A stretch of DNA of 64,000 bases from Actinomycetota bacterium (lineage in GTDB: Bacteria; Actinomycetota; Thermoleophilia; RBG-16-64-13). Location: contig JAAYZX010000043.1 in NCBI GenBank assembly GCA_012514635.1, forward strand, positions 1 through 64,000, written 5' to 3'. Below the pieces are notes generated by a model. It saw nothing but the letters and a program-made list of their open reading frames with translations, was not told the origin of the DNA and did not search any database. The position numbers were made by a program, and so were the translations under genes. Below are positions 1 through 64,000 of this stretch, in pieces. Every line of letters starts with the position of its first letter. Within the stretch, counting starts at the first letter, position 1.

Positions 1-37
1 ATAGCTCATGGGGGTTCAAGTCCCCCCTCGCCCACCA
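1..37 (+). tRNA. 3' part of a tRNA (T-arm, acceptor 3' strand, encoded CCA); truncated by window start, identity unknown
   Basis: GGGGG-TTCAAGT-CCCCC T-arm followed by CTCGCCC-A-CCA. Confidence 0.85.
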
Positions 38-76
38 ACCTCCTCACCAACAAAGCCGAGTACCGCAACGCAGGTA

Positions 77-1150
77 ATGCCTCCACTTCAGGACGAATCC
101 TTCACACAACTGGCAGACCAGGAACGCAAGAGAGAGGACAAGCTCCGCTCCTCGCGTCCGTATGCGCGGTTTGCCATCATTGTGATCGTCATACTCGGTG
201 TTGTGGTCGCAGGAGGGCTCATCGTCAGAAACCAGCTCCAGTCCCGCGAGGTGGCAGCATACCGTTCGTACATGGCCGAGGTTGCCGACCTGGTCACTCG
301 AGCCAATGACGTGGGAGCCAAGCTGGCCGCACTCATCACCGCACCCGGCAACGCCACGCGCAAAGATGTAGAAACACGGGTCAATCAGTACACCAAGTCC
401 TGCGCCGACCTAACGGCCGACGCCGGCGCCCTCACCCCACCGAAAGCGCTTCAAGACGCCCACCAGTGGTTGATAGCCTCTATGAAGCTGCGCGAACGGG
501 GACTCGTGGAGTTCCTGCCGTCGCTCATGAGCGCCCTTGAAGTGCAGGACACGGATGTGCCCGCCGATCAGCTCTCGCGGGCCATGTTGAAGTTTGTCCT
601 GGCGGACGTCGCCTACTCAGAATTCTTCGCTGCCGGAGCCACAGGAGTCCTCACAACCCGAGGTATCAGCGACATCAAGATTGTCAGCGCCAACTTCCTA
701 CAAGACGACAACCTGGCCTCCAAAAGCGGCGTAGTGGAGTGGCTCACTGACCTTAAGTCCGCCGAACAGCTGCAGGCCATCCACGGTGTCGGGCTTATCA
801 AGGTGATAGCAAAGCCGTCGGACACCGAAATCACCTCCAACGGTCAGTTCAGCCTGTCGTCCAGCGATCAACTTCGCTTCCTTGTCACAATAGAGAATCA
901 GGGCACCATGAGCGAGACCGACGTACCCGTGACACTGCGCCTGCAGGGTCCCAACAGCTCGCAGCCTCAGATCGTCAGTGTCAAGATTCCGGACATTAAA
1001 CCCAAGGAGTCCAAAGAAATAGAGATCAAGGGTGTCCATCCCACTGATTACGGCGAAAAGGCCCTTCTCAAGATCGATGTTGGCCCTGTGCCCAATGAGA
1101 AGAACCTCGACAACAACTCGCTCGAAGCCCATATCGTCTTTATTCTCTAA
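77..1150 (+). CDS. Single-pass membrane protein with C-terminal CARDB/Ig-like domain
   Basis: ORF; TM segment FAIIVIVILGVVVAGGLIV; C-terminal LRFLVTIENQGTMSETDVPVTLRL resembles CARDB. ATG at 77 preferred because the ORF-track start lies in the tRNA. Confidence 0.6.
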   Translation: MPPLQDESFTQLADQERKREDKLRSSRPYARFAIIVIVILGVVVAGGLIVRNQLQSREVAAYRSYMAEVADLVTRANDVGAKLAALITAPGNATRKDVETRVNQYTKSCADLTADAGALTPPKALQDAHQWLIASMKLRERGLVEFLPSLMSALEVQDTDVPADQLSRAMLKFVLADVAYSEFFAAGATGVLTTRGISDIKIVSANFLQDDNLASKSGVVEWLTDLKSAEQLQAIHGVGLIKVIAKPSDTEITSNGQFSLSSSDQLRFLVTIENQGTMSETDVPVTLRLQGPNSSQPQIVSVKIPDIKPKESKEIEIKGVHPTDYGEKALLKIDVGPVPNEKNLDNNSLEAHIVFIL

Positions 1151-1156
1151 CAGGCC

Positions 1157-2005
1157 GTGTCCACCGCCGACATAGCTCAAATTATCGCGATAGCCGCCTC
1201 CGCAATAGCGGTAGGAGCATTGGTGCTCCTCTTCCTGCTGTTCAAACGAATCCAAGAACTGCAGGCCCAACAGAAGGTGATCTTGGGGCCGAAAGGAGTC
1301 TCTTCGGATATCATCGCTTATATCGGCAGCCTAACCGGTAGAATCGACAAGCTACGGGATGCTGTAGACACGCTCTCGCTGGAAGCACGGGACCACGAGG
1401 TGCGCATCGACGGCTGCGTTTCACGTATAGGCATGGTGCGGTTCGATGCATACAGTGACCTGGGAGGCCGCCAGAGCACAGCCATAGGGCTCATGAATGC
1501 CAAGGACGACGGCATAGTCATCACCACTGTGGTGAGCCGCGATTTCGCCCGCACCTATGTCAAACTGATCAAGGAAGGCCGGCCGGATGTGCCGCTCGCC
1601 CCCGAAGAGGAGGAGGCTCTGGAGCAGGCACGCGCCCGAGGTAGCGCGCCGTTTACACTGCGTCCGCGGCCGGCGCCGGCGGACAAGGAGGCGGTGGAGG
1701 AAGCGGCCGTTGTACCGCTGGTCGATACCGTCGACGAAGACCAAATTGCTCTGGAGAGGGAGAATCGCCGCCGCCGCCGACAGGGGTTGCCTCCTCTCGA
1801 GTATCTACCGGACCGCGATGATCTTGGCTGGCCGGATCTAAACCTGGATACTCCTGACGATGAATCGTCGGCGCCGGACTCTTTGGAGGCCCTCCGTATG
1901 GACGAAGTCTTCAGCATAGACCCACGAACAGCCGACACCGAACCTGTTGCACGCAGGCACGGACGGTCCCAAAATGAGGAGCCGAACCCCTTTGACAACC
2001 TGTAA
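1157..2005 (+). CDS. DUF4446 family protein
   Basis: N-terminal TM, then VRFDAYSDLGGRQSTAIGLMNAKDDGIVITTVVSRD typical of DUF4446; GTG start. Confidence 0.8.
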   Translation: MSTADIAQIIAIAASAIAVGALVLLFLLFKRIQELQAQQKVILGPKGVSSDIIAYIGSLTGRIDKLRDAVDTLSLEARDHEVRIDGCVSRIGMVRFDAYSDLGGRQSTAIGLMNAKDDGIVITTVVSRDFARTYVKLIKEGRPDVPLAPEEEEALEQARARGSAPFTLRPRPAPADKEAVEEAAVVPLVDTVDEDQIALERENRRRRRQGLPPLEYLPDRDDLGWPDLNLDTPDDESSAPDSLEALRMDEVFSIDPRTADTEPVARRHGRSQNEEPNPFDNL

Positions 2006-2036
2006 CCGGAGAGACGAAGACCTGTTCCGTTGGCCG

Positions 2037-2936
2037 GTGTCCACCATAGACGGTCCGGCACTCTTTGCGGCCCGCAGAATCGGTTTTCTGGGACCGCATG
2101 GGACATTCACCGAAGAAGCCCTGCAGATTACGTTGGCCAGAGGCCCCGAAAATGTCATGGAGGCTATCGAGACCAGACCTTACCCGTCCATAGAAGACAC
2201 CATCAGAGCCCTCGCAGATGACGAAATCGACTGCGTACTGGTGCCCATCGAGAACTCCATCGAGGGTTCCGTATCGGTGACCGTGGACGTACTGGCGTGG
2301 GAGGCGCACGACGTGCAGATTATTCGTGAGGTCCGCCTTCCTATCCGCCATCGCCTCATAACGCGACCTGAAGTGCATTTCGCGCAGATCACCAAGATCA
2401 TCTCGCACCCGCATGCCAATGCTCAATGTCGCCGCTGGCTGCGACGTGCAATGCCGAGTGTACCCATTGAAGCAGCCAACTCCACAGCAGGAGCTGTGAA
2501 GATTGTGTCGCAGAGCGAGGAGCCGTGGGCGGCGATCGGCACAGCCATCGCCGCCGAACGCTACGGTTGCGTGGTCATGCGTGACAATATCGAAGACCAC
2601 GACGATAACGAGACCCGCTTCGTGTTCCTATCCAGGGTCCGCGAACGTCAGGACTTCCACGAACCGTACAAGACCTCCGTGGTATGCGAGATCATGAAGG
2701 ACCAGCCCGGAGCCCTGCTGCTCATCCTGCAGGAATTCGCGCATAGGTACATCAACCTCACCAAAGTGGAATCCCGCCCGTCCAAACGTAGGCTGGGAGA
2801 CTACATCTTCCTTGTGGACATGGAGGGAAAGCTCGACGATCTGCCCGTACATGACGCCTTGGCCTGCTTGACCTGCAAGCTGCCGCGCCTAACGGTTCTG
2901 GGCAGCTATCCTATCGGTAAACCGCCCGTGCGCTGA
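2037..2936 (+). CDS. pheA: Prephenate dehydratase with ACT domain
   Basis: IGFLGPHGTFTEEAL, VLVPIENSIEGSV, NETRFVFLSR, ACT region GALLLILQEFAHRYINLTKVESRPSKRRLGDYIFLVDMEG; start uncertain (GTG 2037 chosen). Confidence 0.9.
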   Translation: MSTIDGPALFAARRIGFLGPHGTFTEEALQITLARGPENVMEAIETRPYPSIEDTIRALADDEIDCVLVPIENSIEGSVSVTVDVLAWEAHDVQIIREVRLPIRHRLITRPEVHFAQITKIISHPHANAQCRRWLRRAMPSVPIEAANSTAGAVKIVSQSEEPWAAIGTAIAAERYGCVVMRDNIEDHDDNETRFVFLSRVRERQDFHEPYKTSVVCEIMKDQPGALLLILQEFAHRYINLTKVESRPSKRRLGDYIFLVDMEGKLDDLPVHDALACLTCKLPRLTVLGSYPIGKPPVR

Positions 2937-2991
2937 GCCGTCCGGCACCGCGGCGGCCACCACTGGGCCCTCCTTAAGGACAGGAGCCGAC

Positions 2992-4275
2992 ATGCTGGAC
3001 ATCAAACTCATCCGCTCCAATCCCGAAGGTGTTCGCGAGGCACTTCGTTCTCGCGGCGATGCTGCGGAGCAGGCACTCGATGCACTTCTAGCGCTTGATG
3101 TCTCCCGCCGCGAGTTGCTGGTGCAGGTGGAAGAGAAACGAAACCTGCGCAACACGGTGAGCGAAGAGATAGCTCAAGCCAAGAAGGCAGGCACAGGCGG
3201 ACCCAATGTTGAGGCCAAGGTGGTGGCAATGCGCCGAGTCGGCGGAGCCATCAAGGAGCTGGAGGCCCAACTCAAAGAAGTAGAGACCAAACTGGAGGCT
3301 GAGCTCCTACAGGTTCCGAACCTCCCCGATCCCACAGCTCCCGCCGGAGGCGAGGAGAATTCACGCGAGGAGTATCGTTGGGGCACGCCCAAACAGTTCG
3401 TCTCCGCACCGCGCGACCACCTGGATCTGGCCACCCTTCATGACCTAATCGACATGGAGCGTGGCGCCAAAGTGAGCGGCAGTCGTTTCACTTTTCTCAA
3501 GGGCGACCTGGTATTCCTCCAGTTCGCGTTGGTGCAGTATGCGCTGCAGAAGTTGGCATCTAAAGGTTTCCGTCCGGTGGTGCCGCCGGTTTTGGTGCGC
3601 GACGAAGCCATGTACGGCACCGGCTTCTTCCCCACCGACATGCAGCAGGTCTATCACATCGAAGCCGATGCGTTGAACCTGGTGGGCACTTCCGAAGTAC
3701 CTCTGGCGGCCCTGCACATGAACGAAATACTCAACGAGGAAGATCTTCCCATACGATACGTCGGCTACTCTACATGCTTCCGACGCGAAGCCGGAGCGGC
3801 CGGTAAAGATACGCGCGGTATCTTCCGCGTCCATCAATTCGACAAAGTGGAGATGTTCAGTTTTTGTCATCCAGAGCGCTCCGGTGAGGAACACGAATTC
3901 ATGTGGAGCATAGAGCGCGAGATCATGGAGGAGCTGGACCTACCCTACCGCTCCGTAAACATCGCCGCAGGCGATCTGGGAGCCTCGGCCGCCAAGAAGT
4001 ATGACAATGAGGCTTGGATTCCCAGTCAAGAAAGATACCGAGAAGTCACCTCCTGCTCCAACTGCACCGATTACCAGTCGCGGAGACTGAAGTGCAGAGC
4101 CAAGGGCGAGAAAGGGGGGCCATACCTGGTGCACACCCTCAATGGAACCGTGGTGGCCGTGGGGCGCACTATGATAGCCATCATGGAGAACTACCAAACG
4201 GAAGACGGGCTCGTGGAGATACCGACCGTACTACGACCGTACATGCCGGGAGACATGGAGTTCCTCGGCGCTTGA
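2992..4275 (+). CDS. serS: Serine--tRNA ligase
   Basis: Full-length; N-terminal coiled coil, class II motifs (CFRREAGAAGKDTRGIFRVHQFDKVE; HTLNGTVVAVGRTMIAIMENYQ). Confidence 0.97.
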   Translation: MLDIKLIRSNPEGVREALRSRGDAAEQALDALLALDVSRRELLVQVEEKRNLRNTVSEEIAQAKKAGTGGPNVEAKVVAMRRVGGAIKELEAQLKEVETKLEAELLQVPNLPDPTAPAGGEENSREEYRWGTPKQFVSAPRDHLDLATLHDLIDMERGAKVSGSRFTFLKGDLVFLQFALVQYALQKLASKGFRPVVPPVLVRDEAMYGTGFFPTDMQQVYHIEADALNLVGTSEVPLAALHMNEILNEEDLPIRYVGYSTCFRREAGAAGKDTRGIFRVHQFDKVEMFSFCHPERSGEEHEFMWSIEREIMEELDLPYRSVNIAAGDLGASAAKKYDNEAWIPSQERYREVTSCSNCTDYQSRRLKCRAKGEKGGPYLVHTLNGTVVAVGRTMIAIMENYQTEDGLVEIPTVLRPYMPGDMEFLGA

Positions 4276-4320
4276 GTATGCTCCCAAGTCAAGTACCGGG
4301 TCCCCAGGAGGTCGCTTGAT

Positions 4321-4956
4321 ATGACGCATGCAGCAACAGACGGATCCGATACCACCGGTATCCAGCTCAATGAGCATGACGCAATCGTGATCGTCGATAT
4401 CCAGAACGACTTTCTCGAAGGGGGTGCTCTTGCCGTACAGGAGGGGCACCTCACCGTGCCGGTGATCAACTCCATTCTTCCCCTCTTCGATAACGTAGTG
4501 TTCACACGAGATTGGCATCCTCCCGATCACATCTCGTTCGCAGCTCAACCCACCTACGAGGACCGTTCTTGGCCCGCCCACGCCGTGCGAAACACACCTG
4601 GAGCCCAGTTCCACAAGGACTTACACGTACCGGAACACGCCCTCATCGTCAATAAAGCCACACTTCGCGATCGCGAGGAGTACAGCGGATTCCAAGCCTC
4701 CGAGATCGACTTGGCAAAGTGGTTACGGGATCGTGGTGTGCTGAGATTGTTCATCGCCGGTATCGCCACCGATTACTGCGTTCATCACACTGCCTTGGAC
4801 GGGGCCGGAGAGGGCTTCCAGGTTTTTGTGGTAGAAGATGCGGTACGCGGCATATCAGCAGACACGGTGGCGCAAACTTGGCAGATTCTGGCCGCGGCCG
4901 GCGTGACCCCGGTTCTTTCGAGCCACCTGCATCGCGAACCAAGGACCGGCCGATGA
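4321..4956 (+). CDS. pncA: Nicotinamidase / isochorismatase family hydrolase
   Basis: AIVIVDIQNDFLEGGALAV, FTRDWHPPDHISF, IAGIATDYCVHHTALDG. Confidence 0.9.
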   Translation: MTHAATDGSDTTGIQLNEHDAIVIVDIQNDFLEGGALAVQEGHLTVPVINSILPLFDNVVFTRDWHPPDHISFAAQPTYEDRSWPAHAVRNTPGAQFHKDLHVPEHALIVNKATLRDREEYSGFQASEIDLAKWLRDRGVLRLFIAGIATDYCVHHTALDGAGEGFQVFVVEDAVRGISADTVAQTWQILAAAGVTPVLSSHLHREPRTGR

Positions 4957-6452
4957 GTCCAGACATCCCCGAACGCTGGGCCAACAGGGAAGACTTGGCT
5001 CTACTCACCGACCTTTACCAGCTAACGATGCTCTACGGTTACTGGCGCACAGGCCGGCACGACGTGCGCGTGTCCTTTGAATATTTCTTCCGTGCCCTGC
5101 CGCCTCACACCGGGTTTGCCATCAGCTGCGGACTGGAACAGTTCCTGGACTATCTCGATAATCTGCACTTCACGGACGGCGATATCCAGTATCTGGAGTC
5201 ACTCCAGCTGTTCGACGCAGCGTTCCTCGCTTACCTGCGCCATTTCCGGCCGCACATTGACGTGTTCGCGCTGCCGGAAGGAACCGTGGTTTTCCCGCAT
5301 CAACCGACGCTGCGCATAGAAGGGCCCCTGGCAGAGACACAGCTCGTGGAGACGGCCGTACTCAACTGCCTGAACTACGCCACTCTAGTGGCCACTAAGA
5401 CGGCGCGCGTGCGCCAAGCCGCCGGCAACGACTATGTCATGGAGTTCGGCGTACGCCGAGCACAGGGGCCGGATGGTGGGCTGACGGGTTCCCGCGCATC
5501 GTATGTGGGCGGTGCCGATGCTACTTCGAATGTGTTGGCGGGACGACTGTACGGAATCCCGGTACGAGGTACCCACGCCCACTCCTGGGTCATGAGCTTC
5601 CCCGACGAACTCTCTGCATTTCGCGCATATGCCGAGACTTATCCGGAATCAACACTGTTGCTTGTGGATACCTACGATACCCTCACTTCCGGACTGCCTC
5701 ACGCCATAGAGGTGTTCAAAGAGCTTCGGGCCGCGGGACACGCACCGCAGGGTGCCGTGCGCTTGGATTCGGGGGACCTGGCAAAGCTCAGCAAAGCGGC
5801 GCACCAGATGTTCCTAGGGGCCGGGTTCAATCACCCCACTATCGTTGCCTCGAACGAATTGGACGAGGATCTCATCGTTGACCTCAAACGGCAGGGCGCC
5901 AAAATCAACTCCTGGGGCGTGGGAACGAATCTCATCACAGCGTCCAACCATCCTGCCCTGGGGGGTATATACAAGCTGGTAGCCGTGGTCGACGAGGGAG
6001 GAAGATGGCAACCGCGTCTCAAACTCTCATCGAATCCCACCAAGATGACGGACCCGGGCCGCAAGCAGGTGGTGCGTTATCGTGACGCACAGGGACACCC
6101 TCTGGGCGACATTCTCTATCTGATGGAGGAAGAACCGGCCTCCGGCGACCGTATACCTTATGTGGGCCGCGAGGCTCCGACGTTCCGGCGCGTGCTGGAA
6201 GGTGCCGTTACCTTTGAACCTCTCCTGTGCCAAATTGTGCAACAGGGCCGCAGATTGGAACCGTCGCCACCATTGGAACTCGTGCGCAGCCGAGCGCAAA
6301 ACGAGATCCGATCACTGCCCGACGAGTATCGTCGTCTTAGAAATCCTCACATATATGAAGTAGGGCTATCGCCCCGGTTGGGGCTGGCCAAAGCGCGTCT
6401 GATCCGCGAAGCGGAAGCGGAGCAGATGGTGATGGGCACATACTCTTCGTAA
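4953..6452 (+). CDS. pncB: Nicotinate phosphoribosyltransferase
   Basis: ALLTDLYQLTMLYGYW, EFGVRRAQGPDGG, GTHAHSWVMSF, VRLDSGDLAKLS; ATGA overlap with pncA. Confidence 0.93.
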   Translation: MSPDIPERWANREDLALLTDLYQLTMLYGYWRTGRHDVRVSFEYFFRALPPHTGFAISCGLEQFLDYLDNLHFTDGDIQYLESLQLFDAAFLAYLRHFRPHIDVFALPEGTVVFPHQPTLRIEGPLAETQLVETAVLNCLNYATLVATKTARVRQAAGNDYVMEFGVRRAQGPDGGLTGSRASYVGGADATSNVLAGRLYGIPVRGTHAHSWVMSFPDELSAFRAYAETYPESTLLLVDTYDTLTSGLPHAIEVFKELRAAGHAPQGAVRLDSGDLAKLSKAAHQMFLGAGFNHPTIVASNELDEDLIVDLKRQGAKINSWGVGTNLITASNHPALGGIYKLVAVVDEGGRWQPRLKLSSNPTKMTDPGRKQVVRYRDAQGHPLGDILYLMEEEPASGDRIPYVGREAPTFRRVLEGAVTFEPLLCQIVQQGRRLEPSPPLELVRSRAQNEIRSLPDEYRRLRNPHIYEVGLSPRLGLAKARLIREAEAEQMVMGTYSS

Positions 6453-6470
6453 CGCCGTCTACCTATCGCC

Positions 6471-6896
6471 TCAAGCTTTCGACTCTGGGGACGAGGCCTT
6501 CTCAAACCGCTCCAGTTCCACGGGAAGGGAGGTAGCCTGCCCGCGGGCGACCACCATGCCGTCACTGTTGACAACGTTGAAGCCCACCACAATCACGCTC
6601 TTACCGTGATGCAGGATCATGCTCTCCGCCGTGATCAGCTCTCCCGGCGACGCCGCGCGGAACATATTCATGCTCCACTGGACGGCGACCGCGTCGGCTA
6701 TGGATGAGGCGGCAATGGCAAACGCCATATCCGCAAGCGCGAAGATGAAAGCTCCGTGGGCAACACCGTAGGCATTGACGAACTCAGACCGTACACGCCC
6801 AGAAAGCTTGGCGTATCCTTCTCTTGCCTCTTCCAGCTGCATACCAAACGTACGGAACAATTCGTCATTCTCTGTGATAAAACTGGCTCGTGGCAC
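6471..6896 (-). CDS. PaaI-type hotdog-fold thioesterase
   Basis: NAYGVAHGAFIFALADMAFAIAASS motif; GTG start 8 nt after AAGGAGGGG. Confidence 0.82.
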   Translation of the reverse strand: MPRASFITENDELFRTFGMQLEEAREGYAKLSGRVRSEFVNAYGVAHGAFIFALADMAFAIAASSIADAVAVQWSMNMFRAASPGELITAESMILHHGKSVIVVGFNVVNSDGMVVARGQATSLPVELERFEKASSPESKA

Positions 6897-7165
6897 CTGG
6901 CCCCTCCTTGCGTGCAAGGTTCGTGCTTCGTCACCATTGTAGCGCCCCAGGAGAAAGCGCACCGCATACGTCGTCGCCAAGACCCGCCGTAACCAACCAG
7001 GCCCCCACCCGCCACTGACGCAAAATGTATTTGCTTCCGATGCCGCCACGAGTCCTCTCCCTTACGCAGTTTTACATTCCAACACCCGAAACCGCCTTGT
7101 CTCGCTATACTTCCCTCAAACGAGAACCATACCTGCACCCATGCGGCAATTACGGTCTTACTTGC

Positions 7166-7252
7166 GGAGGGGTGGCGGAGTCCGGCTGATCGCACCGGTC
7201 TTGAAAACCGGCAGACCTTCGGGTCTCATGGGTTCGAATCCCATCCCCTCCG
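7166..7252 (+). tRNA. tRNA-Ser (UGA)
   Basis: Acceptor GGAGGGG/CCCCTCC, anticodon loop CTTGAAA, long variable arm, T-arm GGTTCGAATCC. Confidence 0.93.
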
Positions 7253-7416
7253 CCTTATTTGCAGGGGTGCGCACTCCCTGTGCCACCAGGCAACTACGGT
7301 AGCGGAACACGTCCCCACATCGCCCACAGAATGCACCTGGTTCGATATCATCAGACCCGCGCAGAGAACCTGCAGGCGCAATGCGGAAGATCGACGACAA
7401 CAACGGACGGACAACG

Positions 7417-10203
7417 ATGGCCAACTGGCACGGTATGAGCTTCGATGACGTCTTGGATAGAATCGGCAGTCGCACCGCGGGTCTCTCGCAGGAGGAGGCG
7501 CAAGAACGCCTGCGTGATCACGGTCCAAACGAATTGACCCAGGCAGACACTAAGAGTCCCTGGCGCATCCTCCTCGAGCAGTTCACCTCCCTTCTGATCA
7601 TCATTCTTATTGTCGCCGCGGCGATATCGGCTCTTCTTGGCGATTTCCAGGACGCCATCGCCATCGTGGCCATCGTGCTGCTCAACGGCTTTCTCGGTTT
7701 CCGGCAGGAGCACAAAGCGGAGAGGACCATGAGTGCACTGCGCAAAATGGCCGCCCCCATGGTGCGCGTACACCGAGACGGTCAGGTGCAGGAGATCGCC
7801 GCCGCTGAGTTGGTCCCAGGAGACGTAATGTTGCTGGAAGCCGGCAATGTCGTGCCCGCAGACGGACGACTCATCACATCGGCCGGCCTCCGTGTGCAGG
7901 AGGCCACTCTGACCGGGGAATCGGAACCCGTAGAAAAAACAGCGGATGTATTGACGGCCACTGAGATCCCCCTCGCCGACCGACTCAATATGGTATTCAT
8001 GGGTACAGCCGCCACCTATGGACGCGGCGAAGCCGTAGTAGTGGCCACGGGTATGGACACCGAGCTCGGCAAGATAGCCGGGATGATCCAGAGCACCAAA
8101 GCCGAGGCCACCCCTCTGCAGAAGCGTCTGGCACACCTGGGCAAGTGGCTGGCGCTGGCTGCATTGTTGCTGGTGGCTATCATTTTCTTTGAAGGACTCT
8201 TGCGCGGCGAAGAACTGCGGGTCATGTTCTTGACCGCCGTGAGTATGGCTGTGGCAGCGGTACCGGAGGGGTTGCCCGCCATCGTGACTGTTGCCCTCTC
8301 CCTGGGGGCGCAGCGGATGCTGAAGCGGCGGGCGCTGATTCGTAGGTTGCCCGCTGTAGAGACACTGGGTTCGATTACCGTTATTTGCTCGGATAAGACC
8401 GGTACTCTCACGGAGAATCGGATGACGGTGATCATACTGGATATCGTAGGCCACGAGATTAACCTGCTCCAGGAATTGAAACGTGGACGCCCGGCGCCGC
8501 TCGCAGCTATGGACGCAGGTCGTGCCGCTGAACTCCTTCAGAACAAGCCTTCCGTGGCCTTGCTCTCCGCAGGCAGCGCCCTGTGTAATGACTCGGTGCT
8601 CCAGACCACCAGCGTCGGCGAGACCGGTGATGATGCGGCCGATCAGTTCCGGACCCTGGGCGACCCCACTGAAAGCGCTTTGGTGATTGCTGCGGCACAA
8701 CTAGGCATGTTGAAGCCGCACCTGGAAGAGTCGTTTCCGCGGGTGGGTGAGATCCCCTTCGAATCGGATCGCAAACTGATGACCACCGTCCATGCCAAGC
8801 CCTCCGAGACGGTCTTTGGACTGGAAGAGCTGGAGCTCTTTCTCACTACCCAAGACGCGCAATACGTCGCTTTCACCAAAGGAGCACTCGAAGCGCTACT
8901 GCCGCGCTGCCGCGGCCTCTGGGACGGAGAGCAGGAAATTCTGGTGGATGATGGATGGCATGATCGCGTCCAAGAAGCCAACTGCAGATTGGCTTCACGT
9001 GGCATGCGCGTCCTGGCTTTGGGTTTCAAGCCCTTACACCAAGGGGAACAGAGCGATCCCTCCGGTTGGGAGCAGGACCTCCTGCTGGTCGGCCTCATCG
9101 GCATGATTGACCCGGCCAGACCGGAGGCGAGGGAGGCAGTGCTTACGACCATCGCCGCCGGCATCCGGCCGGCCATGATCACAGGTGATCAACCACTCAC
9201 CGCAGCCAGCATTGCCGCGCAGGTGGGGATTGTAGCGCAGGAGGATATGGAAGCCGGCAAGGTTCACGTGTTGACCGGACTAGACCTGGAATCGCTGACC
9301 CGCGAGGAGCTGGATGAAGCCTTAGTCGACGTTTCTGTATACGCCCGCGTGGCTCCGGAGCATAAGCTCAGAATCGTGCAGGCGTTGCAGGATAAGGGAC
9401 ACATCGTTGCCATGACCGGCGACGGCGTCAACGATGCTCCTGCTCTGCGGAAGGCCGATATCGGCGTAGCCATGGGCATCACCGGCACCGATGTCGCCAA
9501 AGAAGCCGCCGCCATGGTTCTCATGGACGACAACTTCGCCACCATCGTAGCCGCGGTCAAGGAAGGCCGCACTATCTACGACAACATCCGCAAATTCATC
9601 AAATATCTTCTGGCCACCAATGTCGGCGAGCTGGCAGTTATGCTGGTAGCTCCCTTCCTAGGTATGCCCTTGCCGCTGTTGCCGCTCCAGATTCTGTGGA
9701 TGAACTTGGTGACAGATGGACTTCCCGGACTGGCGCTGGGCTTCGAGCCACCGGAGGAAAACGTGATGAACCGACCACCGTACCCTCCCAACGAAAACGT
9801 CTTCGCGCGGGGGCTGGGCATCCATATCCTTTGGGCGGGGCCGCTCATGGGTATGGTGGCCCTCCTCACAGGATGGTTCTACTGGCGTGCGGGAGACCCC
9901 GATTGGCGCACTATGCTCTTCACGGTGCTCACCCTCTCGCAGATGTTTCACGTCATGGCCATCCGTCTCGACCGCGAATCACTGTTCACAGCAGGACCCC
10001 TGTCCAATCCGCTCTTGTTCGGAGCCGTCATCCTAACCCTACTCCTGCAGTTCGCCTTGATATACCTGCCTTTCTTGCAGGACATATTCGGCACCACGGC
10101 GTTGTCGGTCTCACATCTGCTGATCGCCTTTGCCCTCAGCTCCATCATTTTCTGGGTGGTCGAGGGACATAAGTGGCTGATACGGAAGCGCGAGACCGCA
10201 TAG
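7417..10203 (+). CDS. P-type cation (Ca2+)-transporting ATPase
   Basis: [52 protein letters not shown]-terminal cation ATPase domain. Confidence 0.95.
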
Positions 10204-10323
10204 CCGGGGATATCGCCTGGAGCCCACGGCGCTTGCCACAGAACCAACCCTCTTTCATCACTACGGCCGAATCTCGTCACGCGCCGATCCAAACGCAGGC
10301 CATCACGGAAAGACAAAGTCCTG

Positions 10324-12432
10324 GTGTCCGTCACCCGGAGCCGTTATGCTAATAAAGTGAAATCACAACAGGCCAACACGCCCAAGGACACCGGCCGCTT
10401 GGCACTCTCGCTCTCTGACCGGTGGTCAGGGCCGGCGCCAGACACGGCGGGCAACTACCTAGAAACCCAAGCACCTGCCGTATGCGGTCTCCTGTGCTGG
10501 CGCGGCGCTGCCGGTGTTACCGGTCTATGTTGGGTACAGCTCGGCCTCGCCTACTTGGACTTCGTGCAGAAGGAATCGTGCGGCCGCTGCACCCCCTGTC
10601 GCACCGGCACACACCACATGCGGGACATCTTGGCCCGGCTACGCGACGGCGCCGCCCGCCCCGGAGATCTCCATCTTCTCCGCGCACTCGCTGAGAACGT
10701 CGAGGAATCGGCGTGGTGTGGCGTCGCCAATACCATACGCGACCCAATGCTGGGCCTACTCGAACTAGGCGCCGAAGATTTCGCCCGACACGCCCGCGGT
10801 GAGACCTGTCCCCCCATCACAACCGCGGCATGGATGGCTGCGCCCTGCCGTTCCACCTGTCCGGCCGGAATAGATTGCCCCACGTACCTCTTCCAGGCCG
10901 GCGAATACATGCCCCATCTGGCTACCGCCACCGTCAGACGAGACAATCCGCTCCCCGGGGTGATCGGCCGCACGTGCCCCCATCCCTGTGAGAACAACTG
11001 CACCCTCATCCAAGCGGACGAGCCCATCGCCATCAATGCCATCAAACGTTGGGCGGCCGATCACGCCGAGGGTCTCGGCCGGGCTACGGCATCCACTGGA
11101 GGGTGGGAACTGACCGAGGCCGATACCGCTGATCCGGCACGTCACGCCGTCAATCTGACCGGCCGGACACCGACTCCCCCCGCTGCAACAGCCGCCGGCC
11201 CTACCGCCTCCGACGCGGCCCCCGACGCCACCGCCGTTCACTCCCGCAAACATGTAGCCGTGGTGGGTGCGGGCCCCGCAGGTCTCTCTGCCGCCTATTA
11301 CCTGGCCCGCGCCGGTTTCGCCCCCGTGATCTACGAAGGCCTCCCCGTACCCGGCGGCATGCTCTACGTAGGTATCCCCGAGTACCGCCTGCCCAAGGCA
11401 ATACTGCGCCAAGAGGTGGCGCTCATCGAGCGCGAGGGCGTGGAGATCCGCTACGAGTCCCGAGTGGGTCGCGATACGACCTTTGCCGAACTACTGGATG
11501 AGTTTCCTGCCGTCTTCATCGGAATCGGCGCACACGCCGGCCGAGGATTGGGGGTATCGGGTGAAGAACTGATGGGCTCCATGGACGCCATCGACTTCCT
11601 GCGCCGCGTAGCCCTAGGTGAGACCGTGGAGGTAGGAGAGCGTGTGCTGGTAATAGGTGGAGGCAACTCGGCCATGGACGCAGCACGCACCTGCATAAGG
11701 CTGGGCGTACATGACGTCACCGTAGTGTACCGACGGGATCGGGGCCAGATGCCGGCAAATCCCTGGGAGATCGTGGAAGCAGAAGAAGAGGGTGTACGTT
11801 TTCACTTCCTGGCAGCGCCGCTTCAGTGCGAAGGAACCACGCGCATCTCGGGACTCGTGTGCCAACCCATGGAACTCGGAGCCCCTGACGATAGCGGACG
11901 CCTTCGTCCCGTACCTGCGGCATGCGATCCTATCAGTTTCCCGGCCGACACCGTCATCGGCGCCGTTGGCCAGCGCCCCGACTTCGCACCCTTCCTAGAC
12001 ACGCCGGGATTCGTCTTTAATCGCTGGAACTATCTTGAGTGCGACGAGCACACCCTCATGACCGACCGACCGGGGATATTCGTCGGCGGCGACGCCGTGT
12101 CCGGCGGGGGGTTGGTGATCGAGGCCATTGCCGCAGGGAAACGTGCGGCCGTACACATCGAGCGCTTTCTATCCGGGCAACCGGTGGTTGAAGATACCGA
12201 GTATCTCGTGCGACGGGTAGCCACACTACTGGGGGCTCAGGACAGCCGCCATCCGCTGCCCCTGAACGCCGACTGGGGCCATCGCGCCCAATCCGCCGTG
12301 ATGACACCTGCTGCGCGGATAACCTCTTTCGCGGAGGCAGAGAAGACCCTCACCGATCCACATGCGCACGGAGAAGCCAAGCGCTGCCTGCGATGCCACC
12401 GCCCGCTGGTAGTGGCCTTGTCCAACCGCTGA
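10324..12432 (+). CDS. FAD/NAD(P)-dependent oxidoreductase, NuoF C-terminal 4Fe-4S segment fused to GltD-like module
   Basis: FVQKESCGRCTPCRTGTHHMRDIL (NuoF-like), CRSTCPAGIDCPTYLFQAGEY and GltD-like GAGPAGLSAAYYLARAGF ... GGGNSAMDAARTCIRLG; true start uncertain. Confidence 0.85.
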   Translation: MSVTRSRYANKVKSQQANTPKDTGRLALSLSDRWSGPAPDTAGNYLETQAPAVCGLLCWRGAAGVTGLCWVQLGLAYLDFVQKESCGRCTPCRTGTHHMRDILARLRDGAARPGDLHLLRALAENVEESAWCGVANTIRDPMLGLLELGAEDFARHARGETCPPITTAAWMAAPCRSTCPAGIDCPTYLFQAGEYMPHLATATVRRDNPLPGVIGRTCPHPCENNCTLIQADEPIAINAIKRWAADHAEGLGRATASTGGWELTEADTADPARHAVNLTGRTPTPPAATAAGPTASDAAPDATAVHSRKHVAVVGAGPAGLSAAYYLARAGFAPVIYEGLPVPGGMLYVGIPEYRLPKAILRQEVALIEREGVEIRYESRVGRDTTFAELLDEFPAVFIGIGAHAGRGLGVSGEELMGSMDAIDFLRRVALGETVEVGERVLVIGGGNSAMDAARTCIRLGVHDVTVVYRRDRGQMPANPWEIVEAEEEGVRFHFLAAPLQCEGTTRISGLVCQPMELGAPDDSGRLRPVPAACDPISFPADTVIGAVGQRPDFAPFLDTPGFVFNRWNYLECDEHTLMTDRPGIFVGGDAVSGGGLVIEAIAAGKRAAVHIERFLSGQPVVEDTEYLVRRVATLLGAQDSRHPLPLNADWGHRAQSAVMTPAARITSFAEAEKTLTDPHAHGEAKRCLRCHRPLVVALSNR

Positions 12433-12640
12433 CTCAGCCGGCACAGGGCATGTCGCCGGGAGATTGAGTGCGGGTGTTCGTAGACGCAGCCCTACCTTTC
12501 ACCCTCTTCCACGAGGTCCAGCGTTTTCGGCAGTGATACGTGGTGGCAATATTGGCCGTGGTGACGGGACCCGCATTCTCGTCGGCTCCCAACGACCCGA
12601 GGAGCTGATGGCCGCCCTGGACACCGCCGCCCGTCCGGCA

Positions 12641-12653
12641 GCTACCCGGTAGC
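12641..12653. repeat. Small inverted repeat GCTACC-C-GGTAGC
   Basis: Perfect 6-bp arms; shares sequence with the hairpin at 12663. Confidence 0.6.
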
Positions 12654-12662
12654 CGTCTGGCA

Positions 12663-12685
12663 GCTACCGGCCGCCGGCCGGTAGC
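12663..12685 (+). terminator. Hairpin GCTACCGGCC-GCC-GGCCGGTAGC followed by ATTTCTT; terminator-like
   Basis: Perfect 10-bp arms, 3-nt loop. Confidence 0.6.
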
Positions 12686-12692
12686 ATTTCTT

Positions 12693-12726
12693 AATGATAC
12701 GATAATGATATCATTATCGTATCATT
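12693..12726. promoter_or_regulatory. Perfect 34-bp palindrome, candidate operator
   Basis: AATGATACGATAATGAT/ATCATTATCGTATCATT; 43 bp upstream of the SPFH start codon. Confidence 0.85.
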
Positions 12727-12768
12727 CCCGGTGAATATTGAGCTACGAGGATCCTGGAAAGGAGCACC

Positions 12769-13806
12769 ATGGACATGCAGGCTTCGAGCGCGAACCGCGA
12801 ACGACCCGGACGCACCATCAGCGGATGGGGCATGTTGGTCATTACGATCATCCTTTTGCTGGGCGGCGCGGCCGTCTTTATCTTTGGGATCGTCCGAGGG
12901 GCGTCGTCCGCATCAGAACAATCGATTTGGTGGATGTTCATATTGGGCTTAGTGGCAATGACCCTGGCATTCGTGTTCATGTCCGGCTTCTTCACACTGC
13001 AACCCAACGAGACCCGCCTACTTATCCTATTTGGCGCCTACAAGGGCACGGCACGGAAGACCGGTTTTCGCTGGGCCAATCCTTTCTACTCCAATGGACC
13101 CAGTCAGCCGAGCGGAGCATCGGCCCACGGACAGAAGAGCGGAACCGGCTCTCGGACCGGAGTCACCAAGCAGGCCGCCGGAACAACCGCCAAGGGCCAA
13201 AGGCGATACAAGATCTCGCTCCGCGCCCGAACCCTGAATGGAGAGAAACTCAAAGTCAATGACAAACGCGGCAATCCCATAGAGATTGCAGCGGTAGTGG
13301 TATGGCACGTGCATGACACGGCTCAAGCCATCTTCGATGTCGACGATTACGAAGAATACGTCACCATGCAGAGCGAATCCGCGGTTCGCCACCTGGCCAG
13401 CGCCTATGCCTATGACCACGGCGAGAGCACCGAGACCACGGAGGAAATCACCCTGCGCAGCAATATCGAGGAGGTTTCCGCGGCTCTTCGTGAGGAACTG
13501 CAGCAACGATTGGCCAAGGCAGGCGTGGTGGTGGACGAGGCCCGGCTGACCCACCTGGCCTATGCCCCCGAGATCGCGCAGGCCATGCTCAGACGTCAGC
13601 AGGCGGAGGCCATCATCGCCGCCCGTCAGAAGATCGTGCACGGCGCAGTCAGCATGGTAGATATGGCGCTAAGAGAGATGTCTGAGAGACAGGTTGTCGA
13701 GCTCGATGACGAACGCAAAGCCTCCATGGTGAGCAACCTTATGGTGGTGCTCTGCGGCGAGTCGGAAGTGCATCCCGTGGTGAACACCGGCACGTTGTAC
13801 CCGTAG
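12769..13806 (+). CDS. SPFH/Band 7 (prohibitin/stomatin-like) domain protein
   Basis: Two N-terminal TMs, [68 protein letters not shown]. Confidence 0.9.
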
Positions 13807-14054
13807 TGGCTGCCGGTCGGGCCGCCGACAATAAGGCAACGGATCACACCACTATGGCTGCACGAAAACAGTATCCTTTGCGTATAGACATGGCACTCTG
13901 GGCCGAGCTGGAAGCATGGGCTGCAGACGAGCTGCGCAGTGTCAACGGCCAGATCGAATACCTTCTGCGCCAAGCCGTAGCTCGACGCAGGGGAACACAT
14001 GGCGTGGAGCCACAGAAGACAGGGCCCGACAACAGAGAGGACGCCGACATATGA
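13806..14054 (+). CDS. Arc-like ribbon-helix-helix DNA-binding protein (alternative start ATG 13854)
   Basis: [42 protein letters not shown] matches RHH pattern; overlaps SPFH stop. Confidence 0.75.
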
Positions 14055-15496
14055 GGGCTCAATTGCGTAAGGATGAACGTTGTTTTCCCGCCGCCACAGC
14101 GGTGGCGTTGATTCTGGTGATTCTCCTGGCGACCGCATGTGGGTCTTCCGCAACCACCACGTCCATCGACGATTCCGCCCCTTCAATCACCACCACAACG
14201 CCAACCAACTCAGCACCCGGCCCGCCGGCCGACCAGGAACAGTTGACCGCTAAAGCGCTCGCTGTATTAGACGCCTTTGTCGCCGAGGACTATGAGGCCG
14301 TCCACCAGACTTTCGACGAAACCATGAAGACCGCTCTTCCCCTGCCCAAACTGCAGGAAGTCTGGGAACAGGTGACCGACCAAGCGGGGTCGTACATAGG
14401 CAACACCGGCGTCCGAACTGAAGAAGTGGACGGGTACCAGGCGATCATCGTTCAGGCTCAGTTCAAGAACGCTCCGTTGGATGTGCGCGTGGTTTTCGAC
14501 CAGACGGGTTTGGTGGCCGGCCTCTTCTTCCAAGCGGCAGAGACCTCATACAAACCACCTCCCTATGTCAAGACCGAAGCCTTCACGTCACGCGAAATCA
14601 CAGTGGTGAACGGCCACTGGGAGCTACCGGGCACCCTGACACTTCCTGTTGCGGAAGAGTTGCTGCCCGGAATTGTACTCGTGCACGGATCGGGGCCTAA
14701 CGACCGCAACGAGACCATCGGCCCCAACCAACCCTTCCGCGACCTGGCGGAGGGATTGGCGAGTATCGGCGTTGCCGTGCTCCGTTATGACAAACGTACG
14801 CTGGTATACGCACAGGAGACTGTGGCCAACGCAGACCTCACGCTGAACGAGGAGACGGTGGACGACGCCGTGGCCGCCTTCCGTCTGCTCCGCGGCCTTC
14901 CGGAGATTGATCCTGCACGCTGCTTCGTTCTCGGCCACAGCCTAGGTGGGTACGCACTGCCCCGGATTGGCGCTTTGACGACCCAGGCGGCCGGTTTCGT
15001 CATCATGGCGGGCGCCGCTCGGCCCCTGGAGGATCTCATTCTTGAACAGATGGAGTACATCTACTCACTCAACTCCTCCCCTACAGAACAGGAAACTGCG
15101 AATATGGCCGCCGTACGAGAGCAGGTTCAACGGGTAAAAGATTCCGCACTCTCCTACAGCACGCCTGCGCACGACCTGCCACTCAATATCCCGGCAACCT
15201 ATTGGTTGGACCTGCGTGACTATGATCCGCCCCTAGCGGCCGCCACACTCGCCCGACCCACGCTGGTACTGCAGGGCGGCCGGGACTACCAGGTGACAGA
15301 GGCGGACCTGCGCTTATGGGAAGCCGCCCTCTCCACCGTTCCCGGCTGTTCATTCACGCTCTATCCGGAACTGAACCACCTATTCATGGAAGGCCAAGGC
15401 AAATCCATTCCCAGCGATTACCTTCGACAGGGCCACATGGCCGAAGTGGTGATAAAAGACATAGGGACTTGGATCGACCAATTCAGGCAACCATAG
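14051..15496 (+). CDS. Secreted lipoprotein alpha/beta hydrolase with N-terminal DUF3887-like domain
   Basis: Lipobox-like [13 protein letters not shown], Thr-rich linker, [54 protein letters not shown]. Confidence 0.85.
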
Positions 15497-15748
15497 GTGT
15501 GACCGATTCAGAACGGATCGTACGCACCGTCTGCCGATTCACAAGCACACCCAACCCATCGTGGAAAAGCGTCTGCGCAATGTGGCTTACGGTCTCGCCC
15601 ATGCAGGTTCTGAAGTGCAGACGCTCCGCATACGCTCTCAGTGCGCCTGGTCTCCGACGGACGCGCCCGCATCGGGGGGCGCACGAACTTTCGTAACCCC
15701 TATCTCTGGAACGTGACGATCCACGCTCTCTAACCATTGACGAACACC

Positions 15749-15778
15749 TTGACCATGCCACCACAAAAAGTGTATGCT
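15749..15778 (+). promoter_or_regulatory. Candidate promoter of DtxR-family gene (TTGACC-18-TATGCT)
   Basis: Hexamers at 15749-15754 and 15773-15778. Confidence 0.5.
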
Positions 15779-15787
15779 GTCGCTCGA

Positions 15788-15803
15788 TTTAGTCGCAACT
15801 AAA
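15788..15803. promoter_or_regulatory. Candidate operator TTTAGT-CGCA-ACTAAA
   Basis: Perfect 6-4-6 inverted repeat just downstream of the -10; core shared with feo site. Confidence 0.6.
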
Positions 15804-15823
15804 AATCATGGCGGAGGTAAGGC

Positions 15824-16309
15824 GTGTCTATCGAGACGAAAGCGGATGCATTGAGCGCGAGCCTCGAGGACTACCTTGAAGCCATCATGCACATCGAGGA
15901 TGAGAAGCAGGCGGCACGTCCCAAGAGCATTGCGCGCCGACTGCACGTCTCCCCACCCTCGGTCACGGCGGCCGTCCAGAGTCTAGCGGCACGGGGTCTC
16001 GTGAACCACCAACCCTATGGCCCTGTGACGCTCACCGACACCGGCCGCGCCTTGGCTACAGACGTGGCGCGTCGTCACGTAGGTCTGCGCCGTTTCCTTG
16101 TCGAGATTCTGCGCATCGAGCGTGCCGAGGCCGACCGAGTGGCGTGCGACATGGAGCACTCACTCCCCTCCGACGTTCTTGCGCGCCTCGTTGAATTCAT
16201 AGACTTCATCGCTAAAAGCCCTCACGGTGGCGTCACCTGGACACCGGATGAGGGTTTCCAGTTGAAATCGGCCGGCGACGATACGGCCGAAGCAACACAG
16301 ATCCGCTAG
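15824..16309 (+). CDS. DtxR/MntR-family metal-dependent transcriptional regulator
   Basis: SLEDYLEAIMHIEDEKQAARPKSIARRLHVSPPSVTAAVQSLAARGLVNHQPYGPVTLT ... RHVGLRRFLVEIL; adjacent to feo genes. Confidence 0.9.
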   Translation: MSIETKADALSASLEDYLEAIMHIEDEKQAARPKSIARRLHVSPPSVTAAVQSLAARGLVNHQPYGPVTLTDTGRALATDVARRHVGLRRFLVEILRIERAEADRVACDMEHSLPSDVLARLVEFIDFIAKSPHGGVTWTPDEGFQLKSAGDDTAEATQIR

Positions 16310-16353
16310 AGACCTGTCCAATCGAGCCTAAGGAGCGGAAACCCGTGGGTCAG

Positions 16354-16373
16354 AAGTTAGTCATAACTAACTT
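16354..16373. promoter_or_regulatory. Candidate operator AAGTTAGT-CATA-ACTAACTT upstream of feoA
   Basis: Perfect 8-4-8 inverted repeat; same TTAGT-N4-ACTAA core as the DtxR-gene site. Confidence 0.65.
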
Positions 16374-16491
16374 AAATGATACTACCGAAGAATTCGCGTG
16401 TGGAAGCCGCCGACGCAGATGGGGATGCTACCGGTTCAGCAGACGTGCTCATGACCCCACACATCCCCGGTATGGCAAATGCTGTGCCCGC

Positions 16492-16767
16492 ATGCGGGAT
16501 GGCGAGAGACCGCTCTCCTCGGCTGAAGCCGGCACAACCGTCAAAGTGCTGCGTGTCTTCGGAGATGAGGAATTTCGAGGCAGGATGATGGCCATGGGAA
16601 TCGTGCCGGGAGCTTCCATTTCCATCGTGAGCGGCGGAGCCAAACAACCGCTGCTGATCGCACTCACGGGCTGCCGATTCGTCATCGATCGGACCGGCTC
16701 TGAAATGATCGCCATCAGCGACCGACAGCCGGTGGGCGAAACAACAGAAGGAGGAGGCGGGGTATGA
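16492..16767 (+). CDS. feoA: FeoA-domain ferrous iron transport protein
   Basis: PLSSAEAGTTVKVLRVFGDEEFRGRMMAMGIVPGASISIVSGGAKQPLLIALTGCRFVIDR; start uncertain. Confidence 0.82.
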   Translation: MRDGERPLSSAEAGTTVKVLRVFGDEEFRGRMMAMGIVPGASISIVSGGAKQPLLIALTGCRFVIDRTGSEMIAISDRQPVGETTEGGGGV

Positions 16768-16994
16768 GATTGAGGGATCTCAAAGTCGGCGAGAGCGCCA
16801 CGGTGGTGGGATACGCGGAAGGCAATCCAGGATACCGTGCGCGTCTACTCGCAATGGGTATTACCAAAGGGAGCTCTCTGAAAGTCATCAAAGTGGCGCC
16901 ACTCGGCGATCCGGTCAAAGTAGAGGTGCGCGGCTACTGCCTATCCCTTCGTAAGGCGGAGGCAGATGTGTTGTTTGTGGAAGGAGGTTCATGA
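16764..16994 (+). CDS. feoA: FeoA-domain protein (second copy)
   Basis: MRLRDLKVGESATVVGYAEGNPGYRARLLAMGITKGSSLKVIKVAPLGDPVKVEVRGYCLSLRKAEA. Confidence 0.92.
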   Translation: MRLRDLKVGESATVVGYAEGNPGYRARLLAMGITKGSSLKVIKVAPLGDPVKVEVRGYCLSLRKAEADVLFVEGGS

Positions 16995-19318
16995 GGGCTC
17001 GTAGCAGTACCATCGCTATAGTAGGTAACCCTAATTGTGGTAAAACTACCCTCTTCAACGCGCTCACCGGCACAGACCAACGCGTGGGCAACTGGCCGGG
17101 TGTCACCGTGGAGAAAAAGGAGGGGAGGCTCTCGCTCTGCGGTGATGATGTTCTGCTGGTTGATCTCCCCGGCATCTACGCCCTTCTCGCCGCATCGGAA
17201 GATGAGCGGGTGGCCCGTGACTATATCCTGAGCGGAGAACCGGGCTTGGTGATCAACGTCCTGGATGCCACCAACCTAGAACGAAATCTGTATCTCACCA
17301 CTCAGCTCCTAGATATGAGAGTTCCATTGGTGGTGATCCTCACCATGATGGATCTGGCGAGAGCACAGAACATCATGATCGATGAGAAGGCCTTGAGTGA
17401 AAAGCTCGGATGCCCCGTAATAGGCCTGGTAGCTACGGATAAGCGCCAGACCCGCGGCGCTTTAGCGATCATTGAGGATGCGTGGGTACGGAAGCAGGTG
17501 TCCGAGACACAGGTGGAGCAGCCCGCCATCGTGGACGAGCTTACTCAGAGGTGGGCGGAGAAGTTGGACGGAGTGGCAGCGGCACTAGGCACCAACAGCC
17601 GCTGGCTCTCGCTGAAAATCATCGAACGCGACGGTTGGGCCACGGCGAAGACCGTGGACGCCGGTGCACTCGATGCGCAGCAGATAGCCACAGATATCGA
17701 GACGCTGGAGGAGACGCTGGGCGAATCCGCCGACATATCCTTGGCTGAAGCCCGATACCGCTTCATTGAGTCGGTGACGCAGCAATCTCTCACCCGGCCT
17801 CCATCAGGACAGACCACGAGTGACAGAATCGACAGAATCATCTTGAACCGATTCCTGGGCATACCCATCTTCCTGGCCGTCATGTACCTGCTCTTCTGGT
17901 TCACAATCAACGTGGGCAGCTCCTTCATCGATTTCTTCGATATTGCAGCCGGGGCCATCTTCGTGGACGGTTTTGGCCGTCTGCTGGAGGCGATCGGCAG
18001 CCCGCAGTGGCTCGTCACCATCCTTGCCAACGGTGTGGGAGCCGGAATCCAGACCGTAGCCACCTTCATCCCAGTCATCTTTGCGATGTTTTTGGGGCTT
18101 TCTCTTCTGGAAGATTCAGGCTACATGGCGCGAGCGGCTTTCGTGATGGACAGATTCATGCGGTGGATCGGTCTGCCCGGCAGATCGTTCGTTCCCATGC
18201 TGGTGGGATTCGGCTGCAACGTCCCCGCCATCATGGCTACACGGACGCTCGAGAACAGGCGTGATCGCTATCTCACCATCTTCATGAACCCCTTCATGTC
18301 GTGTGGCGCCCGTCTCCCCGTGTACGCCCTCTTCGGAGCAGCCTTTTTTGGTGCAGCAGCAGGCGCTATGACGTTCTCTCTCTATGTGGCCGGTATAGTG
18401 GTTGCCATACTAACCGGCCTGCTGCTCAAGAACACCCTCTTCCGCGGAGAGCCCACTTACTTCGTCATGGAATTGCCCCCCTACCATAGACCTCGGATGA
18501 GGGCTATGCTGCAGCATTCATGGCGACGACTCTTCGTCTTCATGAGCAGAGCCAAGTACATTGTGCCGATAGTCGCCGTGTTGGCCGTCCTAAACTCCTG
18601 GGGAACGGATGGTTCCTTCGGCAATGAAGACACATCCACTTCGGTTCTCTCCGGGATCGGCAGGACCATAACCCCGGTGTTCGAGCCTATGGGCGCCCAG
18701 AAGGACAACTGGCCTGCCACGGTGGGCATCTTCACCGGCATTCTGGCCAAGGAAGCGGTGGTGGGTACACTGAACTCCCTCTATAGCCAAGAGGCGGCAG
18801 GCGCAGGCGGAGAGGAGGAGACATTCAACTTCTGGGGGCGGATCGGTGAGGCGCTGACCAGCATTCCGGCCAATTTAGCGGATGTTCCGGCAAGCCTAGC
18901 CGACCCATTCGGTTTTGGGCTCATCGGAGGGCCTGAAGACACAGTGGCCGAGGAGGTGGGCGCTGAAGCCAGCGTCTACGCGGGTCTGCGCGCCGGATTC
19001 ACAGAAGGACGCCCGCAGGCATATGCCTACCTTCTGTTCGTATTGCTCTACATACCCTGCGTAGCGGCCTTCGGCGCCATGACCAAAGAGATGGGCCTGC
19101 GCTATACGCTGCTCGCGCTGGCCTACATCGCAGTGACTTCCTGGTCCCTGGCGACACTCTTCTACCAGGTCACCGTCGCCAGGAACCCGGTCTGGATCAT
19201 CGCGCCGCTGGTCCTGATGGTCGTGATGGCCCTGATGTTGTGGCTCGTGGGGAAAAGCTCGCGGTCTCTCCAGGAGTGCCGCCTCCGGCCGGCGGAGGCG
19301 GAGAGCACAATTACATAG
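16991..19318 (+). CDS. feoB: Ferrous iron transport protein B
   Basis: GNPNCGKTTLFNALTGTDQRVGNWPGVTVEKKEG, DLPGIYAL; GFGCNVPAIMATRTL; ATGA overlap with feoA. Confidence 0.97.
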   Translation: MRARSSTIAIVGNPNCGKTTLFNALTGTDQRVGNWPGVTVEKKEGRLSLCGDDVLLVDLPGIYALLAASEDERVARDYILSGEPGLVINVLDATNLERNLYLTTQLLDMRVPLVVILTMMDLARAQNIMIDEKALSEKLGCPVIGLVATDKRQTRGALAIIEDAWVRKQVSETQVEQPAIVDELTQRWAEKLDGVAAALGTNSRWLSLKIIERDGWATAKTVDAGALDAQQIATDIETLEETLGESADISLAEARYRFIESVTQQSLTRPPSGQTTSDRIDRIILNRFLGIPIFLAVMYLLFWFTINVGSSFIDFFDIAAGAIFVDGFGRLLEAIGSPQWLVTILANGVGAGIQTVATFIPVIFAMFLGLSLLEDSGYMARAAFVMDRFMRWIGLPGRSFVPMLVGFGCNVPAIMATRTLENRRDRYLTIFMNPFMSCGARLPVYALFGAAFFGAAAGAMTFSLYVAGIVVAILTGLLLKNTLFRGEPTYFVMELPPYHRPRMRAMLQHSWRRLFVFMSRAKYIVPIVAVLAVLNSWGTDGSFGNEDTSTSVLSGIGRTITPVFEPMGAQKDNWPATVGIFTGILAKEAVVGTLNSLYSQEAAGAGGEEETFNFWGRIGEALTSIPANLADVPASLADPFGFGLIGGPEDTVAEEVGAEASVYAGLRAGFTEGRPQAYAYLLFVLLYIPCVAAFGAMTKEMGLRYTLLALAYIAVTSWSLATLFYQVTVARNPVWIIAPLVLMVVMALMLWLVGKSSRSLQECRLRPAEAESTIT

Positions 19319-19351
19319 GATACGCCCCTCACGCAATCGGTTGCTTTCGTG

Positions 19352-19383
19352 GCACCCCGTGCAGCTTCAGCTGCGCGGGGTGC
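19352..19383 (+). terminator. Terminator-like hairpin after feoB
   Basis: GCACCCCGTGCAGC-TTCA-GCTGCGCGGGGTGC (one G-T wobble). Confidence 0.65.
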
Positions 19384-19731
19384 ACTCGCCGTACCGCGCA
19401 GAGCTATCGTGTTCATCCCCTACAAATCCCCCCGGATCACCTCAGAACGAGTATCATGAAGAGACGCTCCGAAGGAATCGAGAGTGAGTCTGCCGTCTCG
19501 TCCGTCCTCGCTGGGGTGGGCCGGATTGAACGTGGAGTGAGGCTCCTCCGCCAAAGCCGATAGGCGTAGGAGCGCTGAGACAGGAGATTAATGGGTGGAT
19601 ACTCGTGCTCTCATCGTCGACGGCTACTCCGCCGGGCGTCCCTCGTCCGCCCCCGAGGCCACACACGTGTTCATCCCTGTCGCCACTCGCACTGCGACCG
19701 CAGCCGTGGCGCTCAAGACGAAGCGGTTCTG

Positions 19732-21948
19732 ATGCCTTCCGCGTCCTCGCGATGGCCGGACGACACAGGAACTCCGGCCCCCCTAGGTGTCACGTACCTT
19801 CCCGACAGCGACACCTACAACTTCGCACTGTATTCCACGTACGCATCTCGTGTGATCCTTCACCTCTATCGGCGCGAGGACCCGGTGTGCCCCGTACTTT
19901 CCGTAACCCTGGACCCCCGAGTTCACAAGAGTGGGCGTGTTTGGCACTGCCGCATCCCAGTAACCACTATCAACGACGCCGTACTGTACGGTTATCAGTT
20001 GGATGGACCTTTCAACCCGGCAGCCGGGCACCGCTTCGATTCCGAGAAGGTGCTACTCGATCCCTATGCCCGTACGATTTTCTTCCCGCCCGCCTACAGT
20101 CGCGAGGCATGCTCGCAGCCGGGCTCCACTGCCGGACGCGCTCCTCTGGGCGTACTGCCGCCACGCCAACCGACGTCCAACCAGGCAAAGGAGCGCGCGG
20201 ATGGGCCGGCGGCGTGCCCGGCCCCCACAACCGCCCCCCGCCATGGCCACGACACCATCATCTACGAGATGCACGTGCGTGGCTTCACCATGCGGCCCAA
20301 CTCCGGTGTCACACCTCAAACCCGCGGCACCTTCCACGGTGTCATCGAAAAGATCCCCTATCTACGCGATCTAGGGGTAACCGTAGTGGAACTCCTCCCC
20401 GTGCAACAATTCGATCCCCTGGAGGACAACTACTGGGGTTACATGACGCTCAACTTTTTCGCGCCCCACGCCGGATACGCAGCAGCCACCGGTGGGGCCG
20501 CGACGGAGACGGGGGCCGCCGTCGAAACCGGCAGTGCGGAGAGCCACACCGCTGTACCGCAGCCCGACCCCGCCGCCGACTTCAAAGCTATGGTCGACGC
20601 CCTGCATAAAGCCGGCATCGAAGTTTGGCTGGACGTAGTCTACAACCACACCAGCGAGGCCCACGACCCCGGTCCCACCTACTGCTATCGCGGCCTCGAT
20701 AACAAGACTTACTATCTCCTGGAACCGGGCACCGGCGCCTACCAAGATCACACCGGCTGCGGTAATACGCTGCGCACCGCTCACCCCGCCGTCCGCACCC
20801 TCATCCTGCAGAGCGTCCGCCACTGGGCGGAGGAGTACAGCATCGACGGCTTTCGCTTCGACCTAGCCTCAGTTTTCACGCGTGACCTCACGGGCAAGGT
20901 CAACACCCGCGATCCGGCCATCATCGCCGAACTATCAACCCTAGGCTACCAACACGACCTGGTTATGGTGGCCGAGGCATGGGATCTTGCCGCCTACCAA
21001 CTGGGTCGCGGCTTTCCCAGTTTCAGCTGGCGACAATGGAACGGCCGTTTCCGGGACGACCTGCGCGCTTTCGTCCGTGGCGATCCCGGGATGGTACCCT
21101 GCCTCATACGCCGCCTATACGGCAGCGACGACCTCTTCCCCGATACCCCGGCAGAGGCCTACCGTCCTTTCCAGAGCATCAATTTCGTAACCTCGCACGA
21201 CGGTTTCTGTCTCTACGACCTCGTTTCGTACAACCAGAAGCGCAATCTCGCCAACGGGCACGACAACACTGACGGCTCCAACGAGAATTTCAGCTGGAAC
21301 TGCGGCCACGAAGGCGATGAGGGTGCCGCACCCGAGGTCCTGGCTCTGCGTCGTCGGCAGGCAAAGAACTTCTTCTGTCTGCTCATGCTGGCCGCCGGCA
21401 CCCCCCAATTCTCCGCCGGTGACGAGTTCCTCAACACGCAGGGGGGCAACAACAATCCGTACAACCAGGACAACGAAACTACCTGGCTGGATTGGGACCT
21501 GCTTCAACGCAACGCCGACGTCCACCGCTTCTTCCGGCTCATGATCGCCTTTCGCAAGAGACACCCTTCGCTCGGTCGCAACCACTTTTGGCGGGAAGAT
21601 GTACGTTGGTTCGGTGTGGAAGGTGAACCCGATCTCTCGTGGTGCTCGCGCAGCGTGGCCTTCTTCCTGAGCGGTGCTTCTCTCGGTGACGACGACCTCT
21701 ACGTGATGATCAATGCCTGGGAGGAAGATCTGGAGTTCGAGGTCCAAGTGGGAGAACCGGCCGAGTGGCAACGCGTGGTAGATACGGCACAGCCCAGCCC
21801 CCAAGATATCGTGGATCCCGTCGCCCCTGGAACAGGAACGGGAGCCACCGACACCGACAAGGCCAACTGGAAGATAACGGAGGGAAAGGGGCGCATCTTG
21901 GTGCGTACCAGATCCATCGTAGTACTCGAACGAGAAAGACAGCTGTGA
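19732..21948 (+). CDS. glgX: Glycogen debranching enzyme / isoamylase-type GH13
   Basis: YEMHVRGFT, VWLDVVYNHTSE, DGFRFDLASV, MVAEAWDL, NFVTSHDGFCLYDLVSYNQKRN. Confidence 0.93.
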   Translation: MPSASSRWPDDTGTPAPLGVTYLPDSDTYNFALYSTYASRVILHLYRREDPVCPVLSVTLDPRVHKSGRVWHCRIPVTTINDAVLYGYQLDGPFNPAAGHRFDSEKVLLDPYARTIFFPPAYSREACSQPGSTAGRAPLGVLPPRQPTSNQAKERADGPAACPAPTTAPRHGHDTIIYEMHVRGFTMRPNSGVTPQTRGTFHGVIEKIPYLRDLGVTVVELLPVQQFDPLEDNYWGYMTLNFFAPHAGYAAATGGAATETGAAVETGSAESHTAVPQPDPAADFKAMVDALHKAGIEVWLDVVYNHTSEAHDPGPTYCYRGLDNKTYYLLEPGTGAYQDHTGCGNTLRTAHPAVRTLILQSVRHWAEEYSIDGFRFDLASVFTRDLTGKVNTRDPAIIAELSTLGYQHDLVMVAEAWDLAAYQLGRGFPSFSWRQWNGRFRDDLRAFVRGDPGMVPCLIRRLYGSDDLFPDTPAEAYRPFQSINFVTSHDGFCLYDLVSYNQKRNLANGHDNTDGSNENFSWNCGHEGDEGAAPEVLALRRRQAKNFFCLLMLAAGTPQFSAGDEFLNTQGGNNNPYNQDNETTWLDWDLLQRNADVHRFFRLMIAFRKRHPSLGRNHFWREDVRWFGVEGEPDLSWCSRSVAFFLSGASLGDDDLYVMINAWEEDLEFEVQVGEPAEWQRVVDTAQPSPQDIVDPVAPGTGTGATDTDKANWKITEGKGRILVRTRSIVVLERERQL

Positions 21949-22020
21949 CGATCGGATCGGCCGTACACGACCGCCTCAAAGGACACCGGGTAAGCGAGTG
22001 TCATCAATAGAGCGCCGGCG

Positions 22021-23028
22021 TCACGCGGCGCTTGTGGCGGTGTCGTCCGTACGGTAACCGCGAGGGCGCGCCTGGTGCCAAGTCCAGGCATCCGCCACCA
22101 TATTCTCAAGCGAAGAGCGTTCCGGCATCCAACCCAGATTCATCAACGTCTTCTCAATGCATGCCACCAGCATGGCCGGGTCTCCGGCGCGCGACGGACC
22201 CACTTTCACCTGTACCTTGCACCCCGTCACCTCTGCGCACGCCCGCACCACTTCCAAGTTGGAAAAGCCCCGTCCGCTGCCCAGATTGAAGATGCCTCCT
22301 TCGCCGCCTTCGGCCAGTCTCTCCAACCCCAGAAGATGCGCGTGCGCCAGGTCCAACACGTGGACGTAGTCTCTGACACAGGTGCCATCAGGAGTGGGGT
22401 GGTTGTCACCGTAGACCTCGAAAACTGCCTGTCCTTCCGCCATAGACTGCAATATACGCGGCAGTATGTGGGTCTCCGGATGGTGCGCTTCGCCAAGCGA
22501 CCCATCGGGCCACGCTCCGGCCACATTGAAATAGCGAAAACGCATAGTACGTATAAAATGAAGCCGCTCATACCAATCCAACAATTGCTCGAATATGAGC
22601 TTGGAGGCACCATAGGCGCTGATGGGCCGGGTGGGCGCCGATTCCAGAACGGGGATGGTCTCCGGCTCTCCGTAGACAGCGGCAGTGGAGGAAAACACAA
22701 TAGCACCTATCTCATGACGCACCATGGCATCCAACAGCACCTGGGCACGCGACACGTTGTTGCGAAAGTACATACCCGGATCGGCCTGTGACTCTGCCAC
22801 GTCGATGTATCCGGCCAAGTGCATCACGGCGTCGCACCCGGGAAGGACCTCGTCCAGCGCTTCCGGGTCACCTACGTTGCCTACAAAGAGCTGGGCCCTC
22901 CGGTCCACAGCCTCCGCCCATCCCCGTTCCAGCGTGTCCAGCACGATCACCTGATGCCACGAGTCCAGCAAGTGGCGCACCGTGACAGAACCGACATAAC
23001 CGGCGCCTCCGGTAACTAGGATCTTCAC
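22021..23028 (-). CDS. galE: UDP-glucose 4-epimerase
   Basis: MKILVTGGAGYVGSVTVRHLLDSWHQVIVLDTL, YGASKLIFEQLL, RYFNVAGAWPDG. Confidence 0.92.
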   Translation of the reverse strand: MKILVTGGAGYVGSVTVRHLLDSWHQVIVLDTLERGWAEAVDRRAQLFVGNVGDPEALDEVLPGCDAVMHLAGYIDVAESQADPGMYFRNNVSRAQVLLDAMVRHEIGAIVFSSTAAVYGEPETIPVLESAPTRPISAYGASKLIFEQLLDWYERLHFIRTMRFRYFNVAGAWPDGSLGEAHHPETHILPRILQSMAEGQAVFEVYGDNHPTPDGTCVRDYVHVLDLAHAHLLGLERLAEGGEGGIFNLGSGRGFSNLEVVRACAEVTGCKVQVKVGPSRAGDPAMLVACIEKTLMNLGWMPERSSLENMVADAWTWHQARPRGYRTDDTATSAA

Positions 23029-23498
23029 TCCGGCGCCGCTTCTTTCAGTCCCACACGTCGGCAGAGCTCTCCCAACAGGTGCAGCTCTTCCACGCTGAGG
23101 GCACTCATTTCATCGGCTATCCGCCGGACGTGCCGGGGTCGGAAATCGCGGATGAGTAATTCGCCTTTGGGTGTCAGCCTCACTACTACCTGACGGCGAT
23201 CCGTCTCTCCCGGCGTACGTTCCACCAGCCCCTGTTCTTCGAGGTGATCGACAACGAGCGTCATATTGCCACTGCTGTGGGCCAGAATACGCTGCGCGAT
23301 ATCCTTCTGACACAACGAACCACGGCTATATAGCACCTCCAGGACAGCGAACTGACTGAAGGTAAGACCCACCTCCGTTAGGTCCACGTTGGCACGAGCG
23401 CTTACTGAGACGGCGGCTCGATTCAGCCGCACAAACGCGCGTGATGCGGCGTACTCAAGATCCTGCTGATCTGTGGGGTTAGGAGCCGATTCGTCCTG
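23025..23498 (-). CDS. MarR-family transcriptional regulator
   Basis: LTFSQFAVLEVLYSRGSLCQKDIAQRILAHSSGNMTLVVDHLEEQGLVERTPGETDRRQVVVRLTPKG; start moved to ATG 23498 because a promoter overlaps the ORF-track start. Confidence 0.88.
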   Translation of the reverse strand, partial: QDESAPNPTDQQDLEYAASRAFVRLNRAAVSVSARANVDLTEVGLTFSQFAVLEVLYSRGSLCQKDIAQRILAHSSGNMTLVVDHLEEQGLVERTPGETDRRQVVVRLTPKGELLIRDFRPRHVRRIADEMSALSVEELHLLGELCRRVGLKEAAPE

Positions 23499-23537
23499 CA
23501 TGGCACTTCCAAGGAGTTCGGAACCAAAGACCTGCTG

Positions 23538-23568
23538 ACTATAGGAAGCCATTAGCTTGATGTCAAGC
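23538..23568 (-). promoter_or_regulatory. Sigma70-type promoter TTGACA-17-TATAGT with palindrome GCTTGACATCAAGC over the -35
   Basis: Minus strand: -35 at 23561-23566, -10 at 23538-23543, palindrome 23555-23568. Confidence 0.75.
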
Positions 23569-23594
23569 AAGTAAGCATTGAACTATCGCCCCAG

Positions 23595-24767
23595 TCACGG
23601 CGCCAACGTCCTAGAGATTGCCTCAGCCACTCGATCCGCCACGTCCGGCCCGTAACTTGCGGAGAGCGGGAGCGTGAGCAGCCTAGGAGCTACTCGATCC
23701 ACATTCTCCAGCGCTTCGGCCCGAATGAGCCCGGCTTCCACGTCTCCCTTCACGTTCGAGAAGTCGTGAAGGGGAGGATAGTGGATGGAGGTCTGGATCC
23801 CCTCATTCTTGAGCGCCTTCATGACACGCAGGCGGTCGGCACCATCGGGCAAAAGAATCACAAAGAGGTGATGTGAAGAGACGGCGGGGTACGGCCACCC
23901 CGGCGGTTCGCCAAAACCCGTAAAGGGGACATCAACCCCGGAGATCCCGCTCAGGGCCTCACGATACCGCTTGACCAACCGAGCGCGGGCCGCATTATGC
24001 GCGGGTAGTCTGGCCAACTGCACCAACCCCAGCGCGGCCTCGATCTCAGTGATACGATAATTGTAACCCAACTCCACCACGTCATACGAGTATGCGTGAC
24101 CCTTGTGCCGATCCATAGTCTGGTGCGTCATACCATGCGATCGCAGGAGACGCAGCTTCTGCGCCATATCTGCGCTCGACGTGGTTACCATGCCCCCTTC
24201 TCCCGTAGCCAGGTTCTTATTGGAATAGAAACTGAAAGCGGCCACATCTCCTAAACATCCGGCCATTGTGTCGCGATGTGAAGCTCCCGGCGCATGAGCC
24301 GCATCTTCCACCACCGCCAACCCATGTTGTGAGGCCAGAGAGCGCACAGCATCCATGTCACACGGATAGCCGCCGTAGTGCATGACGATGATCGCTTTGG
24401 TCCGCGGTGTGATCTTGGCCTGCACGTCTTGGACGGACAATGTAAGGTCGTGCTGGGAGGTGATGTCCACTAGGACCGGAGTAGCCCCTGTATATCGAAC
24501 GGCATTGAGGCTGGCCACGAATGTAAGATCCGGGACGATCACCTCATCGCCCGGGCCGACGCCCAACGCTATTAGGGCCAGATGCAGACCCACAGTGCAA
24601 TTGGAGACGGCCACTGCGTGCTCAGTCCCTATAAACGCAGCGAACTCATTCTCAAAGCGAGTGGTCCGTTCTCCCATCGTCAGCCAGCGACTGCGCAGAA
24701 CCTCCAGTACCGCGGCTTCTTCCTCAGGGCCGTATTCCAGTTCAGACAGAGCTACATTCCAGGACAC
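23595..24767 (-). CDS. DegT/DnrJ/EryC1/StrS-family sugar aminotransferase
   Basis: EFAAFIGTEHAVAVSNCTVGLHLAL, VVEDAAHAPGASHRD, FSFYSNKNLATGEGGMVTT. Confidence 0.92.
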   Translation of the reverse strand: MSWNVALSELEYGPEEEAAVLEVLRSRWLTMGERTTRFENEFAAFIGTEHAVAVSNCTVGLHLALIALGVGPGDEVIVPDLTFVASLNAVRYTGATPVLVDITSQHDLTLSVQDVQAKITPRTKAIIVMHYGGYPCDMDAVRSLASQHGLAVVEDAAHAPGASHRDTMAGCLGDVAAFSFYSNKNLATGEGGMVTTSSADMAQKLRLLRSHGMTHQTMDRHKGHAYSYDVVELGYNYRITEIEAALGLVQLARLPAHNAARARLVKRYREALSGISGVDVPFTGFGEPPGWPYPAVSSHHLFVILLPDGADRLRVMKALKNEGIQTSIHYPPLHDFSNVKGDVEAGLIRAEALENVDRVAPRLLTLPLSASYGPDVADRVAEAISRTLAP

Positions 24768-24776
24768 ATGTCCTCC

Positions 24777-25526
24777 CTATGAGCCGCGCAAAAACTCATC
24801 TCTACGACCTACAAACTCCTTCTGAGCCTGCGCTAGATCATCGTGGCGCCCAATATCCAACCAGTAACCGTCGTACGGGACCGACCTCACCGACCGACCG
24901 GCCGCCAGTAACTTGAGCACCAGTTCCGGGAAATCCAGCCGTCGGCCGGGCTCAATGAAGCTGCGAATCTCAGGAGAGAAGGCATACACGCCCATGCTGA
25001 CCAGATATTCGTGCACCGGCTTCTCGATATACCCCCTGACCAATCCCGTTTCATCCGTCTGCACCACGCCAAAATCTACACGGTTACTCCGCATGTGCGT
25101 GCTGATAGAAGCCGTAGCGCTCGATTGCACATGGTCCCGAAGGAAATCTGCGAAGTCCAGCGTGGTGAGCACATCCCCATTCATCACCAGGAAGGGCTCG
25201 TCCAAACCGGCTATAGTTGCGAGAGGGCCAGCGGTACCAAGCGGCTCGTCCTCACGAGCGTACACCAATTCCGCCCCTACGGTCTCGCCGCAGCCAAAAT
25301 ATGCCTCGATCAACTGCGAATAGTGTCCCACTGCCAACGTCACCTTTGCAAAACCGCACCGGGCCAACTGACGTAGGACAACCTCCAAGATGGGCATTTC
25401 TCCCAGTGGCATGAGCGGTTTGGGAAAGAGAACCGTATACGGCGCCAATCTCGTCCCCCGCCCTCCGGCCAACACTACGGCCTGTTTTGCGCCAACGATA
25501 TTCCGCTCTAATGTTTTTGCGGACAT
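24777..25526 (-). CDS. Sugar nucleotidyltransferase (mannose-1-phosphate guanylyltransferase-like)
   Basis: AVVLAGGRGTRLAPYTVLFPKPLMPLGEMPILE; FLVMNGDVLTTLDF. Confidence 0.88.
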   Translation of the reverse strand: MSAKTLERNIVGAKQAVVLAGGRGTRLAPYTVLFPKPLMPLGEMPILEVVLRQLARCGFAKVTLAVGHYSQLIEAYFGCGETVGAELVYAREDEPLGTAGPLATIAGLDEPFLVMNGDVLTTLDFADFLRDHVQSSATASISTHMRSNRVDFGVVQTDETGLVRGYIEKPVHEYLVSMGVYAFSPEIRSFIEPGRRLDFPELVLKLLAAGRSVRSVPYDGYWLDIGRHDDLAQAQKEFVGRRDEFLRGS

Positions 25527-25527
25527 C

Positions 25528-26505
25528 TCAGACCTGGTATCCCGCACGATAGCGATTCAGATGCTCCCTCACCCAGGCGATTGTGCGGGTGAGCCCCTCG
25601 TCCAACGAGACCGTAGGGCGCCACCCCGTCAGCTGCGCCGCCAATCGGTTGTCACAGATGAGACGCTCCACCTCGGATCCTCTGGGGCGGACACGTTCTT
25701 GGTCGGTGACGATGGGGGTTTCTCCCCGGCCCGTCAAGGCTAGGATTCGTGCAGCAAGTTCACCAATACTGATCTCCGTACCCGTGCCCACGTTAACGAC
25801 CCGTCCCACGCAGACATCGCTGGAGGCCACCGCTAGAAAACCGGCCACCGTATCCTCCACAAACAGCAGGTCCCGAGTGGGGTGCAGACTGCCCAGCCGG
25901 ATCTGCTCGGCGCCGGAGACGGCCTGGGTGATGATGGTGGGTATCACTGCACGTGTCGATTGCCGTGGGCCATACGTGTTGAAGGGGCGGATAGTGGCAA
26001 CCGGCGTCTGGAAAGACAGATGAAAGCTCTCGGCGATCTTGTCCGCTCCAATTTTGGACGCCGAATACGGAGATTGACCCTGCAGAGGATGCGTTTCGGG
26101 GATGGGAACCTGGCGTGCGGTGCCGTAGACCTCGCTGGTAGAAGTGTGCACCATGCGCGGTACGGCAAACTCTCTAACCGCCGAAAGCACATTGTAGGTG
26201 CCCATAACGTTGGTCTCTACGACCTCTCGCGGATGCACATAGCTGTACGGGATAGCGATCAGCGCGGCTAAATGAAAAACCAGATCGGCTCCGCGCACCA
26301 CTTGACGCACGGCCTCCGGATCCCGCAGATCACCGGCGCGCACATCCACATGCGCCGCCGCCTCGGCCGGAAGGTCGTCCAGCAAACCGAAGTCACCACG
26401 GGACGTATAGCGAACCAATGCCCTGACCTCGTGCCCCTCGTGCACCAGCCTTTCCGCCAGATGGGAGCCGATGAAACCTCCCGCACCGGTCAGAGTCACG
26501 CGCAT
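25528..26505 (-). CDS. NAD-dependent epimerase/4,6-dehydratase (LegB/PseB-like SDR)
   Basis: MRVTLTGAGGFIGSHLAERLVHEGHEVRALVRY, HTSTSEVYGTARQVPIPE, PYSASKIGADKIAE. Confidence 0.88.
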   Translation of the reverse strand: MRVTLTGAGGFIGSHLAERLVHEGHEVRALVRYTSRGDFGLLDDLPAEAAAHVDVRAGDLRDPEAVRQVVRGADLVFHLAALIAIPYSYVHPREVVETNVMGTYNVLSAVREFAVPRMVHTSTSEVYGTARQVPIPETHPLQGQSPYSASKIGADKIAESFHLSFQTPVATIRPFNTYGPRQSTRAVIPTIITQAVSGAEQIRLGSLHPTRDLLFVEDTVAGFLAVASSDVCVGRVVNVGTGTEISIGELAARILALTGRGETPIVTDQERVRPRGSEVERLICDNRLAAQLTGWRPTVSLDEGLTRTIAWVREHLNRYRAGYQV

Positions 26506-26557
26506 ATCGTCCAACCTCCGCCGTTGTCCATGGGCCGAACAGCTATGATAGCGGACG

Positions 26558-27067
26558 TCACCGCCTCTTCGACTTCTTCTTTCCTCCCAACCCGAAAAGA
26601 CGGAGGAGAAGGGCGCACACCACCCCCATGATGAGAGCCTCGCGCGTCCCCAAGAGGACTCGAGCCCCATCGGAGACGGCCGTCTTCCCGGAGACCACCA
26701 GACCCACGTAGCCACCGCGAATATCTGCTTTCCCCGCCACAATGGCGGCGGCACCCGCCCGTTCCATAGACATGCCGTTCCCGGCCACCATGAGTGCCGC
26801 ACCGGCGTCCATCACCTGCATCTCTCCTCCGGCTACAATGGCGGCGGCGCCGGCTTTCGACACCCGAGCGCTTTCCCCCGCAAGCACGTGCTGACAATAG
26901 CCGTTGTTCAGTTCTGCATTTTCCCCGGCCAGGAGAGCCACTACGCCACCGTTTCTGACTGAGAGCTCCTGCGCCTTAGCTACGCCCACCAGCGCGTTAC
27001 CAACCTGCACCTCGTCTCCCCGTACAACCGCAGCCAAACTGGGCCCTTTACTACTCGTCGTGATCAT
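26558..27067 (-). CDS. Small protein with degenerate 16-residue repeats, C-terminal hydrophobic segment and basic tail
   Basis: Units ending in VAG/LAG, then EALIMGVVCALLLRLFGLGGKKKSKRR. Confidence 0.65.
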   Translation of the reverse strand: MITTSSKGPSLAAVVRGDEVQVGNALVGVAKAQELSVRNGGVVALLAGENAELNNGYCQHVLAGESARVSKAGAAAIVAGGEMQVMDAGAALMVAGNGMSMERAGAAAIVAGKADIRGGYVGLVVSGKTAVSDGARVLLGTREALIMGVVCALLLRLFGLGGKKKSKRR

Positions 27068-27202
27068 CGACTCAAACCTCCTGGCCAATCCCCCGAAAAT
27101 ATCGTGTCCGACCGCACGATCCACCCGCTATGCACCAACTCCTCACTTTACTACGGAACCGAAGAAGGAAACAGAAAGCGGAACGCGTATCAAGAGAAGG
27201 AA

Positions 27203-27232
27203 CGCCCTCTGGTGGATGGGCTCCAGAGGGCG
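27203..27232 (-). terminator. Terminator-like hairpin downstream of the radical SAM gene
   Basis: CGCCCTCTGG/CCAGAGGGCG perfect 10-bp arms, 10-nt loop. Confidence 0.55.
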
Positions 27233-27399
27233 CAAATGGAGAAAGGGAGGGGCGAGAGGGACAGGAGCGTACCTTACAAGCCTATCTCCCTCCTTCTATT
27301 ATCGGTCTAAAATGCCGAAACTTTAGTGCTCGCTCTGACCTTTCTCCATTTTATTTACGGACAGTCTTGCACGGAGTTCTGTCCGCAACCCCCGAGCAT

Positions 27400-28347
27400 T
27401 TATCGGTCCAACCGATACAGACCGGCCGCCCGAGCAGCCTCTGCGGCCTCTCGACACTCCCGTATGGTCGGCCGCCTGTCCAGCCCTGTATAGCGCCCGG
27501 CCAAGCCCGCCGGACGGTATTGGTTCATCACGTTCACGTAAGTCCCGGGCAACAACTCTTGCGCCAGAAAATCCATCACTTCTTTGGTGCCTGCCAAACC
27601 GCCGGGCAGAACGAGATGACGCACCAGCAACCCCCGAACAGCCACGCCACGAGTATCCATGAGCAGATCGCCGACCTGACGATACATCTCGCGGAGTGCG
27701 CCACGGTTGAAGGCCACGTAGTCGCGTACACCCGACAGGTTCGCCGCCGTATCTTCGTCGGCGTATTTGGCATCCGGCATGTAGATGTCCACCACGTCGT
27801 CGAGAAGCTTCAGTGTCTCCACGGTATCGTATCCACCGGTGTTGTAGACCAAGGGTAGCGTCAATCCCGCAGAAGCCGCCACATCCAGCGCTTCCAGGAT
27901 CTGCGGCACTACGTGGCTGGGAGACACCAGATTGATGTTCTCACATCCAATTCTCTGCAGCCTGAGCATGATGGTGGCAATCTCTTTGGGACCGAGCTCG
28001 TCGCCGGCGTCCTGGTGGCTGATGTCCCAGTTCTGGCAGTAAACGCAGTCGAGATTGCAGCGGGAGAAGAAGATGGCACCGGACCCACCTTGACCTACTA
28101 GAGGAGCCTCTTCTCCGTAATGTGGGCCAAAACTCGCCACCCGCGCATAACGCCCGGTTCGACAGAACCCCAGTTCTTTTCCGGTTGCCCGACTGAGTCG
28201 GTCCACGCCGCACCGACGCGGACACACGCGGCACGACGCCAGATCGGCCACGGCCGTCTCCGCCCGTCGCCGCAGCTCACCCGATCGGTGAAGCGCCACA
28301 TAAGAAGCCACCGTCCGATCTCCCGTACTTCTATCCACTGCCATCAA
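27400..28347 (-). CDS. Radical SAM protein (PflA-like, COG1313 type)
   Basis: CRVCPRRCGVDR; SRCNLDCVYCQNWDISHQ (CxxxCxxC). Confidence 0.88.
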   Translation of the reverse strand: MMAVDRSTGDRTVASYVALHRSGELRRRAETAVADLASCRVCPRRCGVDRLSRATGKELGFCRTGRYARVASFGPHYGEEAPLVGQGGSGAIFFSRCNLDCVYCQNWDISHQDAGDELGPKEIATIMLRLQRIGCENINLVSPSHVVPQILEALDVAASAGLTLPLVYNTGGYDTVETLKLLDDVVDIYMPDAKYADEDTAANLSGVRDYVAFNRGALREMYRQVGDLLMDTRGVAVRGLLVRHLVLPGGLAGTKEVMDFLAQELLPGTYVNVMNQYRPAGLAGRYTGLDRRPTIRECREAAEAARAAGLYRLDR

Positions 28348-30122
28348 CTGCCATCAACTGCGGAATGCGGAATGCGCAGCCGTTCCACGGCTTCGTAGGC
28401 ACAGTCGTCCGGAGGCTGCGAACAATCGATTCTTATGATCCGCAGGCCCTCATCTGCGATCACGGGCTCGTAGGCATCCCGTTGTGCGGCAAACAACTCC
28501 CACCTTCCATCGGACGCCTCTCCAACCTGCGTCATGCGCGCGTCCAGCCGCGCACGCACCACGTCCTCCGGGCACACGCACTCTACAAAATGGACGTCGG
28601 CTCCGGTGTTCAGCGCCACAGCCACCGCCCGTTCTCGATCCGCCCGCCTGCTCCACGACGCATCAATGATCACGGACCGCCCCTCCCGCAACGCCGCGAT
28701 AGAGCGGTCGAGTGAGGCTGCATAAGTGCGTTCGGTCATGTCCCGACTATAGAGACCGGAACCAAAGTCATCATAGCAACGCATGTCTTCCGGGATCCTC
28801 GCGAGTTGCTTGCGCATCACATCTGTGCGGACGACTTCAGCCCCAAGCGGATCCGCAATCGCCGCCGCAAGCGTACTCTTACCCGTTCCCATCAAGCCGC
28901 CCACCAGCACCATTGTGGGTTGCTCGAATCGAGCAGCATATCGGTAGGCAAGGGCGAAGTACCGTCCGGCAATACGCCGCGCCTCCTCCCTGTCTTCGGG
29001 CACGATGGCCACATCGTCCAACCGAAAACTAATTACTTTGCCACGCACATAGGCTCGATAACAGGCAAAAAAGCTGAGCAGTTCCTGTACTCCCTTGTCA
29101 CCCGAAGCCTCTACATAGGCATCCACGAAGTCTTCGGCAAGGTCGGTGTAACCGTTGAAATCCAGATCCATGTACAAGAAGGCCACTTCGCACGCGACGT
29201 CCGAATACCGAAACCGTTGGTTGAACTCTATGCAGTCGAAGATAGTGATGCCGTCATCGCCGCCGGCCAAGCAAATGTGTTCCAGATGCAGGTCTCCGTG
29301 GCAATCGCGTACACGTCCGGCCCGCACACGATTTTCCAAAAAGCTTATATGCCGGGCGAAAAAGTCCCTGTCGTATGCGCGAATGAAACTGAACATACGT
29401 TTTGGGATAGTTATGTTTCGATATTTTTTTGTCTGAATGAAATTTTCCGTATTATTATGTTGGATGGATGCCACACCGCCGATCTGATCCACCTCACCGC
29501 CCGTCTCCGCCTCTCTGTGGAAACGGGCCACCTTCCGCGCGATGGCGTCCATCGTCTCCGGCCCCACCCTCCCCATCGAAAGCAGGTGTTTCAGCATGCG
29601 CTCTTCAGGCAGTCGGCGCATCTTAAGAGCGTAATCCATCACCCGCGTAGCATTCGACCCGATAGCGCTAGGGACGGCAGGCCTGAGCTCGGCAGTCTCA
29701 GTGACCGACACTTCCTCGGCAGCCTCGGCGACTCCGACGGCGGCTTTAGCAGTAGCCTCAGCGAGCCCAGCGGCGGCCCCGACGGCTTCGGAAGCCGCTC
29801 CCGATACAGGTGCCGCCGACAGCGGCTCCCCCAAAATCAAATCTCCGCTAAGTGTCTCGTGTATGGGGTGCACGGCAATATACGTATCGGGTGCCAACCG
29901 ACGGTTCAAGCGCAATTCTTCCAGACAGTAATGACGCCGTAAATCCAGCGTGGTGAAATTGAGGAACCCAAAATCCACCGGCTTCTTCACTTTGTAGACC
30001 AGTTCTCCCGCTAAAAAAATGTAGGAGATATGGGTCTGAATGAGCTTGATGTCCGCCGCGGGATGGGGATAGAAACTGGGATCCATCATGGCAGAGACTA
30101 ATTGTGGATGGGTGTCACTCAT
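28344..30122 (-). CDS. APH-like kinase domain fused to P-loop kinase domain
   Basis: CHGDLHLEHICLAGGDDGITIFDCIEFN (APH) and MVLVGGLMGTGKSTLAAAIADPLGAEVVRTDVMRK (P-loop). Confidence 0.85.
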   Translation of the reverse strand: MSDTHPQLVSAMMDPSFYPHPAADIKLIQTHISYIFLAGELVYKVKKPVDFGFLNFTTLDLRRHYCLEELRLNRRLAPDTYIAVHPIHETLSGDLILGEPLSAAPVSGAASEAVGAAAGLAEATAKAAVGVAEAAEEVSVTETAELRPAVPSAIGSNATRVMDYALKMRRLPEERMLKHLLSMGRVGPETMDAIARKVARFHREAETGGEVDQIGGVASIQHNNTENFIQTKKYRNITIPKRMFSFIRAYDRDFFARHISFLENRVRAGRVRDCHGDLHLEHICLAGGDDGITIFDCIEFNQRFRYSDVACEVAFLYMDLDFNGYTDLAEDFVDAYVEASGDKGVQELLSFFACYRAYVRGKVISFRLDDVAIVPEDREEARRIAGRYFALAYRYAARFEQPTMVLVGGLMGTGKSTLAAAIADPLGAEVVRTDVMRKQLARIPEDMRCYDDFGSGLYSRDMTERTYAASLDRSIAALREGRSVIIDASWSRRADRERAVAVALNTGADVHFVECVCPEDVVRARLDARMTQVGEASDGRWELFAAQRDAYEPVIADEGLRIIRIDCSQPPDDCAYEAVERLRIPHSAVDGS

Positions 30123-31357
30123 GATCTACCCCCCGCGCGGAGCTCTGCAACCACTCGTTTGAGATTGAGCACCCTCGTGGTCAGTAAGGTGTCGGCGCGC
30201 ACCAGCCGCGCCGCAAACAGGACGAACAGGTAAGCCACCACTACCAGAATCACCAGCCCTACGGCCAGCTCCCAAAATGCCACGCCACTCGCAGCAAGAC
30301 GCGTAGGCATAGTCACAATCGATGTGAAAGGGAAGAGGCTTAGAAAAACGGCCAGGCCTCCGTTGGGGTTACCGACAATACTGGAGCTCATCAGTAAAGG
30401 CACCATCAATGGTGCAATGGCGACAAACACGAATTGATTGCCCTCTCGCGTCCCAGGCGCCAAAGCACCGAGCGCTCCCAACAGGGCTGCGAATAGCAGA
30501 TATCCCACAACAAAATACGCCAGACTCCACAAAACGAAGCCGGCCGGCAGCGAGCGCGTGAATCCCACCTCTGCCAGACGCGGCGCCGCCCACCGCAGTG
30601 CAGCCAGACCGCCCCCCAACCAGATCGCCATCTGTATCAGAGCAATCCCTGCCAGACCCAAGATCTTTCCGGCCATGAGCTCCCGAGGCTTCACACTTAA
30701 CAACAGCATCTCTACCGTACGCGTCTCCTTCTCCCGTGCCACACTCTGCAGCATGTAGCTGCTGCTCATGATGACTACGAAGTAAAAGGCCATGAGCACA
30801 ATGTGCGGAATGATCAACGCCCACTCATTGTCAATCTCCCCATCGCCCGAGCCGGAAGTGGACTCTTTGGTCACCTGAGTAAGCGGTGCCATGAGCAACC
30901 CGGCTCTTGATGAGTCGCCCAGTAGGTTGCTGTTGAGCGTGTACGCAAGCATTGGAGGAAAATCGAAGGAGTCAACAGGACGAAACTTGTCCGCTACCAT
31001 AGTGACGACTCCTCCACTCACATAGTCAACCGGGATGATTGCAAACCGCTCGATGGCGCCCTGTAAAACAGCAGCACGAGCTTCGTTCTCCGTTGAGAAT
31101 GCCATCAGAGTGTGCTCATCGATACCGGGGGGTAGAGTCTCGATAATCCCTGAGTGATCCACATATCCAAGCGGAGGCGTCTCTCCAGGAACGGGTATGA
31201 AGTGATCGGTACCCGTGGCAGCATTCCACCCCATAAGCTGAGACCCAACCATCAGACCCACCAGAACCAAGGGGAAGAGGATGGTTGTGAACCAGAACGA
31301 GCGTTTGCCGACGGTAGACCGGAACTCGTTCTTAAGCACAAGCCAGATGCGCCTCAT
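30119..31357 (-). CDS. ABC-2 type exporter permease (NatB-like)
   Basis: LKNEFRSTVGKRSFWFTTILFPLVLVGLMVGS; multiple TMs; SVAREKETRTVEMLLLSVKPRELMAGKILG. Confidence 0.88.
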   Translation of the reverse strand: MRRIWLVLKNEFRSTVGKRSFWFTTILFPLVLVGLMVGSQLMGWNAATGTDHFIPVPGETPPLGYVDHSGIIETLPPGIDEHTLMAFSTENEARAAVLQGAIERFAIIPVDYVSGGVVTMVADKFRPVDSFDFPPMLAYTLNSNLLGDSSRAGLLMAPLTQVTKESTSGSGDGEIDNEWALIIPHIVLMAFYFVVIMSSSYMLQSVAREKETRTVEMLLLSVKPRELMAGKILGLAGIALIQMAIWLGGGLAALRWAAPRLAEVGFTRSLPAGFVLWSLAYFVVGYLLFAALLGALGALAPGTREGNQFVFVAIAPLMVPLLMSSSIVGNPNGGLAVFLSLFPFTSIVTMPTRLAASGVAFWELAVGLVILVVVAYLFVLFAARLVRADTLLTTRVLNLKRVVAELRAGGRS

Positions 31358-31366
31358 AAGAGCACC

Positions 31367-32590
31367 TCACGCATTCCGGGATCGAACGGCTTCCAGAAGA
31401 CCGCCGAACTTCATGTGTTGACCGTACCGCAACATGCCGCGTCGGAAAATACGCGGCGCTATCAGCAACGCGCCCACAGCCGAGCCCGAGACAAGCAACC
31501 AAGCCACCACAATCTGCCACCAAGGGATCACAGTCGCACCCCAGCGCAGTGCGATGGTGGCAAGCGAAGTAAGCGGAAAGAGACTCAAAGCCACCAACAC
31601 AGGGCTGTCCGGTGACCCCATGATCAGACCAAAGAAGAAAAAGGGCAACCAGAAGAACAATTGCAAAACGCCCGCAATTTGCTGTCCCTGCCTAAGGTCG
31701 GTAACCGCCGCCCCTACTGAGGTGATAATTCCGGCCTCCAACACAAACGACGGCAGGAAGAACAGGACAGAGACGCCGATGAACCCCCACGGCACCTGTG
31801 CATCCTTCAGCAAGGGGGTGGCCTGTGCGGCTGCAATCAATGCCACAGCGCCCACCACCAGCCAAATTCCCACTTGGGTCAGCGATACCACAATCAGGCC
31901 CATGGACTTCCCTACCACCAGCTGCTCAGCGGAGAGGGAAGTAGTCATGATCTCCATGGTGCGATTCTCTTTCTCATCCGTGACGGCCTGAAGGAGATAG
32001 CCTGCAGAAGACATCACAGCTAATACAAAAAACAGGGCTACTGCCACAGGGAAGATCAGCTCAAGCAGGCCACCCGTCTCGCTCTCCACGCGACCATCGG
32101 TGGTTTGAAACACAAGATCACCCGGACCGTCTAGGACCCGTTCCTGTATCTGTGGCGACACCTCCGCCGCCAATTGCGGCCTGATGAGTGCGCTGAACGC
32201 ACTCTCCACACGCGCAGAAGGAGCTTGTTCGTTGTAAAGAAGGGTCACCTTGCCGGTTTGGAGATAGTCGACGGCGAGAATGTAGACGGCTTGGACCTCC
32301 TCTGCTTTCAACGCAGCTTCCGCCGACACCCGATCAGGATAAGGTCGCATGACCGGCTCTCCTGTAGCGACGGTGGTCTGGTCGACCGGAGGCACGGGGA
32401 CAGAAGCCAGCACACCGCTGCCGTCTACAAAGCCCACCTGACTCTCGGCTCCGGTACGTGAGCTCACAAGCAAGATCACAACCACCACCGCTACAATCAA
32501 AAGGGGGATTGCCAAAGTCGCAAGGAGAAAAGAGCGACGTTTCACCGCAGTGAGATACTCGTAGCGGGCTACCAACCAGAGCTTATGCAT
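31367..32590 (-). CDS. ABC-2 type exporter permease (NatB-like)
   Basis: ARYEYLTAVKRRSFLLATLAIPLL; AVTDEKENRTMEIMTTSLSAEQLVVGKSMG. Confidence 0.88.
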   Translation of the reverse strand: MHKLWLVARYEYLTAVKRRSFLLATLAIPLLIVAVVVVILLVSSRTGAESQVGFVDGSGVLASVPVPPVDQTTVATGEPVMRPYPDRVSAEAALKAEEVQAVYILAVDYLQTGKVTLLYNEQAPSARVESAFSALIRPQLAAEVSPQIQERVLDGPGDLVFQTTDGRVESETGGLLELIFPVAVALFFVLAVMSSAGYLLQAVTDEKENRTMEIMTTSLSAEQLVVGKSMGLIVVSLTQVGIWLVVGAVALIAAAQATPLLKDAQVPWGFIGVSVLFFLPSFVLEAGIITSVGAAVTDLRQGQQIAGVLQLFFWLPFFFFGLIMGSPDSPVLVALSLFPLTSLATIALRWGATVIPWWQIVVAWLLVSGSAVGALLIAPRIFRRGMLRYGQHMKFGGLLEAVRSRNA

Positions 32591-32620
32591 ACGCCGCTTC
32601 TCGGCCGTACGAACAAAGGG

Positions 32621-33700
32621 TCATAATCTCGATCTGCCGCGACCGGATTCGAAACGCTCCATAAGTGAGCGATCGAGCTGAGATAAATCCTCTTCCTCAT
32701 GAAGCGATGCTTCCGCACCGTCCGAATCGCCCTGAGAAGTCTCAGATTGTACGTATACCGGAAAACCGCGTAGCTGAGCCACTGTACCCTCGTCAACGTA
32801 CTCTCCACCTTCAGTTACCACCTTGATGAAGATATCGTCCAGCGACGGCTCCGCTATCTCGAACCGTTCGATACGCACGTCTCCACGGGCAATGAGGGCG
32901 CGCAGCACTTCTTGGGGGTTGGCTCCAGTGGCAAGGGACATGCGCCACTCGCCATTCTGCTCCCGTACATCCAGCACTCCAGGCAATCCCTGAAAATCCC
33001 CCCGCCCTACAACTGAAATAGCGTTGCCGGCGAACCTCCGCCGTATGCCGTCGACATCGCCATAGAGAACGGTTCGCCCGTTGTCGATGAGAGCGATGCG
33101 CCCGCAAAGCGCCTCCACTTGGTACATCTGGTGGGTGGACATGATGACCGTACAGCCGGCCTGACGAAACTCTTCAATCATGTCCTTCACCAACCGCGTG
33201 TTAACGGGATCCAACCCCGCAAACGGTTCGTCGATCACCAAGACATCGGGCTCGTGAAGCATGGCGGCGATGATCTGGGCCTACTGCTGCATGCCTTTGC
33301 TGAGCTCTTGAACTTTCTTGTTGCGGTGCTCCAATATATCCATCCGTTGCAGCCAGCCGGTGAGTCTTGCCCGCGCATCTTCTTGGCTCATGCCTTTGAG
33401 CGTTGCCAGGTATATCAGGGTGGTATCGAGTCGCTGGTCGCGATAAAGGCCGCGCTCCTCAGGCAGGTAGCCGATGCGATCCAATCTGGCCTGATCAAGA
33501 CTGCCGCCAAGAATACTCACCGACCCGGCATCTGCTTTAAAGATATTCAGCATGACGCGGATGGCGGTGGTTTTGCCTGCACCGTTAGGACCCAGCAGTC
33601 CAAATACTTCGCCCGGGAATACCTCGAAGGATACGTCCTCCACGGCCTTGGTTTCGCCAAACGACTTGCTCACATGCGACACCACCACCGTGGGTTCCAT
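32621..33700 (-). pseudogene. ABC transporter ATP-binding protein (NatA-like) interrupted by in-frame TAG at 33281-33283
   Basis: N part LLGPNGAGKTTAIR ... ELSKGMQQ[TAG]AQIIAAMLHEPDVLVIDEPFAGLDPVNTRLV; both halves in the same frame. Confidence 0.85.
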
Positions 33701-33772
33701 CGGCAGCCCTCCCTCACTTCACTGCAGCACCATCTTCCCGGCCGCGCCACGCGCGGCCCGTCGCGCCGCCTA

Positions 33773-34315
33773 TCAGTTGTATATCTGCGGCGCGACGGGA
33801 GCCGCCGGTGCCGCCTTCCTCATCTCTACCAGCTTCTGACGCGCGTAGGGGATAAGCCCCCCGGCATCAACAATTGCCTGCCTGGCAGGCGGCAACGGTT
33901 CGGTGGGGAATTCCTTTCCACTCGTCCTGTTAACCACCTTGTCGGCCAAGATCTCCAACTCGTCGCCTTCCTCCGCCTCCAGGCTCGGACAGATGACGGT
34001 TCGCAGACCCAAGTTGATAGAGTTCTGCAGAAAGATACGCGAGTAATTCTTAGCCACCACCGTTATGTCCCAGCCCTTGAGCGTAGAAGCCGCCTGTTCC
34101 CGCGAGGACCCACACCCGAAGTTCTTGGCAGCCACCACAATCCCCCCGGGCGCCACCTCGCCCGATTTCAACTTAGCGTTGAACTCGGCATAATCGGCGA
34201 AAGCGAACTGCGGCGTCTCCGTAGGCAGCACCGTGGCCATGAAGCGACCAGGATAGATGGCGTCGGTGGAGATATCGTCGCCCAGTTTGAGGATAACCTT
34301 GGCCATCTCAGGCAC
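33773..34315 (-). CDS. Aconitase/3-isopropylmalate dehydratase-family small subunit
   Basis: GDDISTDAIYPGRFM; NFGCGSSREQAASTLKGWDITVVAKNYSRIFLQNSINLGL. Confidence 0.92.
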   Translation of the reverse strand: MPEMAKVILKLGDDISTDAIYPGRFMATVLPTETPQFAFADYAEFNAKLKSGEVAPGGIVVAAKNFGCGSSREQAASTLKGWDITVVAKNYSRIFLQNSINLGLRTVICPSLEAEEGDELEILADKVVNRTSGKEFPTEPLPPARQAIVDAGGLIPYARQKLVEMRKAAPAAPVAPQIYN

Positions 34316-35600
34316 CTACCTTCCTGGGATCGGTGATCACACCGGTGAGGGCGCTGGCCGCCGCTGTGGCCGGCGAGCAGAGGTATACCTCGCCTTCGGG
34401 ATTGCCCATGCGGCCCTTGAAGTTACGGTTGGTGGTGGCCAAAGCCACCTCGCCGTCCCCCAGAGCGCCTTGGTGAACTCCCAGACAGCACCCGCAGCCC
34501 GGATTTACAATAAACGCACCCGCATCGGCCAGATCCATCAGCACTCCGGACTCAAGTGCGCGTTTGTAGATGCGCCACGAGGCCGGGAAGATGAGCATGC
34601 GCGTACCACGAGCCACCTTCTTGCCCCTGAGGATGGCCGCTGCTATCTCCAAGTCGTCAAGTCGGCCGTTGGTGCACGATCCGATCACGATCTGATTGAG
34701 CTCAACGCCCTCCACCTCATCGATGGGGCTGACATTGTCTACCATATGCGGCTTAGCGATCTGCGGCACCAGTTTCGCCGCATCGATCTCAATGGTCTGC
34801 TCGTACACGGCGTCCGCGTCGGGCAGCACGCGCTCGATATCGTCGGTGACGCCGGCTTCCTGGCGCAAATAAAGCTCAGTCTCATCATCCGCAGGTACGA
34901 TGCCGGCCGTGGCCCCCGCCTCCATGGACATGTTGGAGATGGTCAGCCGCCCGGAGACCGGCATTTTGCTGATGGCGCTGCCGTGAAACTCGATAACGCG
35001 GAAGTTGGCGCCTTCCGCCGTGAGTCTCCCGATCAGATAAAGGATGAGATCCTTGGGTGCAATCCACTCGCCGAAGGATCCGTTGACTACCACCTTGATG
35101 GAAGACGGCACTTCCACATTTAACACACGGCCCAGCGCCCACACAGCCGCCATCTCTGTGGCCCCCAACCCAAAGGCGAAGGCGCCCAAGGCGCCGTGAC
35201 TGGTGGTGTGGCTGTCGGTCCCCACCACCACGTAACCGGGGCGTACGTACCCGTATTCCGGCAAGATTTGATGGCAGATACCGCCCTCATCGCCGCGAAT
35301 GTCGTGGAATTTGGTGATACCCTGCGTCGCTACAAAGTCACGGATCTTCTTCTGGTTGGTGGCCGTCTTGGAACTTTCGGCCGGGATGCGATGGTCAAAA
35401 ATGATGGCTATCTTGGATGGATCCCACACAGTGGCATCCATCCCTGTGTCTTGGAATATCTCTTGGAACTGATTGATAACCAACGCTGCATTTTCGTGCG
35501 ACATGGCCAGATCTACGGCCGGTTCCACCACGTCGCCGACCTTGACGGTCGACCGGCAGGTGGCACGCGCCAGAATCTTCTCAACTACGGTCATGCCCAT
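34308..35600 (-). CDS. Aconitase/3-isopropylmalate dehydratase-family large subunit
   Basis: VVVGTDSHTTSHGALGAFAFGLGATEMA; IVIGSCTNGRLDDLEIAA; NPGCGCCLGVHQGALGDGEVALATTNRNFKGRMG. Confidence 0.93.
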   Translation of the reverse strand: MGMTVVEKILARATCRSTVKVGDVVEPAVDLAMSHENAALVINQFQEIFQDTGMDATVWDPSKIAIIFDHRIPAESSKTATNQKKIRDFVATQGITKFHDIRGDEGGICHQILPEYGYVRPGYVVVGTDSHTTSHGALGAFAFGLGATEMAAVWALGRVLNVEVPSSIKVVVNGSFGEWIAPKDLILYLIGRLTAEGANFRVIEFHGSAISKMPVSGRLTISNMSMEAGATAGIVPADDETELYLRQEAGVTDDIERVLPDADAVYEQTIEIDAAKLVPQIAKPHMVDNVSPIDEVEGVELNQIVIGSCTNGRLDDLEIAAAILRGKKVARGTRMLIFPASWRIYKRALESGVLMDLADAGAFIVNPGCGCCLGVHQGALGDGEVALATTNRNFKGRMGNPEGEVYLCSPATAAASALTGVITDPRKVGA

Positions 35601-35660
35601 CTATCAGGCCTCCTTGTGAGGGCGCCGACGGCGTAGGTCTACGCCGCCCACCTACCGCGA

Positions 35661-36593
35661 CTAACCTACAATCTTTTCTTGATCTCCATACTTGGTGGTC
35701 ATACGCTGCTGGGGAAGGTACTTGTTCTCCAGCGCTTTGTAGTCCTTCAGGCCCACAAAGTCCGTGTACTCTTCAAAAGAGGCCACCCACTGCGTCTGGC
35801 CGGGCAGTGTCCCCGTAGGCGAAGCCTTGAGCGCGCTGAAAAAGGCTGTGAGCGCCTTGTGTGCCACCATAATGGAGGCTACCGGGATCGACACTCTGCC
35901 CACGCCCATAGCCGCCAGATCGGGGATGGGTATGAGTTCGGTTTTCATGCCGGAGATGGCATCCATGAGATTGACGGAGAGAGGGCCCTTGAGCGCCTTG
36001 ACCGCAGTCTCCACATCCGCCCGCGTTTTGATGCCGTCGATAAAACCGAGATCCGCGCCGGCTTCCAGGTACAGATTACAGCGACGGATGGCCTCATCCA
36101 GCCCCGCCACAGCAAAGACGTCGGTGCGGGCGTTGATGATAAAGTCGGGATCCAGCGCGTCGCGCACCTCGGCGCAGGCCTTGACCTTGCCCGCCATCTC
36201 GTCGGCATCGATCACTTCTTTGCCGGCCATGTGACCACAGCGCTTAGGAAAGACCTGGTCTTCGATGTTCATGCCGGCCACACCCATCTGGATGAGGCGC
36301 TCGGTGACATATGCCGCGTTCACAGCGTTGCCGCCACCGGTGTCCACGTCGGCCATGATTGGGATCTTCACCGCCTGGGCGATGTTCCAGGTGATATCCA
36401 ACACATCCTTCATCTGCACAAGACCCACGTCCGGCCTGCCGAGAAAGGAACCGGCAAGACCGTAACCGGAGACTTGGATGGCCTCAAAGCCGCAGGCCTC
36501 GATCACGCGGGCACTCAAAGCGTCGTGTGCGCCTGGAACCGCCACTGCCCGGCGATCCATGATGGCCTTCCTCAGGACTGTGGTCCTCTTCAT
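35661..36593 (-). CDS. Isocitrate lyase/PEP mutase superfamily lyase (methylisocitrate or 2,3-dimethylmalate lyase-like)
   Basis: PGAHDALSARVIEACGFEAIQVSGYGLAGS; IEDQVFPKRCGHMAGKEVI (lyase K-R-C-G-H motif). Confidence 0.9.
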   Translation of the reverse strand: MKRTTVLRKAIMDRRAVAVPGAHDALSARVIEACGFEAIQVSGYGLAGSFLGRPDVGLVQMKDVLDITWNIAQAVKIPIMADVDTGGGNAVNAAYVTERLIQMGVAGMNIEDQVFPKRCGHMAGKEVIDADEMAGKVKACAEVRDALDPDFIINARTDVFAVAGLDEAIRRCNLYLEAGADLGFIDGIKTRADVETAVKALKGPLSVNLMDAISGMKTELIPIPDLAAMGVGRVSIPVASIMVAHKALTAFFSALKASPTGTLPGQTQWVASFEEYTDFVGLKDYKALENKYLPQQRMTTKYGDQEKIVG

Positions 36594-36645
36594 ACTTTTT
36601 CCCTTTCGTTCACTGGTGGAATCCGCCCGAATCCGCCCGTTGGGC

Positions 36646-37764
36646 CTATAGTTTCGCCGCAATCGCGTGCGCCATCTCCAGCGTGGTGGCATCGCCGCCC
36701 ATATCGTAGGTGCGAACCTTGCCCTCTGCTATCACCTCGGCCACAGCGCTCTCCACGGCATCCGCATAACCCTCCTCACCCAGCCAGTCCAGCATCATTT
36801 TGGCCGCCAAAATGGAGGCGATGGGGTTCACCTTGTATTGGCCTGCGTACTTGGGCGCCGAACCGTGCGTGGGTTCGAACACACCCATATCCTGGCTGAT
36901 GTTCCCGGAGCAGCCGAAGCCCAGCCCACCCACCATCTGCGCGCACAGGTCGGAGATAATGTCACCGTAGAGATTGGGCGCCACCAGCACATCGTAGTTC
37001 AGTGGATTCTTCAGCAGCCACATGCACATGGCGTCGATATTGGCGTCGTCCACCTCGATTTTGGGGTAATCCTTTGCCACCTCACGACAGATCTCCAGGA
37101 ACATGCCGTCGGTGGAACGCACCACGTTGGCTTTGTGGACAATGGTGACTTTCCTGCGCTTGTTCCGCACCGCGTATTCGAAGGCCGCGCGCGCTATTCG
37201 TTCGCAGCCCTTCTTGGTATTGATCTTGCAGGAGATAGCGTACTCGTCGCCGGGCAGATCTTTGAACGACGCGAAGTTGGCGGAGTGCTCGGCCAGTACT
37301 TCCGACACATCAGAGTTGACGGGGAAGAATTCCACTCCCGCATAGAGATCCTCGGTGTTTTCTCGGAAGACGACGATATCTACGTTTTCGTCGTGGTTGA
37401 GGGGGTTGCCCGCATACGCTTTGCACGGTCGTTGACAGATGTATAGATCCAGCACCTGCCGCATCCGCACAATGGGTGACCGGTATACCCGCTTCTCCCC
37501 CTGCAGTTCAGGGACGAGTTCAGCCTCGGCCGCCTTGGCAGGCTTGGACGTGATGGCGCCAAACATAGCCGCATCCGACTCACGCAGAAGATCGATGGTG
37601 CGCTGCGGCAGCGCATCGCCTTCCGTACGCCAGAAATCCCAGCCTATATCACCTTGAATATAATCCGCGCTGAGATGTATGGAATCCAATACGATCTTGG
37701 TCGCTTCGAGCACTTCTTTGCCGATGCCATCGCCGGGAAGCCAGGCAATCTTGTAACTGGACAC
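36646..37764 (-). CDS. Isocitrate/isopropylmalate/homoisocitrate dehydrogenase family protein
   Basis: AWLPGDGIGKEVLEA; FRENTEDLYAGVEF; NLYGDIISDLCAQMVGGLG; FEPTHGSAPKYAGQ; GTG start behind AGGAGAGG. Confidence 0.9.
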   Translation of the reverse strand: MSSYKIAWLPGDGIGKEVLEATKIVLDSIHLSADYIQGDIGWDFWRTEGDALPQRTIDLLRESDAAMFGAITSKPAKAAEAELVPELQGEKRVYRSPIVRMRQVLDLYICQRPCKAYAGNPLNHDENVDIVVFRENTEDLYAGVEFFPVNSDVSEVLAEHSANFASFKDLPGDEYAISCKINTKKGCERIARAAFEYAVRNKRRKVTIVHKANVVRSTDGMFLEICREVAKDYPKIEVDDANIDAMCMWLLKNPLNYDVLVAPNLYGDIISDLCAQMVGGLGFGCSGNISQDMGVFEPTHGSAPKYAGQYKVNPIASILAAKMMLDWLGEEGYADAVESAVAEVIAEGKVRTYDMGGDATTLEMAHAIAAKL

Positions 37765-37894
37765 GCCGCCTCTCCTTGCCTCATGCTTGACGCTTAGCGC
37801 GATAAAGTACCCGAGGACACCGTCCAACGTCAATAGGTGCCTGCGCGCATATTATGCGTATTCACTGCATATCAGAGGAAAAGACGCAGAGTAC

Positions 37895-39277
37895 TCATCC
37901 CAGTTCCAATCCCGCTCGTACACCCGCTATGGTGCTTTCCGCCACCGCTTCCTTCTGCATGGCACGCGCAGCAGCTTCAAAAATGTGCACCGGGAATAGT
38001 CCCTCTCGTGCCAGAACGGCCCCAATAGCTACAGGAGCGATGGTCAGCTTGCCCACACGTTTTGCCGTCTGCGCGAAGGGCAGCGGGACGACCCGACCTG
38101 GAGTTTGTACGCTGTCGGCCAGCGCTTCGTCCACGTATATTCTTGCGTCCGGCGAACATTTAGTGAGTCTGCGCGCCACCTGCGCCAGACCATCTGCCGC
38201 CAATATCACGGTGATATCGGGGTCTTCAATACCCGTGAAATAGATATCGTCAGGCGAAACGATGACTTCGGACACGGAATGTCCCGTGCGTACAGTGATG
38301 GGGTAATCATCCTTCTGCGTGGCTTTGAGACCACTCATGATGGCGGCCGTGCCTACAAGCGTCGCCGCCGACCGGATCTTCTGCCCGGCGCCACCCGCCA
38401 AAATGATGCCCACCTTATGATCGAGCACGCTCCCACCCGTCACCTGCAGCAAACAGGGAGGAGTGCGCGCCCCTTTCTCGTCGTACAAAGCGCGCCACGC
38501 CGCCGAGTACTCGGGGCGGGTGCCGCGGTACAGCACGCCCGCCGGCATGTCCAGCTCATCCATCATGCCCTCGATAGCACTCTTGTTCAGAGCCAGGCGG
38601 CTCCCGACATAGGCTATGCATAAGTCCCACATGTCCACCAGCGCAAAGCCCGGCGTCTGGATGGCCTCCACCAACATGTCCACCTGACCTTCCGCGAACA
38701 CATGTGTGCGGGCTAGGAAAGCAGGCTTGGAGGGCTGCAAAGTGCGCACCAGATCGAGAGGCGCTTCCAGATTGCCGTGAGGCGTGGTGGAGGTAACCGC
38801 GTCTAGGGGCGTGGTGCAGGAATGTTGACCGCCGGTCATGCCGTAGTTGAAGTTGTTGGCCACAATAAGCGTGATGCCCAAATTGCGCCTGGCTGCCGAC
38901 AGCAGGTGCGCTCCACCGATCCCGGCTCCCCCGTCGCCCATGATGGCGATGACGGTGAGATCAGGATTGGCCAGCTTGATACCCGAGGCATACGTGATGA
39001 CTCGTCCGTGCAGGCCGTGGAAGGCATTCACATCATAGTACTTGTCTACGATACCAATGCAACCAATGTCGGTAACCAGAACCACCTTGTTCTTGGGCAG
39101 CTCCAGACGACGAAGGGCCTCGTCCAGATAGCCTGCAATCTTGATGTGACCGCAACCCGAACAAAAGCCGAACGGCAGCATCTCAGGCAGCAGATACGAC
39201 GAAGAGTTGGCCTGGCTGCACGATTCCTGCGCCACGCCGACACCTACTGTAGAAAGATCAAAGTCGGGGACGCTCAC
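37895..39277 (-). CDS. 2-oxoacid:ferredoxin oxidoreductase, beta subunit fused to gamma domain
   Basis: FCSGCGHIKIAGYLDEAL, AIMGDGGAGIGGAHLLSAARRNLGITLIVANNFNYGMTGGQ (TPP domain), then GIILAGGAGQKIRSAATLVGTAAIMSGL (gamma). Confidence 0.92.
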   Translation of the reverse strand: MSVPDFDLSTVGVGVAQESCSQANSSSYLLPEMLPFGFCSGCGHIKIAGYLDEALRRLELPKNKVVLVTDIGCIGIVDKYYDVNAFHGLHGRVITYASGIKLANPDLTVIAIMGDGGAGIGGAHLLSAARRNLGITLIVANNFNYGMTGGQHSCTTPLDAVTSTTPHGNLEAPLDLVRTLQPSKPAFLARTHVFAEGQVDMLVEAIQTPGFALVDMWDLCIAYVGSRLALNKSAIEGMMDELDMPAGVLYRGTRPEYSAAWRALYDEKGARTPPCLLQVTGGSVLDHKVGIILAGGAGQKIRSAATLVGTAAIMSGLKATQKDDYPITVRTGHSVSEVIVSPDDIYFTGIEDPDITVILAADGLAQVARRLTKCSPDARIYVDEALADSVQTPGRVVPLPFAQTAKRVGKLTIAPVAIGAVLAREGLFPVHIFEAAARAMQKEAVAESTIAGVRAGLELG

Positions 39278-40398
39278 AGCAAACCTCCCTTGGCGATGAT
39301 CTCTTCAGGGCTTATGAGCGTGGTACTCATCCTGTTGATGGCTATAGTGTCCTTGCCGGGCGCCATAGCTCTAATTTCCCACACATACTGGCCCATGTTC
39401 ATCTCCGGCACCACCACCCGAGACACCTCGGCCACAGCCTCCTTGATCACCCTTCGCTGCATTGGATAGATGGTCTTCAGTACCAGAAGCGATACTTTGC
39501 CGCCTTTTTCACGCACCATCTTGACCGCTCCGCGTGCCGACCGTGCGCACACCCCATAGGCAATAATGAGAGTATCCGCCCCGCGTTGAGGATCGTACTC
39601 GTAGATGCCCATCTCCTCGGCATGATCTAGGATCTTGCGCCGGTAGTGGTTGGTCATATGCTCAATCACATCCGGATCTCCAGTGAGATACGCGCGCTGG
39701 TCGTGGGTGGAAGTGGTGTAACGCACCAGATGAGGCCCGCCTATAGGACTCATGGGAGACACATGATCGGGTGTGGGGCAGGCATGGGGTTCATAGACGC
39801 AATCCGGCGCCGCCACCGGGCGGGGGAGGGGGGTGGGCGCCTCTGCCCAGGCATGTTCGTAATTGAAAGCCTCTCGAGTGAGGCCTACCTCTCTCTGTGA
39901 GGCCAGGAACACCGGTGCCCGGTAACGTTCGGCAAAATTGAAGGCGGCCACAGTGAGCGTGTAGCAGTCCTGTACGTTCTCGGGGGACAGGATGATCATG
40001 GGGAAACCTCCGGAGGTGACCCAGCGCATGAACAAAATGTCTCCGTCTGCGCCTTTGGTAGCCGAACCGGTGGACGGCCCCTGGCGCTGTACATTGACGA
40101 TCACCAACGGGGTCTCACCCATGATGGCCAATCCCACGTTCTCAGAATACAGGCTCACACCCGGTCCGGAGGTTGCAGTCATGGCCTTCAGACCCGTCAT
40201 GGCTGCGCCGATGCACATACCGATGGAGGCCATCTCATCCTCGCCCTGTATGGCAATACCACCCACCGGCGGCAGCTCTCGCATCATAGATACCAGAATG
40301 GAGCTGGCCGGAGTAATGGGATATCCGGCAAAGAAACGACAACCGGCATCGATGGCCCCCCGCACTACGGCGTCATTGCCCTCAATAAACTCGATCAT
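39274..40398 (-). CDS. 2-oxoacid:ferredoxin oxidoreductase, alpha subunit (KorA/VorB-like)
   Basis: GNDAVVRGAIDAGCRFFAGYPITPASSI; TATSGPGVSLYSENVGLAIMGETPLVIVNVQRQGPSTG. Confidence 0.94.
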   Translation of the reverse strand: MIEFIEGNDAVVRGAIDAGCRFFAGYPITPASSILVSMMRELPPVGGIAIQGEDEMASIGMCIGAAMTGLKAMTATSGPGVSLYSENVGLAIMGETPLVIVNVQRQGPSTGSATKGADGDILFMRWVTSGGFPMIILSPENVQDCYTLTVAAFNFAERYRAPVFLASQREVGLTREAFNYEHAWAEAPTPLPRPVAAPDCVYEPHACPTPDHVSPMSPIGGPHLVRYTTSTHDQRAYLTGDPDVIEHMTNHYRRKILDHAEEMGIYEYDPQRGADTLIIAYGVCARSARGAVKMVREKGGKVSLLVLKTIYPMQRRVIKEAVAEVSRVVVPEMNMGQYVWEIRAMAPGKDTIAINRMSTTLISPEEIIAKGGLL

Positions 40399-40514
40399 GC
40401 TACGTCTCCTCGACTGTCCTTGCTGTCCACGCTCCCACCCTCAGGGCAGACATAGCATCAATTGAACCATGATAAGCCCTCTTGCGTCGCACTCCTGCTA
40501 GGATATGTCCACAT

Positions 40515-41675
40515 ATGAGTGCTCCGCGTCTCCGCATTGAGCAGATCCCCCTCGGCCATCCGGACCTTAGAGAGTTCGTTGAGTTCCCGTGGCGCCTGTA
40601 CAAAGGCGACCGCTTCTGGAGCCCGCCGCTACGGGCAGACCTGCTGGGCAACAAAGCCCTCGGTATGGTCGGCATGCTCACTGCGCAGAATCACTATCAC
40701 CATACCGCCGAGGTAACCCACTTCCTCGCATGGCGCAGAGATGAGGTGGTGGGGAGGGTCTCGGCGGCTATCAACCATCGCTTCGATGAATGGTATAAGG
40801 ATCGTTTTGGCTTCTTTGGTTTTTTTGACACGATCAATAATTATGCCGTAGCAGAAGCGCTGTTGGACGCAGCCCGAGATTGGATGCGGAACCGAGGGGC
40901 GCGCATCATGCGCGGCCCCGGTGAATATAGCAATGCCACCCATGAACGGCAGGGTGTACTGATCGACGGCTTCAACAGCGAGCCATGCGTAGACCAAACA
41001 CACAACTATCCATACTACGGCGAACTGCTTGAGAAATACGGTCTCCGCAAGACCAAAGATTACCACGCCTATATCACAGATGTGCGAATACCAGAGGATC
41101 CTCGTCTGCCCCGTATGGTGGATCTGGCCACCAAACGACGCGGCATGGTGTTCCGACAGATAGACCCCAAACGGTTACAGGATGAGATCCGTCTGGTCAT
41201 CAGCATATATAACGAAGCCTGGTCCCAAAACTGGGGTTTTCTCCCCATTACCGAACCCGAGGCGGACTCCATCGCGGCCACCCTCAAACTCATCCTAGAT
41301 CCAGGGTTGGTGCGCTTTGCATACATCGAAGATGAGCCTGCCGCCGTCTTTGGAGCCTTCCCCGATCCCAACTGGGCCCTCCGACCCCGCTGGAAGTGGT
41401 ACGGCGATTCCGATGCCGTCCGTATAGCACGCCTTCTCCGCATGCGTCACCACATCCCCCGCATGCGTCTCATCTTCTTTGGAATAAAACCACCGTATCG
41501 GCGCATGGGTATCGACGCTCTTCTCTATCACCACGTGAAGACATATGCCATGAGGCGCTACTCGCAGTGTGACATGTCTCTCCTGCTGGAGGACAATTTC
41601 CTCATCATCCGCGCGTCGGAATTCATGGGCGGACGCCGCTATAAGACCTGGCGGATTTACGACATGCTTGTGTAG
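40515..41675 (+). CDS. GNAT-like N-acetyltransferase family protein
   Basis: FVEFPWRLYKGDRFWSPPLRADLL; RIMRGPGEYSNATHERQGVLIDGF; C-terminal GNAT-like fold inferred. Confidence 0.7.
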   Translation: MSAPRLRIEQIPLGHPDLREFVEFPWRLYKGDRFWSPPLRADLLGNKALGMVGMLTAQNHYHHTAEVTHFLAWRRDEVVGRVSAAINHRFDEWYKDRFGFFGFFDTINNYAVAEALLDAARDWMRNRGARIMRGPGEYSNATHERQGVLIDGFNSEPCVDQTHNYPYYGELLEKYGLRKTKDYHAYITDVRIPEDPRLPRMVDLATKRRGMVFRQIDPKRLQDEIRLVISIYNEAWSQNWGFLPITEPEADSIAATLKLILDPGLVRFAYIEDEPAAVFGAFPDPNWALRPRWKWYGDSDAVRIARLLRMRHHIPRMRLIFFGIKPPYRRMGIDALLYHHVKTYAMRRYSQCDMSLLLEDNFLIIRASEFMGGRRYKTWRIYDMLV

Positions 41676-41792
41676 CTCTGCGCGATCACGGGTATCTCGT
41701 CTCTGACCCACCCACGTGTGCGGCCGCCCCAAGGGGCCACACTCGGTGGGGCCGGAGATGGCCGCAGAGACTGATCGGACCGGGAGGGCTTC

Positions 41793-42596
41793 ATGGACAT
41801 GCCCGTGGATGCGTGGTGCCAAGCCGCACTCGACCGACACTCACGACGGACGTTGGACGAGAAAGCGATTGCACCTCCCGTGTTCGAGGAGCTGGAGGCC
41901 GTCTGCTCCGCGGGTGGGTGGGGGTCGCTGGTGTGGGGACGTGCCACCCGTATCCTCATTGTCCGAGAGCTCAGAACCAACATCTTCAAGGGAATCGTGG
42001 GGGCCTACGGGAGAATCGAAGGAGCGCCCTCCTGTCTGCTCTTTGTCGGCGATCGCGCGGTGCCCCACATGTCGGAGTTGCTGGGCTACGCGGGTGAGGC
42101 GGTACTTCTAGAGGCAACGCGTCTCGGGCTCGCCACATGCTGGGTGGGAGGCTTCTTCAAGCGCGAAAGAGCTGTCGAATTGGTGTCATTGGGGCCCAGC
42201 GAGGAGATAGTGGCCGTCTCTCCGTTAGGATACCCTGCCGACAGGCAGACATTCAGCGAAAAGCTGATGAAGACCTTGGCCGGCGCCCACAAGCGGCGGG
42301 AGTTGGAGGTCCTGGCCCCGGGCGTCACCGGAGACGGCTGGCCGGAGTGGGCTCAGGAGGCAGTCTCTCTGGCTCGGGTGGCGCCATCAGCGGTCAATCG
42401 CCAGCCCTGGCGCTTCCGGTTTGAGGATGGGGCACTCATCGTGGCACTTGACGACGTGAAGGACACCTACCACATCCCCAAGCGGCTCGATTGCGGGATC
42501 TCGATGCTTCACGCGGAAGTGGGTGCCCGCGCCCACGGGGCGCCGGGCACCTGGGAGTTTCTGGACGGTGTGGATGTCGCCCGATATACAGTCTGA
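41793..42596 (+). CDS. Nitroreductase family protein
   Basis: LLEATRLGLATCWVGGFFKRERAVELVSL; SLARVAPSAVNRQPWRFRFEDG. Confidence 0.85.
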   Translation: MDMPVDAWCQAALDRHSRRTLDEKAIAPPVFEELEAVCSAGGWGSLVWGRATRILIVRELRTNIFKGIVGAYGRIEGAPSCLLFVGDRAVPHMSELLGYAGEAVLLEATRLGLATCWVGGFFKRERAVELVSLGPSEEIVAVSPLGYPADRQTFSEKLMKTLAGAHKRRELEVLAPGVTGDGWPEWAQEAVSLARVAPSAVNRQPWRFRFEDGALIVALDDVKDTYHIPKRLDCGISMLHAEVGARAHGAPGTWEFLDGVDVARYTV

Positions 42597-42688
42597 GCCT
42601 GATCAGCAACCGCGCCCGTCCGGACCTGAACAAATAAATAGTTGTGGAACATCAGCAAATGATGTTTGGAATATGGCGAATCTGGTGA

Positions 42689-44542
<1,854 letters not shown>

Positions 44543-44550
<8 letters not shown>

Positions 44551-45088
44551 GAATTCACAGATCCCGGCGCCGGATGAGTCCCAACCCAAAGAAGGCCGGG
44601 CGCCCGCCTCCGGCGGGCCGCCTGATGCCGGCGTGTCGCCCACGTCGGGGGAGCCGCCTATGTCCGGAGTGCCGCCGGCGGCCTGGGACCTACCGGAGCA
44701 GACTTTGAAGGAGTCGGAGCTGTCTGGACAGGACGACGCCTTTCGTCGCAAAGTCAGCTCCAAGCAGGCACGCAAGATGGTGCGCCGTCGCGAAGGAGAG
44801 GACGGTATCTGGTTCAGCCTCTCTATGTACGGCATCATCGGATGGTCGGTGGCCGTACCTACCATGCTGGGTGTGTTGTTCGGCTATTGGATAGACCGCG
44901 CGTGGCCCGGGCGCATCTCGTGGACACTGACCCTCATGGTGATAGGCGTATGCCTGGGCTGCCTGAACGCTTGGTACTGGGTGCAGCGCCAAAGGAGAAG
45001 CATCGAGGAGCGCGAGCGGCAACTCAAAGAGCAGCAGCGCGCGCTTGAAGAGGAAGCCGACCGTCAAAGCCGCAAAGGCAAAGGCTAG
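44543..45088 (+). CDS. atpQ: AtpQ-like subunit of N-ATPase
   Basis: Position in operon; GIIGWSVAVPTMLGVLFGYWIDRAWPGRISWTLTLMVIGVCLGCLNAWYW. Confidence 0.85.
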
Positions 45089-45102
45089 GGGGATCGTGAG
45101 GC

Positions 45103-45387
45103 GTGGCCGTACAAGAGATACCTTGGCTGCTGTTGACCTTTGTCGCCGGCGCGGCGCTGGCCGCCATTCATTTCACGGGTCTGTGGTTGACGGTCAAACG
45201 CCTACCAGGCGCCAAGCGCCCCGGCGCCCTAGCCTTGCTGAGCCACTTTGGTCGACTGGTGCTGACTTTGGCCGGGTTCGTGGTGGTGGCATGGGGCGGC
45301 CATTGGCTGCGGATCGTCGCGGCTCTCGTTGGTTTTGTTGTCTGCAGAGCCGCCCTCACCCATATCTTAGGCCCGCGCATGTCGTGA
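45103..45387 (+). CDS. atpR: AtpR-like subunit of N-ATPase
   Basis: Three-TM small protein between atpQ and atpB. Confidence 0.82.
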   Translation: MAVQEIPWLLLTFVAGAALAAIHFTGLWLTVKRLPGAKRPGALALLSHFGRLVLTLAGFVVVAWGGHWLRIVAALVGFVVCRAALTHILGPRMS

Positions 45388-45394
45388 AGGAGGC

Positions 45395-46087
45395 GTGAAA
45401 CGGATGAACGGCGGGGAAATCCACATCACTCCTGACGAAGCGGTTTTCTTCCAAGCCGGCTTCTTCAAACTCAACGCCACCATCGTCATGACGTGGGTGG
45501 TGATGCTGGTGTTGGTGATCGGCTCCATACTCATCACGCGTCGCATCACATCTTCCACCAAGATACCGCGGTGGCAGAACCTGTTGGAAACGCTTCTCAG
45601 TGCGTTGCGCACCCAGATCCGCGAGATCAGCGAGCAGGATCCCGACCCATACGTGCCCTTCGTGGGGACCCTCTTCATATTCATCCTCACATGCAATATT
45701 TTGGCCCCTATCCCCATCTACGAGCCGCCCACGGGCTCGCTCTCACTGACCGCCGCACTGTCGCTCACGGTCTTCTTCGCAGTTCCCATATTTGGGATCC
45801 GTGCGCGAGGATTCGTGGGCTACTTGGGCAACTACACCAAACCCTTCTTTTTCATGGCCCCGCTTCATGCCATCAGCGAGCTTTCCCGCACCGTCTCGCT
45901 GGCCATGCGTCTCTTCGGCAATGTCATGAGTGAAGGGCTGATCGTCGCTTTGCTGTTAAGCATCGTCCCGTTCGTATTACCGGTGGTGATGGAGGCACTG
46001 GGATTGTTGATGGGTACCATCCAAGCCTATATTTTCGCTATCCTCACCACCGTCTACATAGCCGCAGGAACCAGTGGTGGACATTAG
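45395..46087 (+). CDS. atpB: N-type ATPase subunit a
   Basis: HAISELSRTVSLAMRLFGNVMSEGLIVALLL; start may be ATG 45404. Confidence 0.93.
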   Translation: MKRMNGGEIHITPDEAVFFQAGFFKLNATIVMTWVVMLVLVIGSILITRRITSSTKIPRWQNLLETLLSALRTQIREISEQDPDPYVPFVGTLFIFILTCNILAPIPIYEPPTGSLSLTAALSLTVFFAVPIFGIRARGFVGYLGNYTKPFFFMAPLHAISELSRTVSLAMRLFGNVMSEGLIVALLLSIVPFVLPVVMEALGLLMGTIQAYIFAILTTVYIAAGTSGGH

Positions 46088-46129
46088 ACCTTTAGGTTCA
46101 GGGAGATTCACCGAAAGGGGGAAGTAAGC

Positions 46130-46399
46130 ATGGATAACCTCGGATGGATTGGCGTCGCTTCACTCCTCGTAGCCGGTCTAACCATTGCGATCGGCACGAT
46201 CGCACCGGCTATGGGGCAGGCCCGCGCCGTGTCCCAGAGCCTCGCCTCGATTGCGCAGCAGCCGGACGAGGCCGGTACCATCTCGCGAACGCTTTTCGTG
46301 GGCCTGGCCTTCATCGAGTCGCTGGCCATCTATTGCTTGGTGATCTCGATCATCATCATCTTCGTTAATCCGTTCTGGTCGGCAGTCAAGGGTGGCTGA
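46130..46399 (+). CDS. atpE: N-type ATPase subunit c
   Basis: IAIGTIAPAMGQARAVSQSLASIAQQPDEAGTISRTLFVGLAFIESLAIYCLVIS. Confidence 0.95.
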   Translation: MDNLGWIGVASLLVAGLTIAIGTIAPAMGQARAVSQSLASIAQQPDEAGTISRTLFVGLAFIESLAIYCLVISIIIIFVNPFWSAVKGG

Positions 46400-46462
46400 G
46401 ACGAGGACAGGGCAGAGGCTCGCTAACGAGCGCCGACAGGGACTCCGAGAGGACTAGCTACC

Positions 46463-47242
46463 GTGCTGATTGATTGGTTCACAGTAGTCGCGGAAATCGT
46501 CAATTTCCTGATTCTGCTGTGGTTGCTCAAGCGGTTCCTGTATAAGCCTGTCCTGAACGCGATGGATAAGAGAGAAGCCACCATCGCGTCTCGGGAGAAC
46601 GAGGCCACCACCGCATTGCAGCAAGGCCGCCAGCAACAGGACAAATACGAGGTCCTGCTTAACGAGATCTCCAGCGACCGCGAGGAGATCATGGCGGAAG
46701 CCCACCGAATGTCGGACCAGCGCCGCAAGGAGCTCACGCAGATCGCGGCTGAAGACGTCGCCAACATTGAAGCCCGCTGGAAGGAGAACCTGGAACGACA
46801 ACGCGAGGCATTCGCGCGCAACCTCTCCCAGCGTGCAGGCGACCAGATCTGCTCCATTGCGCGTCTGGCACTAGCCGACCTGGCGGGCCGCGACCTCGAA
46901 CGCCACATCGCCGGCGTGTTCACGGAGCGGCTGCAAACCCTCCCCGATGACAAACGCCGCCGCATTGTCGACACTCTACACAAGTCGAACTACCGTGTCT
47001 CCATCAGCAGTTCGTTCGAACTGGACGAGACTCACCGTTCAGAAATTCGAGACATTCTCAAAAAGCTGGGGGGGCGCGACGTAACAGTCGCCTGGGAAGT
47101 CCATCCTGATGTTATCTGCGGGATCGACCTCCGGGCCCACGATTATAAACTGGCTTTTAGCTTGGGCGACTACCTCGAACGGTTGCGTACCGCTCTCGAG
47201 GACGAGCTGCAGGCCGAGGCCTCGGCACGTGAGGGGGGGTGA
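46463..47242 (+). CDS. atpF: N-type ATPase subunit b
   Basis: IDWFTVVAEIVNFLILLWLLKRFLYKPVLNAMDKREATI. Confidence 0.93.
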   Translation: MLIDWFTVVAEIVNFLILLWLLKRFLYKPVLNAMDKREATIASRENEATTALQQGRQQQDKYEVLLNEISSDREEIMAEAHRMSDQRRKELTQIAAEDVANIEARWKENLERQREAFARNLSQRAGDQICSIARLALADLAGRDLERHIAGVFTERLQTLPDDKRRRIVDTLHKSNYRVSISSSFELDETHRSEIRDILKKLGGRDVTVAWEVHPDVICGIDLRAHDYKLAFSLGDYLERLRTALEDELQAEASAREGG

Positions 47243-47284
47243 TCCTAACTGAGCGCTGAAACCAATGGCGAGCTGAAGGAAGTC

Positions 47285-48805
47285 ATGGAGGGAGTGCTGT
47301 CTGCGACGGATTCCGTCTTGGAACGTCAACGAGCCGAACTCCGACTCCAGGAAATAGGTACCACCACATACGTCGGCAAGGGCGTGGCTCAGGTATCAGG
47401 ACTGCCGGAGGTGAAGTCGGAGGAGCTGATCAGTTTCCCCGGAGGTCTCTACGGCATGGCCTTCAACCTCGACCCTGATCAGGTAGGCGTCATCTTGCTG
47501 GACAGAAGCGAGAACCTGGCCGCCGGTGTGGAGGTGACGCGCACCATGCGCGTACTGGACGTACCCGTGGGCGGCGCCCTGTTGGGTCGAGTGGTGGACG
47601 GCATAGGACGTCCGTTGGACGGAGCCGGCCCCATCGTGGCCTCGGAACGGCGCCCGGTGGAGCGCCCCGCTCCACCCATCATGTACCGTGACCCGGTGAC
47701 CGTCCCTCTGCAGACCGGTCTCAAGGTGGTGGACGCCGCCATACCCGTCGGCCGCGGCCAACGCGAGCTGATCATCGGTGACCGCCAGACAGGCAAGACC
47801 GCTATAGCAGTAGACACCATCATCAACCAAATCGGCAAGGACGTCATCTGTATCTACTGCGCGGTGGGCCAGCGGGCGGCCAGCGTGGCCAAGGTGATCG
47901 CCGACCTGCACGAACATGAAGCCATGGACCATACCGTAGTCATGGTGGCTGCCGGCGAGGATCCGCCCGGGCTGCAATTCATCACCCCCTACGCCGCCAC
48001 GGCGCTGGGAGAATACTTCATGGAGCAGGGCCGGGACGTATTGGTCATCTACGATGATCTAACCAGCCACGCTCGAGCCTACCGAGAATTATCCCTGCTG
48101 CTACGCCGCCCTCCAGGCCGCGAAGCATTCCCCGGTGACATCTTCTACATTCACTCCCGCCTCCTCGAGCGCTCCACCCATCTCCGTGCCGAGTACGGCG
48201 GGGGGTCGCTGACGGCACTTCCCATTGTGGAGACGGAGGCGCAGAACATGGCGGCCTACATCCCCACCAACCTCATCTCTATCACCGACGGTCAGATATA
48301 CCTATCCCCAGACCTCTTCTCCAAAGGCATTCTGCCGCCGGTCGACGTAGGCCGGTCGGTCTCGCGCGTAGGCGGCAAGGCGCAGCTTTCCGCCTACCGT
48401 TTGGTGGCCGGAGACCTACGATTGGCCTATTCGCAATTCGAGGCCATGGAGACGTTTGCCCGTTTCAGCACGCAGCTCGACTCCGCCACCCAGCGCATGC
48501 TGGATCGAGGTCGGCGTGTACGCGAAGTGCTGAAACAGAATCAGTACTCACCCATGTCCGCTCCTGCTCAGATAGCCACTCTGCTGGCCATCAACAGCGG
48601 CCTCTACGACCGCCTGGAGGTGGAGCAGGTTCTCGAAGCCGAACAGATAGTGGTAGAGACCATCACCAAGGAATGTCCTGACGTCTGTTCCCGTGTCCAA
48701 AGCGGAGTCAAGATGTCGGACGAGGACCGAGAGACCATCCTGCACAAGGCCAAAGCCGCCTTGGCACAGGCCTTCCCCGTCGGCGAGGAAGAGGAAGCCG
48801 CATAG
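47285..48805 (+). CDS. atpA: N-type ATPase subunit alpha
   Basis: [71 protein letters not shown]. Confidence 0.97.
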
Positions 48806-48807
48806 CC

Positions 48808-49728
48808 ATGGAGACTGCCGAGCAACTCAAGAAAAAGATTGCCAGCGCGGAGGACCTACGCGATCTGGTCCGGACCATGAAGTTGCTGGCGGTCACAAAT
48901 ATCCGCCGCTTCCAGGAGGCCGTGGAAGCACTGGCCGACTACTACCACAGCATTGAAATGGGTCTGCAGATCGCGCTGCGCCGCGAGGCCACGAGCGGCG
49001 CCATCGATCTGAGTCGTTGGCAGGAGCTTGATCAGTCGCGGGGAGACTTGGGCCTTGTGGTGCTCGGCACAGATCAAGGTCTCTGCGGCCGCTACAACGA
49101 AGTGGTGGTTGACTATAGTCGCGAGGTCATCGAGCAGGAGTTCGGCGGTGAGAGGCCCCGCAGGATCCTCTGTGTGGGACTCAGGCCGGCACTACAATTG
49201 GAGCAGTTGTGGCACGCCGTAGAAGTGACCTTCCCGGTTCCCGGTTTTCCTACGGGCGTTACCCGTGTGGTGCAGGAGATCGTCTTCCAGATTGAGAAGT
49301 GGCAGTCGCTTGACAACATCACCCGCGTAGTAGTGATCCATAACGAACTTGTTCGCGGTGTTTACTATCAACCGGGAATGTACAAGCTGTTGCCACTGGA
49401 CAAGGAGTGGTTCTCCCGGTACGCCAACGAGCCATGGCCCAATCCCCGCGTCATCCCCACTTTTACCATGGATCCGGCTCCGCTGCTGGCCTCGCTGGTG
49501 CGGCAGTATCTCTTCTTCTCCGTCTACCGATCCCAGGTGGAGGCGTTGGCCAGCGAGAATGCCGCCCGCTTCCTCTCCATGCAGACCGCCGAGAAAAACA
49601 TCGAGGACCGCCTGGAAGAGCTGCACATGACGGCAAACCAGCAACGCCAGAACTCCATCACGGAAGAACTGCTGGACATCGTGGCCGGGTACGAGGCTCT
49701 GGGCGGCAGTAAGATGGCAACCGTATGA
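48808..49728 (+). CDS. atpG: N-type ATPase subunit gamma
   Basis: LKKKIASAEDLRDLVRTMKLLAVTNIRRFQEAVEAL; VLGTDQGLCGRYNEVVVD; RQNSITEELLDIVAGYEALG. Confidence 0.93.
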   Translation: METAEQLKKKIASAEDLRDLVRTMKLLAVTNIRRFQEAVEALADYYHSIEMGLQIALRREATSGAIDLSRWQELDQSRGDLGLVVLGTDQGLCGRYNEVVVDYSREVIEQEFGGERPRRILCVGLRPALQLEQLWHAVEVTFPVPGFPTGVTRVVQEIVFQIEKWQSLDNITRVVVIHNELVRGVYYQPGMYKLLPLDKEWFSRYANEPWPNPRVIPTFTMDPAPLLASLVRQYLFFSVYRSQVEALASENAARFLSMQTAEKNIEDRLEELHMTANQQRQNSITEELLDIVAGYEALGGSKMATV

Positions 49729-49807
49729 GTGCAGACAAAACGAGTCTAGACAAGACGGCGGGAAACGGCCCGCACGGTTCGGTTCAGACAATATAGCTTT
49801 GCGGCGG

Positions 49808-49834
49808 GCGGGGAACCGTTCAGCGGTTCCCCGC
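49808..49834 (+). terminator. Rho-independent-type terminator after atpG
   Basis: GCGGGGAACCG-TTCAG-CGGTTCCCCGC, then CGCCTTT. Confidence 0.8.
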
Positions 49835-49897
49835 CGCCTTTCAGAGACTTCGGCCTCGCCGCCCTGCCCGGTCCTAGAGCACGACGGTAGGACCCTA

Positions 49898-51421
49898 CTA
49901 GAACGGCACCGCCTCCGACGACGGCAGCTCAGTCCAGTCCAAGATCTGGTAGGTGCCCACCTTGGGGAAGTGAGGCGGCGGGTTATAGAGTAGGAAATTA
50001 TCGTAGGTGTTGACTCCCTCAAAGAATCCGGCATAGTGACCGTCGGAGCGGGTATCGGTACGACGGTACGGGGTGTCAAAAGAGGATACCGAGCCGTAAA
50101 AGGTGAGGGTACCGCGGCGGGGCCCCCAGGCAGAAGCGTTACCTGTTGAATCGTAGCTCACATACTCTTTGCCTTTTTGCGATATGAGAGCCGCATCTAT
50201 ATCTAGATTCAGTTGGTTGCGATTTGAGGCGGTACAAGACTTCCGCCACGGTGCATACATGGGTATCTTGATGTCCTTCTGTGCAATGAGGCCGACGGCC
50301 GCAGATCCGTCCTTCTGGGCATAGATAATATCTCCAACCACATTGATAGTGGTCTGCTTCTGTCCCGCCTGACCGGAATTGAGTTGGCCGGATGACGCGA
50401 CCGTCAGGCGCCCATGCAGGCCAGTTCCCTCTATCCAAACATTATCGTTCACGTAGATAACGCCGTTGGGGGGATAGTTTCTGGCAGCGCTGAGGGGCTC
50501 CGTCTCCAACGTACCTCCGTAATCGTAGGTACTTGCATTCCATATGCTTCGGTTCTCGACCTCTTTTTTGACACGGGCTACCCGATATTGCTGATTGGGA
50601 AGTAGCTTAATATACCAACCGAGGTATCCGCTGCCGCTCACATACGGCAGGTTCGCATCACCGATGGCAAGACTGCTCAGACGAGAGAAATCAGACGTAA
50701 CAATGTCAAAATCTATCGGTGGAACAGGGAAGTGCCAATAGGACTTGGAGGGACAGTTCACGGGTAAGTTCTGGGACCATATTCCGGGCTTTCTGTTTCC
50801 GGACGTATATTCATAAGAAGACAGCGCACAGGTGATGGAGTCGACGATTTCGGCGGTCTCTATTCGAATGCCGGTGTTGGAATGCGTCTTGCCGTGCCAG
50901 ATACGATCCGCAGGGCCACCTATGTACACCTGTTCGTCAACAAGAAGTATGTACTCGCTGAACGCAGGTCGCCCCAGATGGGCCTCGATCGTGCGAGGCA
51001 CTTCGGTGGGCGAGTTGGCCATGCCGGTGACTCTGACGGTCACGCGTGAGTCTGCAGCAGATGGAGGAGTGACCTGCATAGCGTACCGCCCCAGTATCTC
51101 CCCATTGTACGGATCGGTCAGCTCATAGATGTGGTGGCGGTCATCGGGGGTGGGGTCTCCAGGGATCTTGAAGTCGTTCATGTCGGCAGAACTGCCGGAG
51201 GCTACCATCCACAGATACTGGTTGAGACCTGCTTCCGCCACCGTCAATGATTGAGTGTAGGCTCTATCTCTAGCCACATGCTGTTGGCTGATCGATATCT
51301 GAGTAACCAGTACCGATGACATGATGGCCATGGCCATTAGAACCAACATAACTAGTGCCAGCACGTAACCATGTTCTTTCTGCGCAACAGCCCGCAGATT
51401 GTGCCACAGCCTGCGTCTCAC
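49898..51421 (-). CDS. PilX-like/type IV pilus-associated membrane protein
   Basis: EHGYVLALVMLVLMAMAIMSSVLVTQISISQQHVARDRAYTQSLTVAEAGLNQYLW. Confidence 0.75.
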   Translation of the reverse strand: MRRRLWHNLRAVAQKEHGYVLALVMLVLMAMAIMSSVLVTQISISQQHVARDRAYTQSLTVAEAGLNQYLWMVASGSSADMNDFKIPGDPTPDDRHHIYELTDPYNGEILGRYAMQVTPPSAADSRVTVRVTGMANSPTEVPRTIEAHLGRPAFSEYILLVDEQVYIGGPADRIWHGKTHSNTGIRIETAEIVDSITCALSSYEYTSGNRKPGIWSQNLPVNCPSKSYWHFPVPPIDFDIVTSDFSRLSSLAIGDANLPYVSGSGYLGWYIKLLPNQQYRVARVKKEVENRSIWNASTYDYGGTLETEPLSAARNYPPNGVIYVNDNVWIEGTGLHGRLTVASSGQLNSGQAGQKQTTINVVGDIIYAQKDGSAAVGLIAQKDIKIPMYAPWRKSCTASNRNQLNLDIDAALISQKGKEYVSYDSTGNASAWGPRRGTLTFYGSVSSFDTPYRRTDTRSDGHYAGFFEGVNTYDNFLLYNPPPHFPKVGTYQILDWTELPSSEAVPF

Positions 51422-52119
51422 TTTAGCCCACCTTCATATCTTTGTCTCAACTGTACCCGCGTACTGAGGGTTATTTCACTTGCCAACTGAGGGACTTCAT
51501 TGACATTCAAAGTCACATCTACCGCCACGATCTGTTTACGATCGTCGGCAGTCGTGGGAGTGAAGACCTCAAGAGCACCGTTTTTATAGCGCAAATAGGT
51601 GAATATGGGAGAGGTGCCGTTGCGCACGGCCTGTTGGATCACAATTCCATTCTCCGAGTAAGGCGGATACACCCAACCCGGCGGGTTGGTTCGCCAATAC
51701 GGCGATGCGGTCTGCATCCGCAGGTCCGACCCGTTCATGTAATACCGCACTTTCTCCGCCGGCGTCCCTCCCTCGATCTCACAGTAGAACTCCAAGCTCT
51801 GCGGCCCTGCCGATGCGATGGCATTGGACCAGCTGGCGTTATGATCGGCAGAGGATGTGGCCGCACGCAGGTATCGTGTGATTTGATTGATTCCCAAGCG
51901 AACGTCATCCTGGTTCTGCATCCGCACGCCTTCCGAAGCGAACACTCTAATACTCCCCAGGAATAGACCGAGAATGGCGGCCATCATCACACCGGCCACC
52001 AAGATGACGACCATCAGTTCAACGAGGGAGAAGCCCTGTTGATCAGAGCGCAGGCGTCGACGAAACACGCCTCCTATGCGATATGTGCCGCCTGCAGGGT
52101 GAAGAGGCTTCACCATCAC
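51418..52119 (-). CDS. Prepilin-type (PilW-like) protein
   Basis: QGFSLVELMVVILVAGVMMAAILGLFLGSIRVF cleavage/methylation motif. Confidence 0.87.
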   Translation of the reverse strand: MMVKPLHPAGGTYRIGGVFRRRLRSDQQGFSLVELMVVILVAGVMMAAILGLFLGSIRVFASEGVRMQNQDDVRLGINQITRYLRAATSSADHNASWSNAIASAGPQSLEFYCEIEGGTPAEKVRYYMNGSDLRMQTASPYWRTNPPGWVYPPYSENGIVIQQAVRNGTSPIFTYLRYKNGALEVFTPTTADDRKQIVAVDVTLNVNEVPQLASEITLSTRVQLRQRYEGGLK

Positions 52120-53513
52120 CGTCTCCTCAAGTAAACCGTGGCGGTCTTATTGCCGTTGATCACGACCGTGCCGTCTTGGACGGTGTAGCCGTCGATCACC
52201 GCATAGCCGTAGCCGGAACTGGGGTACTCGTAGTAGTCGTAGTAGCTACCCCGTACCGAAATAGTGTAGGTACCGTACGGAATATTGTTGAAGGAGGTCT
52301 GGCCCCAACTGTTCGTGTTCTGAGTACCTATGCCGCTTAGAGTCACTCTGACGTCCCTCAGTCTGTCATTCGAGCCCTGCCTGTACACGGTCACAAGGAG
52401 ACTACCGGTGCGCTGCCTCGTCGTTGTCGTCCAGGCCCCAGTGGTGGTTGTGTAGCCGGTCGTAGTGGTAGTGGCAGCAGTCGTGGTGGTTGTGGTTGGG
52501 GCATCAACTATCATATCCGTGTACAAAGTGGTGTTAGGCGGGAGTATGACGTTCATGGAGGCGGGCTCGTAACCCTGGCCCGGCAAGAGCGCAGCTACAT
52601 AGGGGTTAAGCTCGGTGGAGAACCCAATGTTGTTGAACCAAGCACTACTATCACTACCTGTGCTCTGCAACTCATCGTAACCGTAAGGCCCGGTGACACG
52701 CATATTCAGTGACGGGCTCGCCGGAATCGGTGTGCCTTCGGCGTCGACCAACCGGATCACCATCGTGGAGAGGCGGTCGATTATCAATTGGACTACAGTG
52801 TAGGGTACTCCTTCGTTAACGACTTGGGGTGCTTCTGTGAAGGCGGAGCTGTACCCGGACTTCGATGCCGCAACTTCGTACTCAGTATCCGGCTTCAGGC
52901 CGGGAATGATCAGCTTGCCTAGGGCGTTGGTCCGCAGGGCAGATGACGTCATATTGACATGCGGTACCAAATGGGTGTTGGTGACACTGATCTGGACGTT
53001 GGGTATGGGAGTACCCTGCGTGTCGGTCACAGTAATATCGAGTGTGCCACCCTCTGCGCCCCCGGCCACAAATGTGCTCAAAGAAACCGGGCCCAAGGCG
53101 GGGTGGTCGACAGCACTCACGGAGATGGTGACCCGCTTATAGTTGGCAGGGTAAGGACCCGAATAACTCTCGTCTGTAACGAACACTACCTCACGGGTGA
53201 TGGATATGGTCACCCTGTCTTCGGTGCGGGTGGCCGTGGGAGACAAGATACCTTTGGGCCATCCATCGGTGGTGCCTACGTCGTTGTAGGGAAGTGCCCT
53301 CACGTCCTCGATCTCCCTATTGGCCACTTGGGAGAGGACGCTGCGTATGTCGGATGTAGTGGTGCGGGCCATAGCCGACGCAAAGAACTGCGCGATCATG
53401 ATTAAGCCCACCACGAGCACCACACCGGCCACCAGAGTCTCCACCAGCGTGAAGCCGCCTTGTGAGGGCCGGCTAAACCGCGTTTCTTGGATTCCTCTGT
53501 TGTGCACAATCAT
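52116..53513 (-). CDS. Prepilin-type protein with carboxypeptidase-regulatory-like modules, Thr-rich linker and Tyr-rich C-terminal domain
   Basis: QGGFTLVETLVAGVVLVVGLIM; TTTTTTAATTTTTGYTTTTGAWTTTT; ATG 53513 behind AAGAAGG. Confidence 0.85.
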   Translation of the reverse strand: MIVHNRGIQETRFSRPSQGGFTLVETLVAGVVLVVGLIMIAQFFASAMARTTTSDIRSVLSQVANREIEDVRALPYNDVGTTDGWPKGILSPTATRTEDRVTISITREVVFVTDESYSGPYPANYKRVTISVSAVDHPALGPVSLSTFVAGGAEGGTLDITVTDTQGTPIPNVQISVTNTHLVPHVNMTSSALRTNALGKLIIPGLKPDTEYEVAASKSGYSSAFTEAPQVVNEGVPYTVVQLIIDRLSTMVIRLVDAEGTPIPASPSLNMRVTGPYGYDELQSTGSDSSAWFNNIGFSTELNPYVAALLPGQGYEPASMNVILPPNTTLYTDMIVDAPTTTTTTAATTTTTGYTTTTGAWTTTTRQRTGSLLVTVYRQGSNDRLRDVRVTLSGIGTQNTNSWGQTSFNNIPYGTYTISVRGSYYDYYEYPSSGYGYAVIDGYTVQDGTVVINGNKTATVYLRRR

Positions 53514-53834
53514 ATGAGGCCTTCTTTCAGCGCGATCAAACCGCCCTTTCATTTCTTCGTCACTACAATGAGTCGGTGGGGTATCCGTCTACCATAGATA
53601 TATCGTCCGGAACCTCCCGGCTCTTTAGAGTCTTTGAACGATTGATGAGCACAGCAGTGACGCTCTTCCGCCGAGTCGGGCAGGAAGGGCAGACACCATC
53701 TCCATTATCAGTCTCCCGGCCTCTGCATACACCTGCATCGAGAACGAGGCCCGATCTGATTACCATGGTCACCAGCATACCGCGATACAGCAGGCCGTGC
53801 GTCGCTTCGAAGTCCATCTCTTTGATGGACAGAT

Positions 53835-54215
53835 TTATGACGTACCTAACGACATCTCGCGCTCTTCAACCACCGTGCTCTTAATCTCTGCCACCAACGA
53901 TTCTAGAGCCGCAAACACATTGTCCCGAATATCGCCGGCTACGAGCGCCACCATGATGTCGTCGCCTACTGCAAGACCACCCTCATTTATCCACACTCGC
54001 ACTGCCGCGATCCCCGGCATACTCTGCACCCGTTCCACCGCCGCGCGCTCGGCCCGGCGATCGACCGCCAGAATCATACCGCTGACCTTGGCGCCGGCTC
54101 GGCTCGTGGGGCGCACTACTCCGTTGTGGACGAGGAACATGCCAACGGGACCACTGAGCATAGCGCTGCTCTTCAACTCCTTCAGCCAAAGATCCACGGA
54201 AGGACGATCACTCAT
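53835..54215 (-). CDS. MoaE-like protein
   Basis: GPVGMFLVHNGVVRPTSRAGAKVSGMILAVDRRA ... VWINEGGLAVGDDIMVALVAGDIRDNVFAALESLVAEIKSTV resembles MoaE. Confidence 0.55.
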   Translation of the reverse strand: MSDRPSVDLWLKELKSSAMLSGPVGMFLVHNGVVRPTSRAGAKVSGMILAVDRRAERAAVERVQSMPGIAAVRVWINEGGLAVGDDIMVALVAGDIRDNVFAALESLVAEIKSTVVEEREMSLGTS

Positions 54216-54256
54216 GACACACGTACTCCTGGGAGGGTTGCGCTCTTGACTTTGTG

Positions 54257-54290
54257 GCATTTCCCGCTACCTGCGGATCGCGGGAAATGC
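54257..54290 (-). terminator. Hairpin GCATTTCCCG-N14-CGGGAAATGC
   Basis: Perfect 10-bp arms. Confidence 0.5.
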
Positions 54291-54291
54291 T

Positions 54292-54327
54292 GGGGGCCGG
54301 GGAGGCTGTACAGCCTCCCCGGCCCCC
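54292..54327 (-). terminator. Perfect 36-bp palindrome downstream of dodecin
   Basis: GGGGGCCGGGGAGGCTGT/ACAGCCTCCCCGGCCCCC. Confidence 0.65.
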
Positions 54328-54359
54328 AATCCTCACTCTCCTACCTGTGACCGAAAATG

Positions 54360-54569
54360 CTATTCACCATGATACTTGAAGGAGACACGCACTTTGGTTC
54401 TATATGCAACTACCTTGTCTTCCTCTATCTTGAGATCCTGTTCCACCACCTCAGCTACGCGGAGATCGTCCAGAGTTTGGGCCGCCGTCTCTACTGCATT
54501 CTTGGCGGCGTCCTCCCATGACGTTTCGCTGGTGCCGATGATCTCGACGATCTTATAAACGCTTTCCAT
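54360..54569 (-). CDS. Dodecin family flavin-binding protein
   Basis: YKIVEIIGTSETSWEDAAKNAVETAAQTLDDLRVAEVVEQDLKIEEDKVVAYRTKVRVSFKY. Confidence 0.93.
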   Translation of the reverse strand: MESVYKIVEIIGTSETSWEDAAKNAVETAAQTLDDLRVAEVVEQDLKIEEDKVVAYRTKVRVSFKYHGE

Positions 54570-54704
54570 GGCAACCCCCCTCGGGTGGATGAGTAGGTTA
54601 TGTCCGATACCCCACGTAGCGTCCCCGTAAACACCTCTCAGTTGTTACCCGATCGCCCGCCCTCTGTTAGAATAGTTGTTCGCCCGGGTACCATCGGGTA
54701 GCGT

Positions 54705-54798
54705 GGAGAAGTGGCCGAGAGGCTGAAGGCGCTCGCCTGCTAAGCGAGAGCAGGGGTGAATGCTCCTGCCGAGGGTTCGAATCCCTCCTTCTCCGCCA
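54705..54798 (+). tRNA. tRNA-Ser (GCU), CCA encoded
   Basis: GGAGAAG/CTTCTCC acceptor, CT-GCT-AA loop, long variable arm. Confidence 0.95.
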
Positions 54799-54803
54799 GT
54801 TTC

Positions 54804-54877
54804 GCGCCTATAGCTCAGCTGGATAGAGCGTCGGACTACGAATCCGAAGGTCGCAGGTTCGAATCCTGCTGGGCGCA
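54804..54877 (+). tRNA. tRNA-Arg (ACG)
   Basis: Cloverleaf GCGCCTA...TGGGCGC, anticodon loop CTACGAA. Confidence 0.95.
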
Positions 54878-54882
54878 TGAAG

Positions 54883-54907
54883 AAAAGCCCCGTTTTGCGG
54901 GGCTTTT
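54883..54907 (+). terminator. Rho-independent terminator after tRNA-Arg
   Basis: AAAAGCCCCG-TTTTG-CGGGGCTTTT. Confidence 0.85.
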
Positions 54908-54931
54908 GCTTTCTACCTTTTTGCTTTCTAC

Positions 54932-55603
54932 CTATTTAGGTGCGACGGAAGCTATGAGGCGCCGGAGGGCGTTTCGGGCCGCGTGGCGCGACCCGGCCTC
55001 TGCGGTCACCTCCACAATATGGAGCAACACTTCTCCTTCCATGCTCCTGCCGAATGCCGTCATTAGCTGAGGACGGACTACCGCGATGGCCAACCGATAG
55101 CCGCCGGCGGCCAGAAGCGGAACCGCCGCCCTCCATCCCCCTCCCCTGGTCAATTCCAGCCGGCCCACCTCGTCCACGATCAGCACATCCGGCGGCTGTT
55201 CCACACAGCGGGCCAGACAGGCATCCGCCCAAGGGAAAACCTCGGTCTGAAACTCCCACGCCAGGGAAGTGTGGCCGGCGGCTTGGCTGGGGCCGCCGGC
55301 CTCCGACTGGAGAGAGAAGGAATGATCACATTGCTGAGAAGGCTGAGGGCGAAGACGTCCCAAAACACGCCACTCGCCCGAATCGATATCGGCCACCCTG
55401 CGCCACTCGTAGCCGTCGCCCGCGTCGTGGGGCAGGCTCAGCAGTCCACCGACGGACAAGCCGCATGATTTAGCGTAGTCGGCCGCGTCCGCGCACAAGG
55501 TGGTCTTCCCCGCCCCGGATTCGCCGGTGATGACGGCCAAGACCGAGGAGTCCTGCCTCGGACGGCTATCCACGCCCCGCTCCACGTCGGTTATCGGCAT
55601 CAT
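54932..55603 (-). CDS. THEP1-like nucleoside-triphosphatase
   Basis: VITGESGAGKTTLCADAADYAKSCGLSVGGLLS; DVLIVDEVGRLELTRGGGW. Confidence 0.82.
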   Translation of the reverse strand: MMPITDVERGVDSRPRQDSSVLAVITGESGAGKTTLCADAADYAKSCGLSVGGLLSLPHDAGDGYEWRRVADIDSGEWRVLGRLRPQPSQQCDHSFSLQSEAGGPSQAAGHTSLAWEFQTEVFPWADACLARCVEQPPDVLIVDEVGRLELTRGGGWRAAVPLLAAGGYRLAIAVVRPQLMTAFGRSMEGEVLLHIVEVTAEAGSRHAARNALRRLIASVAPK

Positions 55604-56391
55604 GTTAGGCAGGGAGCGCAGACCCGACGCCGGGCCCCGCCTCGTTCGCTCGTTTGCAGAATCTCCACCTCGATCCCATAGAGCAGCTCTAGGTTGTCCC
55701 CGGTCAGAACATCGTCTGGGTGGCCTATGGCCAACATGCTTCCGTCCTTCATCAGACCCACTTTAGACGCACACGAGAAGGCCTGGTTGGGGAAGTGCGA
55801 AGACATGACCACCGCCAGGTCGCCGCTCCGAACCAGCGACGCGATGAGCGCCAATAGACGCGTCTGGTTCCCGAAATCCAGACTTGAGGAGGGTTCGTCC
55901 ATGATCAGCACGTCGGGTCTCTGCGCCAGGGCGCGGGCGATCAGGATCAGTTGCCGCTCGCCGCCGCTCAGCTCTGTATACGTCCGCTCGGCCAAATCCA
56001 AGGCGCCCAGCGTCTCCAGAGATTCCTCCGCTATGTCGAAATCCCGCGTGGTCGGCGTAGCCGTGATTCCTATATGTGCCGTGCGACCCGTGAGCACCAC
56101 GTCTAGGGCTCGAAAGGGAAAGGGTGGCGTGTGTGCTTGAGGAACGTAAGCCAGACGTTGCGCCCGTTGCCTGAGAGAGTAGTCGGCTATATTCCTGCCG
56201 TTGAACAGGATCCGTCCCTTCTGCGGAGTGAGCAGACCCAGAATGGTGCGAAACAGTGTCGTCTTCCCCACTCCGTTCGGTCCCAGTAGGCAGAGATTCT
56301 CGCCGGGCTCCACCGTGAAGCTGATGTCGCTGATTACGGTCCGTCGACCGTACCCACAGGCCAGGCCTTCCAGTTCGAGTATCACATCCAC
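55600..56391 (-). CDS. FecE/BtuD-type ABC transporter ATP-binding protein
   Basis: LLGPNGVGKTTLFRTILGL; YTELSGGERQLILIARALAQRPDVLIMDEPSSSLDFGN. Confidence 0.93.
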   Translation of the reverse strand: MDVILELEGLACGYGRRTVISDISFTVEPGENLCLLGPNGVGKTTLFRTILGLLTPQKGRILFNGRNIADYSLRQRAQRLAYVPQAHTPPFPFRALDVVLTGRTAHIGITATPTTRDFDIAEESLETLGALDLAERTYTELSGGERQLILIARALAQRPDVLIMDEPSSSLDFGNQTRLLALIASLVRSGDLAVVMSSHFPNQAFSCASKVGLMKDGSMLAIGHPDDVLTGDNLELLYGIEVEILQTSERGGARRRVCAPCLT

Positions 56392-57473
56392 CCCTTTCTG
56401 GTACGAGCGAGTAGAAACAGGAACCAAGGCGCACCCACAAGAGCGGTAACCACCCCCAGCGGAAGCTCCAGAGTACCCACCACCCGCGCCAAGTCGTCTA
56501 CCAAGAGCAGAAAAGTGCTCCCCAGAAACAGGGAGACCGGAAGCAGTACCTTATAGTCGGGTCCCACCAGACTGCGTGCCAGATGAGGAATGACCAAGCC
56601 CACCCACCCCACCATGCCACAGGTGGCCACAGAGGCTGCGGTCATCATGGTGGCCGCTACGATGATCACCGTGCGAACCTTTCCCGTTTCCACACCGAGC
56701 GTCCGTGCCTCTTCATCGCCGAAAGAGAGCGTGTTCAATTGCCAGCGCATCAGGTATAGAACGATTCCGCCCAACGCCACCGGACCCAGCAGAAGTAGCA
56801 GGTCCTGCATAGTGACGGCGGCCAGACTACCCATGAGCCAGTAGGTGATGGCGGGTAGTTTGTCATAGGGGTCGGCGAGGAACTTCATGATGGAGATGAG
56901 CGACGTGAAGATAGTGCCCACCAGGATTCCGGTGAGGACCAGAACCAGCGTGGGATCGCCGCGCTGCAGACGTTGGGCTACGAGAAACGTTACCAGCACC
57001 GCCGCCAAGCCGAAGCCGAAAGCCAGTAGTTGGGTCACGATCACCGACTTCGACAACATGATTCCCAAAACCGCTCCGAAGCCTGCTCCGGCCGCCGCCC
57101 CCAGGATGTCCGGGGAAACCAGTGGATTTCGAAACATCCCCTGATAAGCCGCCCCCGACATAGAGAGGGCCGCCCCCACCAACATAGCGGTCAATAGGCG
57201 GGGGATCCGGACGCCGAAAAGAACGGTGTTGACGGCGTCCGGAACGGTGCTGTTGATCAACCCCAAGCGGGTCAGTACGGCCCCGGCCAACTCGGTGAGC
57301 GACACCGGGTAGCGCCCCAAAGGCAGCGAGATGAGAAACGCCGCCACCGGCAGCAACGCCACCATCGCCACTCGGACACCGCTCCGCCGCACCGCCCGCG
57401 CGGCCTGTTTTTTCTCACGGCCGGGCAGGATACGAGAGGACGGTGAAACTACTCCCTCCGCCTCGCGGTTCAT
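56382..57473 (-). CDS. FecCD/BtuC-type ABC permease
   Basis: RIPRLLTAMLVGAALSMSGAAYQGMFRNPLVSPDILGAAAGAGFGAVLGI. Confidence 0.94.
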   Translation of the reverse strand: MNREAEGVVSPSSRILPGREKKQAARAVRRSGVRVAMVALLPVAAFLISLPLGRYPVSLTELAGAVLTRLGLINSTVPDAVNTVLFGVRIPRLLTAMLVGAALSMSGAAYQGMFRNPLVSPDILGAAAGAGFGAVLGIMLSKSVIVTQLLAFGFGLAAVLVTFLVAQRLQRGDPTLVLVLTGILVGTIFTSLISIMKFLADPYDKLPAITYWLMGSLAAVTMQDLLLLLGPVALGGIVLYLMRWQLNTLSFGDEEARTLGVETGKVRTVIIVAATMMTAASVATCGMVGWVGLVIPHLARSLVGPDYKVLLPVSLFLGSTFLLLVDDLARVVGTLELPLGVVTALVGAPWFLFLLARTRKGWM

Positions 57474-57481
57474 GATTGTGG

Positions 57482-58057
57482 TTACTTCAAGTCCATAGAT
57501 ACGATGTCTTTGACCCACGCCTTGCCGCTCATGCCGGGCATCACGCCATTCAGTCTGCCGTCGGAATCTATCGCGATCATGGCGTCGGGAGTAGCCTCGA
57601 TATCAGCCAGAGAAATCTCGGCCATGAATCCATCCGTTGCACCCAAGAGTAGAGTGGTGGCCGTGGACTGCACCTCGAGAGTCGTCAACAGGTCGCTCAA
57701 ACGCACACCGGTGTACTCTTGATCGCCCATCTTGGGATGCGTGGCGGTTATGGTCACCGGATTCATAGCCTGCAGAACATCGGCAGTGAGCGTAATGGGG
57801 TTGTCGACCATACCTTTCACCACAATCGTTCCGCTGACAGGCTCGGATGCAGTCGCGTCCGGGGTATCGGCGGCGTCCTCCGCCTCCGTAGTGGTAGCGT
57901 CAACCGCATCGGTGGTTGTGGCCGCGGCGGCGTCGGTGGTAGTAGAGGTGGTGGTTGTATCCGTGCCACAAGCCCCCAGCATCACCGCCAATACGGCCAC
58001 CAGAATCGTCAAAATAGTAAGCCAATGATAATGCTTGTACGACTTCAATGATCCCAT
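57482..58057 (-). CDS. Lipoprotein with Thr-rich linker and molybdopterin-oxidoreductase (SUOX)-like domain
   Basis: Lipobox VLAVMLGACGTD; VKGMVDNPITLTADVLQAMNPVTITATHPKMGDQEYTGVRLSDLLTTL. Confidence 0.75.
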   Translation of the reverse strand: MGSLKSYKHYHWLTILTILVAVLAVMLGACGTDTTTTSTTTDAAAATTTDAVDATTTEAEDAADTPDATASEPVSGTIVVKGMVDNPITLTADVLQAMNPVTITATHPKMGDQEYTGVRLSDLLTTLEVQSTATTLLLGATDGFMAEISLADIEATPDAMIAIDSDGRLNGVMPGMSGKAWVKDIVSMDLK

Positions 58058-58085
58058 TTCTTTCGTCCAATCTCCTTCGTCTGGT

Positions 58086-58184
58086 TTCACTCGGCACGCG
58101 CCCGCGCTAAGAGTCGCGAGATCGTGGATCCGGCGCTGGTGCCGCGCGAGTATTCACTCGGCACGCGCCCGCGCCAGGAGTCGC
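58086..58184. repeat. Direct repeat pair, 32-nt units (58086-58117, 58153-58184), 67-bp offset, 2 mismatches
   Basis: TTCACTCGGCACGCGCCCGCGC-TAA/CAG-GAGTCGC. Confidence 0.9.
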
Positions 58185-59359
58185 TCCAGTTGGGCGTCGG
58201 TGAGATCGATATGGAAGAACAGCCGGTAGAAATCCCTCACCTCTGCTTCGATGTCGCACGGATAGAGATCGGGGTACAGAAGATTGCCCAACCACTTCAC
58301 GCCCAGGATGCGACCTATCGACGGTGGGCGATCGAACCAGTCGAAGGGGCCACGGGGAATCTGATAGACGCGTCCCGTCTTCGCGGCCGAGATGCCCGCC
58401 CATCTGGACCCCGTCGTAATTTGCTCGTAAACGTTGCTCTCTTCAGCAGGATCGCTCGCTACCAGAATCACATCGGGATCCCAGACCAGTACCTGCTCGA
58501 AGGAGACGGGGGACATCCCGTAGGAACTCACCTCCACCTGCGCCACATTGGTTCCGCCGACCAGTTCCAGCACCTCTGTGTGGCTCGAGCCTTCCGGATC
58601 CGTGTTCAGACCCTCCACGCCCTCGGCGTAGTAGACACGTATGCGATCGGCATCTGCCAGACGAGCGGTATTGGCCTGTACTTCCGCCAGCACCTCGTCG
58701 CAATACGCGGCCAACTCCTCCGCCCTCTCCTCTACTCCCAGAAGTCTGCCGATGTATCGAAGTGCGTTACCGCTCTCGGCCAGACTCCCATCCACCACCA
58801 CAACGGGGATATTCACCAGCCCCTGGATGCGATCAGCCTCCGAGATCTCCGCCTCGTCCAAACTGCCGAGATCGAGAATCACATCCGGATCCCGCTTGAT
58901 GATCTCCTCTACATTGCCGGTGGTATTCTTACCGAACCACCCTCCCAGCCCCACCACCTGGCGATACTTCTCAGGGATGAACTCCTTCTCCAGGGCCGTG
59001 GGCGTGATGTTCCAGCCAACCAGCACCTCCGGCGCGAGTGTATACAGCAGATTGGTCCCCATGGGGCTGGTGCAGAAGACGGTCTCGATGGAAGCAGGGA
59101 TCTCGACTACCCGGCCCACCTGGTCTGTGATGGAGACGGTCTCACCAAGCGCAACCTCGCTCTGCGCCCCAGAGGAATCGGCCGGAGCGGCGGGTGCAGC
59201 GGCCTGCGTCGAGTCGCTCCCGCGGTCTGCGGCACCGGTAGGGGTGGCCTCGCTCGCGGAACCGCAGCCGACCAACCCCATCGCCAACAGGAGGGCGATC
59301 ACCACCGCTATCGGCAGAAGAACGGATAGTGCGACTCCCCCGCGTCTCATTTTGAACAC
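58154..59359 (-). CDS. ABC transporter substrate-binding protein (TroA/FepB-type, COG0614)
   Basis: Lipobox-like AMGLVGCGS; VSITDQVGRVVEIPASIETVFCTSP; DPDVILDLGS; GVKWLGNLLYPDLYP. Confidence 0.92.
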   Translation of the reverse strand: MFKMRRGGVALSVLLPIAVVIALLLAMGLVGCGSASEATPTGAADRGSDSTQAAAPAAPADSSGAQSEVALGETVSITDQVGRVVEIPASIETVFCTSPMGTNLLYTLAPEVLVGWNITPTALEKEFIPEKYRQVVGLGGWFGKNTTGNVEEIIKRDPDVILDLGSLDEAEISEADRIQGLVNIPVVVVDGSLAESGNALRYIGRLLGVEERAEELAAYCDEVLAEVQANTARLADADRIRVYYAEGVEGLNTDPEGSSHTEVLELVGGTNVAQVEVSSYGMSPVSFEQVLVWDPDVILVASDPAEESNVYEQITTGSRWAGISAAKTGRVYQIPRGPFDWFDRPPSIGRILGVKWLGNLLYPDLYPCDIEAEVRDFYRLFFHIDLTDAQLERLLARARAE

Positions 59360-59471
59360 TCACACTCCCTTCCGTTGCCACGTACGGCTGGTGGTTCATT
59401 CATCATGACCGGCAAAGGCCGGTGCCCAAATACCAAAGACCACTGCGCAAAGATCGATGGCTGCTCTGATC

Positions 59472-59516
59472 GTTATGCAAATATGAGTATATCGCCACGT
59501 AGCGATCCGTGTAAAG
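59472..59516 (-). promoter_or_regulatory. Promoter TTTACA-18-TATACT with ModE-like 24-nt imperfect inverted repeat (59472-59495) over the -10
   Basis: -35 59511-59516, -10 59487-59492; CGTTATGCAAATATGAGTATATCG. Confidence 0.5.
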
Positions 59517-59676
59517 ATCTAAAGGCGTTCGCAGCATGGAAGGTCTCACTGCCCTCCTGCCCCCCGAGACATGAGTGCGTGCTGCGCGCCGGATTCTCGC
59601 TGCACTTCTTTTCGCCAAGACCATTATTGAGCAGGAGAGATACACTGGCACTGCAACTCTACGAGCAGAGAGATCT

Positions 59677-60123
59677 GTGCTGGACGAACACTTCATGCGC
59701 ATAGCCCTGCAGGAGGCAGAACAGGCGGCCGCCCGCAACGATGTCCCCATAGGAGCAGTCCTGGTCCAAGGGGGGAAGGTCCTGGCGACGCGTGGCAATG
59801 AACGTGAGCTACGTCGTGATCCCACGGCCCACGCGGAGATGCTGGTCATCCGCGAGGCGGCAACCGCGCTCGGCGGCTGGCGGGTCCCCAACGCCACCCT
59901 TTACGTCACCTTGGAGCCCTGCCCCATGTGCGCCGGCGCTTTGGTGTTGGCACGGATCAACCATCTGGTATACGGCACACCCGATCCCAAGTCCGGCGCC
60001 GCGGGCAGCGTTGTAGACCTAGTCCGCCATCCGGCGCTCAACCATCGGTTGCTTGTAACTCACGGGATCTTAGCTGCCGAGTGCTCGGAAATTCTTCAGC
60101 GCTTCTTCACGTCGCGCCGTTGA
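59677..60123 (+). CDS. tadA: tRNA adenosine(34) deaminase
   Basis: DPTAHAEMLVIREAA; TLYVTLEPCPMCAGALVLARI; GAAGSVVDL. Confidence 0.92.
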   Translation: MLDEHFMRIALQEAEQAAARNDVPIGAVLVQGGKVLATRGNERELRRDPTAHAEMLVIREAATALGGWRVPNATLYVTLEPCPMCAGALVLARINHLVYGTPDPKSGAAGSVVDLVRHPALNHRLLVTHGILAAECSEILQRFFTSRR

Positions 60124-60160
60124 GCAGAATGTGTTCCTGCCAACACCCAACGGTCCCATC

Positions 60161-60188
60161 TGCGGATATGGCCGCGGCCATATCCGCA
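60161..60188. terminator. Perfect 28-bp palindrome between tadA and the PLP gene
   Basis: TGCGGATATGGCCG/CGGCCATATCCGCA. Confidence 0.45.
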
Positions 60189-60262
60189 ACACGCCCATCC
60201 CCTCAGCGCCTCTGCCGTGGCACAATAGGTAACGCACTCTGACGTGAGCCAGGGAGGACTAC

Positions 60263-61468
60263 GTGAAACCGACTCGCTTTGAAGGCATCAGAACGGCGGC
60301 CGTTCATGCGGGCGAAGAGCCCAACCCGTTGACAGGTGCATCAGCGCCGGACATCGTCATGTCGACCACGTTCCTCATCAACCCTGACGTGTCCTTTTCG
60401 GCCAACCTGTTGACCGAAGAGACGCCGTTCGCCTATACAAGGTGGGGAAACCCCACGGTGTCACAGCTGGAGCAGAAGCTGGCGGCACTCGAGGGATCCG
60501 AAGCCTGCGTAGCCTTCGCCAGCGGCATGGCCGCCATCACCGCGCTTCTCTTCCGCATTCTCAAAGCCGGCGATCACATAGTCATGAGCGACGTCACCTA
60601 CGCCGCCGCCTCCGAACTGGCTAATGACACTCTGCCCAAACTGGGGATCGAAATCTCGCGGGTGGACACGTCTGATCCCGAAAATGTGCGTAGCGCCCTA
60701 CGCTCCAACACCCGTCTGGTCTACCTAGAGACACCGACCAATCCCATACTGCGGCTTACCGACGTGGCAGCCGTAGCCACCATGGCACACGAGGCTGGGG
60801 CATTGGTGGCAGTAGATTCCACATTCGCGACCCCCATCGCGCTGCAGCCGATCGCGCTCGGAGCCGACTTCGTCATCCACTCGCTGACCAAGTACATATG
60901 TGGCCACGGCGATGCCCTCGGCGGAGCGGTTTGTGGATCGCAGCAAGAGATGGCCCTGCTTCGCCCCATGGCCGTACATCTGGGTGGAATTCTCAGTCCT
61001 TTCAATGCCTGGCTCATCATGCGCGGTGCAGCCACACTGCCCGTGCGCATGCACGCCCACGAGGAAAACGCTCTGACCCTTGCTCAGTACCTGGAGGGCC
61101 ATCCCCAGATCACGCGGGTGATCTACCCGGGCCTCCCCTCTCACCCGCAGCACGAGCTTGCCAAAGAACAGATGGCCAATTTCTCCGGCATGATCACTTT
61201 CCAGATGCGTGACGGCCTCGCCGCCGCCCGCGTGTTCTCCACGAAGCTTCAGACCATCCACTATGCAGTGTCTTTGGGGCACCACCGCTCGTTGGTCATT
61301 TATATACCAACGGAAGATATGCTGAAAACGTCGTTCCGTCTCACCACCGAGCAGGAAGCGTCGTATAGGCACTTCGCCGGCGATGGAGTCTTTCGATTCT
61401 CGGTGGGGTTGGAGGACCCGGCCGACATTATGGCCGATCTGGATCAGGCACTGGCTGAGATAGAATAG
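60263..61468 (+). CDS. Trans-sulfuration PLP enzyme (cystathionine gamma-synthase / methionine gamma-lyase family)
   Basis: YTRWGNPTVSQLEQKLAALEGSEACVAFASGMAAITALL; DFVIHSLTKYICGHGDALGG. Confidence 0.92.
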   Translation: MKPTRFEGIRTAAVHAGEEPNPLTGASAPDIVMSTTFLINPDVSFSANLLTEETPFAYTRWGNPTVSQLEQKLAALEGSEACVAFASGMAAITALLFRILKAGDHIVMSDVTYAAASELANDTLPKLGIEISRVDTSDPENVRSALRSNTRLVYLETPTNPILRLTDVAAVATMAHEAGALVAVDSTFATPIALQPIALGADFVIHSLTKYICGHGDALGGAVCGSQQEMALLRPMAVHLGGILSPFNAWLIMRGAATLPVRMHAHEENALTLAQYLEGHPQITRVIYPGLPSHPQHELAKEQMANFSGMITFQMRDGLAAARVFSTKLQTIHYAVSLGHHRSLVIYIPTEDMLKTSFRLTTEQEASYRHFAGDGVFRFSVGLEDPADIMADLDQALAEIE

Positions 61469-61516
61469 CGTCATCGCTCCGGGCGACGGCCAACCTCGTC
61501 CGGCACATACGTCATC

Positions 61517-63307
61517 ATGAAGACGCTCGCCTCCAAACTAGCATATTTCATCAGGGGTCGTGCCAGGAAGAACCTCAAGGCCCTCCTGGGCTACATCGTC
61601 TTCCTGATTGTCATGATTATTGTGTACGCTCTGTTGTTCCGCCACTTCATGTGGCGGTTCGAGGGCAGAGAATACTCGCTCATAGGCGGTATCTACTGGA
61701 CGATCACCGCCATGACTACTCTCGGCTTCGGCGACATCACCTTCCACACCGATGGAGGCCACATCTACTCCATGATCGTCACCCTGTCCGGAGTATTCTT
61801 CATGCTCATCGTCCTTCCGTTTGGAGCCATCAGATTGTTCGTGGCACCGTGGATGGAGGAGAGACTGCGATATAAACCCCCCTTGGAACTTCCCGTCGGC
61901 ACGCAAGGGCACGTAGTGCTCTGCGGATGGGATTCAGTGACACGCACTCTGGCCGACAATCTACAAGCAGCCGGAATTGAATACGTCACTATCGAAAGCG
62001 ATTACCAGAGAGTAGTGCAACTCGACGAGGAGGGCGTGAGCGTTATCTACGGTATCCCCACCGACGCGCAGGTGCTCACACGGGCTCGTGTGGACAAAGC
62101 TCAGGCGCTGGTGGCCAACATGAGCGACACGGACAATGCCAACCTCATGCTCACCACCCGGTCGTTGTGCAACACGCCGGTAGTCACTATGGTCACCGAA
62201 GCCGAACGAGTGGATCTCATGCAGGCTGCCGGTGCCACCCAGACCGTGGCACTTCGCGAGATTCTGGGCGGTTATCTCGCGGTGCGGGCGACCACCCGGG
62301 GCGCCATGTCTCACGTGGTCGACTCTCTGGGAGACCTCCTGTTCGCTGAGATACCTGCCCACGGCACGCCATTATGTGGACAGACGCTCACAGAGGCGCG
62401 ACTGCGTTCGCAGACAGGTGTCTCAGTGATAGGCATCTGGAAACGAGGTCGTTTCACTCTGCCGCGCCCCGACACTCGGATCACAGACGAAATGGTGTTG
62501 GTTCTAGTGGGCGAAAAACGACATCTGGAGATCCTGGAGCGTCTGATCGGCGAGAGCTCCACCGATGATCTCGTCATCGTGCTGGGTTACGGGACGGTGG
62601 GCAGAGCGGCGGCCGGGTTCCTGGCAGACAACAATGTGGACTACGTGTTGGTCGACAAAGACTTCGAGCAAATCCAACCCGTCAATGTTTGCGCCCGCCC
62701 CCCGAGTCCGAGTTCCGGCTCCGAGGCGACTGGGGACGCCACCGGGAGACGCGTCGCAGCGGAGATGGCCGGGGGACTACTCCCCGCATCCCATGTGGTA
62801 CTAGGCGACGCCAGTCGGAGGGCCACACTCATAGAGGCGGGGATCCGCGAAGCGCATGGTCTTATAGTCACCACCAACGACGACGGCGTCAATGTCTTCC
62901 TGACTTTGGCCTGCAGACAACTCAATCCCCACATCCGCATCGTGGCACGCGCCAACCGCGAGGAGAATGTCTCCGAGATCTACGCGGCAGGTGCAGACTT
63001 CGTGGTGTCGCACTCGTCGGTGGGAGCGAACATTCTGACGAACATCATCGAGGGACGCAAGACGGTGTTTCTCACAGAGGGCGTGCACATCTTCTGGCGC
63101 CCGGTACCGCCGGAACTGAACGGCGTAACCCTCGCCCAAACCCACGTGCGGGCGGCTACGGGCGCCACCGTAATTGCCGTACAAACAGGAGATTCCGACC
63201 CAGATCTGCGGGTGGGGCCGGACACCGTGCTTAATACTGGATCCACCCTACTTATGGTGGGAAGCCCGGAGTCGGAGACGGCCTTCTCCAAACGCTACCG
63301 CGTCTGA
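61517..63307 (+). CDS. Potassium channel with tandem RCK (TrkA-N/TrkA-C) domains
   Basis: Pore TAMTTLGFGDITF; two Rossmann segments (HVVLCGWDSVTRTLADNL; DLVIVLGYGTVGRAAAGFL). Confidence 0.9.
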   Translation: MKTLASKLAYFIRGRARKNLKALLGYIVFLIVMIIVYALLFRHFMWRFEGREYSLIGGIYWTITAMTTLGFGDITFHTDGGHIYSMIVTLSGVFFMLIVLPFGAIRLFVAPWMEERLRYKPPLELPVGTQGHVVLCGWDSVTRTLADNLQAAGIEYVTIESDYQRVVQLDEEGVSVIYGIPTDAQVLTRARVDKAQALVANMSDTDNANLMLTTRSLCNTPVVTMVTEAERVDLMQAAGATQTVALREILGGYLAVRATTRGAMSHVVDSLGDLLFAEIPAHGTPLCGQTLTEARLRSQTGVSVIGIWKRGRFTLPRPDTRITDEMVLVLVGEKRHLEILERLIGESSTDDLVIVLGYGTVGRAAAGFLADNNVDYVLVDKDFEQIQPVNVCARPPSPSSGSEATGDATGRRVAAEMAGGLLPASHVVLGDASRRATLIEAGIREAHGLIVTTNDDGVNVFLTLACRQLNPHIRIVARANREENVSEIYAAGADFVVSHSSVGANILTNIIEGRKTVFLTEGVHIFWRPVPPELNGVTLAQTHVRAATGATVIAVQTGDSDPDLRVGPDTVLNTGSTLLMVGSPESETAFSKRYRV

Positions 63308-63388
63308 GAATCTCGCACCGTCCGAGATTGCGGCAACTGAGGCCTCGCGCCTACGGCTGCGTCTACGACACCTGGGGAGCCCCAGCGC

Positions 63389-64000
63389 CTAAGGTCCCCG
63401 TACCCGCCGGACCCGGGTTCGCAACACTCTAGCGGCGGTCCAACTCGCCCCGGCGGCAGCCACGATCACCGCCACAATGCCCCCGATCTCGCGTACTGTG
63501 AGTCGCTGCGCCAGAATCACAAAACCCATGAGCGCCGCGATACCGGGTTCCAGGCTGAGCAGCACTCCGTATGTGGACGCACGCACGCGCTTGAGCGCAG
63601 TCATTTCCAGAAGATACGGCAGTGCCGACGAGAGAACGGCCACCCCCAAGCCCAGTAGGATGGCGTGGCCTTGGCCGGTTACCTTCACGCCGGTCGCCAA
63701 AAATACTGGTGTCAACAGCACGGTCGAGCCGATCAACATCAGCGTGGTCACCTGTAACGGCTCCATGCGCGTTACCGCCGCCTTGGCCAGCAGCAGGAAT
63801 GCCGCCCAACAAACCGCCGAAGCCAACGAGAACAGGAGACCCGCCGTTGACACGGATCCCGACGGATCAGCCAGAACGAACACCCCCACTCCCGCCAGCA
63901 CCACCCAAACCGCGTCTAACCATCGCCGGGATCCCGCCACGGCGACACCCAACGGTCCCAGAAACTCCACGGCCACGACAACACCCACCGGCGCGCGACT
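63389..64000 (-). CDS. EamA-family (DMT) transporter, 5' end beyond the window
   Basis: Multiple TMs; LPYLLEMTALKRVRASTYGVLLSLEPGIAALMGFVILAQRLTVREIGGI. Confidence 0.88.
   Translation of the reverse strand, partial: SRAPVGVVVAVEFLGPLGVAVAGSRRWLDAVWVVLAGVGVFVLADPSGSVSTAGLLFSLASAVCWAAFLLLAKAAVTRMEPLQVTTLMLIGSTVLLTPVFLATGVKVTGQGHAILLGLGVAVLSSALPYLLEMTALKRVRASTYGVLLSLEPGIAALMGFVILAQRLTVREIGGIVAVIVAAAGASWTAARVLRTRVRRVRGP

Follow-up and report, generated by a model that had tools for sequence, protein, structure and literature searches.

The window analysed here, a stretch of 64,000 nucleotides, contains a forward-strand operon whose first gene (12769–13806) encodes a 345-aa SPFH/Band_7 membrane protein (Pfam PF01145, E 2.8e-23) that shares 52–71% identity with its orthologues. 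SPFH proteins, a membrane-organising class, are widespread in bacteria, and the functions of most of them are unclear. The second gene (13854–14054) encodes a 66-aa Arc-like ribbon-helix-helix (RHH) protein, assigned through RHH_5/Arc family matches and predicted to be the operator-binding regulator, while a probable third gene (14051–15496), combining DUF3887 with an alpha/beta hydrolase (EstD-like), has an ATG that overlaps the RHH stop codon by 4 bases. The original prediction had placed an RHH gene in the operon downstream of a palindrome, as we find, and had started it at a GTG at 13806; because the orthologues begin M-A-x-R-K, the ATG at 13854 is instead the most likely start. Upstream, a terminator-like hairpin on the same strand (12663–12685) separates the operon from the preceding gene. 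Just downstream, at 15824–19318, a DtxR-like regulator gene and, after it, two FeoA-like genes and FeoB make up a probable uptake cluster for iron or manganese.

The putative operator, AATGATACGATAATGATATCATTATCGTATCATT, lies at 12693–12726 and is a perfect, spacerless 34-bp palindrome (17+17, no strand assigned), 42 bp from the ATG of the SPFH/Band_7 gene. Direct reading of the window sequence confirms this palindrome, as well as the AATGAT at 12693 and 12704 and the ATCATT at 12710 and 12721 with the 11-bp spacing noted earlier. At the GC content of the window, about 7e-6 spacerless palindromes with an arm of at least 17 are expected per 64 kb, and the longest arm in 20 mononucleotide shuffles of the window was 11, compared with 17 in the real palindrome. 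The 2.34 Mb genome holds a single copy of its core, ATGATATCAT. The palindrome covers exactly three boxes of GATATC type: a left outer box GATACG (12696–12701, centre 12698/12699, offset −11), a central box TGATATCA (12706–12713, with GATATC centred at 12709/12710) that forms the most conserved core, and a right outer box CGTATC (12718–12723, centre 12720/12721, offset +11). Each outer box matches GATATC at 4 of 6 positions, and the axis of the palindrome passes through the middle box. A scan of the window site found no recognisable consensus sigma-70 promoter, and TGATATCAT could itself act as an extended −10 element there.

Two further perfect palindromes in the window are hairpins, different in kind from that at 12693–12726: one of 38 bp, GC-rich, intergenic and probably terminator-like (54291–54328), and one of 28 bp, TGCGGATATGGCCGCGGCCATATCCGCA (60161–60188), between a deaminase-like gene and a gene for a trans-sulfuration-type enzyme.

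Three phased boxes conserved across phyla

Using SPFH relatives taken from the order of the source organism and from GTDB genomes, we compared 86 related SPFH loci (the window's own excluded, two genomes counted twice) that span Actinobacteria, Verrucomicrobia, Acidobacteria, Gammaproteobacteria, Elusimicrobia and Phycisphaeraceae. Of the 86, 71 carry the exact core TGATATCA no more than 350 bp upstream of SPFH. Altogether the 452 kb of these loci hold 73 copies of it, 72 of which are sites upstream of SPFH operons. Among the loci lacking an exact core at this distance, several carry an altered one (L005/L011, L007, L017 and L067), others have the site further upstream of SPFH (about 400 bp in L071, about 1.9 kb in L004 and L006), and L008/L018 and L073 are cut off by contig ends; L045 has no site in the 590 bp upstream of SPFH, and its contig ends before an RHH gene could show. 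Degenerate cores are found in some of the nearest relatives (G012, G015 and G003) and only one or two boxes in some distant ones (L173 and L175). A comparison of regions upstream of SPFH-RHH operons in relatives had been proposed with the original prediction, and it finds the palindrome core conserved in many phyla. On this comparative evidence, the palindrome site very probably represents an RHH operator in the style of MetJ and Arc, conserved across phyla.

In an alignment of 66 sites, from which the window site was left out, the information is concentrated in three GATATC boxes with the consensus GATATCAATGTGATATCACAATGATATCA. The match to GATATC is 4.15 of 6 at offset −11, 6 of 6 at offset 0 (by construction) and 4.59 of 6 at offset +11, and at most 2.7 of 6 at all other offsets, so that the box centres stand exactly at −11, 0 and +11 bp in a tandem, regularly phased array at the promoter. 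In most orthologous sites the full length is not perfectly palindromic; full-length palindromicity is a trait of the window copy, and the phased boxes are the conserved feature. The 11-bp spacing proposed for the repeated elements stands; the conserved unit is a GATATC box, and three such boxes take the place of the paired half-sites. Because the palindrome axis runs through the middle box, an odd number of dimers would be expected, with three the most likely. In 25 of the sites a TTGAC starts 17 bp before the core; in many orthologues the boxes thus sit at the promoter, in or across the interval from the −35 to the −10 element.

Inheritance of the site with the RHH gene

All loci have an RHH gene downstream of SPFH except five, of which two (L045 and L066) are interrupted by contig ends and three (L046, L072 and L088) are complete. 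These three possess SPFH but have no site, and they have no RHH of the Arc-like family genome-wide. We therefore rejected SPFH as the gene to which the site belongs, in favour of RHH; G003, in which RHH and the site are present and no SPFH orthologue was found, speaks against SPFH as well.

A sequence-only site model (R1), built from 40 sites with the window excluded, was run on whole genomes. In the source genome its match at 12695–12725 is the sole place at E≤1. At the same threshold, sites were found in 6 of 8 genomes with RHH and in 0 of 10 without it in the order sample (Fisher p 0.0015); of the two RHH genomes without an R1 site, G012 has a weaker one by PWM and G002 is cut at a contig end. 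Among 22 genomes of relatives, 18 gave a single place each, located on the SPFH contig; G037 had two regions, and the three genomes lacking RHH had none. An independent sample of 150 genomes of the phylum (threshold E≤0.005) gave a site in 13 of 19 RHH genomes versus 4 of 131 without RHH (Fisher p 3e-11). Of the six remaining RHH genomes of this sample (G098, G062, G176, G144, G165 and G166), the first three were inspected and have the core upstream of SPFH. In G075, the RHH gene is at the end of one contig and the site, together with SPFH, at the end of another. As for sites in genomes without the Arc-like RHH, those of G153 and G041 are upstream of a CopG antitoxin-type RHH beside PIN-like proteins, that of G097 falls within an ORF, and G107 is one of the four. 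Weak R1 matches (E>0.01) that this sample gave in small genomes appeared chance-like and were mostly set aside. Across the order, relatives and phylum samples, operator and regulator gene are inherited together.

Rearranged operons show how this linkage is kept. In G011 and G014, genes for an ABC ATPase and permease stand in front of SPFH, with the site ahead of these ABC genes; in G003, the site, ABC exporter genes and RHH are kept in one run, with no SPFH orthologue at E≤1e-20; and in G037, another ABC exporter is preceded by a second, more divergent RHH flanked by two further sites. The L172 match to SPFH (996–1786) covers the C-terminal half only, and site and RHH are retained. From these arrangements it follows that the site travels with RHH and the head of its operon. 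In L123, L124, L125 and L121, ABC exporter genes are added to SPFH or substitute for it in the RHH operon, which the site precedes; this suggests an envelope or export function. Verrucomicrobial loci from Opitutae and Limisphaera (L061, L063, L070 and L087) carry an extra membrane protein of about 180–195 aa between SPFH and RHH.

By its sequence, the RHH protein belongs to a DNA-binding class, and its gene is part of the operon that the site precedes. Its family is short and highly conserved, with K5, R10, R28, S29, N31, E35 and A41 invariant among 23 sequences. At E up to 0.1, Pfam finds RHH_5 in 22 of these 23 members and Arc in 10, and the family profile matches Arc structures (pArc 1u9p, E 0.0032); the window protein alone falls below the Pfam cut-off. 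Aligned with Arc in our own mapping, R10 corresponds to Arc R13 and RSxN to Arc RSVN, and the family varies at the residues aligned with Q9 and N11, which contact bases in Arc. The AlphaFold2 monomer is weak (pLDDT 75.6, pTM 0.41, strand missing), as expected for an obligate dimer fold, RHH strands forming only in dimers.

A probable binding array for RHH dimers and its alternatives

The conservation of the core, the 11-bp phasing and the linkage to RHH all support the original reading of the palindrome as an autoregulatory operator. We consider it highly probable that it serves the SPFH-RHH(-hydrolase) operon, is bound by about three RHH dimers and overlaps the promoter; within this reading, direct binding, the three dimers, repression and the signal are parts that we infer. 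Arc-like RHH dimers, products of operon gene 2, would bind the GATATC-type boxes, whose centres, 11 bp apart, are separated by about one helical turn, so that three boxes, most likely occupied by three dimers, would be neighbours on the same face of the double helix. With the array overlapping the promoter, bound RHH would most likely block RNA polymerase, the simplest mechanism, and repression would hold down expression of SPFH, RHH and the gene after them, until RHH is released by an envelope-related signal.

One of the closest parallels is the Arc protein of phage P22 with the arc operator. Both systems pair an RHH protein carrying an F/Y-x-L-R strand and an R-S-x-N motif with boxes whose centres are 11 bp apart, which is the subsite spacing of Arc. 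In contrast to Arc, the boxes here are GATATC and number three, compared with two Arc dimers, variable or hydrophobic residues take the positions of Q9 and N11, and the setting is a chromosomal SPFH operon instead of a phage switch. MetJ, whose RHH dimers sit side by side on tandem palindromic boxes, offers the same tandem arrangement but recognises 8-bp met boxes (AGACGTCT) with SAM as co-repressor, and no MetJ-like domain was found here. Autoregulation by VapB/CopG-type RHH antitoxins is similar in that CopG-type RHH operons of this phylum have two upstream GATATC boxes exactly 11 bp apart (L166 and L167), and differs in that the SPFH operon has no toxin and its RHH comes from another subgroup. 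GATATC boxes stand upstream of CopG-type RHH genes at L166:274–313, L167:1082–1121 and L169:1662–1701, in the latter two loci beside a PIN-like protein (VapBC-like). Different RHH subgroups therefore seem to share box and spacing.

The original prediction named a Fur-type regulator as the main alternative, in which metal or peroxide control would act through a Fur/Zur/PerR box and the RHH gene would be incidental. Indeed, the inner 18 bp, GATAATGAT-ATCATTATC, resemble the E. coli Fur box GATAATGATAATCATTATC without its central A, two Fur-family proteins are encoded in the genome (PF01475 matches over cut-off), and the DtxR-like regulator and FeoAB-like genes lie 3–6 kb downstream. The spacing, however, is wrong for Fur. 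The consensus of the conserved sites lacks the 7-1-7 layout of a Fur box, and the 19-bp inverted repeat GATAATGATNATCATTATC with up to 3 mismatches has no match anywhere in the genome. A metal regulon would moreover need several sites where the genome has one, and presence and conservation of the site follow RHH, all of which makes Fur control very unlikely. Formation of an RNA or DNA structure (a terminator, attenuator, or replication or recombination site) instead of a protein operator is even harder to credit and strikes us as extremely improbable. A perfect inverted repeat can form a hairpin, and the terminator-like hairpin lies just upstream; yet the palindrome is AT-rich, lacks a T-tract and sits at a promoter, and orthologous sites retain the 11-bp-phased boxes, usually without being long palindromes.

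How the RHH protein would act at its operator leaves more room for debate. Instead of being a simple repressor, the bound protein might be an activator, serve as an architectural protein or work in a conditional complex that includes SPFH or the ABC exporter. The state of the membrane could be sensed by an SPFH partner, and RHH is present in ABC exporter operons too. We nonetheless regard this as unlikely, since in many orthologues the operator sits between the −35 and −10 elements or over them, as is typical of repressors, and since G003, with RHH and operator and no detected SPFH orthologue, indicates that an SPFH partner is not always required. Simple repression by phased RHH dimers accordingly remains our preferred reading of the site.

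In the openly accessible literature searched, neither the SPFH-RHH pair nor its motif was found described, and a description may exist elsewhere; occurrences of TGATATCA in the one paper checked for them proved to be EcoRV primer sites. We tentatively raise the possibility, with less confidence than the operator itself, that these operons form an undescribed cross-phylum envelope-stress module, in which an Arc-like RHH repressor, acting at a near-universal three-box GATATC operator, might control SPFH scaffolds and, in some lineages, ABC exporters in response to the state of the membrane, possibly perceived through SPFH or the exporter itself. The site would provide a sequence signature for a pair of regulator and operator that is found with one SPFH subfamily across many phyla, a signature that predicts which protein binds where and ties the operon to ABC exporters in some lineages. 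As Collinsella, Olsenella and Atopobium are cultured carriers of the pair, the prediction can be tested without recourse to the uncultured source organism.
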